A stretch of DNA of 64,000 nt from Planctomycetaceae bacterium (GTDB taxonomy: Bacteria > Planctomycetota > Planctomycetia > Planctomycetales > Planctomycetaceae). The notes beneath the pieces were generated by a model. That model was not told the origin of the DNA. It did not search any database and saw only the letters and a program-made list of their open reading frames with translations. Both the position numbers and the translations under genes were made by a program. This document shows, piece by piece, positions 1 to 64,000 of this stretch (within the stretch, counting starts at the first letter, position 1; every line of letters starts with the position of its first letter). The DNA lies in contig PBSL01000019.1 of the NCBI GenBank assembly GCA_002726205.1, forward strand, positions 1 through 64,000, given 5' to 3'.

Positions 1-1110
1 CAGGCTGGTGCTGAGCATCACCACCGAAACTGCAAGAGGGGGGATCCACAGCAGCGATTCGGCAACGGCGATCGCTGCGGGGCCGTCGGCAAAAGCCCTC
101 ACCGGCGGGAAAATGAACTGCTGGTTGGCGGTCGCAAACTCGGTGGCAGGTTTGGTCATGCCCAGGGCAAACCCGTTTCGAGCGCCCTCCTGCGTGTCCA
201 TGATGAAATGCGGATGGATGTAGTCGCGGACCATGATCCCGGGCCAGGCCAGCAGGCTGATCAGCGCATACCATCTCCAGTGTTTCTTGAGCGTCTCGAG
301 ATGGTGTAGGTTGCTGTAGACCAGGTAACCGGCCAGGTAGGTGCATCCGTAGTAGGTGTAGTATCGAAAGACGGGCCTCAGGCTGAACGGGCCTTCATAG
401 GTGGTGTACCACTTGGGTATGGCGACCAGGGGGATCATCAGGATCGCCGGCAGTACGATTCTCAGCGGATGCGCGAGAACCCAGTCGGCGGCTTGTACGA
501 GCCTTTTCCAGAGATCCTGCAGGGGTTTTGGCCACCGGATGGCCACCATCGCGGCGTTGGTGGCGACGAACATCATCAGGTAGTAAAGGAACCACAGGTG
601 AGCGGTTCCTCGATTGTCGCCCTCGGGTGTCGGCACATACCGGCGCCAGTACTCGCTCGAGGTCAGCGAGTCGTACAACTCTGACCAGTAGCCGTTTCCG
701 TCTCCCAACCCGTAGTAGGTCCATTCATGAAACACCTGGACGGCTTCAATGGAGATCATTATCAGCGGCCACCAGCAGACGAATGGCACCAGCAGCTTCT
801 TGACCCGTTGGCGGATGAAGTACTGGTTGTCTCGGTACTGCAGCACCATGCAGCCGAAGAAGCCCGAGATCATGAAGAACAGTTCCATCCGGAACGAGTG
901 CACCCACAGGACGAACGTGGTCAGTGTTTCGTCCTGCGAGGGATCGACGACGCCCCAGAAGACACGATCGCTGGACGTCATGTAGGCCAGGCCCGCGTGC
1001 AGCACGATGCCCAGAAACATTGCCCAGGCCCGGAGTGCATCCAGGCCATGGTAGCGGGGCCGTTGGCGAATCGGTTCGGCCAGGGGGTCACCATCGGCAA
1101 CGGTCGTCAT
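1..1110 (-). CDS. Acyltransferase family 3 membrane protein (OpgC/MdoC-like), 3' end outside window
   Basis: Reading the minus strand from an ATG at 1110, the frame stays open for 370 codons to the left edge, so the C-terminus is missing. Near the N-terminus it shows GLDALRAWAMFLGIVLHAG and then FRMELFFMISGFFG, the conserved first two transmembrane segments of acyltransferase_3 (PF01757) proteins. Further hydrophobic segments follow, with positively charged RQRVKKLLVP between helices 2 and 3. The family moves acyl groups such as acetyl or succinyl onto extracytoplasmic sugars; OpgC/MdoC is the closest named relative by feel, but the substrate is unknown. The start lies 8 nt after the stop of the kinase gene, so the two are probably co-transcribed. 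Confidence 0.85.
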   Translation of the reverse strand, partial: MTTVADGDPLAEPIRQRPRYHGLDALRAWAMFLGIVLHAGLAYMTSSDRVFWGVVDPSQDETLTTFVLWVHSFRMELFFMISGFFGCMVLQYRDNQYFIRQRVKKLLVPFVCWWPLIMISIEAVQVFHEWTYYGLGDGNGYWSELYDSLTSSEYWRRYVPTPEGDNRGTAHLWFLYYLMMFVATNAAMVAIRWPKPLQDLWKRLVQAADWVLAHPLRIVLPAILMIPLVAIPKWYTTYEGPFSLRPVFRYYTYYGCTYLAGYLVYSNLHHLETLKKHWRWYALISLLAWPGIMVRDYIHPHFIMDTQEGARNGFALGMTKPATEFATANQQFIFPPVRAFADGPAAIAVAESLLWIPPLAVSVVMLSTSL

Positions 1111-1118
1111 GGCAGATG

Positions 1119-3974
1119 TCAGCCGGAAAGGGTTGTTTTCTTCGAATCTGCCAACCGATTTCCCAGCAGGGACTGGTCTCCCAGCGAGACATAGAAAGCG
1201 ATGAGAGCCAGTCCCACGGCGATCCCGAGCCCGACCAGGCCCGACGCGGCATACCACTCGGCCAGGTTGCCGGTGATCGGGAACCTGGTCAGTGCGGTCT
1301 GGACAAGAGCGGCTGACATCATGGTCAACAGCCCAAAACGCAGGGCAGCGGCGACGGTCGTCAACTGGACCAGGGCCACGAAGACGTAGGTGATCACACC
1401 GTCGCTGCCGCTGGTGTTGATCTTGGTGAACATCGCCGTGAAGAGAACGATGGCGAGCCAGTCCTTCCGGGTGATGATTCGAAAGATCAACAGCGTCAGC
1501 AGGGCAAAGATATTCGTCATCGCGCCAAACACGATGTTACCGAACGTCTCGGCAATCCCCTTGCCTCCCAGCAGGGCCTCGGGACTCCAGAGCCGGTTGC
1601 CGATGATGCCACCGTGCCGAAAGCCGTCCAGCTCCAGTCGCAACTCGAAGAGGATGGCCAGGAACACACCGAACAGGCATCCCACCAGGATCTCACGGCC
1701 GACCAGGGGGTCGGTCAGGCGACCGTCCACGAACCGGCTCCAGGAGATCAGCACGCGGGGCCAGATTCTGCGAACGTGAGGTTCGAGCGCGACGTAGTAG
1801 ATCCAGAACCGGATGGTTCGGCCGACGGAATTGACCAGGCACGAGATCAGGGTCGTCATCTCCAGGCTTGGTGAGAGAGTGTGGTGGGCCTCGAGCAGGG
1901 CGGTGCCCCAGTCAACCAGTGCCAACACCACTGCAAATCTCAAGGCGCCCTTCTTGTCGGCACTGCCCTGGCGGAGATTGCGAAGAGCGAGGAATGACGA
2001 GATCACCAGCAGCGGACCCCCGATCAAAAAGAAGATTGCGCTGCTGAACTGGATCGATTCTTCGACTTGCGCCGCGGTTCCCAGGGAATTCTGTTTCCGC
2101 GATGGGACAGTCCATTGGCGGGTGGTCCAATCGTGCAGCACCTGGAAATACGATACGCGACCGTGATACGTCGCCGCCTCGACACGATTGGGACGCGATT
2201 CCCGCTTGTTGCCGGGAGGCTCTGCGAGAACCCAGGCGAATCGCTGCTCGCTGTAACCGGGTGGCGTCCATTGGGGGCTTGCCGGCTTGTAGTCATCCAG
2301 CTGCAGGCCGGCCAATTCGAATGGTCGCTGCCAGGTCGGTTCGGTTTTCGATGAAGTGTCGTCGGGAGACGATTCGGTCAGGGGCGTGACCAGGCTGATC
2401 TCCCGCAACCATCCCCGGGCACTCAGTCTCACGCCGACCATCCCGGTTTCGTTTGGATGAGGATCCGACAGGGTCACCTTGCGTGGCTGGCGGGTATACA
2501 GGAACGGGTGCTGGGGATTGAGATAGGCTGGACTCTGGCGATACCAGAACTCGAGTTTTCCGTCACCGGATTCCTGCAATTCGTCGTGTTGCCGCATCAG
2601 CTGGTCGGGGTTGAACCAGTAGCCATAGGTCGAATCGCGAACGGGCAGATCCGCGTTCTTTCCGACCAGTTCCGAGGCGATGTCACGGGCCTTGGCCTCG
2701 AGCACATCGGGCTTGGATTCCAGCCGCGACCTGACGACAAACGACACGCGATCGGACAACAGCACCACGGCCACGACCAGAAGCATGAACACGCCCAGCA
2801 GGATGCCGCCCGTCCTCGGCGTGAAGCCGGTATTGTCACCACTTGCGGCAACCAGTTCCGGCGAAGGCGTCTCACCGGCGGCCAACGCCGCGGCCAGCGG
2901 GTCACCTCCCGGCAATGCCGCGGCGATCTGCACCACGCTTCCCGGCCGCCGCGTGGGCTCCTTCTCCAGGCAACGCAGGATCACTCGCTCGACGGCCGGA
3001 TCGATATCCGGAACCACGCTCGAAAGCGTACTCGGCGAGGACTCGTCCCGCAGCCTGACCAGCTCGGCGATCGAGTTGGCATGGTAGACCGGTTGACCGG
3101 TGAAAACCTCGTGCAGCACCAGTCCCAGCGAGTAGATGTCGCTCTGGATCGTCACCGCTTCCCCGGCCAACTGCTCGGGGGCCATGTAGGCTGGTGTTCC
3201 CACCCGGTTTCCTGACGCGGTCTCCGCGTCGGTCAACCGGGCCAAGCCGAAGTCGGTGATTCGCACCTGGCCTCGGCCATCCAGCATGATGTTGGCCGGC
3301 TTGAGATCCCGATGCAGCACGCCCTTTTCGTGTGCGGCATACAATCCCCCGCACAGTTGACGGGCGATGTCGACGCCCTTGTCGGAAGGCAGTCGACCGA
3401 TGCGGCGCATCAGTCCGCTGAGGTCCTCGCCGTCGATGAACTCCATCGACAGAAAGTGTTGTCCATCGATCTCACCGATGTCGTAGACCCGGCAGACGTT
3501 GGGATGCGAGACCTGGCGGGCCAGCCGGACCTCGTTGTGAAGAAGTTCCAGCCGCGTGGGATCGTTGGCCAGGGCTTCGGGAAGAAACTTCAACGCCACC
3601 GACTGGCCCAGCTTCAAGTCGTCGGCACGGTAGACCTCGCCCATGCCGCCCTGTCCAAGCAATCCGACGATGCGGTAACGTTCGTCGAGTACCGTTCCCG
3701 GCAGGAAACGGCCGTGCTGGATCGACGAATCCGCCATTGACCCGCTCAGATCACCGGGCTCCGGAGCTTCAGCCTCCCCGGTGATGGAATCCAGCACGCT
3801 GCCGGTCCCCGACCCGGCAGTCGGATTCGGCTCACCACTCTCGGACGCGGTCAACTCACGGGTCGCGCCCAGGCGAGGGTCGCCGGCCTCGATTGCCTCG
3901 ACGGCGGCACCGCAGTTTGCGCAGAACCGTGAACTCGCCAGTATCTCACTCGAACAGCCTGGACAAACAGCCAT
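1119..3974 (-). CDS. Zinc-ribbon Ser/Thr protein kinase with polytopic membrane C-terminus
   Basis: The 951-residue protein starts with a zinc ribbon (C4, C7, C18, C21), followed by a complete Hanks-type kinase at about 98-355. Kinase motifs are the glycine loop GQGGMGEVY at 107-115, Lys129 in VALK, the catalytic loop HRDLKPAN at 221-228, DFG at 241-243 and APE at 265-267, so it should be active. A single transmembrane helix lies at about 390-408, then a roughly 230-residue segment likely outside the cytoplasm, then about seven hydrophobic segments from 640 to 930 with a loop containing DPLVGREILVG. From memory, similar C-termini occur in acidobacterial and planctomycete kinases. It may sense an external or membrane signal and phosphorylate cytoplasmic targets; targets are unknown. 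It ends 8 nt before the acyltransferase start. Confidence 0.92.
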   Translation of the reverse strand: MAVCPGCSSEILASSRFCANCGAAVEAIEAGDPRLGATRELTASESGEPNPTAGSGTGSVLDSITGEAEAPEPGDLSGSMADSSIQHGRFLPGTVLDERYRIVGLLGQGGMGEVYRADDLKLGQSVALKFLPEALANDPTRLELLHNEVRLARQVSHPNVCRVYDIGEIDGQHFLSMEFIDGEDLSGLMRRIGRLPSDKGVDIARQLCGGLYAAHEKGVLHRDLKPANIMLDGRGQVRITDFGLARLTDAETASGNRVGTPAYMAPEQLAGEAVTIQSDIYSLGLVLHEVFTGQPVYHANSIAELVRLRDESSPSTLSSVVPDIDPAVERVILRCLEKEPTRRPGSVVQIAAALPGGDPLAAALAAGETPSPELVAASGDNTGFTPRTGGILLGVFMLLVVAVVLLSDRVSFVVRSRLESKPDVLEAKARDIASELVGKNADLPVRDSTYGYWFNPDQLMRQHDELQESGDGKLEFWYRQSPAYLNPQHPFLYTRQPRKVTLSDPHPNETGMVGVRLSARGWLREISLVTPLTESSPDDTSSKTEPTWQRPFELAGLQLDDYKPASPQWTPPGYSEQRFAWVLAEPPGNKRESRPNRVEAATYHGRVSYFQVLHDWTTRQWTVPSRKQNSLGTAAQVEESIQFSSAIFFLIGGPLLVISSFLALRNLRQGSADKKGALRFAVVLALVDWGTALLEAHHTLSPSLEMTTLISCLVNSVGRTIRFWIYYVALEPHVRRIWPRVLISWSRFVDGRLTDPLVGREILVGCLFGVFLAILFELRLELDGFRHGGIIGNRLWSPEALLGGKGIAETFGNIVFGAMTNIFALLTLLIFRIITRKDWLAIVLFTAMFTKINTSGSDGVITYVFVALVQLTTVAAALRFGLLTMMSAALVQTALTRFPITGNLAEWYAASGLVGLGIAVGLALIAFYVSLGDQSLLGNRLADSKKTTLSG

Positions 3975-4096
3975 TACTCAGCCCGTCTGGATTCCTGGTA
4001 CCGTCAGCTGATCGGTCGCGATCGGCGATCCATCATGACACGGGCGAGTGGGCGTTTTCCACTGAATGGCCAGTTGTGGACCGGAGGGTCCGGAAC

Positions 4097-7000
4097 TCAC
4101 TTTGCCGCCGCAAAGCACACCGTCCGGCCGTCGATCAGCGTCAGGATGATACGGCCATCGCGATCAATCGCAAGACCCCAACCCTGGGGCGGAGCCGGCA
4201 GGGCCTGGGCCCAGAGAGGTTTTCCGGTTTCTGGATCGCGTGCCGCCAGTGCCGGACGCAGTGGCCCGTCCTTTTTTGTCGGCGGCAGTTCGCCGGCGAC
4301 GATCACAGCGTTTGCGGCCAGCACGACCGCCGCGGTTCGTGCAAACGTGTTGTCTTTCCACAACACCTTCGACTTGCCGTCCTCGCCTCCCTTCGGATCG
4401 ACACGCAACAGCGTCTTGTCGGTCCCCTGAATGATCACGTCGCCGGATGTCGCCTGCAGCAGGTACTTGGCGTTGTATCGCGAGGGTGGGCCCGGTGTTC
4501 GGGGTGCATAGAGCATGTCGCCGGCGACGGCGACCTGGCCCTCGACCAGGAACAACTCGCTGCCCCGGCTTGACCGCTGCATTTTCCAGTGGTCATCGAG
4601 TGACTTGTCGGGTTTCCCGGTCAACGTGTTCAGGCACTTGCCCGTCCCGACGTCGTACTTGGCCGGTGAGACGACGTTGCCACCGGCCAGGTGGACGATG
4701 CCGTCGTGCAACAGCAGGTGCCCCTGCACGCTGACACCCACGACCTCGTCCTCCTCCAGCAGGTTGCCCGAGGAGTTGTTCTGCCACTTGATCCGGCCAC
4801 TGGAGGCGTCGAGTGCGTAAACATGTGTGCCGTCGTGGCAGATGATGCCGGCGGCCAGGTAGGCCACCCCGTCGGCGACCATCACTCCACTGGCGACAGG
4901 CCAGGTGGACATCAGGCGTCCGTAGACCGGGATCCTGCGTTCGACGGGCGCGGCACGGAACCGCCAGAGTGTTTTTCCGGTCGATGCGTCCAGGCACCAG
5001 GCCCAGCCGTCGCCGGAACCGACGTGGACACGGCCGTTGTCGATCGTGGGTGGATAGTGGATGGAACCACCGGTGTAAGCCGTCCACCGCGCCGCGCCGG
5101 TGGCGGAGTCCATCGCCCGGACCACTCCGTCGGAACCGGCCACCACCGTCAACCCGGCGGCGGCGACCGGAGCGGTGGGAACCACGGATTCACGCGGCCG
5201 GGTTTGCCAGGCCAATTTGAGCCGCCCGGGAACGGCCACCGATGTCGATGCGGTTCGCTGGTTGTTGGCTCGGTAGGTGGGCCAGTCGGCTGCGGTCATC
5301 ACCATCCGGCCCGGCGCAGCCGTCGAGACGGTTTCGAGGCGTTGTGATTCGATCGCCGGCCGGTCGAACTCGAAGTCACCTGCCGTGGTCAGGCTGATCA
5401 CGCCGACCAGCGAGTGATTGCAGTCGCACATCCAGGGGCCCCAGTACAACTGGCCGTTGGCGATGATCACGCCGTCCTGGCAGGCCGGTCGCATGCCCGG
5501 CAAACGGCGTGGCTTGCCGTAGGCGACGTCGAATCGCAGTGTGCCGGTGTGCCGGTAGCCCCGGGCAAAGATCGAATCAGCCGTTCCCGTCGCCCGCGTG
5601 CAGTTGCCTCGGAAACACTGCAGGTCGGCGAGCACTTTTCCGGTGAGCGGATCGAACTTCTTGCTGTGACTCAGGCGGCCCATCGCGTAGAGCCCGTCGT
5701 CACGGATGATCAGCTGCACGTTGCCGTCCTCGTAACTCCACAGCAGCTTGCCCGTCGCGGCCGAGACGGTGACCAGCTTGGTTCGCGTCGGTCCGGCGAA
5801 GAACAGGGCCTTCTCGCTGCACTTCAGGTAAGCCGATGTGGCGTAACCCAGGCTGGCCGTCTGGGCGCGGTGGTGTTCACCAATGGTCTTGAGGAGTTCG
5901 GCGTCGGAGGTCTTCCAGGCCGTGCTGCCGTTGGCGATGTTGATCGCCTCGAGGTGATCCTGGTGGCTGTAGAGGAAAATGCGTGAGCTGTTCATGGCGA
6001 CGGCGCGTCCGTCGATTGCCGCGGTTGCGGTGTGGGACCAGATCACCTTGCGGGTCTTGATGTCGAAGGCCAGCAGCGTGCGGCCAAACCCCCAGGTCTT
6101 CAGGGACTCCCCGTAGGTACTGCGGACGGTTGTCCAGGGCCAACCGGTCTTGGTTCGTGTGCCCAGGTGCACGGTGTGGAGTTTTTCGGATGGTCCGACC
6201 AGTGCGTAGAGCACTCCGTCGCGAAGTGTCATCCATTTCCAGGTCTTGCCGTCCCCGGCGTGTTTGTCGGGAACAACGATCTCCCCGCGGACCGTTCCCG
6301 TTGCCGCGTCGATCAGCTTGCAGGAGGTGTTGTCGGCGAGGTAGAGCGTGTCGGGGGTGGCGACGATCGTGTTGCGGTGAATCATGAACCCGGGAGTCAG
6401 CATCCGGGTCCACAGCTGCGCGCCGTTGTAACCGTTCAGGCAAACCAGCTTGCCGACCATCGGCCACTCGCGTTTCTTGAACGCCAGGAACCCGAAGGCC
6501 TTGAACATTCGACCGCCGGATGACACGGTCACCTCGGGCATCGGGCCGTACCAGGGCGCGGCGAGGAACTTCGTCAGGTAGGGGGCCTTCGAGAGCCGAT
6601 CCTCGGATTGCGGATTGTTGTCGGCACCGTGATAGGGGTGAGACCAGTCGCCGGTCCCCTTCGGAACGGCCTTGACCGTTGTTTGCCCACCGACGATCAC
6701 GCGACCGCGCGGCCGGACAACCCGTAGCAATTCGGATCGAGGCATACCGGTCGACCCATCGACGACCACCGCATCGGCCACGTCGCCGGCAAGGCCGATG
6801 CGACCGCGTGTGCCACGAGCGACGTAGATCCGGGTACCGAGCAGGCCCGCGCGATCAACGCTGGCCCGGACCGACGCCGCGTCCTCGGACGTGTCGGTCT
6901 GGATGAAGATCAACAGGTCGCTGACTTTTGCCAGCTCCACCGCTCGCCTGGCCTGGTCCCGGCCCAGCAACACGCAAAGGCCGGTGTGCACGCCGATCTG

Positions 7001-7102
7001 CTTGTGCAGGGTCCGGGTGTCGGTTGATTGAGCCGGCAGGAGTGAAACGACCACCAGGCCAAGCAACGCAAGGGCCGGCAGGACGCGTCGGAGAATTCGC
7101 AT
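4097..7102 (-). CDS. Secreted PQQ-type beta-propeller protein with N-terminal methyltransferase-like domain
   Basis: I start at 7102 because MRILRRVLPALALLGLVVVS is a clear signal peptide; the open frame upstream to 7510 has no secretion signal. The product is 1001 residues. Residues about 35-150 look like a decayed class I methyltransferase/Rossmann unit (GLCVLLG, then VVRPRGRVIVGG). Propeller B spans about 150-600, starts with DWSHPYHGADNN, and has a CDCN motif at 559-562. Propeller A spans about 605-1001, starts with DWPTYRANN, and has PQQ-like blades (DSATGAARW, DASTGKTLWRF, DASSGRIKW). No metal- or PQQ-binding residues can be assigned, so enzyme activity is unproven. The closest relative in the window is the 48897-52592 product, which has the same modules in another order. 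Confidence 0.88.
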   Translation of the reverse strand: MRILRRVLPALALLGLVVVSLLPAQSTDTRTLHKQIGVHTGLCVLLGRDQARRAVELAKVSDLLIFIQTDTSEDAASVRASVDRAGLLGTRIYVARGTRGRIGLAGDVADAVVVDGSTGMPRSELLRVVRPRGRVIVGGQTTVKAVPKGTGDWSHPYHGADNNPQSEDRLSKAPYLTKFLAAPWYGPMPEVTVSSGGRMFKAFGFLAFKKREWPMVGKLVCLNGYNGAQLWTRMLTPGFMIHRNTIVATPDTLYLADNTSCKLIDAATGTVRGEIVVPDKHAGDGKTWKWMTLRDGVLYALVGPSEKLHTVHLGTRTKTGWPWTTVRSTYGESLKTWGFGRTLLAFDIKTRKVIWSHTATAAIDGRAVAMNSSRIFLYSHQDHLEAINIANGSTAWKTSDAELLKTIGEHHRAQTASLGYATSAYLKCSEKALFFAGPTRTKLVTVSAATGKLLWSYEDGNVQLIIRDDGLYAMGRLSHSKKFDPLTGKVLADLQCFRGNCTRATGTADSIFARGYRHTGTLRFDVAYGKPRRLPGMRPACQDGVIIANGQLYWGPWMCDCNHSLVGVISLTTAGDFEFDRPAIESQRLETVSTAAPGRMVMTAADWPTYRANNQRTASTSVAVPGRLKLAWQTRPRESVVPTAPVAAAGLTVVAGSDGVVRAMDSATGAARWTAYTGGSIHYPPTIDNGRVHVGSGDGWAWCLDASTGKTLWRFRAAPVERRIPVYGRLMSTWPVASGVMVADGVAYLAAGIICHDGTHVYALDASSGRIKWQNNSSGNLLEEDEVVGVSVQGHLLLHDGIVHLAGGNVVSPAKYDVGTGKCLNTLTGKPDKSLDDHWKMQRSSRGSELFLVEGQVAVAGDMLYAPRTPGPPSRYNAKYLLQATSGDVIIQGTDKTLLRVDPKGGEDGKSKVLWKDNTFARTAAVVLAANAVIVAGELPPTKKDGPLRPALAARDPETGKPLWAQALPAPPQGWGLAIDRDGRIILTLIDGRTVCFAAAK

Positions 7103-7119
7103 GGTCGTGTCCTTGATCT

Positions 7120-7134
7120 TCCGGGAATCCCGGA
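7120..7134. promoter_or_regulatory. Inverted repeat in the leader of the PQQ propeller gene
   Basis: The sequence tccgggaatcccgga is a perfect 7-1-7 inverted repeat, 18 nt upstream of the start at 7102. It lies in the 258-nt region between divergent genes (propeller minus, AIM24 plus), a likely place for promoters and operators. It could be an operator or a short leader hairpin that affects translation. No adjacent regulator gene is obviously linked to it. Confidence 0.3.
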
Positions 7135-7360
7135 CCGTGCCGAACCGGGTCATTGACATCCTACTCCTGTCGGGATGGACGAGGCAAAGCCGCTGGCCCT
7201 GATCATGCACGTCCCGAATCTCGACAGCTCGGCGAGACGCAGGTTGGCGTGTGAAGGCTGGGATTGTTAGGCTCACGGCGCGTCGGGCCGGTGGTGAGTG
7301 GACGGTACCAGCCGGGCCGGGGAACAGGGGTGGACTCGAGTCGCAGGCGAGACGATTGAC

Positions 7361-8020
7361 ATGCAGTTCGACATCGGCGGCAACCCCGAGTATGGGGACT
7401 TGACGGTGACACTCGACTCGGGTGAGTCGATCTGGACCGAGGCGGGTGCGATGAGTCGCATGAGCAGCCACCTGCAGCTGGCGACACGGCTGCCCGGTGG
7501 GTTCGTTCAATCGGCAATCCGGAAACTCGTCGGTGGCGAGTCGTTGTTCATTTCGGAATACACGGCCGAAAGTCCGGGAACAATCAGCATCTCGCCGGCA
7601 AGTCCTGGCTGTGTTCTGGAACGCGAGTTACGCGGCGACAGCCTGTGGCTGACGGCCGGCGCTTTCCTGGCCTGCACACCGGGGTTGTCCCTGGATCCGC
7701 GTTTTGGCGGGTTGCGGTCCTTTTTCTCGGGCGAGGGAGTCGTGCTGATGGAGGCTTCGGGTGAAGGAAGCCTGTTCTTCAACGCGTTTGGAGGCGTGGT
7801 CGAAAAGTCCGTTGAAGGTTCGCTGATCGTTGACACGGGTCACGTGGTGGGCTGGGAACCGACACTGGAATACCGGATCAAGGGCATGGGGGGGCTCAAG
7901 CAGACACTGTTCTCGGGCGAGGGACTTGTGATGGAGTTCATGGGGCGTGGAAATGTCTGGTTGCAGACCCGGCATGTGGCCGCCGTGGCCGGTTGGCTGA
8001 CGCCTTATTGCAGTGGGTAA
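7361..8020 (+). CDS. AIM24 family protein, first of three tandem paralogues
   Basis: The protein has 219 residues from the ATG at 7361; I prefer this start because the paralogues begin at the same point of the fold, and the frame upstream to 7298 shows no similarity to them. It has the AIM24/TIGR00266 pattern: an early SGESIWTEAGAMSRM, a GGESLFISEY block, a central GEGVVLMEASGEGSLFF and a late VDTGHVVGWEPTLEY. The family forms a beta-rich trimer-like fold; bacterial members have no firmly established reaction. No signal peptide is present, so it is probably cytoplasmic or peripheral. The start differs from the other two copies by longer spacing to the next gene (87 nt). Confidence 0.88.
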   Translation: MQFDIGGNPEYGDLTVTLDSGESIWTEAGAMSRMSSHLQLATRLPGGFVQSAIRKLVGGESLFISEYTAESPGTISISPASPGCVLERELRGDSLWLTAGAFLACTPGLSLDPRFGGLRSFFSGEGVVLMEASGEGSLFFNAFGGVVEKSVEGSLIVDTGHVVGWEPTLEYRIKGMGGLKQTLFSGEGLVMEFMGRGNVWLQTRHVAAVAGWLTPYCSG

Positions 8021-8107
8021 CAGGGAATTGACCAAAGTGCCGGTCGTGGTGCCGGGGCGATTTCCACTTCGGATTGCACGTGGTAGGTGGTGAGAAGAGG
8101 TCACACG

Positions 8108-8797
8108 ATGGAAATTGAGATCCTGGGCAAAGGTGCGTTTGAGTCGGCCCTGGTCCACTTGCAGCCGGGCGACACCTTCGTGTCCGAGTCGGGTGCGATG
8201 TTTCGGGCATCCGCGAATGTCGACATCGACGTGACCACCCACAGTCGGTCATCGGGTGGTCTTCTGAGTGGGCTCAAACGTCTGCTGGCAGGCGAGAATT
8301 TCTTTTTCTCGACCTACAGCACCGAGGACGGTCAACCAGGCCAGGTCGGGTTGGCGCCCACTCACCAGGGCGAGGTTCACCTGATCGAGATGGACGGTTC
8401 GTCGGACTGGCTTTGCGCCGGCGGCAGTTTTCTGGGAGCCAGTTCCGAGATCGACATCGACACCCAGTTCCAGGGTTTCAAGGGCTTCCTGACGGGGGAA
8501 GCGCCCGTGTTCATCAGAGCGTCGGGACGGGGCCAGTTGCTGGTTGCCGCCTACGGGCGGATTGTCTCAAACCAGGTTGAATCCGAGCTGACCGTCGACA
8601 CCGGACACGTTGTCGCCTTTGAGGAAACTCTTGACTACAGCTTGAGCAAGGCGGGTTCGTCGTGGATCAGTTCCTGGTTGGCCGGTGAGGGAATCGTGTT
8701 GAATTTCAGTGGCAGCGGGCGACTTCTTACCCAGTCCCACAATCCCGGTGAATTCGGTGGGGAACTGGGTCCGCGTCTTCCGAAACGGAGCTCGTGA
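8108..8797 (+). CDS. AIM24 family protein, second of three
   Basis: The product has 229 residues from the ATG at 8108, preceded by a GAAGAGG ribosome-binding site at a suitable distance. Shared family signs are PGDTFVSESGAMFR, LLAGENFFFSTY, EAPVFIRASGRGQLLV and VDTGHVVAFEETLDY. It starts 87 nt after the first copy and ends 4 nt before the third, so the three genes are likely one transcript. Function is unknown beyond family membership. The block may arise from old gene duplication, since the copies differ clearly in sequence. Confidence 0.9.
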   Translation: MEIEILGKGAFESALVHLQPGDTFVSESGAMFRASANVDIDVTTHSRSSGGLLSGLKRLLAGENFFFSTYSTEDGQPGQVGLAPTHQGEVHLIEMDGSSDWLCAGGSFLGASSEIDIDTQFQGFKGFLTGEAPVFIRASGRGQLLVAAYGRIVSNQVESELTVDTGHVVAFEETLDYSLSKAGSSWISSWLAGEGIVLNFSGSGRLLTQSHNPGEFGGELGPRLPKRSS

Positions 8798-8801
8798 CGA
8801 C

Positions 8802-9476
8802 ATGGAATATGAAATCATATCCGCCCCAAGCTACAGCGCGGTTGAATGCCACCTCGATGCGGGCGAGTCCGTCGTGGGTGATTCGGGGGCAATGGCCTGG
8901 ATGACCGATGGCATCCAGACCGAGACCTCGACGCGCGGTGGCCTGTTGAAGGGTCTGAAACGTTCGTTGCTGGCCGGCGAGAGCTTTTTTCAGAATACCT
9001 ACACGGCCGAAAACGGCCCGGGTGCGATTACCTTCGCTCCGGGTGCGGCCGGGGATATCGCCTCCTACGAGCTTTCCGAGAGCGAGCTGATTCTCGAGAG
9101 GGGTGCCTTCCTGGCTTCCCAGACGGGTGTCGATTGTGATTCGAAGTGGGATGGTGTCCGGGGCCTGTTGAATGAAGGGATGTTCCTGCTCCGTGTCGGT
9201 GGGACCGGGACACTGTTCTTTCATTCCTACGGTGACCTGGAAGTCGTCGATGTCGAGAGCGAGTACATCGTCGACAACGGCCATGCGGTTGCCTGGGAGC
9301 CGACGCTGGAATACCAGTTAACCCGTGGCCGGAAGATCCGGTCGTTCTTGTTCTCGGACCAGCTGCTGCTGCGTTTTTCCGGTTATGGCCGCCTGTGGAT
9401 CCAATCCCGTAGCGCCACGGCCCTGGCCGAGTGGGCCTATCCGTTCCGCCGTGTCGAATCCAAGAGTGACGACTGA
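8802..9476 (+). CDS. AIM24 family protein, third of three
   Basis: The protein has 224 residues from the ATG at 8802, which sits 4 nt after the stop of the previous copy with GGAG upstream. Family signs are AGESVVGDSGAMAWM, LLAGESFFQNTY, GMFLLRVGGTGTLFFHSYG and VDNGHAVAWEPTLEY. Its GHAVAWEPTLEY resembles the first copy (GHVVGWEPTLEY) more than the second. It is probably co-expressed with both. Three paralogues in a row may assemble into one complex, but this is inference. Confidence 0.9.
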   Translation: MEYEIISAPSYSAVECHLDAGESVVGDSGAMAWMTDGIQTETSTRGGLLKGLKRSLLAGESFFQNTYTAENGPGAITFAPGAAGDIASYELSESELILERGAFLASQTGVDCDSKWDGVRGLLNEGMFLLRVGGTGTLFFHSYGDLEVVDVESEYIVDNGHAVAWEPTLEYQLTRGRKIRSFLFSDQLLLRFSGYGRLWIQSRSATALAEWAYPFRRVESKSDD

Positions 9477-9583
9477 GATGGCCGGTCCAGGTTGTGCGGG
9501 CGGATCCCGGCTGAGATGCATCCGGCGGGTCACTGTCGGCGGTATGTTCTTCTTCCCGCCGGTCCGCTCGCTATCATGAAGAC

Positions 9584-10492
9584 ATGGAATTGCGACACCT
9601 GCGGACGTTCGTTGTGGCGGCTGAAACGGGGAACTTCACCCGGACGGCCGAGAGGCTGGAAGTGTCCCAGGCGGCCGTCAGTCAGCATGTGGCCGTGCTC
9701 GAGTCGCACTACGGTCAGCCGCTGTTCGATCGTGCCGGTCGGCAGATGATCCTGACCGTTGCCGGCCACCGGCTTTTCGATCATGCCCGTGCGGTGCTGG
9801 ACAGGCTGGCCGAGGCCGAGGCGGACATCGCCGGTTGCGAGACGGTGGTCTCGGGTTTGTTGAGAATCGCATCCAGCACGGTTCCGGCCGAGTGGTGGTT
9901 GCCTGATCTGCTGGCCGGTTTCCGCGCCGTGTTTCCCGAGGTCAGAGAATCGGTGACGGTCTCCGACAGCCACGCCGCCGCCGCCGCGGTTGCCGGCGGC
10001 CAGGCCGATGTCGGCGTGGTCGGAGAATTGCCCGGCATCGATCTGTTGTCAGCCCGGGCTGTGGCCGAGGATGAACTGGTGCTGGTCGTGGGCCGTGACC
10101 ATCCGCTGGCCGGTCGTCGATCGATTTCCCTCAGGCAGCTGATCCAGCTGCCACTGATTGTCCGGGGGGCCGGATCGGGAAGCCAACGCTGCGTGGATGA
10201 GGCCCTGCAGGTCCGGGGTGTGCATCGCGACGAACTCGACATCTGGATGGAAACCAACTCGGCCGACGCAACCCGGTCGGCGGTTGCCCGGGGGCTGGCC
10301 GCGGCATTTCTCAGCCGGGCCGCCGTGGCCGATGATCTCGAGATCGGACGCCTGGTTCGCGTTCCGGTCCGGGAAGTTCGGCCACGACGACAACTCTACC
10401 TGGTCACCGCCACCGACCGGGTGATCGGTTCACCACTCCGGGAGTTCCTGTCCTTTGCCGAGGCCGGTCAGGGGCGATCAGCCGGCGGCTGA
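9584..10492 (+). CDS. LysR-family transcriptional regulator
   Basis: The protein has 302 residues, the usual LysR length. The N-terminal winged helix-turn-helix (1-60) reads MELRHLRTFVVAAETGNFTR, AAVSQHVAVLE, then QPLFDR. The effector domain from about 90 has the periplasmic-binding-like pattern GLLRIASSTV and ADVGVVGELPG. The LRIASS form with an EWWLP stretch recalls the CysB/Cbl-like branch, but this is weak. It lies 107 nt after the AIM24 block on the same strand and could regulate it; LysR proteins usually control divergent genes, and no divergent gene exists here. Its last 15 nt overlap the convergent transglutaminase gene. Confidence 0.92.
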   Translation: MELRHLRTFVVAAETGNFTRTAERLEVSQAAVSQHVAVLESHYGQPLFDRAGRQMILTVAGHRLFDHARAVLDRLAEAEADIAGCETVVSGLLRIASSTVPAEWWLPDLLAGFRAVFPEVRESVTVSDSHAAAAAVAGGQADVGVVGELPGIDLLSARAVAEDELVLVVGRDHPLAGRRSISLRQLIQLPLIVRGAGSGSQRCVDEALQVRGVHRDELDIWMETNSADATRSAVARGLAAAFLSRAAVADDLEIGRLVRVPVREVRPRRQLYLVTATDRVIGSPLREFLSFAEAGQGRSAGG

Positions 10493-11629
10493 AGCGGCCG
10501 CGGCGGACCGCGATCGCTTGTCGCGGTAGCCGAACTTCGGCTCGGTCTTTTCCGCCGACCACAGTTGCCCGTCAACCTCGACGTGGGGGTACACGAAGTA
10601 ATTCAGGGCCGGTCCTGACTGCCGGGGCACCAGGGTGATGTCGCGGCCGGTGGTGAACATCACGCGGTTTTCCGTCAGATTCCCGAAATAGTAGTCCTTC
10701 ATCTCCGGATGCCTGTCGGCCTCGGAAATGTCAGTCGGTACCCAGCCGTGCCCGTCGACAAAGAACTGTGCCCAGCAATGGTAGCCGCCGATGGCTCCCT
10801 CGCCCCGCTCCGGCGGCAACGGGAAACCAATTTCGAACTTGGCCGGGATCTTCCGGGACCGGGTCAGCGAGATGAACAGGCTGTGGAAATCGGTGCAGTT
10901 GCCGAATCCGCTGTCGCAGGCCCAGAGCACGTCCCCGTTGCCGTAGCCGGGCCGGGACTTGTCGTACCGCATGTGCCCGTCCACCCGGTCGTACAACGCG
11001 CGTGCCAGTTCCAGTGGATTGTCCTTGGGCAGTCGCGAGGAATCGACCAGGGTCAGCGGTTTGCCGTCGATGGGGACGTTCGTGTTGGGTTCCAGGAAGG
11101 CCGTTCGCCGTGCTTCGTCGAGCGTTTCCCCGGGGTCAGGTTGTGCCTCGCCCCGGATTTCGGTCCGTGTCACTTCCCAGGTCAACGCGAAAACCAGCGG
11201 TTCGGCACTCGAACTTGTCAGGTCGAAGTGAAGGATCCTGTTGCCGTATTTCGTCTCGGCCGTTTCCCGTGGCCGGACGGGGAACTTTCTGCTGTCAGCC
11301 AGGCGAACCACCTGGTGTTTGGTCGTCGGCGGCACCGGGAACCAGACCCGGACACGGGCACCCCTGGGAATCTCTTTCAGGGTGACACCGTAGTCGAGCT
11401 CAAATGTCCGGGACCGCGCGAGGTTGACCGAGGACCTGTTTTCTTCACCGCCGGTGTTGTCGGTTGCCGCTGCGGACGAGTTGTCCGGCGATGGCGTGTC
11501 CGCATCGGACAGGCAACCGCAGACCGCCAGCGTGAGCGTCGACAGCAGCAGCGCTGGAGCAGGGTGAGGCAACGCGATTCTCCGGGCCGGGGTTCTGGCG
11601 CAGGCACTGCGCGGCGGAACCAAGATCAT
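10478..11629 (-). CDS. Transglutaminase-like lipoprotein
   Basis: The protein has 383 residues. A hydrophobic signal ends in the lipobox LAVCGC, with Cys39 as the likely lipidated residue, followed by a low-complexity linker rich in Ser and Asn. A beta-rich N-terminal domain (about 70-180) precedes a transglutaminase core with the triad Cys245 (GNCTDFH), His284 (GYHCWAQF) and Asp300 (PTDIS), so the catalytic residues are intact. Such proteins act as cysteine proteases, amidases or crosslinkers outside the cytoplasm. The C-terminus has an Ala/Ser tail. The gene is alone on its strand here and converges on the LysR gene with a 15-nt overlap. Confidence 0.9.
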   Translation of the reverse strand: MILVPPRSACARTPARRIALPHPAPALLLSTLTLAVCGCLSDADTPSPDNSSAAATDNTGGEENRSSVNLARSRTFELDYGVTLKEIPRGARVRVWFPVPPTTKHQVVRLADSRKFPVRPRETAETKYGNRILHFDLTSSSAEPLVFALTWEVTRTEIRGEAQPDPGETLDEARRTAFLEPNTNVPIDGKPLTLVDSSRLPKDNPLELARALYDRVDGHMRYDKSRPGYGNGDVLWACDSGFGNCTDFHSLFISLTRSRKIPAKFEIGFPLPPERGEGAIGGYHCWAQFFVDGHGWVPTDISEADRHPEMKDYYFGNLTENRVMFTTGRDITLVPRQSGPALNYFVYPHVEVDGQLWSAEKTEPKFGYRDKRSRSAAAASAAG

Positions 11630-11739
11630 AAGTACTGGTTATGGTTTTGTCGATTGACGATAAATCTTATCCCGCCGGGCTCTCCGGAGAAGAGTTCAGG
11701 TTCTGGAAACGTCGTGGGAGCGACGTACACTCGTGTTCA

Positions 11740-13800
11740 ATGAGTATTGACGAGGCGATCAATCGAGCGTTTGCGCTTTTTGCGGATGGTCGACTGGAGG
11801 AGGCGGCGATCGAAGCGCGCCGGGTACTGGGCGAGGACCCCGCCCGGCCACAGGCCCACCGGGTGCTGGCCGGGGTGGCCTTTCGCGAGGGCCGACTGGA
11901 CGAGGCAGAGGCCGCGGCACGACGTGCATGGGAGATTGACTCGACGGTTCCCGAGGCCGCCGCCAACCTCGCGGCAATCCTGGTTGCCCGCGGGGAGGCG
12001 GCCGAGGCGGAGGCGCTGGCCAATCAGGCCGTCGCCCTCGCCCCCGATTTTGCCTCGGCCTGGATCAACCTCGGGCTCGCCCAGAAACAGCTGGCCCGCT
12101 TCCACGACGCGGTGGTATCGCTCAGGCGTGCCGTCGAGTTGCAGGAGAGCAACCACGGTGCCTGGACGAACCTGGGAAACGTGCTGTGCGAGGTGGGAGA
12201 GTATGAAGAGGCGGCCGCGTGTTGCCGTCAGGCGTTGCAACGACAGCCACGATCGGCCGAGGCGGTCAACAACCTGGGCAATGCCCTGCTGAAGCTCGGG
12301 CGGCCCGCTGCCGCGATCGAGAGCTATCAACGGGCGTTGCGCGAGGAACCGGGAATGATCGAGGCCGAGTTCAACCTGGGAACGGCCCTGGAGCACGCCG
12401 GCCGGCTGTCGGAAGCCGAGGCGGTGCAGCGGAACGTTCTGGCACGGGACGAAACCAACTATCGCGCGGCCAACAACCTGGGCGTGGTCCTGAAGCTGCA
12501 GGGACGTCTCGAAGAAGCCGCGACGATGTTTGCCGGGTCACGGCAATCGGGTTCGGGGTCCAGCGCGGCGGCAACCAACCAGCTGGCCACGATGCTCTGC
12601 CAAGCCGGCCACACGCCACCGGAAATTCTCGAAGCACATCGCCGCTGTGCTCTTGAGCAGTGGGGTGACGTGTTGCGTGACAGCAGCCGGCCGCAATCCC
12701 GGCCTCAGCGATCAGCGGGCCCCCTGCGGGTAGGTTTTGTTTCGCCGGACCTGGGACGACACCCGGTCGGCTGGTTCCTGCTGGGAGGATTCGAGGCCCT
12801 GGACCGGGAACGTGTGCAGCCGGTCTGCTTCAGTGATCGTGTCCAGATCGACATGTTCACCGAACGCTTTCGCAGTGGATCCGAGACCTGGCGTGACATC
12901 CGTGGCCGTGACGACGAGACAGTGGCGACGTGGATTCGCGACGAGCGGATCGATGTCCTGGTCGATCTGGCCGGTCACACCGGACACCATCGCCTGGGTG
13001 TCTTCGCCCGTCGTCCCTCGCCGTTGCAACTGTCATGGATCGGTTACCCTTCGACCACGGGGCTGGTGGCCATCGATGGCCTGATCGCCGACGACGTTCT
13101 CGTGCCCGACGGCGCCGGGGCGGGATTCAGCGAAACCGTGCTGCGGCTGCCTGGTGGGCACGTCAGTTACCTGCCGCTGATTGGCGGCCCGGCGGTGAAA
13201 CAACGCACAGGTGGACAGGGGATTGTCTTGGGGAGCTTCAACAAGCTCGACAAGACGACGCCGGAGGTGCTGGGCACATGGGCCGAAATCATGGGCCGCT
13301 GCCCGGGATCACGACTGGTTCTCCGCAACCGCGGGCTCGAGGATGGAAGCGTTGCCGAACGGATTCTAGGGATCCTCGCCGCAGCAGGAGTGGCGGCCGA
13401 GCGGGTCAGGCTGCAGGGCTGGGTGCCGCACGAAGAGCTGCTGGCCGGTTATGCTGAAATCGACATCGGTCTCGACCCGTTTCCGTTCTCCGGCGGTTTG
13501 ACCAGCTGCGAGGCACTGTGGTCGGGTGTGCCGGTTGTGACCTGGGCCGGAGACCGGATGTGCGGTCGCCAGACCGCGTCATTTCTGTCGCGGGTGGGAC
13601 TGGATGACCTGGTTGCCGGTACGCGAGAGGAATACATCGAGCGGGTTGTTGACCTGGCGGCGGATGGCCCGCGGAGAGCGATCCTGCGAACAGAGCTGCG
13701 TGGCCGAATGCAGGACGGTCCTCTCTGCGATGCCCGGCGATTGGCCGAGGAGTTCACCGCGGCCGTCGAAGAGGCTTACCGACGGCTGGCCGTGCTATGA
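11740..13800 (+). CDS. TPR protein with SPINDLY-type O-GlcNAc transferase domain
   Basis: The ATG at 11740 gives 686 residues and begins directly in the first TPR (MSIDEAINRAFALFADGRLE); an in-frame ATG at 11641 would add 33 residues with no TPR character. About eight TPRs occupy residues 1-300 (for example AWINLGLAQKQLARFHDA, AWTNLGNVLCEVGEYEEA). The catalytic region from about 330 has GFVSPDLGRHPVGWF, VDLAGHTGHHRL, LSWIGYPSTTG, GSFNKLDKTTPEV and DPFPFSGGLTSCEALWSGVPVVT, all typical of GT41 glycosyltransferases. It should transfer a sugar from a UDP donor to protein Ser/Thr residues; donor and targets cannot be read from sequence. It is a short distance upstream of the DUF1553 gene (48 nt). 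Confidence 0.93.
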   Translation: MSIDEAINRAFALFADGRLEEAAIEARRVLGEDPARPQAHRVLAGVAFREGRLDEAEAAARRAWEIDSTVPEAAANLAAILVARGEAAEAEALANQAVALAPDFASAWINLGLAQKQLARFHDAVVSLRRAVELQESNHGAWTNLGNVLCEVGEYEEAAACCRQALQRQPRSAEAVNNLGNALLKLGRPAAAIESYQRALREEPGMIEAEFNLGTALEHAGRLSEAEAVQRNVLARDETNYRAANNLGVVLKLQGRLEEAATMFAGSRQSGSGSSAAATNQLATMLCQAGHTPPEILEAHRRCALEQWGDVLRDSSRPQSRPQRSAGPLRVGFVSPDLGRHPVGWFLLGGFEALDRERVQPVCFSDRVQIDMFTERFRSGSETWRDIRGRDDETVATWIRDERIDVLVDLAGHTGHHRLGVFARRPSPLQLSWIGYPSTTGLVAIDGLIADDVLVPDGAGAGFSETVLRLPGGHVSYLPLIGGPAVKQRTGGQGIVLGSFNKLDKTTPEVLGTWAEIMGRCPGSRLVLRNRGLEDGSVAERILGILAAAGVAAERVRLQGWVPHEELLAGYAEIDIGLDPFPFSGGLTSCEALWSGVPVVTWAGDRMCGRQTASFLSRVGLDDLVAGTREEYIERVVDLAADGPRRAILRTELRGRMQDGPLCDARRLAEEFTAAVEEAYRRLAVL

Positions 13801-13848
13801 TCGAGGGAAGCTGTTCGCGATTCACGCCGCGGTGTTCCGGATTCCAGG

Positions 13849-16455
13849 ATGAATCGACTGGTGCTGTCCCGTTTCCTGATCATGCTGTCGATGGTGCTGC
13901 TGTCGGCTGCTCGATTGACGGCCGCCGAGGGACCGTTCTTCGAAACCCGGGTTCACGGGTTGCTGAAGACGTACTGTTGGAAATGCCACGGGGGCGAGGC
14001 CCGCGAGGCCGGTTTGGACCTGCGGTCGCTGCCCCTGTTGCTGGAGGGAGGCAAGAACGGGCCGTCGGTCGTTGCCGGGGCTCCTGAGAAAAGCCTGCTG
14101 ATCCAGAAGCTGGTGTCGGGCAAAATGCCGCCGGGCAAGTCCCTGAAACCCACCGCGGCTCATATCGAGACGATCCGGAACTGGGTGGCCGGGGGAGCCA
14201 GGGGCCGCTACGTTGCCCGGGGATTCAACGAGGCAGAGAAACCGCCGCTGGACGAAAAGGCCGGGGGCTGGTGGTCGTTCCGACCGCCCGTGCAGTCGCC
14301 GTTGCCGGCGGTCAAGGCCGAGCAGCGAGTGCAGTCACCGGTCGATCGATTCGTGCTGGCTCGACTGGAGGCCGCCGGGCTGAACCTGGCACCCCCGGCG
14401 TCCCCGGCCACCCTGGTTCGCCGGGCCTATCTGGACCTGGTCGGTCTGCCGCCGTCCCCCTGGGAGGTTGACCGGTTCCTGGCCGACACGCGGCCCGGGG
14501 CCTGGAGCCGGTTGATCGATTCCCTGCTGGCGGATCCGCGATACGGGGAACGCTGGGGACGTCACTGGCTGGACACGGTCGGCTATGTCGACACGATCGG
14601 CAGCGACAACGACGCCAAGACCATCAAGCCGGCACCGGGAATCTGGCGGTACCGGGATTACGTCATCCGCGCCTTCAACTCCGACAAACCCTTCGACGAC
14701 TTCCTCGTCGAACAGCTTGCCGGGGACGAGCTGGTCGATTGGCGCCGGGCCGAGAGTTTTTCGGAGCAGGATCTGGACCGGCTGGTGGCGACGGGATTTC
14801 TCCGCCAGTCCCGTGACGTGACCTACGCCCCGGAACTGAACACCGCCGACATCCGGCACCAGGTGCTCTTTGACACGCTGCAGACGATTTCAGCCGGCCT
14901 GCTTGGACTCACGATACACTGTGCCCAGTGCCATTCGCACAAGTTCGATCCGATCAGCCAGGTGGATTACTACCGGATGGCGGCGATTTTCACGCCGGCC
15001 TACGACGTGCAGAACTGGCTGAACTCCGAGCAGCGACAGCTGCAGTCGGTGCCGCCCAGGGAGAAGGATCGGATCGATGGGCACAACAAGCAGGTGAACG
15101 CGCGGGTGGATGCGTTGAAGAAGAAGATCGCGGCCATTCGCACGGGGGTGTCGACGCGGCTGCGTGCGGCGAAACTGGCCAGGTTGCCCGGGCCGATTCG
15201 GGCTGACACCGACCAGGCGCTCAAGACAGCCAAGGACAAGCGGACACCCGTCCAGGGATACCTCGCCACAAAACTGGGTCCGTTGCTGGCCGTGTCGTCC
15301 AAGGAGATCGTCGCGGGGCTGGGCCAGGACGAAAAGAAAAGGGTCGATGCGGACGACGCGGCCATCGCGGCACTCAATGCCACGCGGCGTTCCTACGAGC
15401 CGGTCCGGGCGTTGTGGGAGCAGGGTCCAGTTCCCAAGACCTACCTGTATCGCCGTGGGGACTTCGCGACACCCGGTCCACAGGTCAGCCCGGGTGTTCC
15501 CCTGGTTCTTGATCGTCGCAAGCAGCCGACAAGGTTTCCTCCCGTGGCCACCGCCGCCGGCAAGCCGTCCCGGTCGACCGGTTACCGGAGGGTGTTCGCC
15601 CGATGGCTGACCGGACCCGATCATCCGCTGACCGCCCGGGTGATCGTCAACCGGCTCTGGCAGCGGTATTTCGGAACCGGCCTGGTGGCCTCGTCTGACA
15701 ACTTCGGCCTGTCGGGGTCAGAGCCGACCCATCCCCGGCTGCTCGACTGGCTGGCCCGGGAACTGATTGACGGGGGCTGGAGCCTGAAACGGGTGCACCG
15801 GTTCGTGCTGCTGTCGTCGATCTACCAGCAGTCGACATCACGCGAACCGCTTGACTGGGATCGGGCCGGGGCCGTCGATCCGACGAACCGCCTGTACTGG
15901 CGAATGCCGTTGAGACGGCTGGAGTCGGAAGTCATCCGTGACAGTGTGCTGGCCGTCAGTGGCCAGCTGGATCTCTTCCAGGGCGGTCCTGCCGTGCCGA
16001 TCACCGCCCGGGCCGACAGCAGCGTGGTGGTCGATTCTACCAAGCTGGCTCGGCCGACCGACGACCGTCGCCGCAGTCTCTACCTGACGTGCCGCCGGAA
16101 TTACCACCCCACCGAGTTGAGCGTCTTTGACCAGCCGACGGTGACTCACAACTGCAGCCGCCGTGACCGTTCGGCCGTGGTCCTGCAGTCTCTGGTGATG
16201 CTCAACGGGGCCTTTGTCATGAAGCAGTCGCGATTGTTTGCCGCCCGGGTTCGCGCCGAGTCGAGCAAGGCAACCAGGGCGGACCGCGTGGACCACGTGT
16301 TTCGCCTGGCACTGTGCCGCGTTCCCACTGCAGAGGAACGCCGGCTGAGCCTGGAACTGCTGGTGCAGCAGGCCAACAGCAAGTCGCCGCAACGGCCGCT
16401 TGAGCACCTGTGTCACATGTTGTTGAATGCCAACGAGTTTCTCTACACGCCCTGA
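13849..16455 (+). CDS. Planctomycete cytochrome C-like DUF1549/DUF1553 protein
   Basis: The 868-residue protein has a signal peptide (about 1-26) and a PSCyt1 module with heme motif CWKCH at 43-47 and a later MPPGK. The PSCyt2/DUF1549 part follows (FVLARLEAAG, LVRRAYLDLVGLPPS, YGERWGRHWLD, then IHCAQCHSHKFDPI) and the C-terminal PSD1/DUF1553 part (RVIVNRLWQRYFGTGLV, NFGLSGSEPTHPRLLDWLA). A charged segment rich in Lys lies between them. These proteins are abundant in planctomycetes and are thought to act with DUF1501 partners in polymer breakdown; the reaction is unproven. The partner DUF1501 gene follows directly. Confidence 0.93.
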   Translation: MNRLVLSRFLIMLSMVLLSAARLTAAEGPFFETRVHGLLKTYCWKCHGGEAREAGLDLRSLPLLLEGGKNGPSVVAGAPEKSLLIQKLVSGKMPPGKSLKPTAAHIETIRNWVAGGARGRYVARGFNEAEKPPLDEKAGGWWSFRPPVQSPLPAVKAEQRVQSPVDRFVLARLEAAGLNLAPPASPATLVRRAYLDLVGLPPSPWEVDRFLADTRPGAWSRLIDSLLADPRYGERWGRHWLDTVGYVDTIGSDNDAKTIKPAPGIWRYRDYVIRAFNSDKPFDDFLVEQLAGDELVDWRRAESFSEQDLDRLVATGFLRQSRDVTYAPELNTADIRHQVLFDTLQTISAGLLGLTIHCAQCHSHKFDPISQVDYYRMAAIFTPAYDVQNWLNSEQRQLQSVPPREKDRIDGHNKQVNARVDALKKKIAAIRTGVSTRLRAAKLARLPGPIRADTDQALKTAKDKRTPVQGYLATKLGPLLAVSSKEIVAGLGQDEKKRVDADDAAIAALNATRRSYEPVRALWEQGPVPKTYLYRRGDFATPGPQVSPGVPLVLDRRKQPTRFPPVATAAGKPSRSTGYRRVFARWLTGPDHPLTARVIVNRLWQRYFGTGLVASSDNFGLSGSEPTHPRLLDWLARELIDGGWSLKRVHRFVLLSSIYQQSTSREPLDWDRAGAVDPTNRLYWRMPLRRLESEVIRDSVLAVSGQLDLFQGGPAVPITARADSSVVVDSTKLARPTDDRRRSLYLTCRRNYHPTELSVFDQPTVTHNCSRRDRSAVVLQSLVMLNGAFVMKQSRLFAARVRAESSKATRADRVDHVFRLALCRVPTAEERRLSLELLVQQANSKSPQRPLEHLCHMLLNANEFLYTP

Positions 16456-16480
16456 AATTACCGCACCGGGACGAGTCATC

Positions 16481-17908
16481 GTGAAACCCGAAAAGAACTT
16501 CTCCGGCAACCTGCCGATATCGCGCCGCCAGCTGTTGCAGATGAGCGGACTTGGTTTCGGCGGGCTGGCGTTGCAGGCGGTTCTGGGCGGGACGGTGCAG
16601 GCCGCCGGTGGCGGGTTGGGTTCCAGGCCGGCTCATATCCCCCCCCGGGCCAAGTCCGTGATCCTGATGCTGCAAAACGGCGGTCCAAGCCAGATGGACC
16701 TCTTCGATCCAAAACCGCTGCTGCGCAAGTTCAATGGCAAGCAGCATTCGATCAAGGTCGAGATGTTCCAGGCCGGCAGCGAACAAAACAAGCTGATGGA
16801 TACCCCGTTTCGTTTTCAGCGGTACGGTGAGTCGGGGGCAGAGCTTTCGGAGGTGATCCCGGGGATCGGCAGCGTGATTGACGAGATGACGTTGATTCGA
16901 TCGATGCACACCGGGCACAACAACCACACCGAGGCGTTGGTGATGTTGATGACCGGAAAGATCTTCCAGGATCGTCCGGCACTGGGCGCCTGGATCAGTT
17001 ACGGGCTGGGCACCGAGAACAACAGCTTGCCCTCGTACGTCGTTCTCCGTGACCCGGCCGGCTACAACACCAGTGGAACGTTGACGTGGACCAACGGGTG
17101 GCTGTCGGCGCTGCACCGGGGCACCGAGTTCTCCAGCAGCGGAACGCCGGTCCTGAATCTTTCGTCCTCGATTCCCGTCACCTCGCGTGAACAGCGAAAC
17201 AATCTGGATTTCCTCTCGCGGTTGAACCGGATCCACCAGCGGCGACTGCCGCGGGAGGCGGAGCTCGAAGCGAGAATCCAGAACTACGAACTGGCGGCCC
17301 GGATGCAGCTGGCTGCCGCGGATGTCCTGGACATTTCCGGTGAGACGGCAGCAACCAGGTCCCTGTACGGGCTCGACAACAAGACGACCGAGCCGTACGG
17401 GCGTCGCTGCCTGATGGCCCGAAAACTGGTGGAGGCCGGAGTGCGGTTCGTGCAGGTGCATCCCAGGCCATTCCAGCCCTGGGACAGTCACAGCAAGACC
17501 CGCAGCGGTCTCGGCTCGATTTGCGGCGCCTGTGACCGTCCCACGGCCGGCCTGATCACCGATCTGAAACAACGGGGATTGCTCGACGAGACGATCGTGA
17601 TCTGGTCGGGCGAGTTCGGCCGGTTGCCGGTTTCGCAGAACGGCAGTGGCCGCGACCACAACCGCAACGCGTTCAGCCTGTTGGCGGCCGGGGGCGGATT
17701 TCGTGCCGGTTACATCCACGGGGCGACCGACGAAGTGGGCTACGCCGCTGCCGAGAACAAGGTCAGCGTGGCCGATCTTCACGCCACGATCCTGCACCAG
17801 CTCGGCATCGACCACGAGTCGCTGATCTATGAGCACGCCGGTCGCGAGGAGACGCTGACCGATCCGCCGTTGACCGGGGCTCGTGTTGTTGACGAAGTGA
17901 TTTCCTGA
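16481..17908 (+). CDS. DUF1501 (sulfatase-like) protein, Tat-exported, partner of the preceding DUF1553 gene
   Basis: I choose the GTG at 16481 because GGGACGAG precedes it and the twin-arginine motif ISRRQLLQMSG then sits at residue 13; an ATG at 16427 would overlap the previous gene by 29 nt and has no ribosome-binding site. The protein has 475 residues. DUF1501 signs: AKSVILMLQNGGPSQMDLFDPKP, IPGIGSVIDEMTLIRSMHT, VIWSGEFGRLP and RDHNRNAFSLLAAGGGF. The fold belongs to the alkaline phosphatase/sulfatase superfamily; metal-binding Asp/His positions look present (DLFDPK, GRDHN), but the substrate is unknown. It follows its DUF1553 partner in the order seen in many planctomycetes. Confidence 0.92.
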   Translation: MKPEKNFSGNLPISRRQLLQMSGLGFGGLALQAVLGGTVQAAGGGLGSRPAHIPPRAKSVILMLQNGGPSQMDLFDPKPLLRKFNGKQHSIKVEMFQAGSEQNKLMDTPFRFQRYGESGAELSEVIPGIGSVIDEMTLIRSMHTGHNNHTEALVMLMTGKIFQDRPALGAWISYGLGTENNSLPSYVVLRDPAGYNTSGTLTWTNGWLSALHRGTEFSSSGTPVLNLSSSIPVTSREQRNNLDFLSRLNRIHQRRLPREAELEARIQNYELAARMQLAAADVLDISGETAATRSLYGLDNKTTEPYGRRCLMARKLVEAGVRFVQVHPRPFQPWDSHSKTRSGLGSICGACDRPTAGLITDLKQRGLLDETIVIWSGEFGRLPVSQNGSGRDHNRNAFSLLAAGGGFRAGYIHGATDEVGYAAAENKVSVADLHATILHQLGIDHESLIYEHAGREETLTDPPLTGARVVDEVIS

Positions 17909-17921
17909 AAACGGGACCGCG

Positions 17922-19805
17922 ATGACCGCCGGGTCAGCAGAAGGTATCAGTCGACGGGGCCGGGGAGCGCTGGCGGCCGTCATCGTTGTCGTGGCGGTCA
18001 CGTTGATCAACCGGCCGCGTGGCAACGATCCTCCAGCGCCGCTGCCGCCACCAGCGACAGCAGTACCGTTGACGGCACGCTTTGTCGGCAGCGACGCCTG
18101 CCGGGTCTGCCACGAGGAAATCTTCGAGCGTTACGCGGCTCACCCGATGTCGCAAGCACTCCGCAAGCTCGAGCCCGGGGATGTTGCGAAATTCTCCGAA
18201 TCGGGACCCGGGCAGTTCTCGGCGGCGGGACGGACATACCGGATCGAACGCCGGGGGCCGCAGGGGCCGATGCTCCACGTCGAGTCGATGGCCGATTCAA
18301 AGGGCAAGGTACTCTACGAGCAGGTCGAACCGATCGACTACGTCATCGGTGCCGGCGTCAAGGGGCGCAGTTTTCTGCTGAAACGTGGCGGGTTGTTCTT
18401 CCAGTCCCCGTTGAGCTATTACACCCGCAAGGCCCGCTGGGATCTTTCGCCCGGTTTTCCCGCCGAACTTCACTACCGGTTCACCCGACGTGTAGGAAAT
18501 CACTGCCTGTCGTGCCATTCCGGCCAGCTGGTCAACGAGCAACCCGCTGCCATGGACCGGTTCTCCGTCGAGACCCCTTTCCTGGAAGAGGGGATCGGAT
18601 GCGAACGGTGCCACGGCCCTGGCAGTGCCCACGTCGCGGCCTACCAGGAGACGGAGGGCGATCTGACCGAGACGCTGATCGTCAACCCGGCCCGGCTTTC
18701 TCACGAGCGTCAACAGGATGTCTGCAACCAGTGTCACCTGGAAGGCAAGGTGAGGATCCCGCGGCAGGGCCATCGCTTTGCCGACTACCGCCCGGGAGAA
18801 CCGTTGTCGGAGACCTGGACGGTGTTTGTCGGCGAATCGCCCTTTGACGAGGAGGGCCGACCGCTGTTTACCAGCCACGTCGAACAAATGAATTCCAGCC
18901 GGTGTTTCCAGGGCAGCCAGGGCCGGCTCGGCTGCACGTCCTGCCACGACCCGCATGGGCGGCCACCAGCCGAACAGGCTGCCGCGTTCTACCGCGAACG
19001 CTGCAATCGCTGCCATGCCGAACAGGGCTGCCGGTTGCCGGAATCCCAGCGCCGCCGTCCCCCGGCGCTGGGATCGTGCATTCACTGCCACATGCCTCGT
19101 GTCCATTCCCGTGACGTGGCTCACACGACCCAGGCCAACCACGCGATCGTTCGCCGGCCGTCACTGACGAGTCGCCAGGCACGCGTCGAGCGGGAGGCGG
19201 CCGGAGAGCCCTGGCATCCGTTTGGTCGAATGGGCATCGACATCCCCGAGGAGGCGTTGGCGCGAGCGAAGGGGCTGGCGTGGTTTCGTCAGGCAGTCGA
19301 CACCAAGGACTCGCCGTTGATGGAGCAGGCGCGGGTTCATCTGGAGGAGTCCCAGCGGCGAAATCCCGATGACCTGGAAGTGCTCCGCACGCTGGGGTTC
19401 CTTGCCTTCCGATCCCAGCAGCCGGACAAGGCGAGACGGCTGTTCGAAACGGTGTTGAAGCAGCATCCCGACGACGAGGGCTGCCTGTCTCACCTGTTGT
19501 TGATCTGTTTTCTTTCCCGTGATGACAAGGCCGGTGTCGTCGTCGCAAGGCGGTTGCTGGCACTGAATCCCTGGGACGGTGAGGCCCATGGTCCGTATGC
19601 CGACATGCTGGAGGCAACCGGGCCGTTGGAGGCGGCGATTGCCGCGGCCGAACGCGGGTTGGCGCTGGATCCGACCGTGCTGGACATGAGGCGGTCGCTG
19701 GCTCGGTTTTACCGCAAGGCGGGTCGGGAAGAGGATGCGGCCGAGCAGGAGCGGTTGGCGCGAGAGATCGGCCGGCGGCTCGAGTCGTCTAGAACAGATC
19801 GGTGA
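17922..19805 (+). CDS. Seven-heme cytochrome c with C-terminal TPRs
   Basis: The protein has 627 residues, an N-terminal membrane anchor (about 14-32) and seven CxxCH motifs: CRVCH, CLSCH, CERCH, CNQCH, CTSCH, CNRCH and CIHCH. These follow the pattern of multiheme cytochromes related to nitrite reductase or octaheme families, but no catalytic Lys motif is obvious. TPRs fill about 430-620 (LEVLRTLGFLAFRSQQPDKA). It starts 13 nt after the DUF1501 stop, so it may transfer electrons for, or share a periplasmic complex with, the DUF1553/DUF1501 pair. The 36323-38239 gene is a paralogue with the same heme layout. Confidence 0.92.
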   Translation: MTAGSAEGISRRGRGALAAVIVVVAVTLINRPRGNDPPAPLPPPATAVPLTARFVGSDACRVCHEEIFERYAAHPMSQALRKLEPGDVAKFSESGPGQFSAAGRTYRIERRGPQGPMLHVESMADSKGKVLYEQVEPIDYVIGAGVKGRSFLLKRGGLFFQSPLSYYTRKARWDLSPGFPAELHYRFTRRVGNHCLSCHSGQLVNEQPAAMDRFSVETPFLEEGIGCERCHGPGSAHVAAYQETEGDLTETLIVNPARLSHERQQDVCNQCHLEGKVRIPRQGHRFADYRPGEPLSETWTVFVGESPFDEEGRPLFTSHVEQMNSSRCFQGSQGRLGCTSCHDPHGRPPAEQAAAFYRERCNRCHAEQGCRLPESQRRRPPALGSCIHCHMPRVHSRDVAHTTQANHAIVRRPSLTSRQARVEREAAGEPWHPFGRMGIDIPEEALARAKGLAWFRQAVDTKDSPLMEQARVHLEESQRRNPDDLEVLRTLGFLAFRSQQPDKARRLFETVLKQHPDDEGCLSHLLLICFLSRDDKAGVVVARRLLALNPWDGEAHGPYADMLEATGPLEAAIAAAERGLALDPTVLDMRRSLARFYRKAGREEDAAEQERLAREIGRRLESSRTDR

Positions 19806-21222
19806 GCGGTTCGCCTTCCTCGAGGATCCGGAACTGCCGGCCCTGGCTGTCGGTCGCCTCGGGATTTCCCAGCCCCATCGCATGGTAGACCGTCTTGGCC
19901 ACGTCCTCGGGGGCGACCGGGCGATCGGCGGGGTAGCCGGCCGTCTTATCGGAAGTTCCGTAGGCCTGCCCACCACGAATGCCACCACCGGCCAGCAGGA
20001 TGCTCTGGCAGTGTGTCCAGTGGTCGCGGCCCTGGCCGACCGCTCCACCCGAACGGGGATCGCCGACCTTGGGCTTTCGCCCCATTTCACTGTTGACCAT
20101 GACGAGTGTCTCGTCGAGCAGGCCGCGTTCCGAGAGATCCTCGAGCAGCGCTGCAAACGGCCGGTCGAAACGGGGCAGCAGGTATTTTTCGAGACAGATG
20201 AAGTTGTTGCCGTGCGTGTCCCAGCCACCGCCGCTGGCACACTTCAACTTCTCGGCAGCTTTCTTGTCGCCTCGCCAGAAGACCGAGATGAACGGCACTC
20301 CGGCCTCGACCAATCGTCGTGCCATCAGCATGCTCATCGCGTTGAGATCATCCCCGTAGCGCCTCCGAACCGACTCGGGCTCGTCGCCGATGTTGAACGC
20401 GTCCTTGGTCGCCCGGGAGCCCAGAAAACTGAACGCCCGCTGCTGCTGGATCTCCCAGTCGGCGGTCGCCTGCGATCGATCCAGTCGGCGGACGGCTGAA
20501 TCAAGGGTCTTGAGAAGCCCCCGCCGGTCCCCGAGTCGCCGGGGCGTGATGTCGCCGTTGAGTTCCAGAGCCGGGGCGGTGTATTTCAGGGGCTTGTCGG
20601 GATCCGCGTAAACATAAACCGGGTCGTGGATGATTCCCAGCTTTGCGGCGAACTGGCCCGGCCGGGTGTACTGGGGTGCTCCGGGCTTGTGCGGCAGCGA
20701 GACGGCCTGGGGCAGGTAGGGATGAGGTGGCAACTGGTGCCCGACCACGCTGCCCATGAATGGCCAGTCGGTCTTGCGTGGTTTGCGGGCGTTGAGCAGT
20801 TGACGAAAGCTGATGTCGGGGGCACGGCCGGTCAGGTTGTAGTAATAACCGGCATGGTGATCTCCGGTCCCACGGCGATAGTGGCCCAGTGAACGGATGA
20901 TCGAGAAGTTGTGGGCCTGCTTGGCCAGCAACGGCAGGTGCTCACAGATCTCGACCCCGGGTGCGGAGGTGGGGATGGGCTGAAACGGGCCACGAAATTC
21001 CAGCGGCGCGTTGGGCTTCATGTCGAACGTGTCGATGTGAGACGCCCCGCCTCCGAGCCAGACGAGGATTGTCGAACGGGCCGGCTTTTGGCCGGAACCC
21101 GAGACCGGAGCCGCACTGGACAGACGCGCCGCATCGAGCCCGTAGACACTTGTCGCACCGGCAACAAGAAACGTCCGCCGTGATACGGCCCGGGCAACCG
21201 GCGAGTGAGGATCAACGTGCAT
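19789..21222 (-). CDS. DUF1501 (sulfatase-like) protein, Tat-exported
   Basis: The ATG at 21222 gives 477 residues; a TTG two codons earlier is possible. The twin-arginine signal is SRRTFLVAGATSV. DUF1501 signs are STILVWLGGGASHIDTFDMKP, GVEICEHLPLLAKQA, VMVNSEMGRKPKVGDP and GRDHWTHCQSILLAGGG. It is probably exported folded. It lies 33 nt after a second DUF1501 gene on the same strand, with no DUF1553 gene beside either one, which departs from the usual pairing. The last 17 nt overlap the convergent heptaheme cytochrome gene. Confidence 0.92.
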   Translation of the reverse strand: MHVDPHSPVARAVSRRTFLVAGATSVYGLDAARLSSAAPVSGSGQKPARSTILVWLGGGASHIDTFDMKPNAPLEFRGPFQPIPTSAPGVEICEHLPLLAKQAHNFSIIRSLGHYRRGTGDHHAGYYYNLTGRAPDISFRQLLNARKPRKTDWPFMGSVVGHQLPPHPYLPQAVSLPHKPGAPQYTRPGQFAAKLGIIHDPVYVYADPDKPLKYTAPALELNGDITPRRLGDRRGLLKTLDSAVRRLDRSQATADWEIQQQRAFSFLGSRATKDAFNIGDEPESVRRRYGDDLNAMSMLMARRLVEAGVPFISVFWRGDKKAAEKLKCASGGGWDTHGNNFICLEKYLLPRFDRPFAALLEDLSERGLLDETLVMVNSEMGRKPKVGDPRSGGAVGQGRDHWTHCQSILLAGGGIRGGQAYGTSDKTAGYPADRPVAPEDVAKTVYHAMGLGNPEATDSQGRQFRILEEGEPLTDLF

Positions 21223-21255
21223 GATCAAGAGTGGGTTGGATTGTGGACGTGTTGT

Positions 21256-22713
21256 TCAGGTCAAGCCGGCGATCGATTCCCCGTGATAGATTCGATTGGG
21301 GCGATCGACCTTGTCGGTCCAGGTCGCGTCCCGCGGGATGCCGAGGTGTTCGTAGATCGTCGCCGCCATGTTCTCGGGCTTGTAGGCGTTGGCGATCGGA
21401 TAGCCACCAACCTTGTCGGTGGCACCGATGACCGTACCGCCGCGGACCCCACCGCCGGCAAAAAACACCGTTTGCACCGGACCCCAGTGATCGCGGCCGG
21501 GCGTGTTGTGTCGTTTCGACATCACGACCTTGGGAGTGCGGCCGAATTCCCCGGCCATCACGATCAGCGTGTCCTCGAGCAGTCCTCGTTGGTCGAGGTC
21601 TTCGATGAGTGTCGCCACCGCGCGGTCGGTTGGCGGCAGCAGGTACTCGCGCATGTTCCGGAAACACTCCTCGTGGGTGTCCCACGACTCGTCGTTGCCG
21701 AGATTGACCTGGACCAGGCTGACACCGGCCTCGATCAACTGTCGCGCCATCAGGCAACTCCAGCCGAAACTGTTTCTCCCGTAGCGGTCCTGGAGGTCGG
21801 CATCGGCGGAGTGGACATCAAGTGCCTTGTGGACACCTCCGTCGAGCAGCAACGAAACGGCCTCCTGCTGATAGCGGTCGAAGCCCCCGACGGCGTGAGT
21901 CCGGTCGAGATGCCTGCGCTGCTGGTCGATTGTTTCGAGCAGTCCCAGGCGGCTCTTGAAGCGGGGTTCGAGGACCCCCGGTGGCAGTCCGAAGCTGGGG
22001 GCGGCGAAACGGTAGTTCGGAGGCGTGTAGGCTCCGGTCGTGCGGTGAAACCCGTACTCGGGAAACGCCCCGTGGTAGTACTGGTTTGATCGAAACCCGC
22101 TGGCCTCGATGAACCAAGGATCGTTCTCCGGACCCATCACGCCGCCAAACTGGCCGGGGATGACGCGGCCCGACACATGGATCAGTTTTTCGGGCAGCGC
22201 CACCGTCGGCGGCAGGTTGTTGCGGCGGGGCATCTGCGAGCCGACGATACTGGCGATGCAGGGATGATCGGTCGGTTGGGGCTTGCTGCCACTGAAGCCG
22301 CGACCGCGGGGGGTTCTCCCGGTCAGCATCGCCGCGTGGCCCTGGGAGTGTTCGTTGTAGGGATGAGTCAACGACCGCAGCAATGCCCACTTGTGAGCGA
22401 TCCGTGACAGTTGTGGCAGGTGTTCACAGATGCGGATGTCGGGCACCGACGTGTCGATCGGCGTGAACTCACCACGGATCCCGTCGGGAGAGTCCGGCTT
22501 CATATCGAAGCTCTCGTGCTGCGAGAGGCCGCCGGAGAGAAAGATGTAGATGACCGACTTGTGATGGACCCGCGAGGCATTTTCTCCTGCGGCCTGCAGG
22601 GCCCGCAGGTGGCCACCGCCAAGTCCCAGCAGGCCAATCGCTCCGGCCTGGACTGCCGTGCGACGGTCGAAGCGGGGATGAACGGCCGGGACGGGTGATC
22701 GATCGAGTGCCAT
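21256..22713 (-). CDS. DUF1501 (sulfatase-like) protein, unpaired
   Basis: The protein has 485 residues. The N-terminus has RRTAVQAGAIGLLGLGGG, a Tat-like signal with one unusual point: the paired Arg is preceded by FD instead of the usual S-R-R context. DUF1501 signs are KSVIYIFLSGGLSQHESFDMKP, DIRICEHLPQLSRIAHK, VMAGEFGRTPKVVMS and GRDHWGPVQTVFFAGGG. It forms a two-gene unit with the DUF1501 gene at 19789-21222. Both retain the GRDHW motif, while the 16481 and 25798 copies have GRDHN. The substrate is unknown. Confidence 0.92.
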   Translation of the reverse strand: MALDRSPVPAVHPRFDRRTAVQAGAIGLLGLGGGHLRALQAAGENASRVHHKSVIYIFLSGGLSQHESFDMKPDSPDGIRGEFTPIDTSVPDIRICEHLPQLSRIAHKWALLRSLTHPYNEHSQGHAAMLTGRTPRGRGFSGSKPQPTDHPCIASIVGSQMPRRNNLPPTVALPEKLIHVSGRVIPGQFGGVMGPENDPWFIEASGFRSNQYYHGAFPEYGFHRTTGAYTPPNYRFAAPSFGLPPGVLEPRFKSRLGLLETIDQQRRHLDRTHAVGGFDRYQQEAVSLLLDGGVHKALDVHSADADLQDRYGRNSFGWSCLMARQLIEAGVSLVQVNLGNDESWDTHEECFRNMREYLLPPTDRAVATLIEDLDQRGLLEDTLIVMAGEFGRTPKVVMSKRHNTPGRDHWGPVQTVFFAGGGVRGGTVIGATDKVGGYPIANAYKPENMAATIYEHLGIPRDATWTDKVDRPNRIYHGESIAGLT

Positions 22714-22827
22714 CGGTACGGTTCCACATGCTCGAGAAGCGAGAAGACCCTATCTGGTTGGATCGGGTCCACCGCGACGTTCAGTTTACCCTTTCGTCAC
22801 TATCGACCTCAACATCGGACCGCGGCA

Positions 22828-24147
22828 TTAGACCCGGGGCAGTTCGTAGCCCTTGCGATAGGCCTTTGTCAGCATCGCGTTGGCCTGCGGAGAATCGACG
22901 AATGTCTCGGTCTTCGGGTCAAAATCCAGCCGCCCCTGCGTGCGGAAGGCGACTTCACCCAGGTGCACGAGGCTGCAGGAGAGGTGTGCGATGTCGGCGT
23001 TGGCGCGGGTGTCGAAGTTGCGGGTACCGATGGCGTCGAGAAAATCGGCCAGATGCGGCGCGTAACCCCTGTTGGTCCGTGACTGCTTGGGTTCGGTCGG
23101 CCCGGGCTTGCTCTTGGGTCCCAGGTACGTCCGGAAGGCTCCGCGGCGCGAGAAGATCATGTATCCCTCGGTGCCGTAAAACGCGTTCCCGCTGTCGAAT
23201 CCGTGCATGCCGTAGGCGGTGAACAGCCGGTCCTCGTAGATCAACACCCGTCCGTCGGCGTACTCGTAGTTGACCATCATGTTGTCGGGAAACTCACGGT
23301 CACCCCGGTTCTTGCCGCTGTAGAAGGTGTGGCTGCCGTGGGCGGTGACCCGAACAGGCTGGGTGGTCACACCGAGTCCCCAGCGAGCCATGTCGATGTC
23401 ATGAATTCCGTCGTCGCCAATGTCGCCGTTTCCGTAATCCCGGTAAACCCGCCAGTTGCTGTGAAACCGGTTGACGTTGAAGCCCTTCACGGGTGCGGGG
23501 CCGAGCCAGCGGTCGTAGTCGACAGCGGCCGGGGGTTTCGTGTCGGGAACGACCTTTCGCGTTCCTCGCCGCTGCACGTTCCAGGCCTTGGTGATGCGAA
23601 TTTCACCGAGCAGGCCCTCGGCGAGCAGTTTGCCGGCCGCGGCGGTGACCGGGCTGGACCGCATCTGGGACCCGTGCTGGACAACCCGCTTGTACTTCTT
23701 CGCGGCCTCGATGATGGCCCGTCCCTCGTTGAAGACGTGCGACATCGGCTTCTCGATATAGGTATCCTTGCCGGCGGCCAGTGCCAGCAGGGCGATGCGA
23801 GCATGCCAGTGATGCGGTGTGCCGATGATCACCGCGTCGACGCTGCGGTCGGCGAGAACATCCTCGAAGCGGCTGGTTCGCCGGGGTGCCGTTTTCTGGT
23901 ACCCGTCGACATTTGCCGCGATCCGGTCCATCTGCCGTGGATCGATATCGCAGAGCCACGAGACGTGAGTGCCGGACCCGAAGTGCCCGAGATTGCGGGA
24001 ATGGGCATTCATGATCCCGCCGCAGCCGATCAGGCCCAGCCGAATGGTCTCGTTCGCACTTGTCCGGCCGGCCGCGGCCGCACCGGTGGCCGCGAGGGCG
24101 GTTGTCGTACCGGAGAGAAATCCCCGTCGCGAGAGGTCGTGATCCAT
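22828..24147 (-). CDS. Tat-exported Gfo/Idh/MocA family oxidoreductase
   Basis: The protein has 439 residues and a twin-arginine signal (SRRGFLSGTTTALAATGAAAA). The Rossmann part starts with IRLGLIGCGGIMNAHSRN, and the family motif YIEKPMSHVFNEG provides the conserved Lys of the EKP signature. VDAVIIGTPHHWHARIAL is also typical of secreted planctomycete members. Family enzymes use NAD(P) to oxidise or reduce sugars or their derivatives, and some have lost the redox step. Exported folded with its cofactor is inference from the Tat signal. It has a 114-nt gap before the DUF1501 gene and 38 nt after the next dehydrogenase gene, so it may be one operon with it. Confidence 0.93.
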   Translation of the reverse strand: MDHDLSRRGFLSGTTTALAATGAAAAGRTSANETIRLGLIGCGGIMNAHSRNLGHFGSGTHVSWLCDIDPRQMDRIAANVDGYQKTAPRRTSRFEDVLADRSVDAVIIGTPHHWHARIALLALAAGKDTYIEKPMSHVFNEGRAIIEAAKKYKRVVQHGSQMRSSPVTAAAGKLLAEGLLGEIRITKAWNVQRRGTRKVVPDTKPPAAVDYDRWLGPAPVKGFNVNRFHSNWRVYRDYGNGDIGDDGIHDIDMARWGLGVTTQPVRVTAHGSHTFYSGKNRGDREFPDNMMVNYEYADGRVLIYEDRLFTAYGMHGFDSGNAFYGTEGYMIFSRRGAFRTYLGPKSKPGPTEPKQSRTNRGYAPHLADFLDAIGTRNFDTRANADIAHLSCSLVHLGEVAFRTQGRLDFDPKTETFVDSPQANAMLTKAYRKGYELPRV

Positions 24148-24185
24148 CAGGGTGCCTTCCTGTGAAGCGGGACGTGTCCGGTGGC

Positions 24186-25169
24186 TCAGTCCAGCGGCAA
24201 TGCCGAGGCCTGCAGCACCGTCTTTTGTACGTGATAGTCGTGCTCGTAACTGAAGTCGGCGTCCTTTTCACCACGGATGATCCGGGCCATATCGGCCGCG
24301 TCGTCGATGTAGCGGACGTACTTGGGAAACGTGACGTCCTGGTAACCCTTGCGGTACTTGCCCCGCCGGCTCGAGAGGGCGACGCGGGCGGATGGATTGT
24401 CGAGCGGCTGGACGTGCACCGTTCCCTGGCTGCCGCAGACGCAGAAGTGGCGCCGGGCTCCCCCGTCGACCTCGTTGACACTCGATCGGACCGTGACCGT
24501 CGCCCGGGGGTACTCGAGTACCGCGAGCATGTTGTCGGCAAGCGTATCGTCGTTGCGGGCCGAGTGGCGGGGGAAAGCGTGGACACGGGTGGGAGGCCCC
24601 AGGATCGACAACACGCCATCGGTGATGTGGCAGCCGAGTTCGAACATGGTCCCGCCCTTGTACGCGGAGAGCTGTTTCCGCGAGTCGCTGTTGACGAGTT
24701 TGCTCATCACCGTGTGGATCTCGAAGATCTCGCCAAGCCAGCCCTGTTTGAGCAGGTCGCGGATCAAGACGAAACCGGGGTTGTAGCGGTACATGTAGCC
24801 CATCTGCAGCAGCAGGTGCTTGCGGGCCGCCGTGTCGAGGATCTTCTTGAATTGCGGCAGGTTCGACCCGGCCGGTTTGTCCAGGTGCACGTGCATGCCG
24901 GCATCGATGCAGGCCTCGGCCGTATCGAGCAGGTCACGCACCCGGGTTTCGACGGCCACCGCCTTCAGGCCCGGCGAATTGAGCAACTGTTCCCGGGACA
25001 TCCACTTGAGTCCCTTGTACGGGTCTCGTGTCCGGGCCGCGGCACGCAATGCCGAATCGGGTTCGACGATGCCGACCACCTCGTAGTCCTGCGAGGCCCG
25101 GTATGCGGCCATCTTGCCTGATGCGTGGGCATGTCCGACGCCGATCTGGCCAATCTTGATGGGTGCCAT
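24186..25169 (-). CDS. Cytoplasmic Gfo/Idh/MocA family oxidoreductase
   Basis: The protein has 327 residues and no signal peptide. The Rossmann start is KIGQIGVGHAHASGKM, and the signature reads HLDKPAGSNLPQF, that is DKP instead of the usual EKP, with Lys kept. The substrate-binding half begins near residue 120 (GYMYRYNPGFVLIRDLL) and has the typical GGTMFELGCHITD. It is upstream of the exported paralogue, so one enzyme may act outside and the other inside on related sugars; this is inference. No substrate can be assigned. Start at the ATG 25169 with the first strand right after. Confidence 0.92.
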   Translation of the reverse strand: MAPIKIGQIGVGHAHASGKMAAYRASQDYEVVGIVEPDSALRAAARTRDPYKGLKWMSREQLLNSPGLKAVAVETRVRDLLDTAEACIDAGMHVHLDKPAGSNLPQFKKILDTAARKHLLLQMGYMYRYNPGFVLIRDLLKQGWLGEIFEIHTVMSKLVNSDSRKQLSAYKGGTMFELGCHITDGVLSILGPPTRVHAFPRHSARNDDTLADNMLAVLEYPRATVTVRSSVNEVDGGARRHFCVCGSQGTVHVQPLDNPSARVALSSRRGKYRKGYQDVTFPKYVRYIDDAADMARIIRGEKDADFSYEHDYHVQKTVLQASALPLD

Positions 25170-25262
25170 TGTTGCCTCGTGGTGCGTGGATTGCTCGTGC
25201 TGCCAACGCGGACCGTCTCCGGTCCACCCGATCGTTCAGGCTCTCACGATCCCTCCGGGGGT

Positions 25263-25766
25263 TCAAGCGTCCGGCAGGTTTTCCGGATCGTCATGCACCC
25301 GGAACTCCGCATCGATCACTGTCGGATCAACCGGGGGATTCTCTGGCGAGAATCCGAACGGAGAGCTGCCGGGCGAAAAAGGTGAATCGACCGGGTGGAT
25401 CTTGATGCGACGGCGTATCCAGCCCACGACGACACGGCCGACGATTCTCCGCAGGGGTGAGATCAGCAGCAGGAGCCCGAACACGTCGGTGATCAGGCCC
25501 GGGGTGATCAAGACGGTCCCGGCGATCAGGATCAAGACGCCGTCGAGCAGTGCATCGGTGGGCAGGCCGCCCTGGCCGAGTTGTTCGTGCAGGCGTTGCC
25601 AGGCGCGCAGTCCCTGATGCCGAGCCAGTGCGGCTCCCAGGATCCCTGTTCCGATCACCAGGGCCACGGCGGTTCCGAACGAGAGAAACCCGTCTGAGAG
25701 CTTGAAAAGCAGCCAGAGATCAAGCAGCGGCAGCAGGGTGAAGAGAACCAGCAGTCGCAATAACAC
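25263..25766 (-). CDS. fxsA: FxsA family membrane protein
   Basis: The protein has 167 residues and starts at a GTG with AGGGGCGAC upstream. The FxsA pattern is clear: an N-terminal helix (LLRLLVLFTLLPLLDLWLLF), LVIGTGILGAALARHQGLRAW, and then LLDGVLILIAGTVLITPGLITDVFGLLLL, with an arginine-rich stretch (IRRRIK) after it. FxsA in Escherichia coli is a membrane protein known for relieving phage T7 exclusion by F plasmid PifA; its normal role is unknown. The acidic, proline-rich tail from about 125 is longer than the core family. The gene lies between a dehydrogenase and a DUF1501 gene, with no obvious functional link. Confidence 0.9.
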   Translation of the reverse strand: MLLRLLVLFTLLPLLDLWLLFKLSDGFLSFGTAVALVIGTGILGAALARHQGLRAWQRLHEQLGQGGLPTDALLDGVLILIAGTVLITPGLITDVFGLLLLISPLRRIVGRVVVGWIRRRIKIHPVDSPFSPGSSPFGFSPENPPVDPTVIDAEFRVHDDPENLPDA

Positions 25767-25797
25767 GGTGTCGCCCCTGCGGTGGCCCGGTGGCTTG

Positions 25798-27225
25798 CTA
25801 GCTGAACAGCCCGTGGACCACTTCGCCGCGGATGTCGGTCAGCCGGAACTCGCGTCCCGAGTAGCGGTAGGTCAGTCGTTCGTGATCGATGCCCAGCAGG
25901 TACAGGATCGAAGCGTGCAGGTCGTGCATGTGCACCTTCTTCTCGACCGCCTTGTGTCCGAACTCGTCGGTCGCCCCGTAGGCGAAGCCCGGCTTGACCC
26001 CGCCACCGGCCAGCCAGACCGTGAAGCCGTCGGGGTTGTGGTCCCGCCCGGTGCCCTTGTTCTGGGCATACGGCGTCCGACCAAACTCGGCCCCCCACCA
26101 GACGATCGTGTCCTCCAGCAGGCCTCGCTGCTGCAGATCCTGTAGCAGCCCGGCGATCGGTCGGTCGACGCGCTGGGCGTGTTCGGCGTGTTTGGGCAGG
26201 TTGGTGTGCTGGTCCCAGGCCGGGTTGGGCGAACCGTCGCCGTAGGTGACCTGGACATAGCGGACGCCCGCCTCGCAGAGTTGCCGCGCCATCAGGCACT
26301 GGCGTCCGAAATCGTTGGTGGTTTTTCGGTTGATCCCGTACAGGTCCTGGGTCGCGGCGGTTTCGCGAGAGAGGTCCAGTACCTCCGGTGCATGGTTCTG
26401 CATTCGCCAGGCGAGTTCGAACGAGTTGACCACCGCCTCCAACTCGGCATCTCCCGGGTTACGGTCGAGTTGTCCGGCATTCAATGCTCTCAACAACTCG
26501 AACTGGCTGCGTTGCTGGGCCGGGGTGTAGCGGGAATTGACCAGGTCACGGATCGTCGAACCGGCCGCCGGCCGGCCGGCGCTGCCGATGGTGGTTCCCT
26601 GGTAGACCGGGGGCAGGAAGGCGCTGCCGTAATTGCGTGCGCCGCCGTTGCCCGGAGAGGGTGCAATCGAGACAAACCCGGGCAGGTTGTTGCTCTCGTT
26701 GCCCAGCCCGTAGTTGATCCAGGCACCCATCGACGGCCGTACGAAGTTCGTCGATCCGCAGTGCAGGAACAGGGTGGCCGGACCGTGCGCGACACCCTCG
26801 GTGTGCATCGAATGCACCATGCACAACTTGTCGGCGTGACGGCCGACCTCGGGAAACAGGTCCGAGACCCAACGTCCGCAGTCACCGTAGCGACGGAAAT
26901 TCCAGAGCGGCTTTTTCAGCAGCTGCGAACTGCCGAGCTTGCCCGTGTTGGCGATGACGCGGGCGTCGTCGAAGGCGAGCGTCTCGCCGTCGCGACGGTC
27001 AAGGATTGGCTTGTGGTCAAACGAGTCGACCTGGCTGGGTCCACCCTGCATGAACAGGAAGATCACCCGCTTGGCGCGGGCGGGCACATGCGTTTGCCTG
27101 GCGGAAAGCGGATTGCTGACCGCCGCCCCGGCCCGGTCGCCAAGCAGCCCGGCCAGCGCCAGGTTGCCGAACCCGCAGGCTGACATCTTCAGTGCCTGGC
27201 GGCGATTGGGGAGGGGACAGGTCAT
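25798..27225 (-). CDS. DUF1501 (sulfatase-like) protein, Tat-exported, partner of the DUF1553 gene upstream
   Basis: The protein has 475 residues. The Tat-like signal is NRRQALKMSACGFGNLALAG. DUF1501 signs are AKRVIFLFMQGGPSQVDSFDHKP, LFPEVGRHADKLCMVHSMHT, VWWGAEFGRTPYAQN and GRDHNPDGFTVWLAGGG. It follows the DUF1553 gene at 27269-30100 by 43 nt, the same gene order as 13849-17908, so this is a second complete pair. It resembles the 16481 copy more than the two unpaired copies, for example in GRDHN and in the end pattern ILYLLGIDHERL. Confidence 0.92.
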   Translation of the reverse strand: MTCPLPNRRQALKMSACGFGNLALAGLLGDRAGAAVSNPLSARQTHVPARAKRVIFLFMQGGPSQVDSFDHKPILDRRDGETLAFDDARVIANTGKLGSSQLLKKPLWNFRRYGDCGRWVSDLFPEVGRHADKLCMVHSMHTEGVAHGPATLFLHCGSTNFVRPSMGAWINYGLGNESNNLPGFVSIAPSPGNGGARNYGSAFLPPVYQGTTIGSAGRPAAGSTIRDLVNSRYTPAQQRSQFELLRALNAGQLDRNPGDAELEAVVNSFELAWRMQNHAPEVLDLSRETAATQDLYGINRKTTNDFGRQCLMARQLCEAGVRYVQVTYGDGSPNPAWDQHTNLPKHAEHAQRVDRPIAGLLQDLQQRGLLEDTIVWWGAEFGRTPYAQNKGTGRDHNPDGFTVWLAGGGVKPGFAYGATDEFGHKAVEKKVHMHDLHASILYLLGIDHERLTYRYSGREFRLTDIRGEVVHGLFS

Positions 27226-27268
27226 GGTTCGGGAATTTTCTGGGCGGGCGACCGGCTCGTGAAACGGT

Positions 27269-30100
27269 CTAGTGAAGGTAGCGAAAGTCCACCGAGGAAA
27301 ATAAGGCCTGGACCACCTGGGTCCAGCGGAGACGACGTGTTTTTTCGTTCCTCGAGCCGGAACCCAGGAAGGACAGCATCACCCGGCGTTCGTGAGGCGA
27401 GGGGGGGCGTCCCAGCGTGGCCCGGACGAGTTGCTCCAGTCGCCGGCGGTCGTCGAGTTGTCGCTGGTTCAGCAGGCTGTCAGCAGCATGTTCGGACTGC
27501 TGGATCACCCAGGGGTTGTTCATCATCAACAACGCCTGCGGGGCACTGCTGCTGCTGTCGCGACGGCCGACAACCATGCTCGGGTTGGCGAAATCAAAGA
27601 CTTCGAAAATCTCCGGCAACGAATTTCGCAGGACCGGCCAGTAGACGGCGCGGCGGTCGCCGTCGTGCCGGTAGTTGTAGTCGTTGGGCGTGCCGGCCCT
27701 GATCGTCGAACCGCCGATCTCGGTCCTCAGCCGTCCGTTGATCATCAAGATCGCGTCGAGCAGGCTCTCGGCGTCCAGCCGTCGCCGGTTCATTCGCCAG
27801 AGCAACCGGTTTTCCGGATCGATTGTCGCCCGCCGCTGGTCGGGTCGTGAAGAGAGCCGGTAGGTTCGAGTGAGTACCATCTCCCGCAGCAGGCTCTTGA
27901 TCGACCAGTTCCTCTCGATCAGCCGCAAGGCGAGATGGTCAAGCAACTCGGGATGCGAGGGGCGTTCGCCGGTGGTGCCGAAGTTGTCGGTCGTTCGTAC
28001 CAGCCCCGTGCCGAACAACCAGTGCCATAGCCGGTTGGCCAGTACGCGGGCGGTCAGTGGATTGCGTTCGTTGGCGATCCACTCGCCCAGTTCTCGACGA
28101 CCACTTTGCTGATTGGAGAACGTGGAACGAGGTCCGAATTCGGCGACCTGCAGGAAGCCGCGAGGCACAGCGTCTCCCAGGCTGTGAACGTTGCCGCGAA
28201 TGTGGATCCGGGCATTCTCGATGGTCTTTTCCTCCTGCACGCCCATGTGCCTGGGACGCGGAAGGGCCCGTTTTTTCAACGCGGCGAGTTCTTTCTGCAG
28301 TTGTTGCAACTTTCGTGGAGATTTCGGACTTGTGGAGGGCCCGGCGACGGGCTGCTTGTCGGCAAGGGTGACTGGCAGAAACTGGACCGCGTCGATGATC
28401 ACGACACCGGTCGTGTTGCGGTTGCTGACAAATACCGAGGGCCTGCTGTCCGGGGTGATGCGGAACCGTCCCAGCGTGACGAAGCGACCGTCGATGGCGG
28501 GCCGCTGCTTCTGGTTGATCGTGGTCGTCTTTTCCGTGTTGCCGACGATCACCCTGACCGGGACCGCCGGGCTACGGTTGGATCCCGGCGTGTAGGCGAA
28601 CCTCACCTCGTATTCCCCGTCGAGCGGTTGTTCCGGGCGAAAGGTCGCCGTGTTGGACCCCTTGGTCGCTCCCTGGTCGTGCTGGTAACCGGTCCCGACG
28701 TAACTCTTGCTGTAGGTCGATCGCATCCAGGACCCGGTCAGTTTGGCCTGGAGATCGTCGATGGCCAGCCCGGCCACCTTTTTCAGTGGCAGGGGAGCCA
28801 GTTTTCCGGAAGCGGGTTTGAGTGACTTGACCTGCGCCTGCAGGGAAGCCACGGCCGTTTCGTGCTCTTTGAACGAGACCTCGAGATCCGGTGTCAGTGG
28901 CAGCGGCATCTCGATCCACTTCGACACGTTGGCGTGGTTGAGGGTCTTGGTGCTGCGGAGGATGCCGGCCAGCGCGTAGTAATCGCGTGTTGGAATCGGG
29001 TCGAACTTATGGTCGTGGCATCGTGCACAGCCGATCGTCTGGGCCAGGAAGCCGCGAATGATCGTTTCCAGCTGTTCGTCAACGACGTCCATTCGCAGCT
29101 TGCCCTTGTCCTGGTCCTCGAGGTTGTTGTTGCCCATGGTCAGGAAGGTGGTGGCAACGAGATTGCGTCGACGCTGCTCAACGGTGCTGTCGGTCAACAG
29201 GTCACCGGCAATCTGTTCTCTCACGAAGCGATCGAATGGTCGGTCGGCGTTGAATGTCTCGATCACGTAGTCGCGGTATCTCCAGGCCTCGGGAAACAGA
29301 AAGCCTCTCAGGGTGATCGATTCGGCGAAGCGGACCACGTCGAGCCAGTGTCGTCCCCAGCGTTCACCGAAGCGGGGCGAGGCCAACAGGCGATCGACCA
29401 GCCGCTGGTAGGCATCTTGGCGATGGTCTTGCAGGAACGTGTCGAGTTGATCGGGCGTGGGCGGCAGACCCAGCAGGTCGAAGTACAGGCGGCGAGCCAG
29501 TACCGCACGGGGCGCCTCGACGGCCTGGTCGATCCCGGCTTCGTCAAGCCGGGCCAGCAGGAAGGCGTCGATGGCCGAAGTGGCCCGGGATGGCCCGGCA
29601 GGCGGGACCCTCATTTTCGGCAACGGTTGATAGGACCAGAACTGCCGACCGGACTTGATATCGATGGCTTTTCGCGTCGTGGTTCGGCCGCGGCGGGGAT
29701 CGGGCGCGCCGCGGCGGATCCACTCGCCGAAGTCGGCGATGATCGCTGCCGGCAGCCTTCCCTTGGGCGGCATCTCCAGTGACTTGTACTGCAGTGATTC
29801 CAGCAGCAGGCTCTGGTCGGGTTTGCCCGCCACCAGTGCCGGGCCACTGTCGCCACCGGAGCGGACACCGCTGCGGCTGTCGAGGTTGAGGCCGCCGCGC
29901 AGCTTCTTCGATTTGGCAGCCCGGGTCGAGTGGCACGCGTAACAATGCTTGACCAGCACTGGACGGATCTTCTTCTCAAAGAATGCTGTGTCCACGGCCG
30001 ACAGAGCGGCCGGACTGTCATCGGCCGCATCGATCGCACCGGCCAGCAGCAGGACCTGGACGAGGATCGCAAGGCAGAGGTGTGAAGGTGTTCGGGTCAT
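27269..30100 (-). CDS. DUF1549/DUF1553 protein with inserted golvesin-like domain
   Basis: The start at 30100 (MTRTPSHL) puts a signal peptide at the N-terminus; an earlier in-frame start at 30160 would add 20 residues with no benefit. The product has 943 residues. PSCyt1 has heme motif CYACH at 53-57 and a later EMPPKG. DUF1549 shows FLLARLDEAGI, VLARRLYFDLLGLPPT and CARCHDHKFDPI. A beta-rich insert at about 460-577 (GTGYQHDQGATKG to VVIIDAVQFLPV) matches the golvesin/Xly carbohydrate-binding-like domain. DUF1553 follows (RVLANRLWHWLFGTGLV). The insert may bind a polymer substrate; this is inference. It has its DUF1501 partner directly downstream. Confidence 0.93.
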   Translation of the reverse strand: MTRTPSHLCLAILVQVLLLAGAIDAADDSPAALSAVDTAFFEKKIRPVLVKHCYACHSTRAAKSKKLRGGLNLDSRSGVRSGGDSGPALVAGKPDQSLLLESLQYKSLEMPPKGRLPAAIIADFGEWIRRGAPDPRRGRTTTRKAIDIKSGRQFWSYQPLPKMRVPPAGPSRATSAIDAFLLARLDEAGIDQAVEAPRAVLARRLYFDLLGLPPTPDQLDTFLQDHRQDAYQRLVDRLLASPRFGERWGRHWLDVVRFAESITLRGFLFPEAWRYRDYVIETFNADRPFDRFVREQIAGDLLTDSTVEQRRRNLVATTFLTMGNNNLEDQDKGKLRMDVVDEQLETIIRGFLAQTIGCARCHDHKFDPIPTRDYYALAGILRSTKTLNHANVSKWIEMPLPLTPDLEVSFKEHETAVASLQAQVKSLKPASGKLAPLPLKKVAGLAIDDLQAKLTGSWMRSTYSKSYVGTGYQHDQGATKGSNTATFRPEQPLDGEYEVRFAYTPGSNRSPAVPVRVIVGNTEKTTTINQKQRPAIDGRFVTLGRFRITPDSRPSVFVSNRNTTGVVIIDAVQFLPVTLADKQPVAGPSTSPKSPRKLQQLQKELAALKKRALPRPRHMGVQEEKTIENARIHIRGNVHSLGDAVPRGFLQVAEFGPRSTFSNQQSGRRELGEWIANERNPLTARVLANRLWHWLFGTGLVRTTDNFGTTGERPSHPELLDHLALRLIERNWSIKSLLREMVLTRTYRLSSRPDQRRATIDPENRLLWRMNRRRLDAESLLDAILMINGRLRTEIGGSTIRAGTPNDYNYRHDGDRRAVYWPVLRNSLPEIFEVFDFANPSMVVGRRDSSSSAPQALLMMNNPWVIQQSEHAADSLLNQRQLDDRRRLEQLVRATLGRPPSPHERRVMLSFLGSGSRNEKTRRLRWTQVVQALFSSVDFRYLH

Positions 30101-30226
30101 GGGGACCGGGATCTGTCGCGGCAGGTGCCGGTGAAAGGGGGGCGTCGATCCTGTGACCAACGATTGTCGTGACTGGGCATGCTCCCAGCAATGTCGCCCC
30201 GTCGGGCGAGAGCTGCTTTGCGACGG

Positions 30227-32143
30227 CTACTGGTTGTTGCCGATTCCCGATTCGGCTCCGACCGCGGTGACCCGGCATTCAGGGAGCTTGCTGGCGAGTT
30301 TCAGTCGGCCGATGGTCGTCGTCGATGTCTCGAAGAGCCTGAGCCTCCGCAGTCGCTTGAGCTTTGCGAGTGACTCGATCGCCGTGTCGCTGACGACGGT
30401 CTTGCGGAGGTCAAGGAACTCGAGATCCTTGAGTGCCGTGAGTGATTCGATGCCGTCGTCGGTCAGCAGCGTGGCACCGAGGCTGAGGTGCTTGAGTGAG
30501 GGAAAGGTTGCCAGCGTCTGGAGTCCGGCGTCGGTGATCGGGGTCACCGACAGGTTGAGTGTCTCCAGGTTTGGCAGTTTTGCCAGTGGCGGCAGTGCCG
30601 CATCGCTGATCGGGGTGTCCCACAGCGACAATTCGGTCAGTTGCTTGAGTGCGGCCAGCTTGGCGACACCCAGTTCCGTCACGTGCGAATTGGTCAGGTC
30701 AAGCTGCCGCAGGCCGCGATAGGCAATGATGTGGTCGATCCCGTGATCAGTCAGGTAGGTCTGGCGAAGGCTCAGCGATTCGAGATTCGCGAAGGGCTTG
30801 GGGTGTTTGCCGATCAATTCCAGGCACTTGTCGGTGATCGTAAGGCCACGAAAATCCAGGGCGTTTGGCTGCTGACTGCCGGGTGGATTGGTGCGAACCT
30901 TGACCGCCTGCATCGCGGCAAGAAGATCCCCGCCATTCTTGTCAAAGGCCTCGGTCAACAGCCCGTGATTGCGGGTGATCTTGCAGTCGGGCAGCGCCTG
31001 CCGGATACGGGCCAGCCCCGCGTCGGTGACACGGGTTCGGTCCAGGGCCAACCGCTTGAGCTTCTTGAATTTCGCGAGGTCCGCCAGGCCCTTGTCGGTT
31101 ACCTGGGTACTTTCCAGCCACAACTCTTCGAGATGTTCCAGGCCGGCCAGGTGCTTGAGCCCGTCGTCGGTGATCGCGTTGTAATTGAGGGCGATTTCTT
31201 TGAGGTGCTTGAGACCGGCGATGTGGGCCAGGCCCGCGTCGGTGATACGAATCTGTTCTGCCAGCAGGGCTTCGAGCTTGTCCAGGCCACGCAAGTGAAC
31301 CATGCCGGCGTCGCTGACCCGGGTGCCCCGCAGGACGAGCCAGGTCAGGTTGCGCAGCTTGCCGACATGGACCATCCCCTTGTCGGTAACTGCCGTGCGG
31401 AACAGCACAAGTTCCTCGAGCCGGGGAAATGCCTCGACGTGCGACAGGCCCTCGTCATTGAAGTACCGACAGAAGGTCAGGTTCAGGTCAATCATCCCGG
31501 TCATGCCCCGCACATGTTGCAGTCCCCGTCCTGTGAGCGACGTCTGCGCGACGTCCAGGTAGCGGATCTGCGGCAGGACCTCGAGGTGCCTGAGGCCGTC
31601 GTCGGTAACCCTCGTGTCGGAGACGGTGATCATGTCCAGCTTCTTCATTCCCTTGACGTGGACCAGTCCGTCGTTGGTGATGCCGGTCTTGTAGAGACCC
31701 AGCTGGAACAGGTTGGTCAGGCCGACCAGGTGTTCGAGTCCCTCGTTGGTGATCCGGGTACTGAAGAGATCCAGTACCATCAGCGTGCGAATCTGGCCCA
31801 CGGCAGCCAGGTCGTCGTTGGTGATCGACGTTCGCGAGAGGTCGAGATTCTTGAGGTGTTTCAGGTCGGTGAGAATTGTCAGCCCGTTGACGGGCAGGCG
31901 ACAGCCGTTCATGTTCAGGTACCGCACCCGGGGAGCACCCACGACAATCGCCTGCAGATCCTCCCGGGACAGCGGTCGATTGAGCACTGTCACCAGCTCG
32001 ATCTCACCATTGTCTCCACGGACCAGCTTTCCGGGGACCGTGACAGCCGAGCCGCCCGGGTCAGCCCGGTCACCGTCGCCACCGCAGCTGGACAGGACCG
32101 GCAACAGGAGGGCAAGCAGTGTCAGGAGAACACGTGGGCGCAT
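30227..32143 (-). CDS. Leucine-rich-repeat lipoprotein
   Basis: The protein has 638 residues. The signal ends in VLSSCGG with Cys20 as likely lipidation site. From about residue 60 it is almost all cysteine-containing/RI-like leucine-rich repeats of about 24 residues, each with a core such as LKNLDLSRTSITNDDLAAV or LTWLVLRGTRVSDAGMVHL; I count about 20 repeats. A short break near 385-430 (NGGDLLAAMQAV) divides the array into two blocks. The T-x-I/V-T-D-x-G-L pattern is common in planctomycete LRR proteins. It is probably a surface binding scaffold; the ligand is unknown. It ends upstream of the DUF1553 gene with a 126-nt gap. Confidence 0.92.
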   Translation of the reverse strand: MRPRVLLTLLALLLPVLSSCGGDGDRADPGGSAVTVPGKLVRGDNGEIELVTVLNRPLSREDLQAIVVGAPRVRYLNMNGCRLPVNGLTILTDLKHLKNLDLSRTSITNDDLAAVGQIRTLMVLDLFSTRITNEGLEHLVGLTNLFQLGLYKTGITNDGLVHVKGMKKLDMITVSDTRVTDDGLRHLEVLPQIRYLDVAQTSLTGRGLQHVRGMTGMIDLNLTFCRYFNDEGLSHVEAFPRLEELVLFRTAVTDKGMVHVGKLRNLTWLVLRGTRVSDAGMVHLRGLDKLEALLAEQIRITDAGLAHIAGLKHLKEIALNYNAITDDGLKHLAGLEHLEELWLESTQVTDKGLADLAKFKKLKRLALDRTRVTDAGLARIRQALPDCKITRNHGLLTEAFDKNGGDLLAAMQAVKVRTNPPGSQQPNALDFRGLTITDKCLELIGKHPKPFANLESLSLRQTYLTDHGIDHIIAYRGLRQLDLTNSHVTELGVAKLAALKQLTELSLWDTPISDAALPPLAKLPNLETLNLSVTPITDAGLQTLATFPSLKHLSLGATLLTDDGIESLTALKDLEFLDLRKTVVSDTAIESLAKLKRLRRLRLFETSTTTIGRLKLASKLPECRVTAVGAESGIGNNQ

Positions 32144-32278
32144 CGGTCGGGAGATCGCAGTCAGTGGAGAGTGAAACCTAGCGGGCCGGGAACCTCGCCC
32201 CGGACACTCGATTGTACACTACCTACATGGCCGGGGCCTATAAGCCTTTGGCGGTTGGTCGCCGGGCCGTAGCGAAGC

Positions 32279-32320
32279 AAAAAAACAGGACCGGTTCACC
32301 TGTAGTGGCGAACCGGTCCT
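32279..32320 (-). terminator. Intrinsic terminator after the small lipoprotein gene
   Basis: A perfect 11-bp stem (aggaccggttc at 32287-32297 with gaaccggtcct at 32310-32320) and a 12-nt loop are followed, on the minus strand, by a T run from seven A at 32279-32285. It lies 100 nt after the stop of the gene at 32420-32680. This is a standard Rho-independent terminator for that transcript. Confidence 0.8.
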
Positions 32321-32419
32321 GGTCGAATTGCGAGGCCGATCTCTTTTCTTCCGGTTACCGACAGCTGTGCGGGAATCGGAAAGTCGCGAGTAGCGGCTTC
32401 GTGGACTCAGCACCAAACG

Positions 32420-32680
32420 CTACTTCTTCTTCGCATCTGCGGGAGCAGGGGCGGCCGCTGCTGCCCCGTCAGGATCGGCTGGGCCACCGGGACCCATCTC
32501 ATCGAGGATGTTCTTGTTGGACTTGGCTTTTTCGCCAGCGGGAGTCTTGACCTCATCTTCTCCAACCGTCGTGCCATCACCTGAGGGGTTGTCGCCGCTT
32601 GAACCAGCAGTTCCCGGACCACAGCCGATCGGGGCAACAGCCAGCAAGGCAACCATCAGCCACATCGTGAACTTCTTCAT
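32420..32680 (-). CDS. Small lipoprotein of unknown function
   Basis: The ATG at 32680 has an excellent ribosome-binding site (GGGGAG, about 5 nt before). The 86-residue product has a signal MKKFTMWLMVALLAVAPIGC with lipobox VAPIGC, then a low-complexity, Gly/Ser/Asp-rich and Ala/Pro-rich tail ending in KKK. No domain is recognised. With its own strong Shine-Dalgarno and a close intrinsic terminator it is probably a highly expressed single-gene transcript. In planctomycetes, such short Ala/Pro lipoproteins commonly accompany DUF1559 genes, which is the case here. Confidence 0.8.
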   Translation of the reverse strand: MKKFTMWLMVALLAVAPIGCGPGTAGSSGDNPSGDGTTVGEDEVKTPAGEKAKSNKNILDEMGPGGPADPDGAAAAAPAPADAKKK

Positions 32681-32884
32681 CGAAACTCCCCTTGTTGTCA
32701 AAAAAACAAATCTGTTTTGGACAGGATCGCCGCTCGTCTCGAGCACAAACGGCATCGTCAGGAACGACGATCCATTGCAACAGGTTGGATTCGCCACGGC
32801 CAGCGTATATTCCAAGTTTCGTGGAAAAACCGTGACGCCGGGAGGCAATTTCGTCAGCTCCGGGCGGTGGCCGGAGTCGCCGAC

Positions 32885-33850
32885 CTAGAATGGCGCCTCG
32901 ACAAGTTCGTTTCTCGAGATGGTGCACAGCGATGTCAGGATCGTGTGGTCGATGCTCTCGGCGAGAAATCTGACACTGCCATCAACAAACAGCGCGTGTG
33001 CCCCGCCATCGTGGCGGCTGCCGGCGCCCCAGGCATAGGGTCGTCCCGTGCCCAGGTAGTCGTAATTGAGCCCGTACTGGATTGGCAGGATGGGGTGCGT
33101 GTGGGTGTAAGCCTGCAGGTACGGTCCGTAGGCCGCGTGCGTTTTCTGGAAGGGCGTCTCGATCAGGAAGATCGTGTTCGTGTGGGGATCGAGGATATCC
33201 TGGAGCCGAGCGGCACCGTTCTTGCCGAAGGCGGTTTTCTGGTTGGAACGATCGGCACGGTAGGTCTTCGGGACCGCGTACTCGTGGTTGCGATGCACGA
33301 ACCCGTAGCTGACCCGCGTGCCACCGGTGATGGCGTACATGTTCCCCGTCAGCACCGAGGTGCCTCCCGCCGTGTGGAAGACCTTGGTATGTGGATCGTC
33401 GAAGTTGGAGTCCGAGGGGCATCGAAAGAGCGACAGCGAAAATCCCTCGAGGACCGCCTGGCTGCCCCCTCCGCCGACTCCGTGCCAGTCGGCCGGCCCG
33501 GTCGCCTGGTTCCAGTTGATCTTGCTGAACAGCGGCTGCTGGTCGAGGTGGGGCAGCAGCATCAGGTAACCGGTGTGGTTTCGGATCCTGCCGCCGGGAA
33601 TGTAGCTCTGAGAATGCCACTCCCCGCCGTTGATGTAGGACGGGGGGAGGGTCTTGTGCTGCTGGTGATAGGTGATCAGGGCCAGGCCAAGTTGTTTCAA
33701 CTGGGCCTTGCACTGGGTTTTGCGGGCCGCTTCGCGAGCTTGCTGGATGGCCGGCAACAGCAGCGCGATCAGCACCGCGAGGATCGCGACGACAACGAGC
33801 AATTCGATCAGTGTGAAGCCGCGGGCGGATCGTTGGCGAGGACGTGTCAT
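32885..33850 (-). CDS. DUF1559 protein with type IV pilin-like N-terminus
   Basis: The protein has 321 residues. The N-terminus [19 protein letters not shown] is a prepilin cleavage and methylation site with the following hydrophobic helix; cleavage would occur after Gly11. [23 protein letters not shown] leads into the DUF1559 (SBP_bac_10) domain, ending with the family signature [22 protein letters not shown]1559 proteins are hugely expanded in planctomycetes and may form pseudopili, but the role is unknown. It is about 45% identical by eye to the 34846-35784 product and lies 35 nt downstream of the Ig-like lipoprotein gene, if the terminator at 34766 is read through. Confidence 0.93.
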   Translation of the reverse strand: MTRPRQRSARGFTLIELLVVVAILAVLIALLLPAIQQAREAARKTQCKAQLKQLGLALITYHQQHKTLPPSYINGGEWHSQSYIPGGRIRNHTGYLMLLPHLDQQPLFSKINWNQATGPADWHGVGGGGSQAVLEGFSLSLFRCPSDSNFDDPHTKVFHTAGGTSVLTGNMYAITGGTRVSYGFVHRNHEYAVPKTYRADRSNQKTAFGKNGAARLQDILDPHTNTIFLIETPFQKTHAAYGPYLQAYTHTHPILPIQYGLNYDYLGTGRPYAWGAGSRHDGGAHALFVDGSVRFLAESIDHTILTSLCTISRNELVEAPF

Positions 33851-33923
33851 TTAGGGCAACCGGAGATTGATTTCAGGGCGAGAGACGGGCCGTCGTCATC
33901 ATCCCAGCAAATCGGTCAAAACG

Positions 33924-34727
33924 TCAACGGCTGTCGGACGGCACCTTTGGTTGAGGCGTCTTTTCGGCGCCGGAACCGACTATTGACGTCAGGCTGATCG
34001 GAAAATCGTTTTTCTCGGACTCGACAAATTGCGAGAGCATCGTCTTGGCGTTGTAGAGCGGCCGCAACGTTTCCTTGCCATTGGCATCGGGCTTGAAGAC
34101 TCTCACGTGGTTGTGACCAATCGCAGCCCCGGGACGCTTTTCGGTGAAGACCAGTTGATATCGCCCTCGCTTGTCGGTCATCCCTATGCCCGAGCCCGAG
34201 CCCGAGTCGCTTTTCTCGCTCGTGAACTCCACGCGGGCCCCGACCAGCGGTTTGCCGTCGAGCAGGACCAGGCCGACGACCGGACCCAGTTCAGCCACCT
34301 GGCCGGCACCTGGCGTCGTGAGGTGGAAATTGATGACGTTGTAGCCTTCGCGGACGGTTGTCTTGAGAATCGTATTGGCGTTGTAGATGGCCGGCAGGGG
34401 TTCGGCGGCGGGGTCGGCCGCGTCGTTACCGAACAGGCCGATGCGAACACTGTGATCACCGGTGGGGGCGCCGCGAAGCTTGCGGTTGAACTTCAGTTCG
34501 TAGCGACCATTCTCGTCGGTGCCCGATGAACTGCGGCGAGTGACCTTGTTCATGAAATCGACCTGGGCGCCGGCAAGCGGCTTGCCGTCGAGTGTCACCC
34601 AGCCGATGACATGACCCAGGATCCGGCCGTCGCCTGTTCTCAATCGCCGGGGGGGATCCTGGCCGCATCCCGAGATCGAGATCAACAACGCCAGTGTGAT
34701 TGGCAAGGTCGTGGTGCGTTGAGGCAT
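33924..34727 (-). CDS. Lipoprotein with two carboxypeptidase-regulatory (Ig-like) domains
   Basis: I use the ATG at 34727; the frame above it to 34817 lies over the terminator hairpin of the upstream gene and has no signal peptide. The product has 267 residues. The signal ends at ISISGCGQ (lipobox). Two tandem beta domains share VTLDGKPLAGAQVDF and VLLDGKPLVGARVEF, then NGRYELKFNRK and RGRYQLVFTEK, then YNANTILKTTV and YNAKTMLSQFV, which shows an internal duplication. Such transthyretin-like domains often sit next to DUF1559 genes in planctomycetes. It probably lies on the outer surface or periplasmic face, with an unknown partner. Confidence 0.88.
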   Translation of the reverse strand: MPQRTTTLPITLALLISISGCGQDPPRRLRTGDGRILGHVIGWVTLDGKPLAGAQVDFMNKVTRRSSSGTDENGRYELKFNRKLRGAPTGDHSVRIGLFGNDAADPAAEPLPAIYNANTILKTTVREGYNVINFHLTTPGAGQVAELGPVVGLVLLDGKPLVGARVEFTSEKSDSGSGSGIGMTDKRGRYQLVFTEKRPGAAIGHNHVRVFKPDANGKETLRPLYNAKTMLSQFVESEKNDFPISLTSIVGSGAEKTPQPKVPSDSR

Positions 34728-34765
34728 GACGGGGATACTCCGAAAGCAGTCAGTCGGTTCGACTG

Positions 34766-34808
34766 AAAAAAAGGCCGGGCACGGGTCATGTTCGACCCGT
34801 GCCCGGCC
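34766..34808 (-). terminator. Intrinsic terminator after the upstream DUF1559 gene
   Basis: A perfect 15-bp stem (ggccgggcacgggtc at 34773-34787, gacccgtgcccggcc at 34794-34808) with a 6-nt loop is followed on the minus strand by a seven-T run from A at 34766-34772. It lies 37 nt after the stop of the gene at 34846-35784, so it should end that transcript and separate it from the lipoprotein gene. Confidence 0.9.
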
Positions 34809-34845
34809 CTGTGGCATTCATCGCGATGCGATGAGAAACCGAGCC

Positions 34846-35784
34846 CTAGAAGCTCGTAGGCATCTCAATCGCTTCACGACCTTGAATCGTCGTCAGGGCG
34901 TTCAGCAGACCCTGTTCGACCGATTCGTTGACAAACCTGACACCACCGTCACCGAAGAGCATGTGAGCCCCTCCATCGTGCCGGCTGCCGGGACCCCACG
35001 CATAGGGACGTCCCGTGTCAGCGTAGTCGTAGTTAAGACCATACTGCCGGGGCAGGATGTTATGCGTGTGCGTGTAGGCCTGCAGGTAAGGCCCGTACGC
35101 CCGCGACCACTTCCGGAACGGCGTTTCGACCAACAAGGCCGTCTGGGCAGCCCCGTCGTCGATGTCGGTGAACTTGGCAGAACCGTTCTTGCCGAAGGCC
35201 GACTTGTACCACGCGGCATCCATCCCGTAGGGGGGATAGATGGCATATTCGTGATGCCGATGGATGAACCCGTAGCTAACCCGCGACGAGTTGTGGATCG
35301 TGTACATGTTCTGCGAACCGTACGTGTGAGGATCGTCGTAGTTCGCGTCCGAGGGACAGCGGTACACCGCAAGCGATTTGCCTTCGCACGCTGTCTGTCG
35401 CATACCGCCACCACGGCCTCGCCAATCGGCCCGGCCGGTGGCGAAACGCCAGTCGATGGCGTTGTAGAGCGGCTGCTGGTCCAGGTAGGGCAGCAACATC
35501 AGGTAGCCGGTGTGGTTCTTGATCTGCCCGTACGGCAGGTACCCGTAACTGCGGACCTCGCCACCATTGACGTAGGATGGCGGAAAGCAGTTGTAGGTTT
35601 CGTGGTAGTTGTTCAGTGCAATGCCGATCTGCTTCAAGTTGTTGCGGCACTGGCTACGGCGGGCGGCCTCACGGGCCTGCTGCACGGCGGGCAGCAGCAA
35701 CGCGATGAGGATGGCGATGATCGCGATCACCACCAACAGCTCGATCAGCGTGAAGCCCCGCTTTCGTGATCGAAGTTTACGCAT
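34846..35784 (-). CDS. DUF1559 protein with type IV pilin-like N-terminus
   Basis: The ATG at 35784 has AGAAAGGAC upstream; the frame extends to 35946 but that part contains no coherent signal. The product has 312 residues. The leader is [20 protein letters not shown], typical of prepilins, with cleavage after Gly10. The core has [21 protein letters not shown] and [10 protein letters not shown], and the end carries the signature [19 protein letters not shown]. It pairs with the 32885-33850 paralogue around the Ig-like lipoprotein. Strong terminator and own leader suggest a separate and abundant transcript. Confidence 0.93.
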
Positions 35785-36322
35785 GTGACAAGTCCTTTCT
35801 AACAGCCTCGAGAAGTCTGGAATGAATCTGAATTCAGATCGATGAACTCCGTTTCGGTCGCCACGTGATATCAACGGCGACGGGTTCCTGGGTCCTGTTG
35901 GCGGGCTTGTCGCTCCCGCATCCCCTACAGGGGAATCAGTCGGCAATCACCTATGATGCGAATGAATGAAATAAAGAGGTCAGGTGTTTCTGCCAGGTCC
36001 ACGTCGAAATCGGAGGCGGCGGATAATTGCGAGGTCACGCAATATGAAGAAATATGAAGAATGCCGGACCAACGTCGAACAGCTGGATCGTTCAACAGGG
36101 TCGTTCCTGTGTCATACCGGAAGAGCTGGTACTCCTTTCCCTAGAAGGAAACTGGGACTATCGAGTGAATACCCGGACGGGGAGAATTCCCCACCATAGG
36201 ACTCAAATGTTCAAACGGTATTGTGTCGTTGCAGAAGACGGGATGTCAAACCAAGTTAGGTCTTTTTGGTCCGTAAGGGTCGATCGAAGGTCGGTCTAAG
36301 GTGTGGCGGATTTGTGCCGTCG
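35785..36322. other. 538-nt intergenic region with several short repeats and hairpins
   Basis: No convincing gene is visible. Small open frames in it lack coherent composition. It is more AT-rich than its surroundings near 35950-36260. It contains a palindrome at 35826-35839, a tandem 10-bp repeat (aatatgaaga twice at 36041-36060), a weak stem at 36136-36151 and a perfect 5-bp stem at 36179-36192 (ggggagaattcccc). It should hold the promoter of the DUF1559 gene at 34846-35784. The rest could encode a small RNA or be relic sequence; I cannot tell. Confidence 0.5.
35826..35839. promoter_or_regulatory. Perfect 14-bp palindrome upstream of DUF1559 gene
   Basis: The sequence atctgaattcagat is a perfect palindrome 42 nt upstream of the ATG at 35784. 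It could be an operator for a dimeric regulator or lie in the mRNA leader. The AT-rich composition stands out in this GC-rich window. No regulator can be assigned. Confidence 0.3.
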
Positions 36323-38239
36323 CTAGTCGGGCTGTCGCTGCCGGAACCCGCCGGCGGGAAATCGCCGGGCCTGTCGATCGTGGTAGCCTGCCTTGGACTG
36401 GTCGTCGATCCGTTCGTACAGCGGTACAAGTGCCGCGTGCAATGCCCCCTGGCCCGGGGCGATAACCAGGGCCTTTTCGAAGGCGGCGATTGCCTGGTCG
36501 AGGCGCTCGGTTCGGGCACAGCAGTGGCCCAGCAGGGCCCAGAAAAGCGGATCGCGCCGTTTTGCCGTGATCTCCCGCAGCAGATCGATCGCCCCGGTGA
36601 AATCCTGCCTCTCGATCAGGGCTCGGGCCTTGACGCGAGCTGCCAGGATGCGGTCGTTGGTCGTCGAAGGGCCATCCAGCACGCGGTCGGCAAGTTGCTC
36701 GGCCTGCTCGCGCCTGCGTGACTCCCAGGCGATCTCGGCGCGGGCTGCCGAGAGTGTCGCGTCTCCACGGATCCGCTTCGCGGCCCGGTCGAGCAGCCGG
36801 TCAGCCCGGGCCAGGAATTTCGCGTGTCGCCACGGTCGCTGAAAATGAAGCCGGAAGTAGGCCAGTCCGAGCATGCGTTCCTGTTCGGGCTTGGAGAATC
36901 CCGAGAGATCCTGGCTGGTGGTGAGTTCGCCTTCGGCGGTGAAATCGGGTTCGTGGTCGGGCTTGGCCTCGGCGGAGGTGTCACCGGCCGTGGCATGAAC
37001 GGCAATCCGGTGATGGGTGAAAGCGATGTGAGGTATTTCGGTGGCGACCCGGGGCATGTGGCAACTGGTGCAGGCGTCGGCGATCGGCGCGGTTTCCCGT
37101 CTCCGGTCCGGGTTCTCGCCGCAGGCCTTGGCCCGGTGGCAGTCCAGGCAGATCCGCCGCTGGTAGGTTGCCTCGTCGCTGTCTGTTCGAGGTTGGTGAG
37201 GATCGTGGGGGTCGTGACAGGTCACGCATGACAGCCCGCCGGCCTGTTGGTAGCAACGACTTTGATGCAGCTGATCGACATGACCGACCACGGTCATCTC
37301 GGGACCGGTTCCGGTGAGCTGGTACTCGATCCGCTCGTCGACCAGCGGGTGGCCGGGCCGGAAATCACCCGGCCGTCGGCCGCGGACGATGACCTTGACG
37401 TCGGCCTGCAGGTGGCACTGCTGGCAGACAGCTTCGGCCAGGGCCCGCGGCAGGTGTTTCGGGTTGACGATCGTGTGGTCGATGTCGTGGTTGCCGGCGG
37501 GTTTGGCTGGTGAAGTCGACTTGCGGTGGTGCTCGACGTGCAGTGATCCGGGCCCGTGGCATCGTTCACAGCCGATCGACAACTCGTTGTGGGGGAAGCT
37601 GAAGCCGTGCGGTTCCCGCCGCTCGACCAGCCCGGCGTGGCACAGCAGGCAGCCACGAGTGGCACGGCGACGGAATGAATCGTGGATCAGGTAGTCATAG
37701 CCGGGCGACATGTCCCAGCTCTTTCGCGAGGCATACCAGGTCACCGGGGACTCGACTAAGTGTCCGTCGAGTTCGACGAGGTAGGTTCTGGAAAACCGTC
37801 CCGATCCAACCAGGTAGTCGACAGGATGGTCGCTGAGCGTGACGCGAGTGCCGTCGTCGAGAACCAGGGATTCCCGATGATGCATTCGTTTGCCGACACG
37901 GGCCACCTCGTAGTGTCGACCGCTCTTGTCGTGATCGAAGCGTGCATCGGGTGGTTCGTTTGCCGGCACCACCTTCGACATCGACCGCGCGTGTGCGGTT
38001 GCCGTCCAGGTCGCGTGCTGATCGGCGTGGCATTTGGTGCACCGTTGCGAGCCGACGAAGGCGACCAGCGGATCCGCGTTGAGGAACACCGTGGTGGGCC
38101 GTGACGGGATCGGCGTGGGGTCGGTGGCGGCAGGTGCCGCCACCGGCGGAGCCACCCGTTGACAACCGGTGACGATGACCAGGCAGGCCAGCAGCAGGAA
38201 ACGCGGTCCCGGGCGGTGGATGGGGATGTTGGAGGTCAT
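36323..38239 (-). CDS. Seven-heme cytochrome c lipoprotein with C-terminal TPRs
   Basis: The protein has 638 residues. The signal ends in IVTGCQR (lipobox), so it is a lipoprotein, unlike its paralogue at 17922-19805, which has a membrane anchor. Seven heme motifs follow in the same order: CTKCH, CLLCH, CERCH, CQQCH, CVTCH, CLDCH and CTSCH, and shared blocks include GCERCHGPGSLHVEHH and VCQQCHLQ. TPRs cover about 450-620. The start codon overlaps the stop of the upstream TPR/ASPIC gene by 4 nt (ATGA), so the two should be made in linked amounts and act together, perhaps in extracellular electron transfer; that role is inference. Confidence 0.93.
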   Translation of the reverse strand: MTSNIPIHRPGPRFLLLACLVIVTGCQRVAPPVAAPAATDPTPIPSRPTTVFLNADPLVAFVGSQRCTKCHADQHATWTATAHARSMSKVVPANEPPDARFDHDKSGRHYEVARVGKRMHHRESLVLDDGTRVTLSDHPVDYLVGSGRFSRTYLVELDGHLVESPVTWYASRKSWDMSPGYDYLIHDSFRRRATRGCLLCHAGLVERREPHGFSFPHNELSIGCERCHGPGSLHVEHHRKSTSPAKPAGNHDIDHTIVNPKHLPRALAEAVCQQCHLQADVKVIVRGRRPGDFRPGHPLVDERIEYQLTGTGPEMTVVGHVDQLHQSRCYQQAGGLSCVTCHDPHDPHQPRTDSDEATYQRRICLDCHRAKACGENPDRRRETAPIADACTSCHMPRVATEIPHIAFTHHRIAVHATAGDTSAEAKPDHEPDFTAEGELTTSQDLSGFSKPEQERMLGLAYFRLHFQRPWRHAKFLARADRLLDRAAKRIRGDATLSAARAEIAWESRRREQAEQLADRVLDGPSTTNDRILAARVKARALIERQDFTGAIDLLREITAKRRDPLFWALLGHCCARTERLDQAIAAFEKALVIAPGQGALHAALVPLYERIDDQSKAGYHDRQARRFPAGGFRQRQPD

Positions 38240-41200
38240 TGCCGGACCCGTTGTCGTGTCACGATTGGGGGCGGCGGTCTGTTATCGATCGCGAAACCGC
38301 CCCGGCCCTCGACAATGACCAGCGTGCGGTCGGCGTCGATCCGGGCCAGTTGCTGCTGGTGGCCGGAGGGCCAGCGGATCGAGATGGAATCCAGTGTCGA
38401 GGTGGCGCCCAGGCCGATGACGAGCTGGTGCTGGTTGCTGACCAGAAAGCCGTCACCGGCAGTCAACTGGCCGGTCCAGGTGCGGCCACCGGCGACGGCC
38501 GTCACGGTCGTTCCAATCGCGTCGCGGGCGGAACGCGTGCCGACCAGTCGCAGGACAAGGTGGTGGCCGACCTTTGCGGTGGTGTTGGTCAGCAGGGCCA
38601 GTGGGGCATCGAGGTGAGTGATCACTGCATCCTCGCGACCGTCGCGATTCCAGTCGATTCGTGCCAGGCCGCGTCCGATGTGATCGACGGCGAAGTAGCT
38701 GCCCAGTTGATCGGCCGGGACGGTTGCGAATCGGCCCCGGCCGCTGTTGCGGAAACACAACGGCGGCATCGCCAGTTGTTCTCCGTCGCGGACGTGACCG
38801 GGAAGATGGCCGTTGGTCACCAGCAGGTCGAGGTCGCCGTCGAGGTCGCCGTCGAGGAACTCGGTGCCCCAGCCGACCAGCGGAAAACCCTCGCTGAAGA
38901 GTCCCGCGTTGCGGGTGCGGTCCAGAAAATGGCTGCCGGATCCGCTTGCCGCGGTTTTCTGCAGCGAGTACAGCGTATTGGACTGCCCGGCGTAGTTGGT
39001 GACGAACAGGTCGAGGGTGCCGTCGCCGTCGGCGTCACCGACGGCAATCCCCATGCAGCTTTCCGGCTCGCCCTCGTCGCTGAAGGCCAGCCCGGTTCTT
39101 GCGGCGGTTTCCCTGAGTGACAGCTGGCCCGGCTTGCCGTCGGCCGGGTTCTGGAACAGGAAATTCGGCCGGGTGTCGTTGACGACGAACAGATCGAGCC
39201 GTCCGGACCCGTTGAAATCGGCAGCCACGACTCCCAGCCCCTTGCCTCCGGAGTGGACGATTCCGCTGGTTGCCGTCACGTCCCGGAATCCACCGTCGCC
39301 GGTGTTGAGGAACAGGCGATCCTGGGCGGCTGCGAAGTCACCGGGTCCGCAAGGGTGCGGGGTGCTGGATCCCGGCGGGCACGCTGTCAGAAAGAGGTTC
39401 TCGCCGGCGAGATAGTTGACGACGTAGAGGTCCGCAAGGGCGTCGCCGTCAAGATCAGCCAACAGGCTGCTGACCGACCAATGGTCGCCGGCAATCCCGG
39501 CGGCCTTCGTCTCGTCGCTGTAAGTGCCGTCGCCGTTGTTGATCAACAGCCGGTTGCCGCCGATGTTGGCGACATGGATGTCGGCAAACCCGTCGCCGTT
39601 GATGTCGCCAACGGCCACGCCCTGCCCGTAACCGGTCTGATCGATCCCCGCCTCCACGGTGACATCGACAAACCTGCCCGTGCCAGTGTTGCGGAACAGG
39701 CGATCGCGGGGCGGAACGGCCGGGGGACGGGCGGTAGGCCGGGCCAGGGGATCGCGTCGATCGACAGGTTGGTGGTTGCCCTGGGGCAGGTAGAGATCAG
39801 GCCAGCCGTCGTGATCGAAATCAACGACCCCGATTCCTCCCCCGTTGGTTTCCGGCAGGCGGCTCTGTTGGATCGGGTCGGTGGCATCGCTGTAATACCG
39901 GAAATCCAGTCCCACCGCCCGGGCATCGTCACGAAAGCTGATCGGCCCGGTCCCGTTGCGATCAGAGCCGGGATCCTCTCCCGCCACCGCTGCCGCGTCA
40001 GTCCACTCGGGTGTCGGCAGCGAGGAGAGGTCGTGTTGTGTGACTGGATTGAAGGTGTCTACCGTTCGCGGATCGCCGGGCCTGGCGATGAACGGTCGCA
40101 GTTGCTTGAGTTGTTCCTGCGGCCAGTCCAGTGTCGGGTTGTTCTTCAGGGCGAACAGTGACCAGGCCGTGGCTTCCCAGGCCCTCCCCAGTTGAGCGTT
40201 GAGTTCGACCACGCGGCGAAGGCGATTGCCGGTGCCGGCATCGCCGTAGCGGGGATTGCCGGCGAGGCCTTTAAGAAGGGTGACGAGTTCCGAGAGTTGC
40301 CGGGCCCGCTGGCGGAAGGGAACCGATTCGCTGTCGCGACCGAGCCGGGTCAGGACCTGGGCCAGTTGCAGGTTGGCGGCCAGCTGGTTGGGATCGCGGC
40401 GGAGGCATTCCCAGTAACATCGTGCCGCCACCTTGTCCTGCCGCCTGCCGCGGGCCCAGCTGGCCCGGGCCAGCCAGGTTCGCGGATCCTGATCGGCTTG
40501 GCCGGGCAGGCGGCGGTGCCAGTCCAGGAACGCACCGGCATCGCCGCCGCGGGCCAGCAGCACGCCGAGCAGGCCCCAGGCCTCGTCTTGTCGCGGATCG
40601 CCGGCGACGACTGTTTCGAGCAACGCGATCGCGTCCTGGTCGCGGTTTCCCGATTCGGCCAGTCGTGCCAACCCGATTGCCGGAACCGGGTCGTCGGGCA
40701 TCGCCTGTCGCGCCAGCCTGAGAAAGTCGTCTCGACGCATCGTCCTGGGACCGGACCGGATCTTGAACGATATGGTCTCGATCACCCACTCGGCGTTGCC
40801 CAGCAGAAAGAGATGTTGTTCGGTGGACTGGCCGCTGCGGACCAGGTCCATCAGCAGCGTCTCGGCCGACCGCCGCCGACCCTCGGCCACCAGCAGGTTG
40901 AGCAGTCCATTGCGGGCGTTGTCCTGGTCGGGTTTGATTTCCAGCGCCCGGCGATAGTGCTTTTCGGCCCGGCCGAGCTGGTGAAGCTGCAGGGCGAGAA
41001 TATCAGCGGCCAACGCGTGTGCCAGGGCCCGGTCGTCGGGCTTGTCGCTGACTTTGATCACCTCCAGGAAACACTCGACCGCGTCTTCGAACCGTTTCTG
41101 CTGCACGATTGATTCGCCGGCAATGATCCACGCGTCGACGGCCAATTCGGTGCCCTGGTCGATTGCCTTTCGTGCGAATTCCTCCGCGGTGACAAATTCC

Positions 41201-41358
41201 CTGCGGTCGAGCGACTGCTTGGCCTGGGTCAACAGGAGATCGGCCTCGGAGAGATCGGGTGGCCGTTCGATCAGGCCGGCGCAGATCAACGCGACCAGTC
41301 CACCGATCGCAACAAACACGACCGACACGATCAGGGGTGCCTTGAACCGACCGGCCAT
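38236..41358 (-). CDS. TPR, FG-GAP repeat and ASPIC/UnbV domain protein
   Basis: The protein has 1040 residues. A single N-terminal membrane segment (about 8-30, IVSVVFVAIGGLVALICAG) is followed by TPRs up to about 430. From about 480 it has FG-GAP/VCBS repeats with calcium-type loops such as DFDHDGWPDLYLP, DINGDGFADIHVAN, DLDGDALADLYVVN, DADGDGTLDLFVTN and DLDGDLDLLVTNG. The ASPIC/UnbV domain near the end has GHHLVLRLVGTRSARDAIG and ISIRWPSGHQQQL. The membrane anchor places the repeat region outside. It is coupled to the heptaheme cytochrome gene by a 4-nt overlap. Function is unknown; ASPIC/UnbV proteins with TPRs are common in planctomycetes. Confidence 0.93.
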   Translation of the reverse strand: MAGRFKAPLIVSVVFVAIGGLVALICAGLIERPPDLSEADLLLTQAKQSLDRREFVTAEEFARKAIDQGTELAVDAWIIAGESIVQQKRFEDAVECFLEVIKVSDKPDDRALAHALAADILALQLHQLGRAEKHYRRALEIKPDQDNARNGLLNLLVAEGRRRSAETLLMDLVRSGQSTEQHLFLLGNAEWVIETISFKIRSGPRTMRRDDFLRLARQAMPDDPVPAIGLARLAESGNRDQDAIALLETVVAGDPRQDEAWGLLGVLLARGGDAGAFLDWHRRLPGQADQDPRTWLARASWARGRRQDKVAARCYWECLRRDPNQLAANLQLAQVLTRLGRDSESVPFRQRARQLSELVTLLKGLAGNPRYGDAGTGNRLRRVVELNAQLGRAWEATAWSLFALKNNPTLDWPQEQLKQLRPFIARPGDPRTVDTFNPVTQHDLSSLPTPEWTDAAAVAGEDPGSDRNGTGPISFRDDARAVGLDFRYYSDATDPIQQSRLPETNGGGIGVVDFDHDGWPDLYLPQGNHQPVDRRDPLARPTARPPAVPPRDRLFRNTGTGRFVDVTVEAGIDQTGYGQGVAVGDINGDGFADIHVANIGGNRLLINNGDGTYSDETKAAGIAGDHWSVSSLLADLDGDALADLYVVNYLAGENLFLTACPPGSSTPHPCGPGDFAAAQDRLFLNTGDGGFRDVTATSGIVHSGGKGLGVVAADFNGSGRLDLFVVNDTRPNFLFQNPADGKPGQLSLRETAARTGLAFSDEGEPESCMGIAVGDADGDGTLDLFVTNYAGQSNTLYSLQKTAASGSGSHFLDRTRNAGLFSEGFPLVGWGTEFLDGDLDGDLDLLVTNGHLPGHVRDGEQLAMPPLCFRNSGRGRFATVPADQLGSYFAVDHIGRGLARIDWNRDGREDAVITHLDAPLALLTNTTAKVGHHLVLRLVGTRSARDAIGTTVTAVAGGRTWTGQLTAGDGFLVSNQHQLVIGLGATSTLDSISIRWPSGHQQQLARIDADRTLVIVEGRGGFAIDNRPPPPIVTRQRVRQ

Positions 41359-41576
41359 CCAGTGAATCTCCCGCTAAGCAGAACGTGGCCGGTTCCGACC
41401 ACTCGAACCACGGGGATCCCGTCCCTGTCGACCCCACTGGAATTCTCGCCTAACTCGCGGCATGATCTCAAGATAGTGGTGGCTCCCCCGTCCCGCAATC
41501 GGGGTTGGTCGCTTCCGGTGGACGATCAAGCAGCCCGCCGAAGTTTCTTTCCGGTAACCCGCCTGGGACTGACAGC

Positions 41577-42563
41577 ATGACGACCGAGAATGACGCGGTG
41601 GGCCAGGGAGAGTTTCGCTACGAGCCGTTGCCGGGCTGGGACCAGTTGCCTGCCGACTGGAGTTACGGTGAGGTTGTCGGTGCTGCCACCGATTCATCCG
41701 GCAACCTCTATGCCTTCAACCGGGGTGCGCACCCGGTGATCGTCTACTCGGCTGAGGGAACCTGCCAGGGGTCGTGGGGTGAGGGGCAGTTCCAGCGGCC
41801 CCATGGAATCTGGGTGACCAGTGACGACCAGTTGTGGCTGAGCGACGACCATGGCCACGTGGTGCACCGCTACACGACCGACGGTCGACGTTTGCAGACG
41901 CTGGGAACCGAGGGTGTGCCCAGCGACACCGGTGTGGTCGACATGGACTACCGGACACTGAAACAACCGGCCGGTCCGTTCAACCTGCCGACCAATCTTG
42001 CCGTGGCCCCCGACGGGCGGCTGTTCGTCACCGATGGCTACGGCAACTGCCGGGTGCACCGGTTCTCGGCAGAGGGAGAACACGAGACGAGCTGGGGAAC
42101 GCCCGGTGCAGGGCCGGGCCAGTTCCACCTGCCGCACGGGATCGATGTCGATTCCGCGGGAGTGGTTTTCGTCTGCGATCGCGAGAACAGCCGGTTGCAG
42201 CTGTTTGACTCCGACGGCGGGTTCCTGGAAGAGTGGACCGACGTCGCGCGACCGTGCGAGGTCTTTCTCGACGCCGATGACACGGTCTATGTCGCCGAAC
42301 TTGGCTGGCACGCCGGCACCAACGACCCGCGGTTCGACGAAACCGGCGGACGCGTCAGTATCTTCAGCCGCCAGGGCGAACTGCTGTCGCGGTTTGGTGG
42401 AGGCAGCGATCCGTACGCTCCCGGTGATTTCGCGGCACCGCATGACATCTGGGTCGATTCGCAGGGTGACATCTACACGTCGGAGGTCATCGCTTCGGCC
42501 GCCGTGCCGCGAGGGCTGGTCGGCCCGGATTGCCCGACGTTGCAGAAGTTTCGCAAGATCTGA
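41577..42563 (+). CDS. Six-bladed NHL-type beta-propeller protein
   Basis: The ATG at 41577 gives 328 residues; an upstream frame start at 41505 adds 24 residues without similarity. NHL-type motifs recur: FQRPHGIWVTSDDQLWLSDD, FNLPTNLAVAPDGRLFVTDG, FHLPHGIDVDSAGVVFVCDR and FAAPHDIWVDSQGDIYTSEV. The fold resembles peptidyl-alpha-hydroxyglycine alpha-amidating lyase and other six-bladed propellers. No signal peptide is seen, so it may be cytoplasmic. The acetamidase/formamidase gene begins 42 nt later, so both may act in breaking amide bonds, but this rests on context alone. Confidence 0.88.
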   Translation: MTTENDAVGQGEFRYEPLPGWDQLPADWSYGEVVGAATDSSGNLYAFNRGAHPVIVYSAEGTCQGSWGEGQFQRPHGIWVTSDDQLWLSDDHGHVVHRYTTDGRRLQTLGTEGVPSDTGVVDMDYRTLKQPAGPFNLPTNLAVAPDGRLFVTDGYGNCRVHRFSAEGEHETSWGTPGAGPGQFHLPHGIDVDSAGVVFVCDRENSRLQLFDSDGGFLEEWTDVARPCEVFLDADDTVYVAELGWHAGTNDPRFDETGGRVSIFSRQGELLSRFGGGSDPYAPGDFAAPHDIWVDSQGDIYTSEVIASAAVPRGLVGPDCPTLQKFRKI

Positions 42564-42605
42564 TCCCGTCGATTTGCCGGTTCTCAAACAGGACACCCGG
42601 TTGCC

Positions 42606-43517
42606 ATGGAACACCAGTTCACACCCACGCACTACTTCACCACCCTGGGGTCTCACGAGCCGGTCCTGACCGTCCAGCCGGGCGATTCGGTTGTGACCAC
42701 GACCGTTGATGCTCGCGGCAAGGACGCCAATCGCGAGCAGGTGACACCCCGGGGGAATCCCCAGACCGGGCCGTTTTTTGTCGAGGGCGCCGAGCCGGGC
42801 GACACGCTGATCGTCAGGCTCGACTCGATCGCTCCCAATCGTGACTGGGCGTTTTGTGGATCCAGTGTGGCACCCAACGTCGTCCGCCCGGATTTCGTTC
42901 TCGAATTGCCCGAGGCGGGGATGGCCGAGTGGGACGTGGATGTCGTCAACGGGACGGCGACGCTGACGACGCCCGAGTCGAAGCTCGGCCGGCTGACGCT
43001 TCCTTTGGACCCGATGATCGGCTGCTTTGGCGTTGCCGCGAAAGGTGGGCAGGCCATCTCCACGGCCACCTCGGCCGAGCACGGCGGCAACATGGATTAC
43101 CGGGGTTTTCGGACGGGCGTGACGGTGTATTTTCCGGTGTTCGAACCCGGGGCCCTGTTTTTCCTGGGCGATGGACACGCGTTGCAGGGAGATGGCGAGA
43201 TCGTCGGATCGGGACTGGAGATCTCGATGGACGTTCGATTCACGCTGGACTTGATCAAGGAGCACGAGATCGGTTGGCCGCGTGGCGAGAACGACGAGGA
43301 GATCTTCAGCGTCGGCAACGCGCGGCCGCTGGACGAGGCGACTCAGAACGCAACGACCGAAATGCTGCGTTGGCTGGTCCAGGACCACGGTCTCGACGCA
43401 CGGGGTGCCAACCTGCTGCTGGCACAGTGTGTCCGCTATGACCTGGGCAACATGTTCGACCCCGCCTACACGATGGTCTGCCGGGTCGCGAAGTCGCTGT
43501 TGCCGTCAGGGTCCTGA
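42606..43517 (+). CDS. Acetamidase/formamidase family protein
   Basis: The protein has 303 residues, matching the FmdA/AmdA family. Typical parts: VQPGDSVVTTTVDARGKDAN, GPFFVEGAEPGDTLIVRLDSI, LPLDPMIGCFGVA, HGGNMDYR and LFFLGDGHALQGDGEIVGSGLE. The family hydrolyses formamide, acetamide or related short amides to ammonium and an acid. It has no signal peptide. It is in a pair with the NHL-propeller gene, and its end overlaps the convergent SGNH hydrolase by 12 nt. The exact substrate cannot be set. Confidence 0.93.
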   Translation: MEHQFTPTHYFTTLGSHEPVLTVQPGDSVVTTTVDARGKDANREQVTPRGNPQTGPFFVEGAEPGDTLIVRLDSIAPNRDWAFCGSSVAPNVVRPDFVLELPEAGMAEWDVDVVNGTATLTTPESKLGRLTLPLDPMIGCFGVAAKGGQAISTATSAEHGGNMDYRGFRTGVTVYFPVFEPGALFFLGDGHALQGDGEIVGSGLEISMDVRFTLDLIKEHEIGWPRGENDEEIFSVGNARPLDEATQNATTEMLRWLVQDHGLDARGANLLLAQCVRYDLGNMFDPAYTMVCRVAKSLLPSGS

Positions 43518-44690
43518 GCTGGCAGCGTCGGCAGACGCCGCCAGCATCGATCTGATCGCCTCGGCGATCTGTCGGGCGACGGTCGCGTGAGCGATTTCGT
43601 TGGGGTGCTGATCGGCCGGATCGACCCACAGCCGTCGAGTTTCCCCTGCGGCCCTTCGCGCCAGCGGTTCCCACAGGTCGGCCACCGTGGCCCGACCACA
43701 GTGGGCGGCGACCCGTTCATGGATTGCGCGGAAGGGGTGATTGGCGAGATCAAACAGCAGCGGGAACACGGCCACCAGCAACGGGGGTTCGATCTGCTGC
43801 AGGGCGTCGATCGAGGCCGCGCACGACTTCCAGCCACCGGTGGTCTCGGAAAACGTCGCCCGGTAATACGCGGCGGTTGCCGAGTCGAGTCGATTGGCCG
43901 CCCACAGGCTCCAGGCTCCCCGGACCAGCCGCGAGCGGAAGGGCCAGCCATCCGGCGATCGTGTCAGCCGGTCGCGCTGGCGTTCGATCGACCGTGGCAC
44001 CCGGCCCGGTTCCTCCCCGTTTGTGTCGATCCGGAACAGCCGCTCCTCGGCGTCGTTGAGCGTGAAGGTGTAGACGACCAGGTCGGGATCGAGGTGGACG
44101 GCGTAACGTTGCCAGGTCCAGACCGCATCCGAGGCGTTGTGACCTCCGACGCCGAGGTTGTAGACCTCGAGACGGCGTCCCGAGGCGGCCAGTTCTGGAC
44201 CCAGTTTGTCGGCGACCCGTTCGACGAACGTGTCGTTGTCGTGAACCCCCTCGCCGAAGGTGATCGAATCTCCGAGAAAGACGATGCGAATCGTACCGGC
44301 GGGTTTTTCGCCGGCGGGCTGGATCCGTCCGTCAGCCTGCTCGGCCAGCGGAAACTCGCCTCCCCGGAATCCCAACCGGTTGGTGACGTGTTCGACGGTG
44401 CGATCTGCTCCGAAGTAACCTCGCGGGTTCCGCGCGTACCGGAAGCGGATCGTTTCGGAGGGCTTGTTCACGTGGCGGATCCACCCCCCGTCGTCGGGGG
44501 GAGGAATCAGCTTGAACTGGGCAGGAAACGTGTGCGGTTCCGGGAACCGGGGCTGGTCGACAAGCCACAGCAGGCATTCGCCCAGCAGCACGGCGACGAA
44601 AAGTCCGCCGGCGGTCACCGCCAGCCTGTGTTTCCGCGGCCGGGCCGGTGGCGACATCTCCGGATCCGGGGTGGTGGTCTCGGCGTTCAT
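43506..44690 (-). CDS. Membrane-anchored SGNH hydrolase
   Basis: I use the ATG at 44690, which overlaps the previous stop as TGATG; a longer frame to 44822 exists but would run over the upstream gene. The protein has 394 residues. An anchor (LAVTAGGLFVAVLLGECLLWLV) leads to the SGNH blocks: FLGDSITFGEGV (Ser nucleophile), NLGVGGHNASD (Gly), TLNDAEERL (Asn) and DQHPNEIAH (Asp-x-x-His type). It would face the periplasm. Such enzymes remove or move acyl groups on glycans. It forms a coupled pair with the next SGNH gene. Confidence 0.9.
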   Translation of the reverse strand: MNAETTTPDPEMSPPARPRKHRLAVTAGGLFVAVLLGECLLWLVDQPRFPEPHTFPAQFKLIPPPDDGGWIRHVNKPSETIRFRYARNPRGYFGADRTVEHVTNRLGFRGGEFPLAEQADGRIQPAGEKPAGTIRIVFLGDSITFGEGVHDNDTFVERVADKLGPELAASGRRLEVYNLGVGGHNASDAVWTWQRYAVHLDPDLVVYTFTLNDAEERLFRIDTNGEEPGRVPRSIERQRDRLTRSPDGWPFRSRLVRGAWSLWAANRLDSATAAYYRATFSETTGGWKSCAASIDALQQIEPPLLVAVFPLLFDLANHPFRAIHERVAAHCGRATVADLWEPLARRAAGETRRLWVDPADQHPNEIAHATVARQIAEAIRSMLAASADAASSGP

Positions 44691-45745
44691 CACCTTGCGT
44701 CTCCGCCCGGCAGCAGTGGCACGAGTGCCTCGACCGCGAGACCGGCAATCCGTGAGTGGGCCGCCGGGGTGACGTGGATGATGTCCAGGAACAGCGACGG
44801 CTGATCCGGTGGGCGGTTCCATTTCTGCATGGCCGGGACAAGATCGACCAGGGGCAGCTCGTGCTCACGAGCAAACCGGTACAGTTCGACCTGCCACGGC
44901 GTTCGCTCGTCGCGGCTGTTCTCGACCTGGAACCGCTCACACCAGGCGATCAGTGCCAGTCGCGATCCGAGTTGACGGGTTCGAGCATGAAGCCGCGACA
45001 GCAGTTGGCGGTACTCGGCGGGTGTCACCCGCGGTCGAGACCCGCTGCCGGCGAGAGGGGCGTTGGTTCTCCAGAGCCTGCGGGCCAAGTGGCTGTTGCC
45101 GAGAAATCCGGGTGGGCCGAGCGCAGCGTGTTCGAGGTCACCCAGGCCGTCCCAGGCCGCACGATCGTTGAAGCCGAAGCAGGCGACGACCACGTCGGGC
45201 TTGACGCGTGGACCCTCCTGGTCGAGCACGCGGCAGCCCTGGAAGAGCGTGTACCCCGGAACGCCCGCGTTGAGGCACTCGAATCGATGTCCCGGGTTCT
45301 GCTCGTTGAGCCGGTCCTCGCAGTGAGCCACGAAGGTCTGGTCGTGGGCCACGCCAAATCCGAATGTGCAGGAATCGCCCAGGAAGAGCAGGCGGACCTC
45401 GTTGTCCGGCTTGACCGCGGCGATCTCGTGGTCCTCGCGAAATCCCTGCCGGTTGGCGATCACGCCGAAGAACGGACCGCGATCGGTTTCCGTGATCGGT
45501 GCCGGCAGCGTGCTGCCGGGAACCAGCCGCCAGAAGCGTTCGCGGTCGTTGATCAATACGCCGGCGAATCGATCCAGCTTCAATCGCCGCAGTTCGTCGG
45601 TGTCCTGGGTGAAACGGATCGAAGGCGATTCGGGCAACGCCCGCACGAAGGCCTCGGCCAACAGCAGCGCGGTGATCAGAACGATGCCCGACAGCGCCAA
45701 TCGCTTGCCGAGTGAACCAGGAGGGCGGGGGGGCGTATCGGTCAC
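44690..45745 (-). CDS. Membrane-anchored SGNH hydrolase, first in pair
   Basis: The protein has 351 residues and starts at GTG (no strong ribosome-binding site). The anchor (LALSGIVLITALLLAEAFV) precedes the SGNH blocks: FLGDSCTFGFGV with the Ser nucleophile, NAGVPGYTLFQG, GFNDRAAWDG and DIIHVTPAAH. The last block has the usual Asp and His. It overlaps the next gene by one nucleotide, so the two are translationally coupled. It is divergent from the TMTC-like gene at 45846-47516, and the whole set looks like a surface glycan or lipid modification cluster; that reading is inference. Confidence 0.9.
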   Translation of the reverse strand: MTDTPPRPPGSLGKRLALSGIVLITALLLAEAFVRALPESPSIRFTQDTDELRRLKLDRFAGVLINDRERFWRLVPGSTLPAPITETDRGPFFGVIANRQGFREDHEIAAVKPDNEVRLLFLGDSCTFGFGVAHDQTFVAHCEDRLNEQNPGHRFECLNAGVPGYTLFQGCRVLDQEGPRVKPDVVVACFGFNDRAAWDGLGDLEHAALGPPGFLGNSHLARRLWRTNAPLAGSGSRPRVTPAEYRQLLSRLHARTRQLGSRLALIAWCERFQVENSRDERTPWQVELYRFAREHELPLVDLVPAMQKWNRPPDQPSLFLDIIHVTPAAHSRIAGLAVEALVPLLPGGDAR

Positions 45746-45845
45746 GCGGTGAGTTTACTGCAACGGCCTCGGCCGCGCCGAGAAGACTTCGCAGCGACGG
45801 TGGCGATGCCGTATGCTCGATGGTCTCGATCAGACGAGGTGACCG

Positions 45846-47516
45846 GTGGCCGGGTGGAAAGAACTGCTGAGAGGCGATCCGCGGGTGGCGGCCGGGGTGC
45901 TGGTCCTGCTTGTCGTCTGCACCTACCTGCCGGCGCTCAGCGGCGATTTCCTCTGGGATGACGACGCCCACGTGACCGACAGCCGTCCGGTTGTCGAGGC
46001 CGCAGGCCTGGCGGCGATCTGGATTCAGCCCGGCAGCGTGCCGCAGTACTACCCGTTGACGCATACGAGTTTCTGGCTCGAGTACCGCTTGTGGAGTGAT
46101 CGGCCGCTGGGGTACCACGCCGTCAACATCCTGCTGCACGCGGGCTCGGCGGTGTTGCTGTGGCGGGTGCTGCTGGGGCTTGGCTTGCCCGGTGCCTGGC
46201 TGGCGGCGGCACTGTTCGCGGTGCATCCGGTGCATGTCGAGAGCGTGGCGTGGATCAGCGAACGCAAGAACACGCTCTCGGGCTTGTTTTGTCTGGCGGC
46301 GGCCGGGGCCTGGCTACGCTGGTGGCGGGCCGAGCCGGGGACTGCCCGCCGATGGTGGTGGGGTTCGCTGGGGCTGTTCCTGGCGGCACTGTTGTCGAAA
46401 ACCGTCACCGGTACGCTGCCGGCGGCGCTGCTGGTCGTGGCCTGGTGGCAGACCGGTCGGATCGGACGACGCGAGTGGCTCGGCGTGCTGCCGCTGATTG
46501 CACTGGCCGTGCCGCTGGGAGTGCTGACGATCTGGATGGAACACCAGCACATCGGTGCCGGTCGCCTCGATCTGGATCTTTCCCTGCTCGACCGCCTGCT
46601 GATTGCCGGCCGGGCTTGCTGGTTCTATGCCGGCAAGCTGGCCTGGCCGGTCGGCCTGGCCTTCATCTACCCCCGCTGGTTAGTCGACGTCGATTCACCC
46701 GTCGACTGGTGCTACCCGCTGGCGGCCGCGGCAACGATCGCCGGGCTCTGGTGGAGCCGGGGCCGGATTGGCCGGGGACCGCTGGCGGTCGTGTTGCTGT
46801 TTGCCGGCACGCTGACTCCGGCACTGGGGTTCGTGGATGTTTACCCCATGCAGTTCTCGTTCGTCGCCGATCATTTCCAGTACCTGGCGAGCATCGCGGT
46901 GCTGGTGGGAGTGGCCTGGATCGTCGCGACAAGAACCGACGTCGTCTATGGAACGATCCTGGTCGTGGGAATGGCCGTTCTCTCGTGGCAACAGTGCGGG
47001 ATCTACCATGACCGGGAGACACTCTGGAGGGACACGGTGGCGAAGAACCCGGGTTCGTCACTGGCCCAGACCAGCCTTGGCAACGAACTCGGATCGCGCG
47101 GAGCCCACGTTCAGGCGGAACGGCGGCACCGTGCGGCGATTGCCATCGATTCGACCTATGCCGATGCCTGGACGAACCTGGCGGTGGAATTGAATGCGCA
47201 GGGGCGCGATTCGGAGGCGCTCGAAGCCGCCCGGGAGGCGGTCCGGCAGGCCGATTGGTTGCCGGTGGCACGATTGAACCTGGCGTTGGGGCTGGCTGCC
47301 GTCGAACGTTACGATGAGGCCGTCGCGCAACTGCACCGGGCAGTGGATCTTGACGAACGGTTCGTGGCCGCCTGGGTCCAACTGGCCCGCGTCGAGTGGC
47401 TACGAAATGACCCGGCGGCGGCCAACCAGGCAATTCAACAACTCCGTCAACTCGACCCGGCACTTGCCCAACAACTTGGCCGGGAACTTGCCAGGGAACA
47501 GGCCAGGGATCGATGA
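45846..47516 (+). CDS. TMTC-like polytopic membrane protein with C-terminal TPRs
   Basis: The protein has 556 residues and starts at a GTG preceded by GAGGTG. At least nine hydrophobic segments are visible up to about 385. A typical acidic loop, FLWDDDAHVT, lies after helix 1, as in GT-C glycosyltransferases of the TMTC/dolichyl-phosphate type. FAVHPVHVESVAWISERKN is the best family marker. The C-terminal part (about 395-545) has three or four TPRs. It overlaps the next SGNH gene by 4 nt (ATGA). It may move sugars across or on the outer face of the membrane; donor and acceptor are unknown. Confidence 0.87.
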   Translation: MAGWKELLRGDPRVAAGVLVLLVVCTYLPALSGDFLWDDDAHVTDSRPVVEAAGLAAIWIQPGSVPQYYPLTHTSFWLEYRLWSDRPLGYHAVNILLHAGSAVLLWRVLLGLGLPGAWLAAALFAVHPVHVESVAWISERKNTLSGLFCLAAAGAWLRWWRAEPGTARRWWWGSLGLFLAALLSKTVTGTLPAALLVVAWWQTGRIGRREWLGVLPLIALAVPLGVLTIWMEHQHIGAGRLDLDLSLLDRLLIAGRACWFYAGKLAWPVGLAFIYPRWLVDVDSPVDWCYPLAAAATIAGLWWSRGRIGRGPLAVVLLFAGTLTPALGFVDVYPMQFSFVADHFQYLASIAVLVGVAWIVATRTDVVYGTILVVGMAVLSWQQCGIYHDRETLWRDTVAKNPGSSLAQTSLGNELGSRGAHVQAERRHRAAIAIDSTYADAWTNLAVELNAQGRDSEALEAAREAVRQADWLPVARLNLALGLAAVERYDEAVAQLHRAVDLDERFVAAWVQLARVEWLRNDPAAANQAIQQLRQLDPALAQQLGRELAREQARDR

Positions 47517-48787
47517 ACGAACCGATCGCACCGACACCCGGCAGCCGGCGGACGTGGACGATGCGGTTGCTGGCGCTGTCGCTGCCGTTGGTCGTACTGG
47601 TTGCCTGCGAACTCGCGTTACGCCTTGCCGGGCTGTTTCCCGACAGCAGCCGGCAGTTGACCCCGGTGGGCTTTGCGGCGGGGACGAATTTCTTTCCCGA
47701 GTGGGAAGACGAGCTCGAGATGCCCAGGCCGAAGGGCCAGTTGAGGATCTTTACGATGGGTGGTTCGACGACGCACGGCTTCGGTGTCGAGGAACCCTTT
47801 GCCGTCCTGTTGCAGAAACGATTCGACGTCGAACGTTCCGATCGGGCCGCGACATCTGCGGTCGAGGTGATCAATGCGGGCTACCCGTCCTATGGCAGCC
47901 ACCGTGTGCTGGCGATCGCCCGCCGGGCCAGCGGCTTTTCACCGAATTGGTTAATCGTCTATATGGGCCACAACGAGTTTCTCGAGGACGTGTTCTACGA
48001 CCCCGACGGACTCGTGGCACGAATGGAACACACCGCCGAGTTTGCTCGCAGCCTCCGCGTGGTCAACGGGATGCGGCTTCTGCTCGGCGAACCCCAGATG
48101 GGCATCCGTAGTCAGTTGCCGGCCCAGTTTTTCAAGAACGACAACTACCCGCTGATCCACTCGCGGGCCGAGGTCATCCTGAGATTGAAGTTGCTGCGAG
48201 AGCACATCCGGGAAATCATTGCAGCGGCGAACCGGGTGGGAGCGGGGGTCGTGATCATCCCGGCGGTTCCCAACCTGCTGGTGCCTCCGGGCGATTCGGT
48301 GCATGGGCCGGGGGTCGACGGCAGCTCGGGCCGCTGGCTGGAACTGGAAGGATTGGCGGCAGGTCAATTCGAGGCCCGCGACTGGGATGGGTTGAGCAAC
48401 AGCTGTGACGAGTTGTTGCGGATGGACGATGGTTACGCGATCTCGCATTACTGGTCGGGCATGTCGCTGTTGGGCCGCGGCCGGATTGATGAGGGACGGA
48501 CGGCACTGGTCGAGGCCAATCGCCGGGATCAGCGTGGCATCCGCAGCAACGCCGACGTGATCGAGACGATGGTCGAGGCCACCCGGGAGGAGGGGGCGAT
48601 CCTGCTGACCGTCGACCCACTTTTCGACAGGGAGTTCGAGGCCGAGTTCAAGCGACGCATGGCCGGTCGTGACCAGTCGCTGTTTATCGACCACTGCCAT
48701 CCCAGCCAGCGGGGTCACGCGATGATCGCCAACGCCGTCTTCGAACTGCTGCAGGAACGACAGCCCGGCGGTTCCGGCAGGGAATAG
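47513..48787 (+). CDS. Membrane-anchored SGNH hydrolase with inserted TPR-like helices
   Basis: The protein has 424 residues. The N-terminal anchor (LLALSLPLVVLVACELALRL) leads to SGNH blocks with a variant first motif: FTMGGSTTHGFGV (Ser in GGS instead of GDS), NAGYPSYGSH, YMGHNEFLED and DHCHPSQRGH (Asp/His). A helical part at about 280-345 looks like a TPR pair (EARDWDGLSNSCDELL, ISHYWSGMSLLGRG). It begins inside the last codons of the TMTC-like gene, so translation is coupled. This GGS variant with TPRs is common in planctomycetes and deltaproteobacteria, from memory. The substrate is unknown. Confidence 0.9.
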   Translation: MNEPIAPTPGSRRTWTMRLLALSLPLVVLVACELALRLAGLFPDSSRQLTPVGFAAGTNFFPEWEDELEMPRPKGQLRIFTMGGSTTHGFGVEEPFAVLLQKRFDVERSDRAATSAVEVINAGYPSYGSHRVLAIARRASGFSPNWLIVYMGHNEFLEDVFYDPDGLVARMEHTAEFARSLRVVNGMRLLLGEPQMGIRSQLPAQFFKNDNYPLIHSRAEVILRLKLLREHIREIIAAANRVGAGVVIIPAVPNLLVPPGDSVHGPGVDGSSGRWLELEGLAAGQFEARDWDGLSNSCDELLRMDDGYAISHYWSGMSLLGRGRIDEGRTALVEANRRDQRGIRSNADVIETMVEATREEGAILLTVDPLFDREFEAEFKRRMAGRDQSLFIDHCHPSQRGHAMIANAVFELLQERQPGGSGRE

Positions 48788-48896
48788 GCCAACCGCGTCC
48801 CATCCCGACACCGGGATACTGTCGACTTCGACGCGCTCGACCGCCACACTGGCATTGCCAGGCCAGGCGGCAACAGATTTTCGAGAGGACCGATTG

Positions 48897-51800
48897 ATGT
48901 CATCCTTCACCGGTTTCGGCAACCGCTGGAGGTTGGTCGGATTGCTGGCCCTGCTGCCAATCCTCTTGACTCGCTCGCTTGCCGCAGCCGACTGGCCGAT
49001 GTGGCGTCACGACGCGGGTCGATCGGCCGCCACCGATGAGGAACTGGCCACGACGCTGCATCGACGCTGGACCCGGCACCTGCCTCGCCTGCAGGGCGCC
49101 TGGCTCGACCAGGACCACCTGACCATCGATGCCGTTTACCAGCCCATCGTGGCCAACGGCCTGTTGTATGTCGGCTCGTCGTACAACGACACGCTGGTGG
49201 CCTGGGACCTTGCCACCGGAAAACCGCGGTGGCGGTTCGCTGCCGAGGGTCCGATCCGATACGCGCCCGTCGCCGACAAGGGCCGGATCTATTTCGTGGC
49301 CGACGACGGCTGTCTTTACTGCCTCGACGGTCTGACCGGCAAGCTGCGCTGGCGCAACCGGGCGGCTCCCACCAATCGCAAGGTCCTGGGCAACGGTCGC
49401 CTGGTTTCAGCCTGGCCCGCCCGCGGGGCCCCCGTGTTGCTTGGCGGCCAGGTCTACTTTGCCGCCAGCATCTGGCCGTTCATGGGAATCTTCATCCAGG
49501 CGGTTGATGCCGAAACCGGCCGGATCACCTGGCGCAACGACGGCACCGGATCGCTGTACATGTTGCAGCCCCACAACAGCCCGGCCTTTGCCGGCCTGGC
49601 TCCCCAGGGCTATCTTGCCGCACACGGCGACACGCTGATGATTCCCAACGGTCGCAGTGTTCCGGCTCGTCTCGACCGGCACACCGGCCAGCTGAAGTAC
49701 TTTCAACTGGCGGCTCATCGCGCCGACGGCGGCGATCAACTTGCGGTATCGGCCAAAGCGTTCTTCAGCGGCGGTGTCGCCTTCGACCTCGAGACCGGGG
49801 TCAACAGGATCAGTCTCGGCGGCAACCGTTGCCCGGTCTTTTCCGGAGGGATTGCCTACACCGGGGGCAACGTTCTGAAGGCCTGGAACATTGCGCCGTT
49901 GGCAGCCACCACGACCGTCGATCGCAAGGGGCAGCCCAAGGCGGCGTTTGCGTTCCCCGAGGCCTGGTCGGCCGACATCAAGGCCGAGGTGTTCCTCAAG
50001 GCCGGCAAACGTCTTTACGGCACCAGTCCCGGGGGGCTGGTTGCGATCGACCTTCCCGTCGGTGACCGGAAAGCCGGGATCTCGTGGACAACACCGCTGG
50101 AGGGGACCACGGCCAGCGGTTCGGTCACCGGTATGCTGGCCGCCGCCGGGCACCTGGTCGTCGTGACCAGCGGCGGTGCAATCTCCTGCTACGGACCCGA
50201 TGCGACAAGCAACCCGGTGGAATTTCCGGCGGTCGTCCCGTTGACCCTGCCTCCGACCGATCCTGCCCGACAACGGGTTGCTGCACTCTTGAAAACGACA
50301 GGTGTCCGCGACGGCATCGCCGTTGTCCTGGGCCTGAAGGACGGCGGCCTCGTGCAGGCGCTGGCGCTGGTACCGCGCCTGCAGGTCATCGGTGTCGATG
50401 CCGATGCCGGTCGGGTCCGGTCGATCCGGCGGCGGCTTGATGCCGCCGGGATTTCCCGAACGCGAGCGGCCGTTCATGTCGGAGATCCTCTCGACTTCGA
50501 ATTTCCTCCGTACCTGGCCAATCTGGTCACGACCGAGAACCTGGCGACCCTGGGAAATGGCGGCGAGCGAATTGTCCGGCAGGCCTTCAACGTGCTGCGT
50601 CCCTACGGCGGCGTGGCCGTGTTGCCGCTGGACAACATCGGGCACATCGGGATGGCGGCAGCCGTCGAGCGGTCCGGGATCGTCGGCGGCCACCTGCGTC
50701 GCGGCGGGGGGTTGACGCTGCTCGAGCGTCGCGGCCCGTTGCCGGGGTCGGCTCCGTGGACGCACCAGTATGCCGATGTCGGCAACACCTCGGTTTCCCA
50801 GGACAATCGTGTCAGGGCTCCGCTGGGCCTGCTGTGGTTCGGGGGCAGCTCGAACAAGAGCATTCTGCCCCGTCACGGTCACGGGCCGACCGAGCAGGTC
50901 ATCGGGGGTCGCCTGTTCATCGAGGGACCGGACCTGATCCGTGCCGTTGATGTCTACACCGGCCGAGTGCTCTGGGAAGCCCGCCTGCCGGGTGTCGGCA
51001 AGGACTTCAACTTCACCGGTCACCAGCCCGGCGCCAACGCCACCGGCAGTAATTACGCCAGCGTCGAGGACGGCGTCTACGTCGCCTACCGTTCCCGCTG
51101 TGTTCGGCTTGACCCGGTCACCGGCAGCGTCGTCTCCGAGTTTTCCCTGCCACCGTTGCCCGGCGGTGGACGGCCGAAATGGGGATACATCGGCGTCTGG
51201 CAGGACTTGCTGATCGCCGGCGCCGACCCGCTCGTCTACGAGAAGAAGCGGGTCGGCGGCAAAACTCATGATGGGACAACCAGCCGTTTCCTGGTCGTGA
51301 TGAATCGCCACAACGGCCGTGTGCTCTGGAGCCGCGAGGCCCGTTACGGATTCCGCCACAACGCGATCGTGCTGGGCAATGGAAAGCTGTACACGATTGA
51401 CCGGCTGCCCGAGACGATCATTGCCCTGATGGCCCGCCGGGGTCGCAAGCCGACCGGCAGGCCGCAACTGCTGGCACTGGACGCCCGGTCCGGCAGGGAG
51501 GTCTGGAGTACCACCCGGGACGTGTTTGGGACCTGGCTGGGTTTTTCCAGCGAGCACGATCTGCTGCTGCACTGCGGTCGCGCGGCCAGCGATATGCTTC
51601 TTGATGAACCCAGCAACCGGATGGTTGTTTACCGGGGCCGCGACGGAACCGTTCGTTGGGACAAGCCGCAGTCGCACGGCGGACCCTGCCTGATCAACGG
51701 CCGGATGATCTTCACGCAGGGAGCGGCCGTTTCACTGCTGACCGGGGAAACGCTCAACCGCATCAATCCATTGACCGGGAAAATCGAGCCCTGGAACTAC

Positions 51801-52592
51801 ACCCGCAACTACGGTTGCAACTCGGCCGTGGGCAGCCGTCACCTGCTGACATTTCGTTCGGCCGCGGCGGGTTTCTTCGACCTCGCCCGCGACGGTGGGA
51901 CCGGTAACCTCGGCGGCTTTCGTTCGAGTTGTTCGACCAACCTGATCTGCGCCGACGGGGTGCTCAACGCGCCCGACTACACCCGGACCTGCACCTGTTC
52001 CTACCAGAACCAGGCCTCGCTGGCCCTGGTGCACGATCCGACCGCGGAGATGTGGACCTTCAACAAGCTGGTGTTGGGCAGTTCGCCGATCAGAAGAATG
52101 GGTCTGAACCTGGGGGCCCCCGGCGACCGGCGGCACGACGATGGGACGCTCTGGCTGGAGTACCCAATCGTGGGAGGGCCTTCGCCGCAACTCGATGTCA
52201 AGATCGGGTCCGGGACGCTCGAATGGTACTGCGGCCACTCCGCGCGGATGAACGGCGGGAACGGGCCGGCCTGGATCGGCGCCTCCGGAGTCCGTGGTAT
52301 CGGCAGCCTGAGTCTGGGACTGCCCGGGAAGGGGCGCTACACGATTCGCCTGCATTTTGCCGAACCCGATGCGATCAAGCCCGGCCGCCGTCGATTCTCG
52401 GTTTTGGTCCAGGGTCGCGTGGTACTCGAGGACCTCGATATCATCCGCACCGCCGGCCGCCGCCGTCGGACGTTGGTCCACGAGGTGACCGGTGTGGAAA
52501 TCGCCGACCAGCTTCGGCTGCAACTGGTGCCGTTTGCCGGTTCGCTGCCGGCGGTCCTGAGTGGGATCGAGGTACTGGCGGAGGAAAAATAA
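48897..52592 (+). CDS. Giant secreted PQQ-type propeller with internal methyltransferase-like domain and malectin-like C-terminus
   Basis: The ATG at 48897 has GAGAGG upstream and a signal peptide (about 1-31), giving 1231 residues. Propeller A (about 32-465) begins DWPMWRHDAGR with blades DLATGKPRWRF, DGLTGKLRWRN and DAETGRITWRN. A Rossmann/methyltransferase-like region at about 469-575 has GIAVVLGLKDGG, LQVIGVDADAGRVRSI and RPYGGVAVLPL. Propeller B (about 618-1080) begins with APWTHQYADVGN and has CTCSYQN near 1031. A malectin-like carbohydrate-binding domain (about 1086-1231; YTIRLHFAEPDAI, LSGIEVL) ends the protein. The methyltransferase-like part has no visible SAM-binding GxGxG. It stands alone between other transcription units. 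Confidence 0.9.
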   Translation: MSSFTGFGNRWRLVGLLALLPILLTRSLAAADWPMWRHDAGRSAATDEELATTLHRRWTRHLPRLQGAWLDQDHLTIDAVYQPIVANGLLYVGSSYNDTLVAWDLATGKPRWRFAAEGPIRYAPVADKGRIYFVADDGCLYCLDGLTGKLRWRNRAAPTNRKVLGNGRLVSAWPARGAPVLLGGQVYFAASIWPFMGIFIQAVDAETGRITWRNDGTGSLYMLQPHNSPAFAGLAPQGYLAAHGDTLMIPNGRSVPARLDRHTGQLKYFQLAAHRADGGDQLAVSAKAFFSGGVAFDLETGVNRISLGGNRCPVFSGGIAYTGGNVLKAWNIAPLAATTTVDRKGQPKAAFAFPEAWSADIKAEVFLKAGKRLYGTSPGGLVAIDLPVGDRKAGISWTTPLEGTTASGSVTGMLAAAGHLVVVTSGGAISCYGPDATSNPVEFPAVVPLTLPPTDPARQRVAALLKTTGVRDGIAVVLGLKDGGLVQALALVPRLQVIGVDADAGRVRSIRRRLDAAGISRTRAAVHVGDPLDFEFPPYLANLVTTENLATLGNGGERIVRQAFNVLRPYGGVAVLPLDNIGHIGMAAAVERSGIVGGHLRRGGGLTLLERRGPLPGSAPWTHQYADVGNTSVSQDNRVRAPLGLLWFGGSSNKSILPRHGHGPTEQVIGGRLFIEGPDLIRAVDVYTGRVLWEARLPGVGKDFNFTGHQPGANATGSNYASVEDGVYVAYRSRCVRLDPVTGSVVSEFSLPPLPGGGRPKWGYIGVWQDLLIAGADPLVYEKKRVGGKTHDGTTSRFLVVMNRHNGRVLWSREARYGFRHNAIVLGNGKLYTIDRLPETIIALMARRGRKPTGRPQLLALDARSGREVWSTTRDVFGTWLGFSSEHDLLLHCGRAASDMLLDEPSNRMVVYRGRDGTVRWDKPQSHGGPCLINGRMIFTQGAAVSLLTGETLNRINPLTGKIEPWNYTRNYGCNSAVGSRHLLTFRSAAAGFFDLARDGGTGNLGGFRSSCSTNLICADGVLNAPDYTRTCTCSYQNQASLALVHDPTAEMWTFNKLVLGSSPIRRMGLNLGAPGDRRHDDGTLWLEYPIVGGPSPQLDVKIGSGTLEWYCGHSARMNGGNGPAWIGASGVRGIGSLSLGLPGKGRYTIRLHFAEPDAIKPGRRRFSVLVQGRVVLEDLDIIRTAGRRRRTLVHEVTGVEIADQLRLQLVPFAGSLPAVLSGIEVLAEEK

Positions 52593-52619
52593 ACGGTTTC
52601 ACCGGGAAATCGCTGCCAG

Positions 52620-52649
52620 TTGTTCGTTCACCGGCCGACAGTGTATGCT
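52620..52649 (+). promoter_or_regulatory. Possible sigma70-type promoter before the ModA-ModA gene
   Basis: TTGTTC at 52620-52625 and TATGCT at 52644-52649 are separated by 18 nt, with a start of transcription expected near 52657 and the start codon at 52701. The spacing is good, and each hexamer keeps four of six consensus bases. The surrounding 108-nt gap follows a finished gene. It is a prediction from sequence only. Confidence 0.35.
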
Positions 52650-52700
52650 GGTCGATCCTGATCAGGAGGAGCCGGTCAAATTCGTTCCAGGAAACGACTC

Positions 52701-54263
52701 TTGAGTTATTTCGCCAACCGCAGTGGGTCAGCCAGTCACTACGGCTTGCTGACCCTCGTCGGGGTTTTGCTCGTTGTGGTGCTGGGTTGGATGCTCAGCG
52801 ACATGGGCGGTCCCGCGGTTGACCGGATCGCTGGCGGCGAGGTGCAGTCGTTGACGATGTTCTGCGCTGCGGGCATCCGGGGACCGGTCGAGGCCGCGGC
52901 GAAGCAGTACGAGCAGGAGTACCAGATACGGGTCAATCTCGACTACGGCGGTTCCAACACGTTGCTCAACCGCCTGCAGGTGGCCCACCAGGGTGACCTG
53001 TTCCTTGCCGCCGACGAGAGTTACATCAAGACCGCCCAGGAGAAGGGGCTGGTGGCCGAGTCGATTCCGTTGGCTCACATGAAGCCGGTTCTGGCCGTGG
53101 CGGCGGGCAATCCGAAGAAGATCCACAGCATCAAGGACCTGCTGCGAGACGACGTCCGCACGGCGATCGGGAATCCCGAACAGGCAGCCATCGGCAAGCG
53201 GGCCCGCAAGCTGCTGACGGCATCGGGAGACTGGAAGGATATCCAGGCCTTCGTCACCAGGACCGGGACCTTCCTGCCGACGGTTCCGGAAGTGGCCAAC
53301 GCGGTCAAGATCGGCAGCGTCGACGCGGCAATCATCTGGGACACGACCACTGTACTTGTCGATGGCATCGATGCGGTTTCGGTTCCCGAACTGGACAAGG
53401 GCCGGGTGCTGGTGACGGTTGGCGTTCTCAAGAGTTCAGAGAATCCGACCGCGGCAATCCGCTTCGCCCGCTACCTGGCCGCCCGCGACCGGGGCCTGTT
53501 GAAATTCAAGGAGAAGGGCTTCCAGCCCGTCGAGGGAGATGAGTGGTCCGAGATTCCGGAACTGACGTTTTTCTGTGGGTCGATCAACCGGCGAGCGGTC
53601 GAGGGAGTGATCACCGCGTTCCAGCAGCGGGAGGGTGTGCAGGTCAACACCATTTACAACGGTTGCGGAATCCTGACAGCCCAGATGAAGACGATTCGCG
53701 ACCAGGAAACGGTCGGATTTCCCGATACCTACATGGCTTGTGATACCTATTATCTGGACGCCGTCGGGGACCTGTTCCAGGAAGCGGTCGAGGTTTCAGA
53801 CACCGAGGTGGTGATTGCCTTGCCCAAGGGGAACCCCCGGGGCATCAAGTCACTGGTCGACCTGACGAAACCGGGAGTTCGCGTGGCGATCGGTCAGCCC
53901 GAACAGTGTACGATCGGGATCCTGACGCGACAGGTGCTGCGGGCCGAGGGAGTTTTCGATGCGATCACGAAAAACGTGGTCACCCAGACCGCCACGTCGG
54001 CACTGCTGATCGCCCCGGTCGCAACCGGGGCCGCCGATGCCTCGCTGGCCTACCTGACCGACGCCATCGCCGAGAGCGACAAGGTCGACACGGTCCGCAT
54101 TTCGTCGGAGGCGGCCAAGGCAATCCAGCCTTTCGGCATCGCGCGATCCAGCCGACAGAAACACCTCGCCCGCCGACTGAAGCAGCACATTACCCGCAGC
54201 CGCGAGGACTTCGAGTCCGCCGGTTTCCACTGGCGACTCGAGACCGACAAGTCCAACCCGTAA
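52701..54263 (+). CDS. Membrane-anchored protein with two tandem ModA-like substrate-binding domains
   Basis: The protein has 520 residues and starts at a TTG with AGGAAA upstream. A membrane segment (about 15-35) anchors two type-2 periplasmic-binding domains: domain 1 (about 49-285) LTMFCAAGIRGPVEAAAKQY, NPEQAAIGKRARKLL; domain 2 (about 295-500) LTFFCGSINRRAVEGVITAF, QPEQCTIGILTRQVL. Both have the same order of motifs, so one arose by duplication. The closest family is molybdate/tungstate-type ModA. It is followed 13 nt later by the ModB-like permease gene, so it should feed that transporter. The ligand is not proven. Confidence 0.88.
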   Translation: MSYFANRSGSASHYGLLTLVGVLLVVVLGWMLSDMGGPAVDRIAGGEVQSLTMFCAAGIRGPVEAAAKQYEQEYQIRVNLDYGGSNTLLNRLQVAHQGDLFLAADESYIKTAQEKGLVAESIPLAHMKPVLAVAAGNPKKIHSIKDLLRDDVRTAIGNPEQAAIGKRARKLLTASGDWKDIQAFVTRTGTFLPTVPEVANAVKIGSVDAAIIWDTTTVLVDGIDAVSVPELDKGRVLVTVGVLKSSENPTAAIRFARYLAARDRGLLKFKEKGFQPVEGDEWSEIPELTFFCGSINRRAVEGVITAFQQREGVQVNTIYNGCGILTAQMKTIRDQETVGFPDTYMACDTYYLDAVGDLFQEAVEVSDTEVVIALPKGNPRGIKSLVDLTKPGVRVAIGQPEQCTIGILTRQVLRAEGVFDAITKNVVTQTATSALLIAPVATGAADASLAYLTDAIAESDKVDTVRISSEAAKAIQPFGIARSSRQKHLARRLKQHITRSREDFESAGFHWRLETDKSNP

Positions 54264-54276
54264 TGTCACCGGTCCA

Positions 54277-55176
54277 ATGTCCACGGGATCTTCCTCGACC
54301 GAACCTGCCGAGACGGATGCGTTCCAGCCGCGTTCGGACCTGCCGTTCTATATCGGCCTGATGCTCATTTCGGGTGTCTACGTCGTCCTGCTGATCGGGT
54401 TGCTGGTCGCCGATGTCGCCTACATGGGACTCGACGCGTCCGCCGACACCGTCTCGTTGCCGGCAGCCCTGGAATGGTCGCGGCCCGTTTTGCGGCCGAT
54501 CCTGGCGATGGGAACGGCGCTGGCAAAACCCGAGATTCGTTACGCGGTCAAGCTGACGATGATCAGTTGCCTGGTCACCGCAATTCTCTCGCTGCTGACG
54601 GCGGTGCCGGCGGCCTACCTGATCAGTCGCAGGGACTTCCCCGGCAAGAACCTGCTCGACGCAATTCTCGACATCCCGATCGTGCTGCCGCCACTGGTCG
54701 TGGGTCTGAGCCTGTTGATCCTGTTCCAGTTCTGGCCGTTTCGCCTGTTCAGCCGTGACATCGTCTTCCAGGTCCCCGCCGTCGTGCTGGCCCAGTACAT
54801 GGTTGCCACCGCCTTCGCCGTTCGAGTGATGCGGGCCACCTTCGACCAGATAGACCCCCGGCTGGAACAGGTGGCGCTGACGCTGGGTTGCAACCAGTCG
54901 CAGGCGTTCTGGCGGATTGTCCTGCCGCAGGCCGGCCAGGGCATGCTGACCGCCGGTACGCTGGCCTGGGCCCGGGCACTGGGGGAATTCGGACCGCTGC
55001 TGATTTTTGCCGGGGCGACCCGTATGAAGACCGAGGTGCTCTCGACAACGGTGTTCCTGGAAATGAGTATCGGAAATCTCGAGGGGGCCGTTGCCGTGTC
55101 GCTGTTGATGGTCGGGTGTGCCGTTGCCGTGCTGGTCATCGCCCGGATCTGGGGGTCACGTGGGTTGTCGTTGTAG
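54277..55176 (+). CDS. ModB-like ABC transporter permease
   Basis: The protein has 299 residues with about six transmembrane segments. The BPD_transp_1 EAA-type loop is visible: MRATFDQIDPRLEQVALTLG, with FWRIVLPQAGQGMLTAGTLAW, and AWARALGEFGPLLIFAG is a strong ModB/CysW-like marker. It should form the channel for the tandem ModA-like protein. No ModC-type ATPase gene follows; instead MoaD-like and ThiF-like genes come next, and the nearby ATPase at 56266 is of another class. It may use an ATPase encoded elsewhere. Confidence 0.9.
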   Translation: MSTGSSSTEPAETDAFQPRSDLPFYIGLMLISGVYVVLLIGLLVADVAYMGLDASADTVSLPAALEWSRPVLRPILAMGTALAKPEIRYAVKLTMISCLVTAILSLLTAVPAAYLISRRDFPGKNLLDAILDIPIVLPPLVVGLSLLILFQFWPFRLFSRDIVFQVPAVVLAQYMVATAFAVRVMRATFDQIDPRLEQVALTLGCNQSQAFWRIVLPQAGQGMLTAGTLAWARALGEFGPLLIFAGATRMKTEVLSTTVFLEMSIGNLEGAVAVSLLMVGCAVAVLVIARIWGSRGLSL

Positions 55177-55218
55177 CTGTCAATCGGGACGATCTGGAGT
55201 CAAGACACCGGGAGTGCG

Positions 55219-55500
55219 ATGAACGTTACCGTGGAATATGCCGCCCAGGTCAAGCAGGTTGCCGGGATCGGGTCCGAGTCGATCGAACTCGCCGCCCCGT
55301 GCACGATCGCCGAGTTGGCACGGCAGGTCGCCGAGCGGCACGGCGGACCGCTCAGCAACATCCTGCTGGATGGTGAGGGTGCGCCTCGACGATCGATCCT
55401 GGTTTTTCTCGGCGAGGACCAGGTTCGCTGGGACGACGATTCGACCCTGGTTCGCGACGGCGACACCGTCACGCTGCTGTCACCGGTTTCGGGAGGATGA
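55219..55500 (+). CDS. MoaD/ThiS family sulfur-carrier protein
   Basis: The protein has 93 residues with a beta-grasp pattern and ends in SPVSGG, the C-terminal Gly-Gly required for thiocarboxylate formation. The middle has TIAELARQVAERHGG and the end VRDGDTVTLLSPVSGG. It should be adenylated at the C-terminus by the E1-like protein encoded 7 nt later and then carry sulfur, for example to molybdopterin or thiamin. The position after a molybdate-like transporter favours molybdenum cofactor, but ThiS is an alternative. Confidence 0.88.
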   Translation: MNVTVEYAAQVKQVAGIGSESIELAAPCTIAELARQVAERHGGPLSNILLDGEGAPRRSILVFLGEDQVRWDDDSTLVRDGDTVTLLSPVSGG

Positions 55501-55507
55501 CACCGCG

Positions 55508-56269
55508 ATGCCGCCGCTGACCGATGAAGAACGCGCCGTTTACGAGTGGCAAATCTGGGTGCCGGGATTCGGCGAGACCGGGCAGCAGAAACTTCGCGAC
55601 GCCTCGGTGCTGGTTTCCCGTGTCGGTGGACTCGGCAGCGTCGTCGCCTATGAACTGGCCGCCGCCGGCATCGGCCGGCTGGTGCTGGCCCACGCCGGCA
55701 ACATCAAGCCCAGCGATCTGAATCGCCAGTTGCTGATGACCCACGCCGGGCTGGGAACATCGCGGGTAGAATCGGCCCAGCGGCGGCTCAAGGAACTCAA
55801 TCCACGGCTGGAAATCCTGTCGGTCGCCGAGAACCTCTCGGAAGCAAACGCCGAGCGGCTTGTCGGCGAGGTCGACCTGGTTGTCGATTGCGCGCCGTTG
55901 TTTCCCGAGCGGTTTGCCATGAACCGGCAGTGCATCGAACAGAAAAAGCCGCTCGTTGATTGTGCGATGTACGATCTGGAGGGGCAGGTGACCACGATCC
56001 TTCCCGGGGAAACCCCCTGCCTGGCCTGCCTGTATCCGGAGGATCCTCCCAGCTGGCGGCGCGAGTTCCCGGTCTTTGGTGCGGTCTCGGGAACGATCGG
56101 CTGCCTGGGAGCCATGGAAGCGATCAAGGTACTTTCCGGACTGGGCGAACCACTGGCCGGCACGCTGTTGACCTACGATCTTCGTGACATGACGTTCCGA
56201 CGACGGCGATTGCTGAAACTCGATAACTGCTCGGTTTGCGGATCCACCACTGATTCGGGGGAATCGTGA
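55508..56269 (+). CDS. ThiF/MoeB-family E1-like adenylyltransferase with altered nucleotide motif
   Basis: The ATG at 55508 gives 253 residues. The Rossmann start reads VLVSRVGGLGS, whereas typical MoeB/ThiF has VGxGGLGS, so the first Gly is replaced by Arg. DLNRQLLM keeps the Arg of the usual NLxRQ motif, SRVESAQRRL has Arg instead of the usual Lys, and VDLVVDCA retains the Asp. Two cysteine pairs, CLACLYP and CSVCGS, form the usual zinc site. It should activate the neighbouring MoaD-like protein unless the altered residues have reduced its activity. The next ABC gene starts inside its stop codon (GTGA). Confidence 0.88.
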   Translation: MPPLTDEERAVYEWQIWVPGFGETGQQKLRDASVLVSRVGGLGSVVAYELAAAGIGRLVLAHAGNIKPSDLNRQLLMTHAGLGTSRVESAQRRLKELNPRLEILSVAENLSEANAERLVGEVDLVVDCAPLFPERFAMNRQCIEQKKPLVDCAMYDLEGQVTTILPGETPCLACLYPEDPPSWRREFPVFGAVSGTIGCLGAMEAIKVLSGLGEPLAGTLLTYDLRDMTFRRRRLLKLDNCSVCGSTTDSGES

Positions 56270-57231
56270 CGACCACTGAGCTTGTCATCCGCGTCAACGA
56301 TCTCGGCAAAGTCTACCGCGACGGCTGGTTGCGTCGACGGCGGATCGAGGCGCTGCGGGACGTGTCGTTGGAGATTGGTCGCGGTGAGATCTTCGGGTTG
56401 CTCGGTCCCAACGGGGCCGGCAAGACCACGCTGATCAAGGTGTTGCTGGGGATCGTCCGCAAGACGGCCGGCGAGGCGACGCTGTTGGGGTATCCGGCCG
56501 GTCAACGGGTCGGGCGAAAGCAGGTGGGATACCTGCCCGAAGGGCACCGGATTCCCCGGCACCTGACCGGCAACTCGGCACTGGAATTCTACGGCAGTCT
56601 CAGCGGATTGACCGTGTCCGAAACCCGGCGGCGGCGGCAGCAACTGCTCGAAACCGTCGGGCTGTCCGAGTGGGGTCGCACCTCGGTCACCAAGTACTCC
56701 AAGGGTATGCTGCAAAGGCTGGGACTCGCCCAGGCGATGCTGCACGAGCCCAACCTGTTGATCCTCGACGAGCCGACCGACGGCGTCGATCCGGTCGGCC
56801 GCTCGGAAATCCGCGATGTGCTGAACCTGCTCAAGAGCCAGGGCAAGACGATCTTTCTCAACAGTCACCTGTTGCAGGAAGTGGAACTTGTCTGCGACCG
56901 TGTTGCGGTTCTCCACAAGGGAGAAGTTCTGCGGGTGGGTCCTGTCGAGGAACTGACCAAGCTGACCGACGCGGCCGCCGCCGAGGTGGTTCTCGAACTG
57001 AGCGGTGATGCCGAGTCGATCAACCGGATCCTGCCGGCGGTGGTCGTGGAACGTGTGCGGGACGGCGACCGCTGGAAGGTAACCGTCCCGGCACTTGACC
57101 AGGCGGCACTCGACGCTCTCGTCGATCAATTCCGGCAGGCCGACGTCAGCCTGCTCGCGATCACCCGGCGACGGCTGACCCTGGAAGAGGCATTCCTGGA
57201 AATGGTGCGAACGGCCGGGGGTGGGCGATGA
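56266..57231 (+). CDS. ABC-2 type transporter ATP-binding protein
   Basis: The protein has 321 residues and starts at a GTG overlapping the previous stop. Walker A is GPNGAGKT (47-54), the Q-loop region VGYLPEG is of the export type, the signature is YSKGMLQR (144-151) instead of LSGGQ, and Walker B is LLILDEP (164-170). The H-loop is NSHLLQE. A C-terminal extension follows in the style of CcmA/NatA ATPases. Overlap with the next gene (ATGA) shows that its partner is the permease at 57228-59522, not the ModB-like protein. Confidence 0.93.
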   Translation: MTTTELVIRVNDLGKVYRDGWLRRRRIEALRDVSLEIGRGEIFGLLGPNGAGKTTLIKVLLGIVRKTAGEATLLGYPAGQRVGRKQVGYLPEGHRIPRHLTGNSALEFYGSLSGLTVSETRRRRQQLLETVGLSEWGRTSVTKYSKGMLQRLGLAQAMLHEPNLLILDEPTDGVDPVGRSEIRDVLNLLKSQGKTIFLNSHLLQEVELVCDRVAVLHKGEVLRVGPVEELTKLTDAAAAEVVLELSGDAESINRILPAVVVERVRDGDRWKVTVPALDQAALDALVDQFRQADVSLLAITRRRLTLEEAFLEMVRTAGGGR

Positions 57232-59522
57232 GAGCTTACCTTGCCGTGCTGAAGGATGCGTTTCGCGAGACGTTGGCCTCGAAGGTTCTCTGGGTCCTGC
57301 TGATCCTGATCACGGGGTTCCTGGTCCTGTTCAGCGGACTCTCGGTCGCCCCGGCCGTGCGAACCGGGCTGGATTTCCGTGACGTTTTCGACTGGCCCGA
57401 TTTCGTCGTGCGACTCCGCGACGTCCCGGCCGATTCTCCGGTCGGCCGCCTGCGGCATCGGCTGACCGACGAGTTGCAGAAGCAGGTCGAGAGTTTCACT
57501 CGCGACGGCGGCGGTCGGCGGCGGTTCCTGCGTGAAATCCGCGAGGCCATCGACTCGCAACTTGAGACCGACGACTTCGCCACGGTGCTGGACGTGGCCG
57601 ACGCGTCGCTTTCGGATGAGGCCCGGAAGCTGAAGGCCACCGGCGATGTCTCGAAACAGCAACGCCAGCGGCTGAACCGGTTGGTCCTGGAGGCGGCGCT
57701 GCCCGATGACGTTCGTCCAAGCCCACGTGATGTCGTCACGCCGACCTACCTCGGCTATGTGCTGTTTGACGATTTCAGCCTCGATGACAAGGAACTCGAC
57801 ACATCGGTCAAGGGGGTGTTGCAGGCTTTCATCTTCTTTTTCGTTTCCGTGCTTGGCACGTTCATCGCGATTCTTGTCACCGCGCCGATTGTGCCACGGA
57901 TGTTCGAACCGGGCGCGATCGACCTGCTGCTTTCCAAGCCGGTCTCCCGCTCGCTGGTGTTTCTCTCGAAGTTCTTCGGCGGCTGCGCGTTCACCCTTTT
58001 GAACGCCGGGTACCTGATCATCGGCATGTGGCTGATCGTCGGTTGGCGATTTGGGATCTGGAGTGACGGGTTGCTGTTGAGCCTGCCGATCTACCTGTTC
58101 CTGTTCGTCCTCTATTACTCGGTTTCAGCCGCCACGGGGGTACTGTTTCGCGGCCCGATCCTTTCGGTCGTGATGGTCGTCGTTTTCTGGTTCGCCTGTT
58201 TTGTCGTCGATGCGGCCAAGAGCTCGGCCGAACAGTTCGAGTTGAACGGGACGCGGGTGCACACGATCGTCCCGGCCGGCGAAGCCCTGCTGGCAACCAG
58301 TTCGGCGGGCAAGACATTCGGCTGGTCGAAGGCGGCCGGGGCATGGGAAGAAGTGTTCGATTCAACCGAAGACCTGCAGGGACTGCGGGCCGTTGCCGTT
58401 CGGGTCGGACGTGGATTCCCGTTCCTGGGTCCGCTCTATGATCCCGAAAAGCAACGACTGGTTGCTGTCAGCAAGGCGGCACCGGTCTTTCTGCCCGGGG
58501 GAGGGCCGGGACGGTTGTTCGTGGCCGGCGCCGCCGACAACTGGTCACGGCGGGGTGGCATCACCGTGCCGCTTTCTCCTCGGGGACTGTTTCTCTCGTC
58601 GGCAGGTGAAATTCTGGTCATCGGGCCGGGCGGGTTGTTTCGATTCGAGGGGAACCCGGAGAAGACTCATCGTCCATTCAAGATCTTCGGATTGGATTTC
58701 GGGAACCGGGACGGACTGGGGAAGTTCGTCGAAGCCACAGCCGGCAAGTTGCCACGCTGGCCAGTCCCGTTCGCCGCCGCGATGGATCCGGCCACCAACA
58801 ACATTGTCGTCTACAGCAAGGGGCAACTCGCCCTGTTGGCTCGCGGTGAGGGCGAAACCGAGCAGATCTACTCGAAAACGGTCAGCAAGGACCTGGCGAC
58901 CGAAAAGGCGGCGATCCTGGCGATCGCCGGCGACCGGGTGCTGGTCGCCCTGGCCGAGGGCAACTACCGGATGTTCGATGCCCGGACACTTCAACCCGTC
59001 GACACACAGGTTCCCGGGGGCCCATCCAAGCCGCGATGGGCCGCGGGATCGTCCGATGGTCGTTTCCTGGCCGTCCTGAACCATACCGGCCAGGCCTGGC
59101 TGTTCGACACGACCACGCAGCGACTGGTCACCGGGAGGGCGATTGGCGGCACGGTGCGGGCGCTGGCCTTCACAGAAAAAAACACGCTGCTCGTCGGCGA
59201 CTTGTTCATGAGAATCAACGAGTACCAGCTGCCCGACCTGGCCCCGCTCCGCTCGTTCGATCCGCCACTGACGACATTGCAGGCGGTCTACCACTATGCC
59301 CTGCTGCCGATCTACACCGTCTTTCCCAAGCCGGGGCAACTCAATGCCGTCGTGCAAAGGTTGTTCGAGGACGAAGACACGGTCTCGGTCTCGGGCGACA
59401 ACGATGACCTGCAGGCCGACCAGTTCGAGATCGACGTTCGTACGCCACTCGTCAGCAACGCGATGTTCCTGGTCGTGATTCTCGGGCTGACCTGCCTGTA
59501 CGTCTCACGCAAGGACTTCTAG
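57228..59522 (+). CDS. ABC-2 type permease with a large propeller-like insertion
   Basis: The protein has 764 residues. Helix 1 (about 20-40) is followed by a soluble part (41-195) with charged helices, then about four helices at 195-330 (GVLQAFIFFFVSVLGTFIAIL, VVFWFACFVVDA). A roughly 410-residue soluble segment follows, with repeats that look like beta-propeller blades (LFVAGAADNW, ILVIGPGGLFRF, NNIVVYSKGQL, RFLAVLNHTGQAWLF). A final helix closes the protein (AMFLVVILGLTCLYV). An ABC-2 permease usually has about 250-400 residues, so the insertion is large. It is probably a sensor or docking part. The ATPase gene upstream is coupled. Confidence 0.88.
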   Translation: MRAYLAVLKDAFRETLASKVLWVLLILITGFLVLFSGLSVAPAVRTGLDFRDVFDWPDFVVRLRDVPADSPVGRLRHRLTDELQKQVESFTRDGGGRRRFLREIREAIDSQLETDDFATVLDVADASLSDEARKLKATGDVSKQQRQRLNRLVLEAALPDDVRPSPRDVVTPTYLGYVLFDDFSLDDKELDTSVKGVLQAFIFFFVSVLGTFIAILVTAPIVPRMFEPGAIDLLLSKPVSRSLVFLSKFFGGCAFTLLNAGYLIIGMWLIVGWRFGIWSDGLLLSLPIYLFLFVLYYSVSAATGVLFRGPILSVVMVVVFWFACFVVDAAKSSAEQFELNGTRVHTIVPAGEALLATSSAGKTFGWSKAAGAWEEVFDSTEDLQGLRAVAVRVGRGFPFLGPLYDPEKQRLVAVSKAAPVFLPGGGPGRLFVAGAADNWSRRGGITVPLSPRGLFLSSAGEILVIGPGGLFRFEGNPEKTHRPFKIFGLDFGNRDGLGKFVEATAGKLPRWPVPFAAAMDPATNNIVVYSKGQLALLARGEGETEQIYSKTVSKDLATEKAAILAIAGDRVLVALAEGNYRMFDARTLQPVDTQVPGGPSKPRWAAGSSDGRFLAVLNHTGQAWLFDTTTQRLVTGRAIGGTVRALAFTEKNTLLVGDLFMRINEYQLPDLAPLRSFDPPLTTLQAVYHYALLPIYTVFPKPGQLNAVVQRLFEDEDTVSVSGDNDDLQADQFEIDVRTPLVSNAMFLVVILGLTCLYVSRKDF

Positions 59523-59537
59523 GCCCGCCGACCTGGA

Positions 59538-60899
59538 TCAGTCGAGCGAGGCGGCGGTCGCCCGCAGCACGTCCGTGGCATCCGAGCCGGTCTGCAGCTG
59601 GTCATGGTCGGGCGGGGCGTAGGTTGCCACCGGATCGAAGTGACGACCCTCGACGGCCATCGCGATCAGGTCCTCGGCCGAGAGGGTCATGCGACCGGCA
59701 CGGCGGGTCAGGTTGAAACGGATGTCGCCGATCCCTTCAAACGACCGGTACACCACTTCGGTGCAGACCAGTCGATCGGAACGGGTGAAGTCAAAATCGA
59801 AGTCGTAGGGCTTGCCCGTGTGAGACATTCCACGGACCAGTCCAGCGAGCACCTGTGACTGGTCGAGCCGGGGTCTGAGGATGGTGATCGCGTCGCTGTG
59901 CAGGGGCGACTGGAACGAACGAATCCAGACCCCGTCCTTCTTGGCCTCCTGCACGCGGCACGGTTCATCGGGATCGCATGACAACAGCCGGTCCCAGTGA
60001 CGACCGGCCTGTTCGCTGCGGTCGAAACCCAGTTCGGCAAGCTCGTCACAACTTCCCAGGTACAGCGCGGCGTGGGGCCAGAACCCGGGCAGGAAATAGT
60101 TCGTGACCGCGTGTTCCTTGCGGACGATGATCACGTCGCCGGGACGAATCAGCGTCCGCAGTTCTGAGACGATGGATTCCGGCAAGCCGGGATCGTGGCC
60201 GGGCACCAGGTAGAGATCGGCAACGGCACTCGAGACCGACTTCTGCAACCCGTAGAGGGCTCGGTGCAGCAGGTCGCCGCGCAACCTCGATACCAGTTGC
60301 CGGGCTCGCACCCGGGTACTCTGCACCGCATACTCGCCCAGCGACACGTGAGCCGACGTCTGCAGCTGTTCGATGATTCCGGGCAGGACCGCCAGCGGCG
60401 AACCTTCAACCATCGCCTGCAGGTCAGTTCGGTTCTCGTCGAAGTAGCTGGCGGCATGGTAGAGGTGCCAGGCGTGCACGGGATTCGCCAGCGAGGCCTG
60501 GACCCGGTCGTAGACGCCTTTGGGAATCCCGAAGGCCGGCGCTGGTTCGTTGAGTTTCTCGCGAACGACGGGCCGGTCATCGAATTCCCGGCGGAGGAAC
60601 CGGGCCGCGTCGGCCAGGACCAGGGCACCGGCATAACCGACCAGGAAGGCGTCTTCGCGTTCCTGGGTGTCCTTCATTTCCAGTACGACCTCGAGCAGCG
60701 CGTTGCGGCTCTGCCAGTACGAGATCAGCAGGTGCCGTGTCTCCTCGTCCTCGCTCGGCGTGAAATATCCCCGGTCGCTCGACCGTGCCACGTCCGAGAG
60801 GACCTGGGCTGACTGCTTGAGCCGCTGGAAATGCTCGTGGACGGCAAACACCGTCCGAGCCCCTTCGACGGCGATGCTGCTGAGGGAGTCACCGGGCAT
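59538..60899 (-). CDS. YiiX/YebB-like NlpC/P60 cysteine hydrolase
   Basis: The protein has 453 residues. The C-terminal half contains the permuted papain-like fold: PGDVIIVRKEHAVTNYF with GFWPHAALYLG (His276) and LVCTEVVYRSFEG (Cys379), in the reversed order His then Cys typical of this group. About 230 residues before it are helical and have no recognised family. No signal peptide is seen, which is unusual for an enzyme expected to cut cell wall or lipids. It follows the amidohydrolase gene by 12 nt. Likely substrates are amides or acyl groups; this is open. Confidence 0.88.
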   Translation of the reverse strand: MPGDSLSSIAVEGARTVFAVHEHFQRLKQSAQVLSDVARSSDRGYFTPSEDEETRHLLISYWQSRNALLEVVLEMKDTQEREDAFLVGYAGALVLADAARFLRREFDDRPVVREKLNEPAPAFGIPKGVYDRVQASLANPVHAWHLYHAASYFDENRTDLQAMVEGSPLAVLPGIIEQLQTSAHVSLGEYAVQSTRVRARQLVSRLRGDLLHRALYGLQKSVSSAVADLYLVPGHDPGLPESIVSELRTLIRPGDVIIVRKEHAVTNYFLPGFWPHAALYLGSCDELAELGFDRSEQAGRHWDRLLSCDPDEPCRVQEAKKDGVWIRSFQSPLHSDAITILRPRLDQSQVLAGLVRGMSHTGKPYDFDFDFTRSDRLVCTEVVYRSFEGIGDIRFNLTRRAGRMTLSAEDLIAMAVEGRHFDPVATYAPPDHDQLQTGSDATDVLRATAASLD

Positions 60900-60911
60900 G
60901 GCGCGTTGATT

Positions 60912-61919
60912 TCATCCGTCCCAGGGAGCGGCCATCCTAGCACAGACCGCAGCCGCCTCGACCGTCTCGACCGATGAATCCGGTTCCAGCCACTGCAGCC
61001 CCCGGGTTGCGTAATCCGGTCCCAGGTCGAAGGAGCGCTTGATCGCCAGGTCGACATCCAGCGGATTGCCGCTGCCGGCGGCCGAGAAGCCGATGCGGTG
61101 GAGATAAGGGATGCGGGCAGGCGGAAACGGGAAATCGCTGCCGTGCAACAGTCGCCGCCTGAGCGATTCGGGTTCGGCCGCCAGTCGTGCCAACGCGCGT
61201 CGCCGCGGCCAGGTGGCCAGGATCGACGTGTCACCGTACAGGTTCTCGTAGGCATGCATCATCTCGACAAACCCCGGATAGTAATCCTCGCGGTCAAAAA
61301 ACGCGCACGTTCCACAGTGGGCCGCGATGACTCTCAACCCGTGTTCCAGCGGACGGGCCAGGCGACGGGGATCGGTGAAGGCCTGCGAGATCACCTGGCA
61401 GGAGTGTTCGTAGCCGGTATGAAACATCAGCGTGACGTCGAGTTGGGCGGCGAGTCGATAGAACGCGTCGAACCGGGGCAGCGACGGATCGACTCCCTGG
61501 ATCGCCGTGTGCACCTTGACCAGCCGGCCACCGGCCAGGGCACATCGCTCGAGTTCCTCCAGCGCGTCTTCCCGGACCGGGTTGATCGAGCATCCCGGCA
61601 GGATCTTCTCGTGGCGACCGGCCAGTTCGAGCACGTAGTCGTTGGAGACGTAAAAGTGGGTTCTCGAGAGGTCCGGCTGACCGTCATCGCGGTAAACAGC
61701 GTCCTGGGCCAGGACCACGGCGCGTTGCAGTCGCGATTCGTCCAACTGGCGGATGAGCCGGTTGCGGATCTGCTCGCTTCGTGTCTCTCCCGGTTCGCGG
61801 TTCAAGCCAGTCAGCCTGACGATCAGCCGCGTCAACCAGCGACGGCGGGTCTGTTCGGACAGGAATCCCTGTTCGGGGTTCTCTCCCCAGCAGAAAACGT
61901 GCGTGTGAATATCCAGCAT
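60912..61919 (-). CDS. Amidohydrolase-family metal-dependent hydrolase
   Basis: The protein has 335 residues and starts with MLDIHTHVF, giving the metal-binding HxH at the end of strand 1. Others are VKVHTAIQG, MFHTGYEH, VIAAHCGTCAFF and LLHGSDFPFPP (the conserved Asp), matching the amidohydrolase_2 family. It has no signal peptide. It lies between the selenoprotein gene and the cysteine hydrolase gene on one transcript. The usual reactions are hydrolysis or decarboxylation of small organic acids; no substrate can be set. Confidence 0.9.
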   Translation of the reverse strand: MLDIHTHVFCWGENPEQGFLSEQTRRRWLTRLIVRLTGLNREPGETRSEQIRNRLIRQLDESRLQRAVVLAQDAVYRDDGQPDLSRTHFYVSNDYVLELAGRHEKILPGCSINPVREDALEELERCALAGGRLVKVHTAIQGVDPSLPRFDAFYRLAAQLDVTLMFHTGYEHSCQVISQAFTDPRRLARPLEHGLRVIAAHCGTCAFFDREDYYPGFVEMMHAYENLYGDTSILATWPRRRALARLAAEPESLRRRLLHGSDFPFPPARIPYLHRIGFSAAGSGNPLDVDLAIKRSFDLGPDYATRGLQWLEPDSSVETVEAAAVCARMAAPWDG

Positions 61920-61986
61920 CGAGAGATCTCGGGGACTCGGTGGTTGACCTGGCCGGTTTCTTCAGGGCGAGTCGTTTGGCCGGATG

Positions 61987-62520
61987 TCACGCGCGAACCA
62001 TCTCCAGAATCGATTCGACAGGGGGTCGATCCACGGGGGTCCTGGTCACGTGGTGAAACCGTGTGATGCCGTCGGGGTCGATCAGCACGTCACCGCCGAG
62101 CTGGTAGACGTCACCGGCGGGTGGCCGCAACCGTCGCCCCTTGAAGATCAACTTCAGGAATCCCCACCACGACGCCGGACCCCAGATCGCCCAGTACCCT
62201 CCACGGGGAAGGGCATGGGTCGTGTAGAGTGTCCGCTGGGTATCGACCAGCAGCGGCCACGGCCAGCCAGTCTCCTCGACGTAGGCCCGCGCCGGCTCGG
62301 GTGGCTGAAACGTTACCGCCAGCACATCCAACTCCAGGCGGTTGATTTCCTCGGCCGACTGCTGCAACTGCAGCAGGTGTTCCCGTCAGGGCAGTCACGT
62401 CAGGTGCCGGTGAAACACCAGCAGCAGCCAGCGGCCGTTGCGGTCCTCGAGCCTGTGTTCCTTCCCGGTCGTGTCACGCAGCGTCGACATCACAGACTCC
62501 GATCGGATTGTCGTCGACAT
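61987..62520 (-). CDS. SelL-like peroxiredoxin-fold selenoprotein with U-L-P-U redox motif
   Basis: The product has 177 residues if two in-frame UGA codons (62395-62397 and 62386-62388) are read as selenocysteine, Sec42 and Sec45. They lie exactly where AhpC-TSA_2 proteins have FLRHFGCxFCRE: here FHRHLTULPURE. The rest fits the same family (LDVLAVTFQPPEPARAYVEE, WPLLVDTQRTLY, DVYQLGGDVLIDPDG, RTPVDRPPVESIL). The ATG at 62520 overlaps the symporter stop as TGATG; an alternative ATG is at 62490. A stem-loop fitting a bacterial SECIS follows (62359-62376). It probably forms a diselenide bond and works as a thioredoxin-like reductant or peroxidase. A standard annotation would split or call it a pseudogene. 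Confidence 0.85.
62359..62376 (-). promoter_or_regulatory. Candidate bacterial SECIS element
   Basis: On the minus strand, CTGCTGC, loop AGTT and GCAGCAG form a perfect 7-bp stem with a 4-nt loop whose second base is G. The loop begins 16 nt after the second UGA and 25 nt after the first. These distances fit the known bacterial range (about 16-37 nt) and the loop rule of a G in its first two bases. One element could serve both UGA codons. It lies inside the coding region, as bacterial SECIS elements do. Confidence 0.75.
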
Positions 62521-64000
62521 CACCAGAGGACGACGAGGTTCAGGTAGGCCAGAATGCCCAACACGATGGTGGCCCACAACCAGGGCTGTTTTCTCAGTGG
62601 CAACCGGGTCCGGGCATCATCGAACGGATGCCTCGGCAGTTCGATCAACTCGCGGCGTGTTTTCTCGAGCCAATTGCCCTCGTCGGCTTGACGCTCGGAG
62701 CGCATTTCTCCCGACGCTTCGATCTCGCCGACCGGCACCGGTCCCTCACCGGCGGTCGCGGGCAACCAGACGACCAGTCCCTGCAGTTCCTCTCGCCGGG
62801 CCCGTCCCAGCACGAGTGTTGTCAGCAGCACGCCCAGTGCGGTTGCGCCGATGCTCCAGAGAAACCCGTACCATTTGTTGGACCACCAGACGGGGAACGC
62901 ATGGTCGGACATCTCGCAGAGAAACCTTGCCAGCCCGCAACTGCAGCCAAACGCCAGGCCGACCAGACCGCTCTTGCGATGTGCGGGCGTGAAGATGCCG
63001 GCCAGGTACACCGTCATCAACGGCAGCACGGTGACGCTGATCATCTCGAGATAGAACTTCACCATCCCGATTTTCAGGAAGGGAACGTAGGCGAACGAGG
63101 CGCCGATCACGACGAAGGTGGTGATGCGGGAGACCCGGAGGTAGTGGTAGTCGTTGGCATTGCGGACGAGGAACCTCGCGTAGAGGTCGCGGGTGAAGAC
63201 GACCGAGAGGGACGAACCGATCGAGTCGAAGGTCGAGATGCCTCCGGCCAGCAATCCGGCGACAACGATCCCGGCCAACCCCCCGCCCAGCGGGACCAGG
63301 TGTTCGGAAATCAGGATCGGGAAAATGTCGTCGGCCCGTTCGGCCGGCAGGTTGGGCCGCACCCCCCGTCCGAGGATTCCCAGCGTGACGTTGAACCACA
63401 TCACGCCGGCGGTCACCGCGGCGGCGACGACCGCGGCCATCTTCACGTCCCACTCGCTGCGTGCGGCCAGCATTCTCATCGACTGGCTGTGATTGACGAC
63501 GCAGTAGGCCGTCAGCGTGATGATCCAGCCGACGATCACCAGCCAGGCCGGGACGCCTTCTTCGAGGTGTTTTCCCACGTGCGTCATGGCCCCGCGGACC
63601 CGCTCGCTCACGTTTGCCTCGACCATTGTCTTTTCCATCCCGGCAAATCCGCCGACGGCCTGGTAGACGACGACCCACATCACCACCGCGGCAGCCAGCA
63701 TCACGACCGACTGGATCGAATCGGTCAGCACCACCGATTTCAGGCCTCCCATCGCCGTGTAGGCCGCCGCCCCGGCGGCGATCGCCACCACGAGGTACCA
63801 CGTGGCGTCACCCCAGCCGGTCAGCAGGCTGAACGTCAGGTACAGCGAATAGGCCACGTTGCCCAGGACGTTGGTGCGGTAAAGTACCTGCACGATCACG
63901 GCGATCACACGGGCCCCCGGATCAAATCGCCGTTCCAGGTATTCGGCGTTGGTGAACATCCCGCTGCGGTACATTGGCAGGAAGACGGCCCAGGCGACCA
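62520..64000 (-). CDS. Sodium:solute symporter (SSS family), 5' end outside window
   Basis: The frame is open from the stop at 62520-62522 to the right edge, so the N-terminus is missing. The visible part has about ten transmembrane segments. SSS signs: SGMFTNAEYLERRF (the segment after helix 2), YTAMGGLKSVVLTDSIQ and GIVVAGLLAGGISTFDSIGSSLSVVFTRDLY. A long charged loop near the end (GEIEASGEMRSERQ) lies before the last helix. Substrates in this family include sugars, amino acids, nucleosides and vitamins; none can be set. It is coupled by a 1-nt overlap (TGATG) to the selenoprotein gene, so both may be co-expressed. Confidence 0.92.
   Translation of the reverse strand, partial: VAWAVFLPMYRSGMFTNAEYLERRFDPGARVIAVIVQVLYRTNVLGNVAYSLYLTFSLLTGWGDATWYLVVAIAAGAAAYTAMGGLKSVVLTDSIQSVVMLAAAVVMWVVVYQAVGGFAGMEKTMVEANVSERVRGAMTHVGKHLEEGVPAWLVIVGWIITLTAYCVVNHSQSMRMLAARSEWDVKMAAVVAAAVTAGVMWFNVTLGILGRGVRPNLPAERADDIFPILISEHLVPLGGGLAGIVVAGLLAGGISTFDSIGSSLSVVFTRDLYARFLVRNANDYHYLRVSRITTFVVIGASFAYVPFLKIGMVKFYLEMISVTVLPLMTVYLAGIFTPAHRKSGLVGLAFGCSCGLARFLCEMSDHAFPVWWSNKWYGFLWSIGATALGVLLTTLVLGRARREELQGLVVWLPATAGEGPVPVGEIEASGEMRSERQADEGNWLEKTRRELIELPRHPFDDARTRLPLRKQPWLWATIVLGILAYLNLVVLW

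Follow-up and report, generated by a model that had tools for sequence, protein, structure and literature searches.

The locus and its reading frame

The window, which is the whole 64,000-nt stretch of planctomycete DNA analysed here, carries close to its end a four-gene minus-strand cluster. One of these genes can be read as encoding a single redox protein related to SelL, whose CxxC motif has UGA in place of each Cys codon, and for 62520-61987 of the minus strand this reading of the sequence holds. The features are as follows.

62520..63974, minus: upstream gene of the sodium:solute symporter family (SSF); the frame continues past the window end and the true start may be outside
61987..62520, minus: SelL-related selenoprotein gene (NF040769), predicted UxxU, 167-177 amino acids
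62395..62397, minus: UGA1, predicted selenocysteine (Sec) at the first CxxC position; UGA also in 102 other distinct homologues
62386..62388, minus: UGA2, predicted Sec at the second CxxC position; TGC or TGT in the rest of the clade
62358..62376, minus: bSECIS-like hairpin CUGCUGC-AGUU-GCAGCAG with an adjoining base; 7 bp, tetraloop at 62369-62366
60912..61919, minus: downstream amidohydrolase (Amidohydro_2); order the same in relatives
59538..60899, minus: next downstream gene, a YaeF/YiiX-like permuted papain-like amidase (Peptidase_C92); order the same in relatives

The two UGAs are nine nucleotides apart, start to start, in the context FHRHLT-U-LP-U-REHL. When both are counted as residues, the frame runs without a break from ATG 62520 (or ATG 62490) to a TGA stop at 61989-61987. 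The upstream start candidate overlaps the stop codon of the symporter gene (TGATG), and ATG 62490 is favoured by alignment with relatives. Both UGAs fall in the aligned CxxC columns of an AhpC/TSA-type protein, and frame, alignment and Pfam matches agree in this with the initial annotation. The expectation that standard annotation would miss or split the gene was right in one respect only: without recoding, a plain ORF call under table 11 gives two pieces of 60 and 126 amino acids, but an existing NCBI family model recognises the protein.

Two relatives have the same order of symporter, SelL-related gene, amidohydrolase and C92 amidase, and so does a third as far as its contig reaches.

Family, fold and redox role

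The protein scores 171.8 bits (9.9e-51) against the NCBIfam model NF040769, 'SelL-related redox protein', whose curated cut-off is 120 bits, in keeping with the proposal that it belongs, as a planctomycete representative, to the SelL-related family. Its Pfam matches are AhpC-TSA and AhpC-TSA_2. An AlphaFold model built on eight aligned sequences (mean pLDDT 79) predicts a thioredoxin-like fold, in which U32-x-x-U35 (numbered from ATG 62490) comes just behind a core strand, where the first long helix begins. The helix N-terminus is the site of the CxxC in ResA and of the peroxidatic cysteine in Bcp/PrxQ. Bcp/PrxQ and ResA folds head the Foldseek list obtained with the predicted model as query, and sequence profiles retrieve the same PDB relatives. 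A role as a redox enzyme is likely because of the predicted thioredoxin-like fold together with the active-site motif.

Selenocysteine machinery of the host

Lack of the decoding machinery, which the initial annotation had named as grounds for abandoning a selenoprotein, was looked for in the genome from which the window comes, and the Sec-decoding set proved complete: a tRNA-Sec with anticodon UCA, selB and selA adjoining each other on another contig, and a Sec-containing selD. The host selD (L015, C13:116990-117913) is itself a selenoprotein gene, with an in-frame UGA at SCAGU that is followed by a bSECIS-like 6-bp hairpin with its loop, AGGUC, 31 nt on.

A hairpin downstream of both UGAs

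The bSECIS model (PMC13188914) describes a loop of 3-9 nt with a G in its first two bases, a stem of 4-16 bp, a UGA-to-loop distance of 16-37 nt and a minimum free energy of at most -7.5 kcal/mol. The hairpin CUGCUGC-AGUU-GCAGCAG fits this description for both UGAs, with its AGUU loop, 7-bp stem and folding energy of -11.7 kcal/mol, the apical loop starting 25 nt past UGA1 and 16 nt past UGA2; the latter spacing is the shortest that the range allows. The initial annotation gave the same two distances, correctly as far as the apical loop is concerned, but assigned them to the beginning of the stem-loop, whereas the stem starts 18 nt past UGA1 and 9 nt past UGA2.

By itself the hairpin is weak evidence, because an equally good fold arises in 19% of synonymous recodings; the 81-nt fold around it is likewise uninformative (z -0.29). 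Comparison with relatives is more telling. Within the 14-member clade containing the gene, the stem is paired in 91.8% of cells, and the covariation score is 0.479 as against 0.188 for shuffled alignments, a value reached by none of 500 shuffles; controls slid along the alignment collapse. One stem pair, 25-36, is seen as CG, AU, GC, UA and UG. In the wider family the SECIS rule is satisfied by 74 of 103 Sec homologues as against 5 of 45 Cys homologues (Fisher p = 3e-12, with homologues counted as independent despite their relatedness). Taken across relatives, these alignments provide strong comparative evidence that the hairpin is not an accident of codon choice.

A Cys homologue with a hairpin was also seen: L077, a CxxC gene, has a perfect 13-bp hairpin, TCGAACTTCGAGA-TGACT-TCTCGAAGTTCGA, with its loop 35 nt after the first Cys codon, despite having no in-frame UGA in its motif.

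Descent of the second UGA

Searches of planctomycete genomes and further fetched stretches were reduced to 148 distinct homologous sequences. Their motifs are UxxC in 99, CxxC in 43, UxxA in two, and UxxS, CxxA, CxxS and UxxU in one each, the sole UxxU being the gene in the window. The column of UGA1 holds UGA in 103 of the 148 and a Cys codon in all the others. UGA2, on the other hand, has no conservation of its own, since no other sampled homologue has UGA there; further UxxU members were found neither among the 148 planctomycete homologues nor in viral contigs nor in plasmids.

In the tree, two UxxC genes, L095 and L072, form the sister pair of the gene (support 99), and the other 13 rows of the enclosing 14-row clade are likewise all UxxC (SH-aLRT 97). 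The nearest relatives, at 67-74% identity and with gene order kept, are UxxC too. Because the gene sits inside a well-supported clade that is otherwise UxxC only, the second Sec would be a recent gain by one base: the ancestor was probably UxxC, and UxxU probably arose on the gene's own branch by TGC/TGT -> TGA. The initial annotation took the UxxU motif as a mark of SelL descent, and this is not supported by the comparison, which makes the second Sec local and derived. An inherited SelL with ancestral UxxU, whose relatives have lost the second Sec, would account for the identity of the motif with that of published SelL and for the name that NCBI gives the family. However, with both the sister pair and the surrounding clade UxxC throughout, it would require several separate reversions, and it is very improbable.

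In three Sec homologues the second Cys is missing: L181 and L192 (both UxxA) and L183 (UxxS). Judging from these sequences, the second motif residue may therefore be dispensable in some lineages.

Integrity of the gene and status of UGA2

Decay of the frame outside the UGA positions in close relatives, another sign that had been proposed as telling against a functional gene, was looked for in the nearest genus. There a seemingly truncated homologue in relative G430 was rejected as an instance, the match stopping at a contig edge. In the gene itself there is no frameshift and no sign of decay; compared with the nearest relative, the stretches on either side of the UGAs both have a dN/dS of about 0.2. 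In relative-rate tests with true outgroups, the branch is no faster than its UxxC sister (6:10, 9:9 and 9:9); L088 was rejected as an outgroup for these tests since it is sister to L087. The divergence of the gene from its relatives (67-74% identity) is similar to that of its neighbours (64-78%), in which no frame damage was found.

The assembly is a draft in 76 contigs and one wrong base at UGA2 is possible for that reason, in which case the real gene would be an ordinary UxxC member. TGT -> TGA or TGC -> TGA is a single-base change, the motif is unique in the family sample, and the closest record found is from another species. An assembly or sequencing error is nevertheless unlikely: there are 55 single-base nonsense routes in the gene and just one falls on the second-position Cys codon, and neither the gene nor its neighbours bear other frame damage. 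Slightly less likely again is a very recent nonsense mutation, with UGA1 decoded, translation stopping at UGA2 and the gene newly dead. Such an event would be confined to this genome, as UGA2 is, and dN/dS is blind to so recent a loss. Against it, Cys to Sec is the chemically mildest change and has fallen on the sole codon at which Sec makes functional sense; moreover, UGA2 is within SECIS range and the frame downstream of it is intact.

The favoured reading is thus a predicted UxxU oxidoreductase derived from a UxxC form, its two UGAs decoded by way of one hairpin, to which as a whole a probability of about 0.78 is given. The product would belong to the SelL-related family, as a peroxiredoxin-like oxidoreductase with a thioredoxin fold and Sec-x-x-Sec as its active site. 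Both codons would be decoded by SelB with Sec-tRNA, brought in by the one downstream hairpin: UGA1 first, at 25 nt from the loop, and UGA2 three codons later, at 16 nt. Once oxidised, the protein probably has its two Sec residues joined as a diselenide. The one-base change in a UxxC ancestor would have added the second Sec, which may have been tolerated because the pre-existing SECIS is within the permitted range of that codon as well.

Hairpin spacing and the proposed gain of a second Sec

Two main hairpin layouts occur in the family, with the loop at 21 nt (38 genes) or at 25 nt (19 genes) after UGA1. Triloops (GGU or GGC, for example) prevail in the 21-nt layout, AGUU in the 25-nt layout. 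This can be seen by setting L019, L020 and L054 (AGUU tetraloop, 25 nt) against L049-L053 (mostly a GGU/GGC triloop, 21 nt). From the second Cys codon to the loop the distance is 12 nt in the former layout, which is below the published limit, and 16 nt in the latter. A working UxxU would be reached by one base only in the 25-nt layout, because only there are 16 nt or more left between the second Cys codon and the loop; over all Sec genes with a qualifying hairpin, the second position is at least 16 nt away in 23 of 74.

It is conceivable, though we lean somewhat against it, that the distance of the SECIS determines which lineages are able to acquire a second Sec, and that the gene in the window is this step caught early, in a bacterium, while its one-Sec sisters persist. 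Such a spacing gate rests on one example, and one example cannot prove gating.

Relation to known UxxU proteins

SelL (Shchedrina et al. 2007, PNAS 104:13919), according to the passages on it in PMC2397514, PMC3316567 and PMC3541580, is a Prx-like protein in which UxxU replaces CxxC, with one SECIS for the two Sec residues and a demonstrated diselenide; the same passages name fish, invertebrates and marine bacteria as its sources. Proteins with UxxU and a single SECIS have thus been known since 2007, and the kind is not new. A bacterial Prx-like thiol:disulfide oxidoreductase (PF00578) is also catalogued with UxxC/UxxU motifs (PMC9312934, PMC13188914); the gene described here shares its Pfam domain and the family shows both motif states, the catalogue entry covering a broad domain. 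Planctomycete selenoproteins are already known (PMC4807772), and a word search of the reviews PMC9312934 and PMC13188914 gave no mention of planctomycetes.

As far as SelL is described in those passages, the planctomycete protein resembles it in having a predicted UxxU at the CxxC site and a predicted thioredoxin-like fold; its one hairpin is placed so that it may serve both UGAs. It differs in that its UxxU appears to be derived within a UxxC clade, the comparison being with the description of SelL rather than with its sequence; derivation from UxxC within Planctomycetota speaks against an inherited motif. With the UxxC members of NF040769 in Planctomycetota it shares a score above the family cut-off, the first UGA, the position of the hairpin and, in the nearest relatives, gene order; the difference is the second position, Cys there and UGA here.

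What is new is a planctomycete UxxU case whose origin from UxxC is clear. To the known systems it would add a direction, the change of UxxC into UxxU by one base on a single branch that already had the hairpin. It also provides a natural pair, UxxU and UxxC, about 74% identical and in the same gene order, with which two questions may be put: can SelB be reloaded by a bacterial SECIS in the space of three codons, and what advantage does a diselenide have over a selenenylsulfide?
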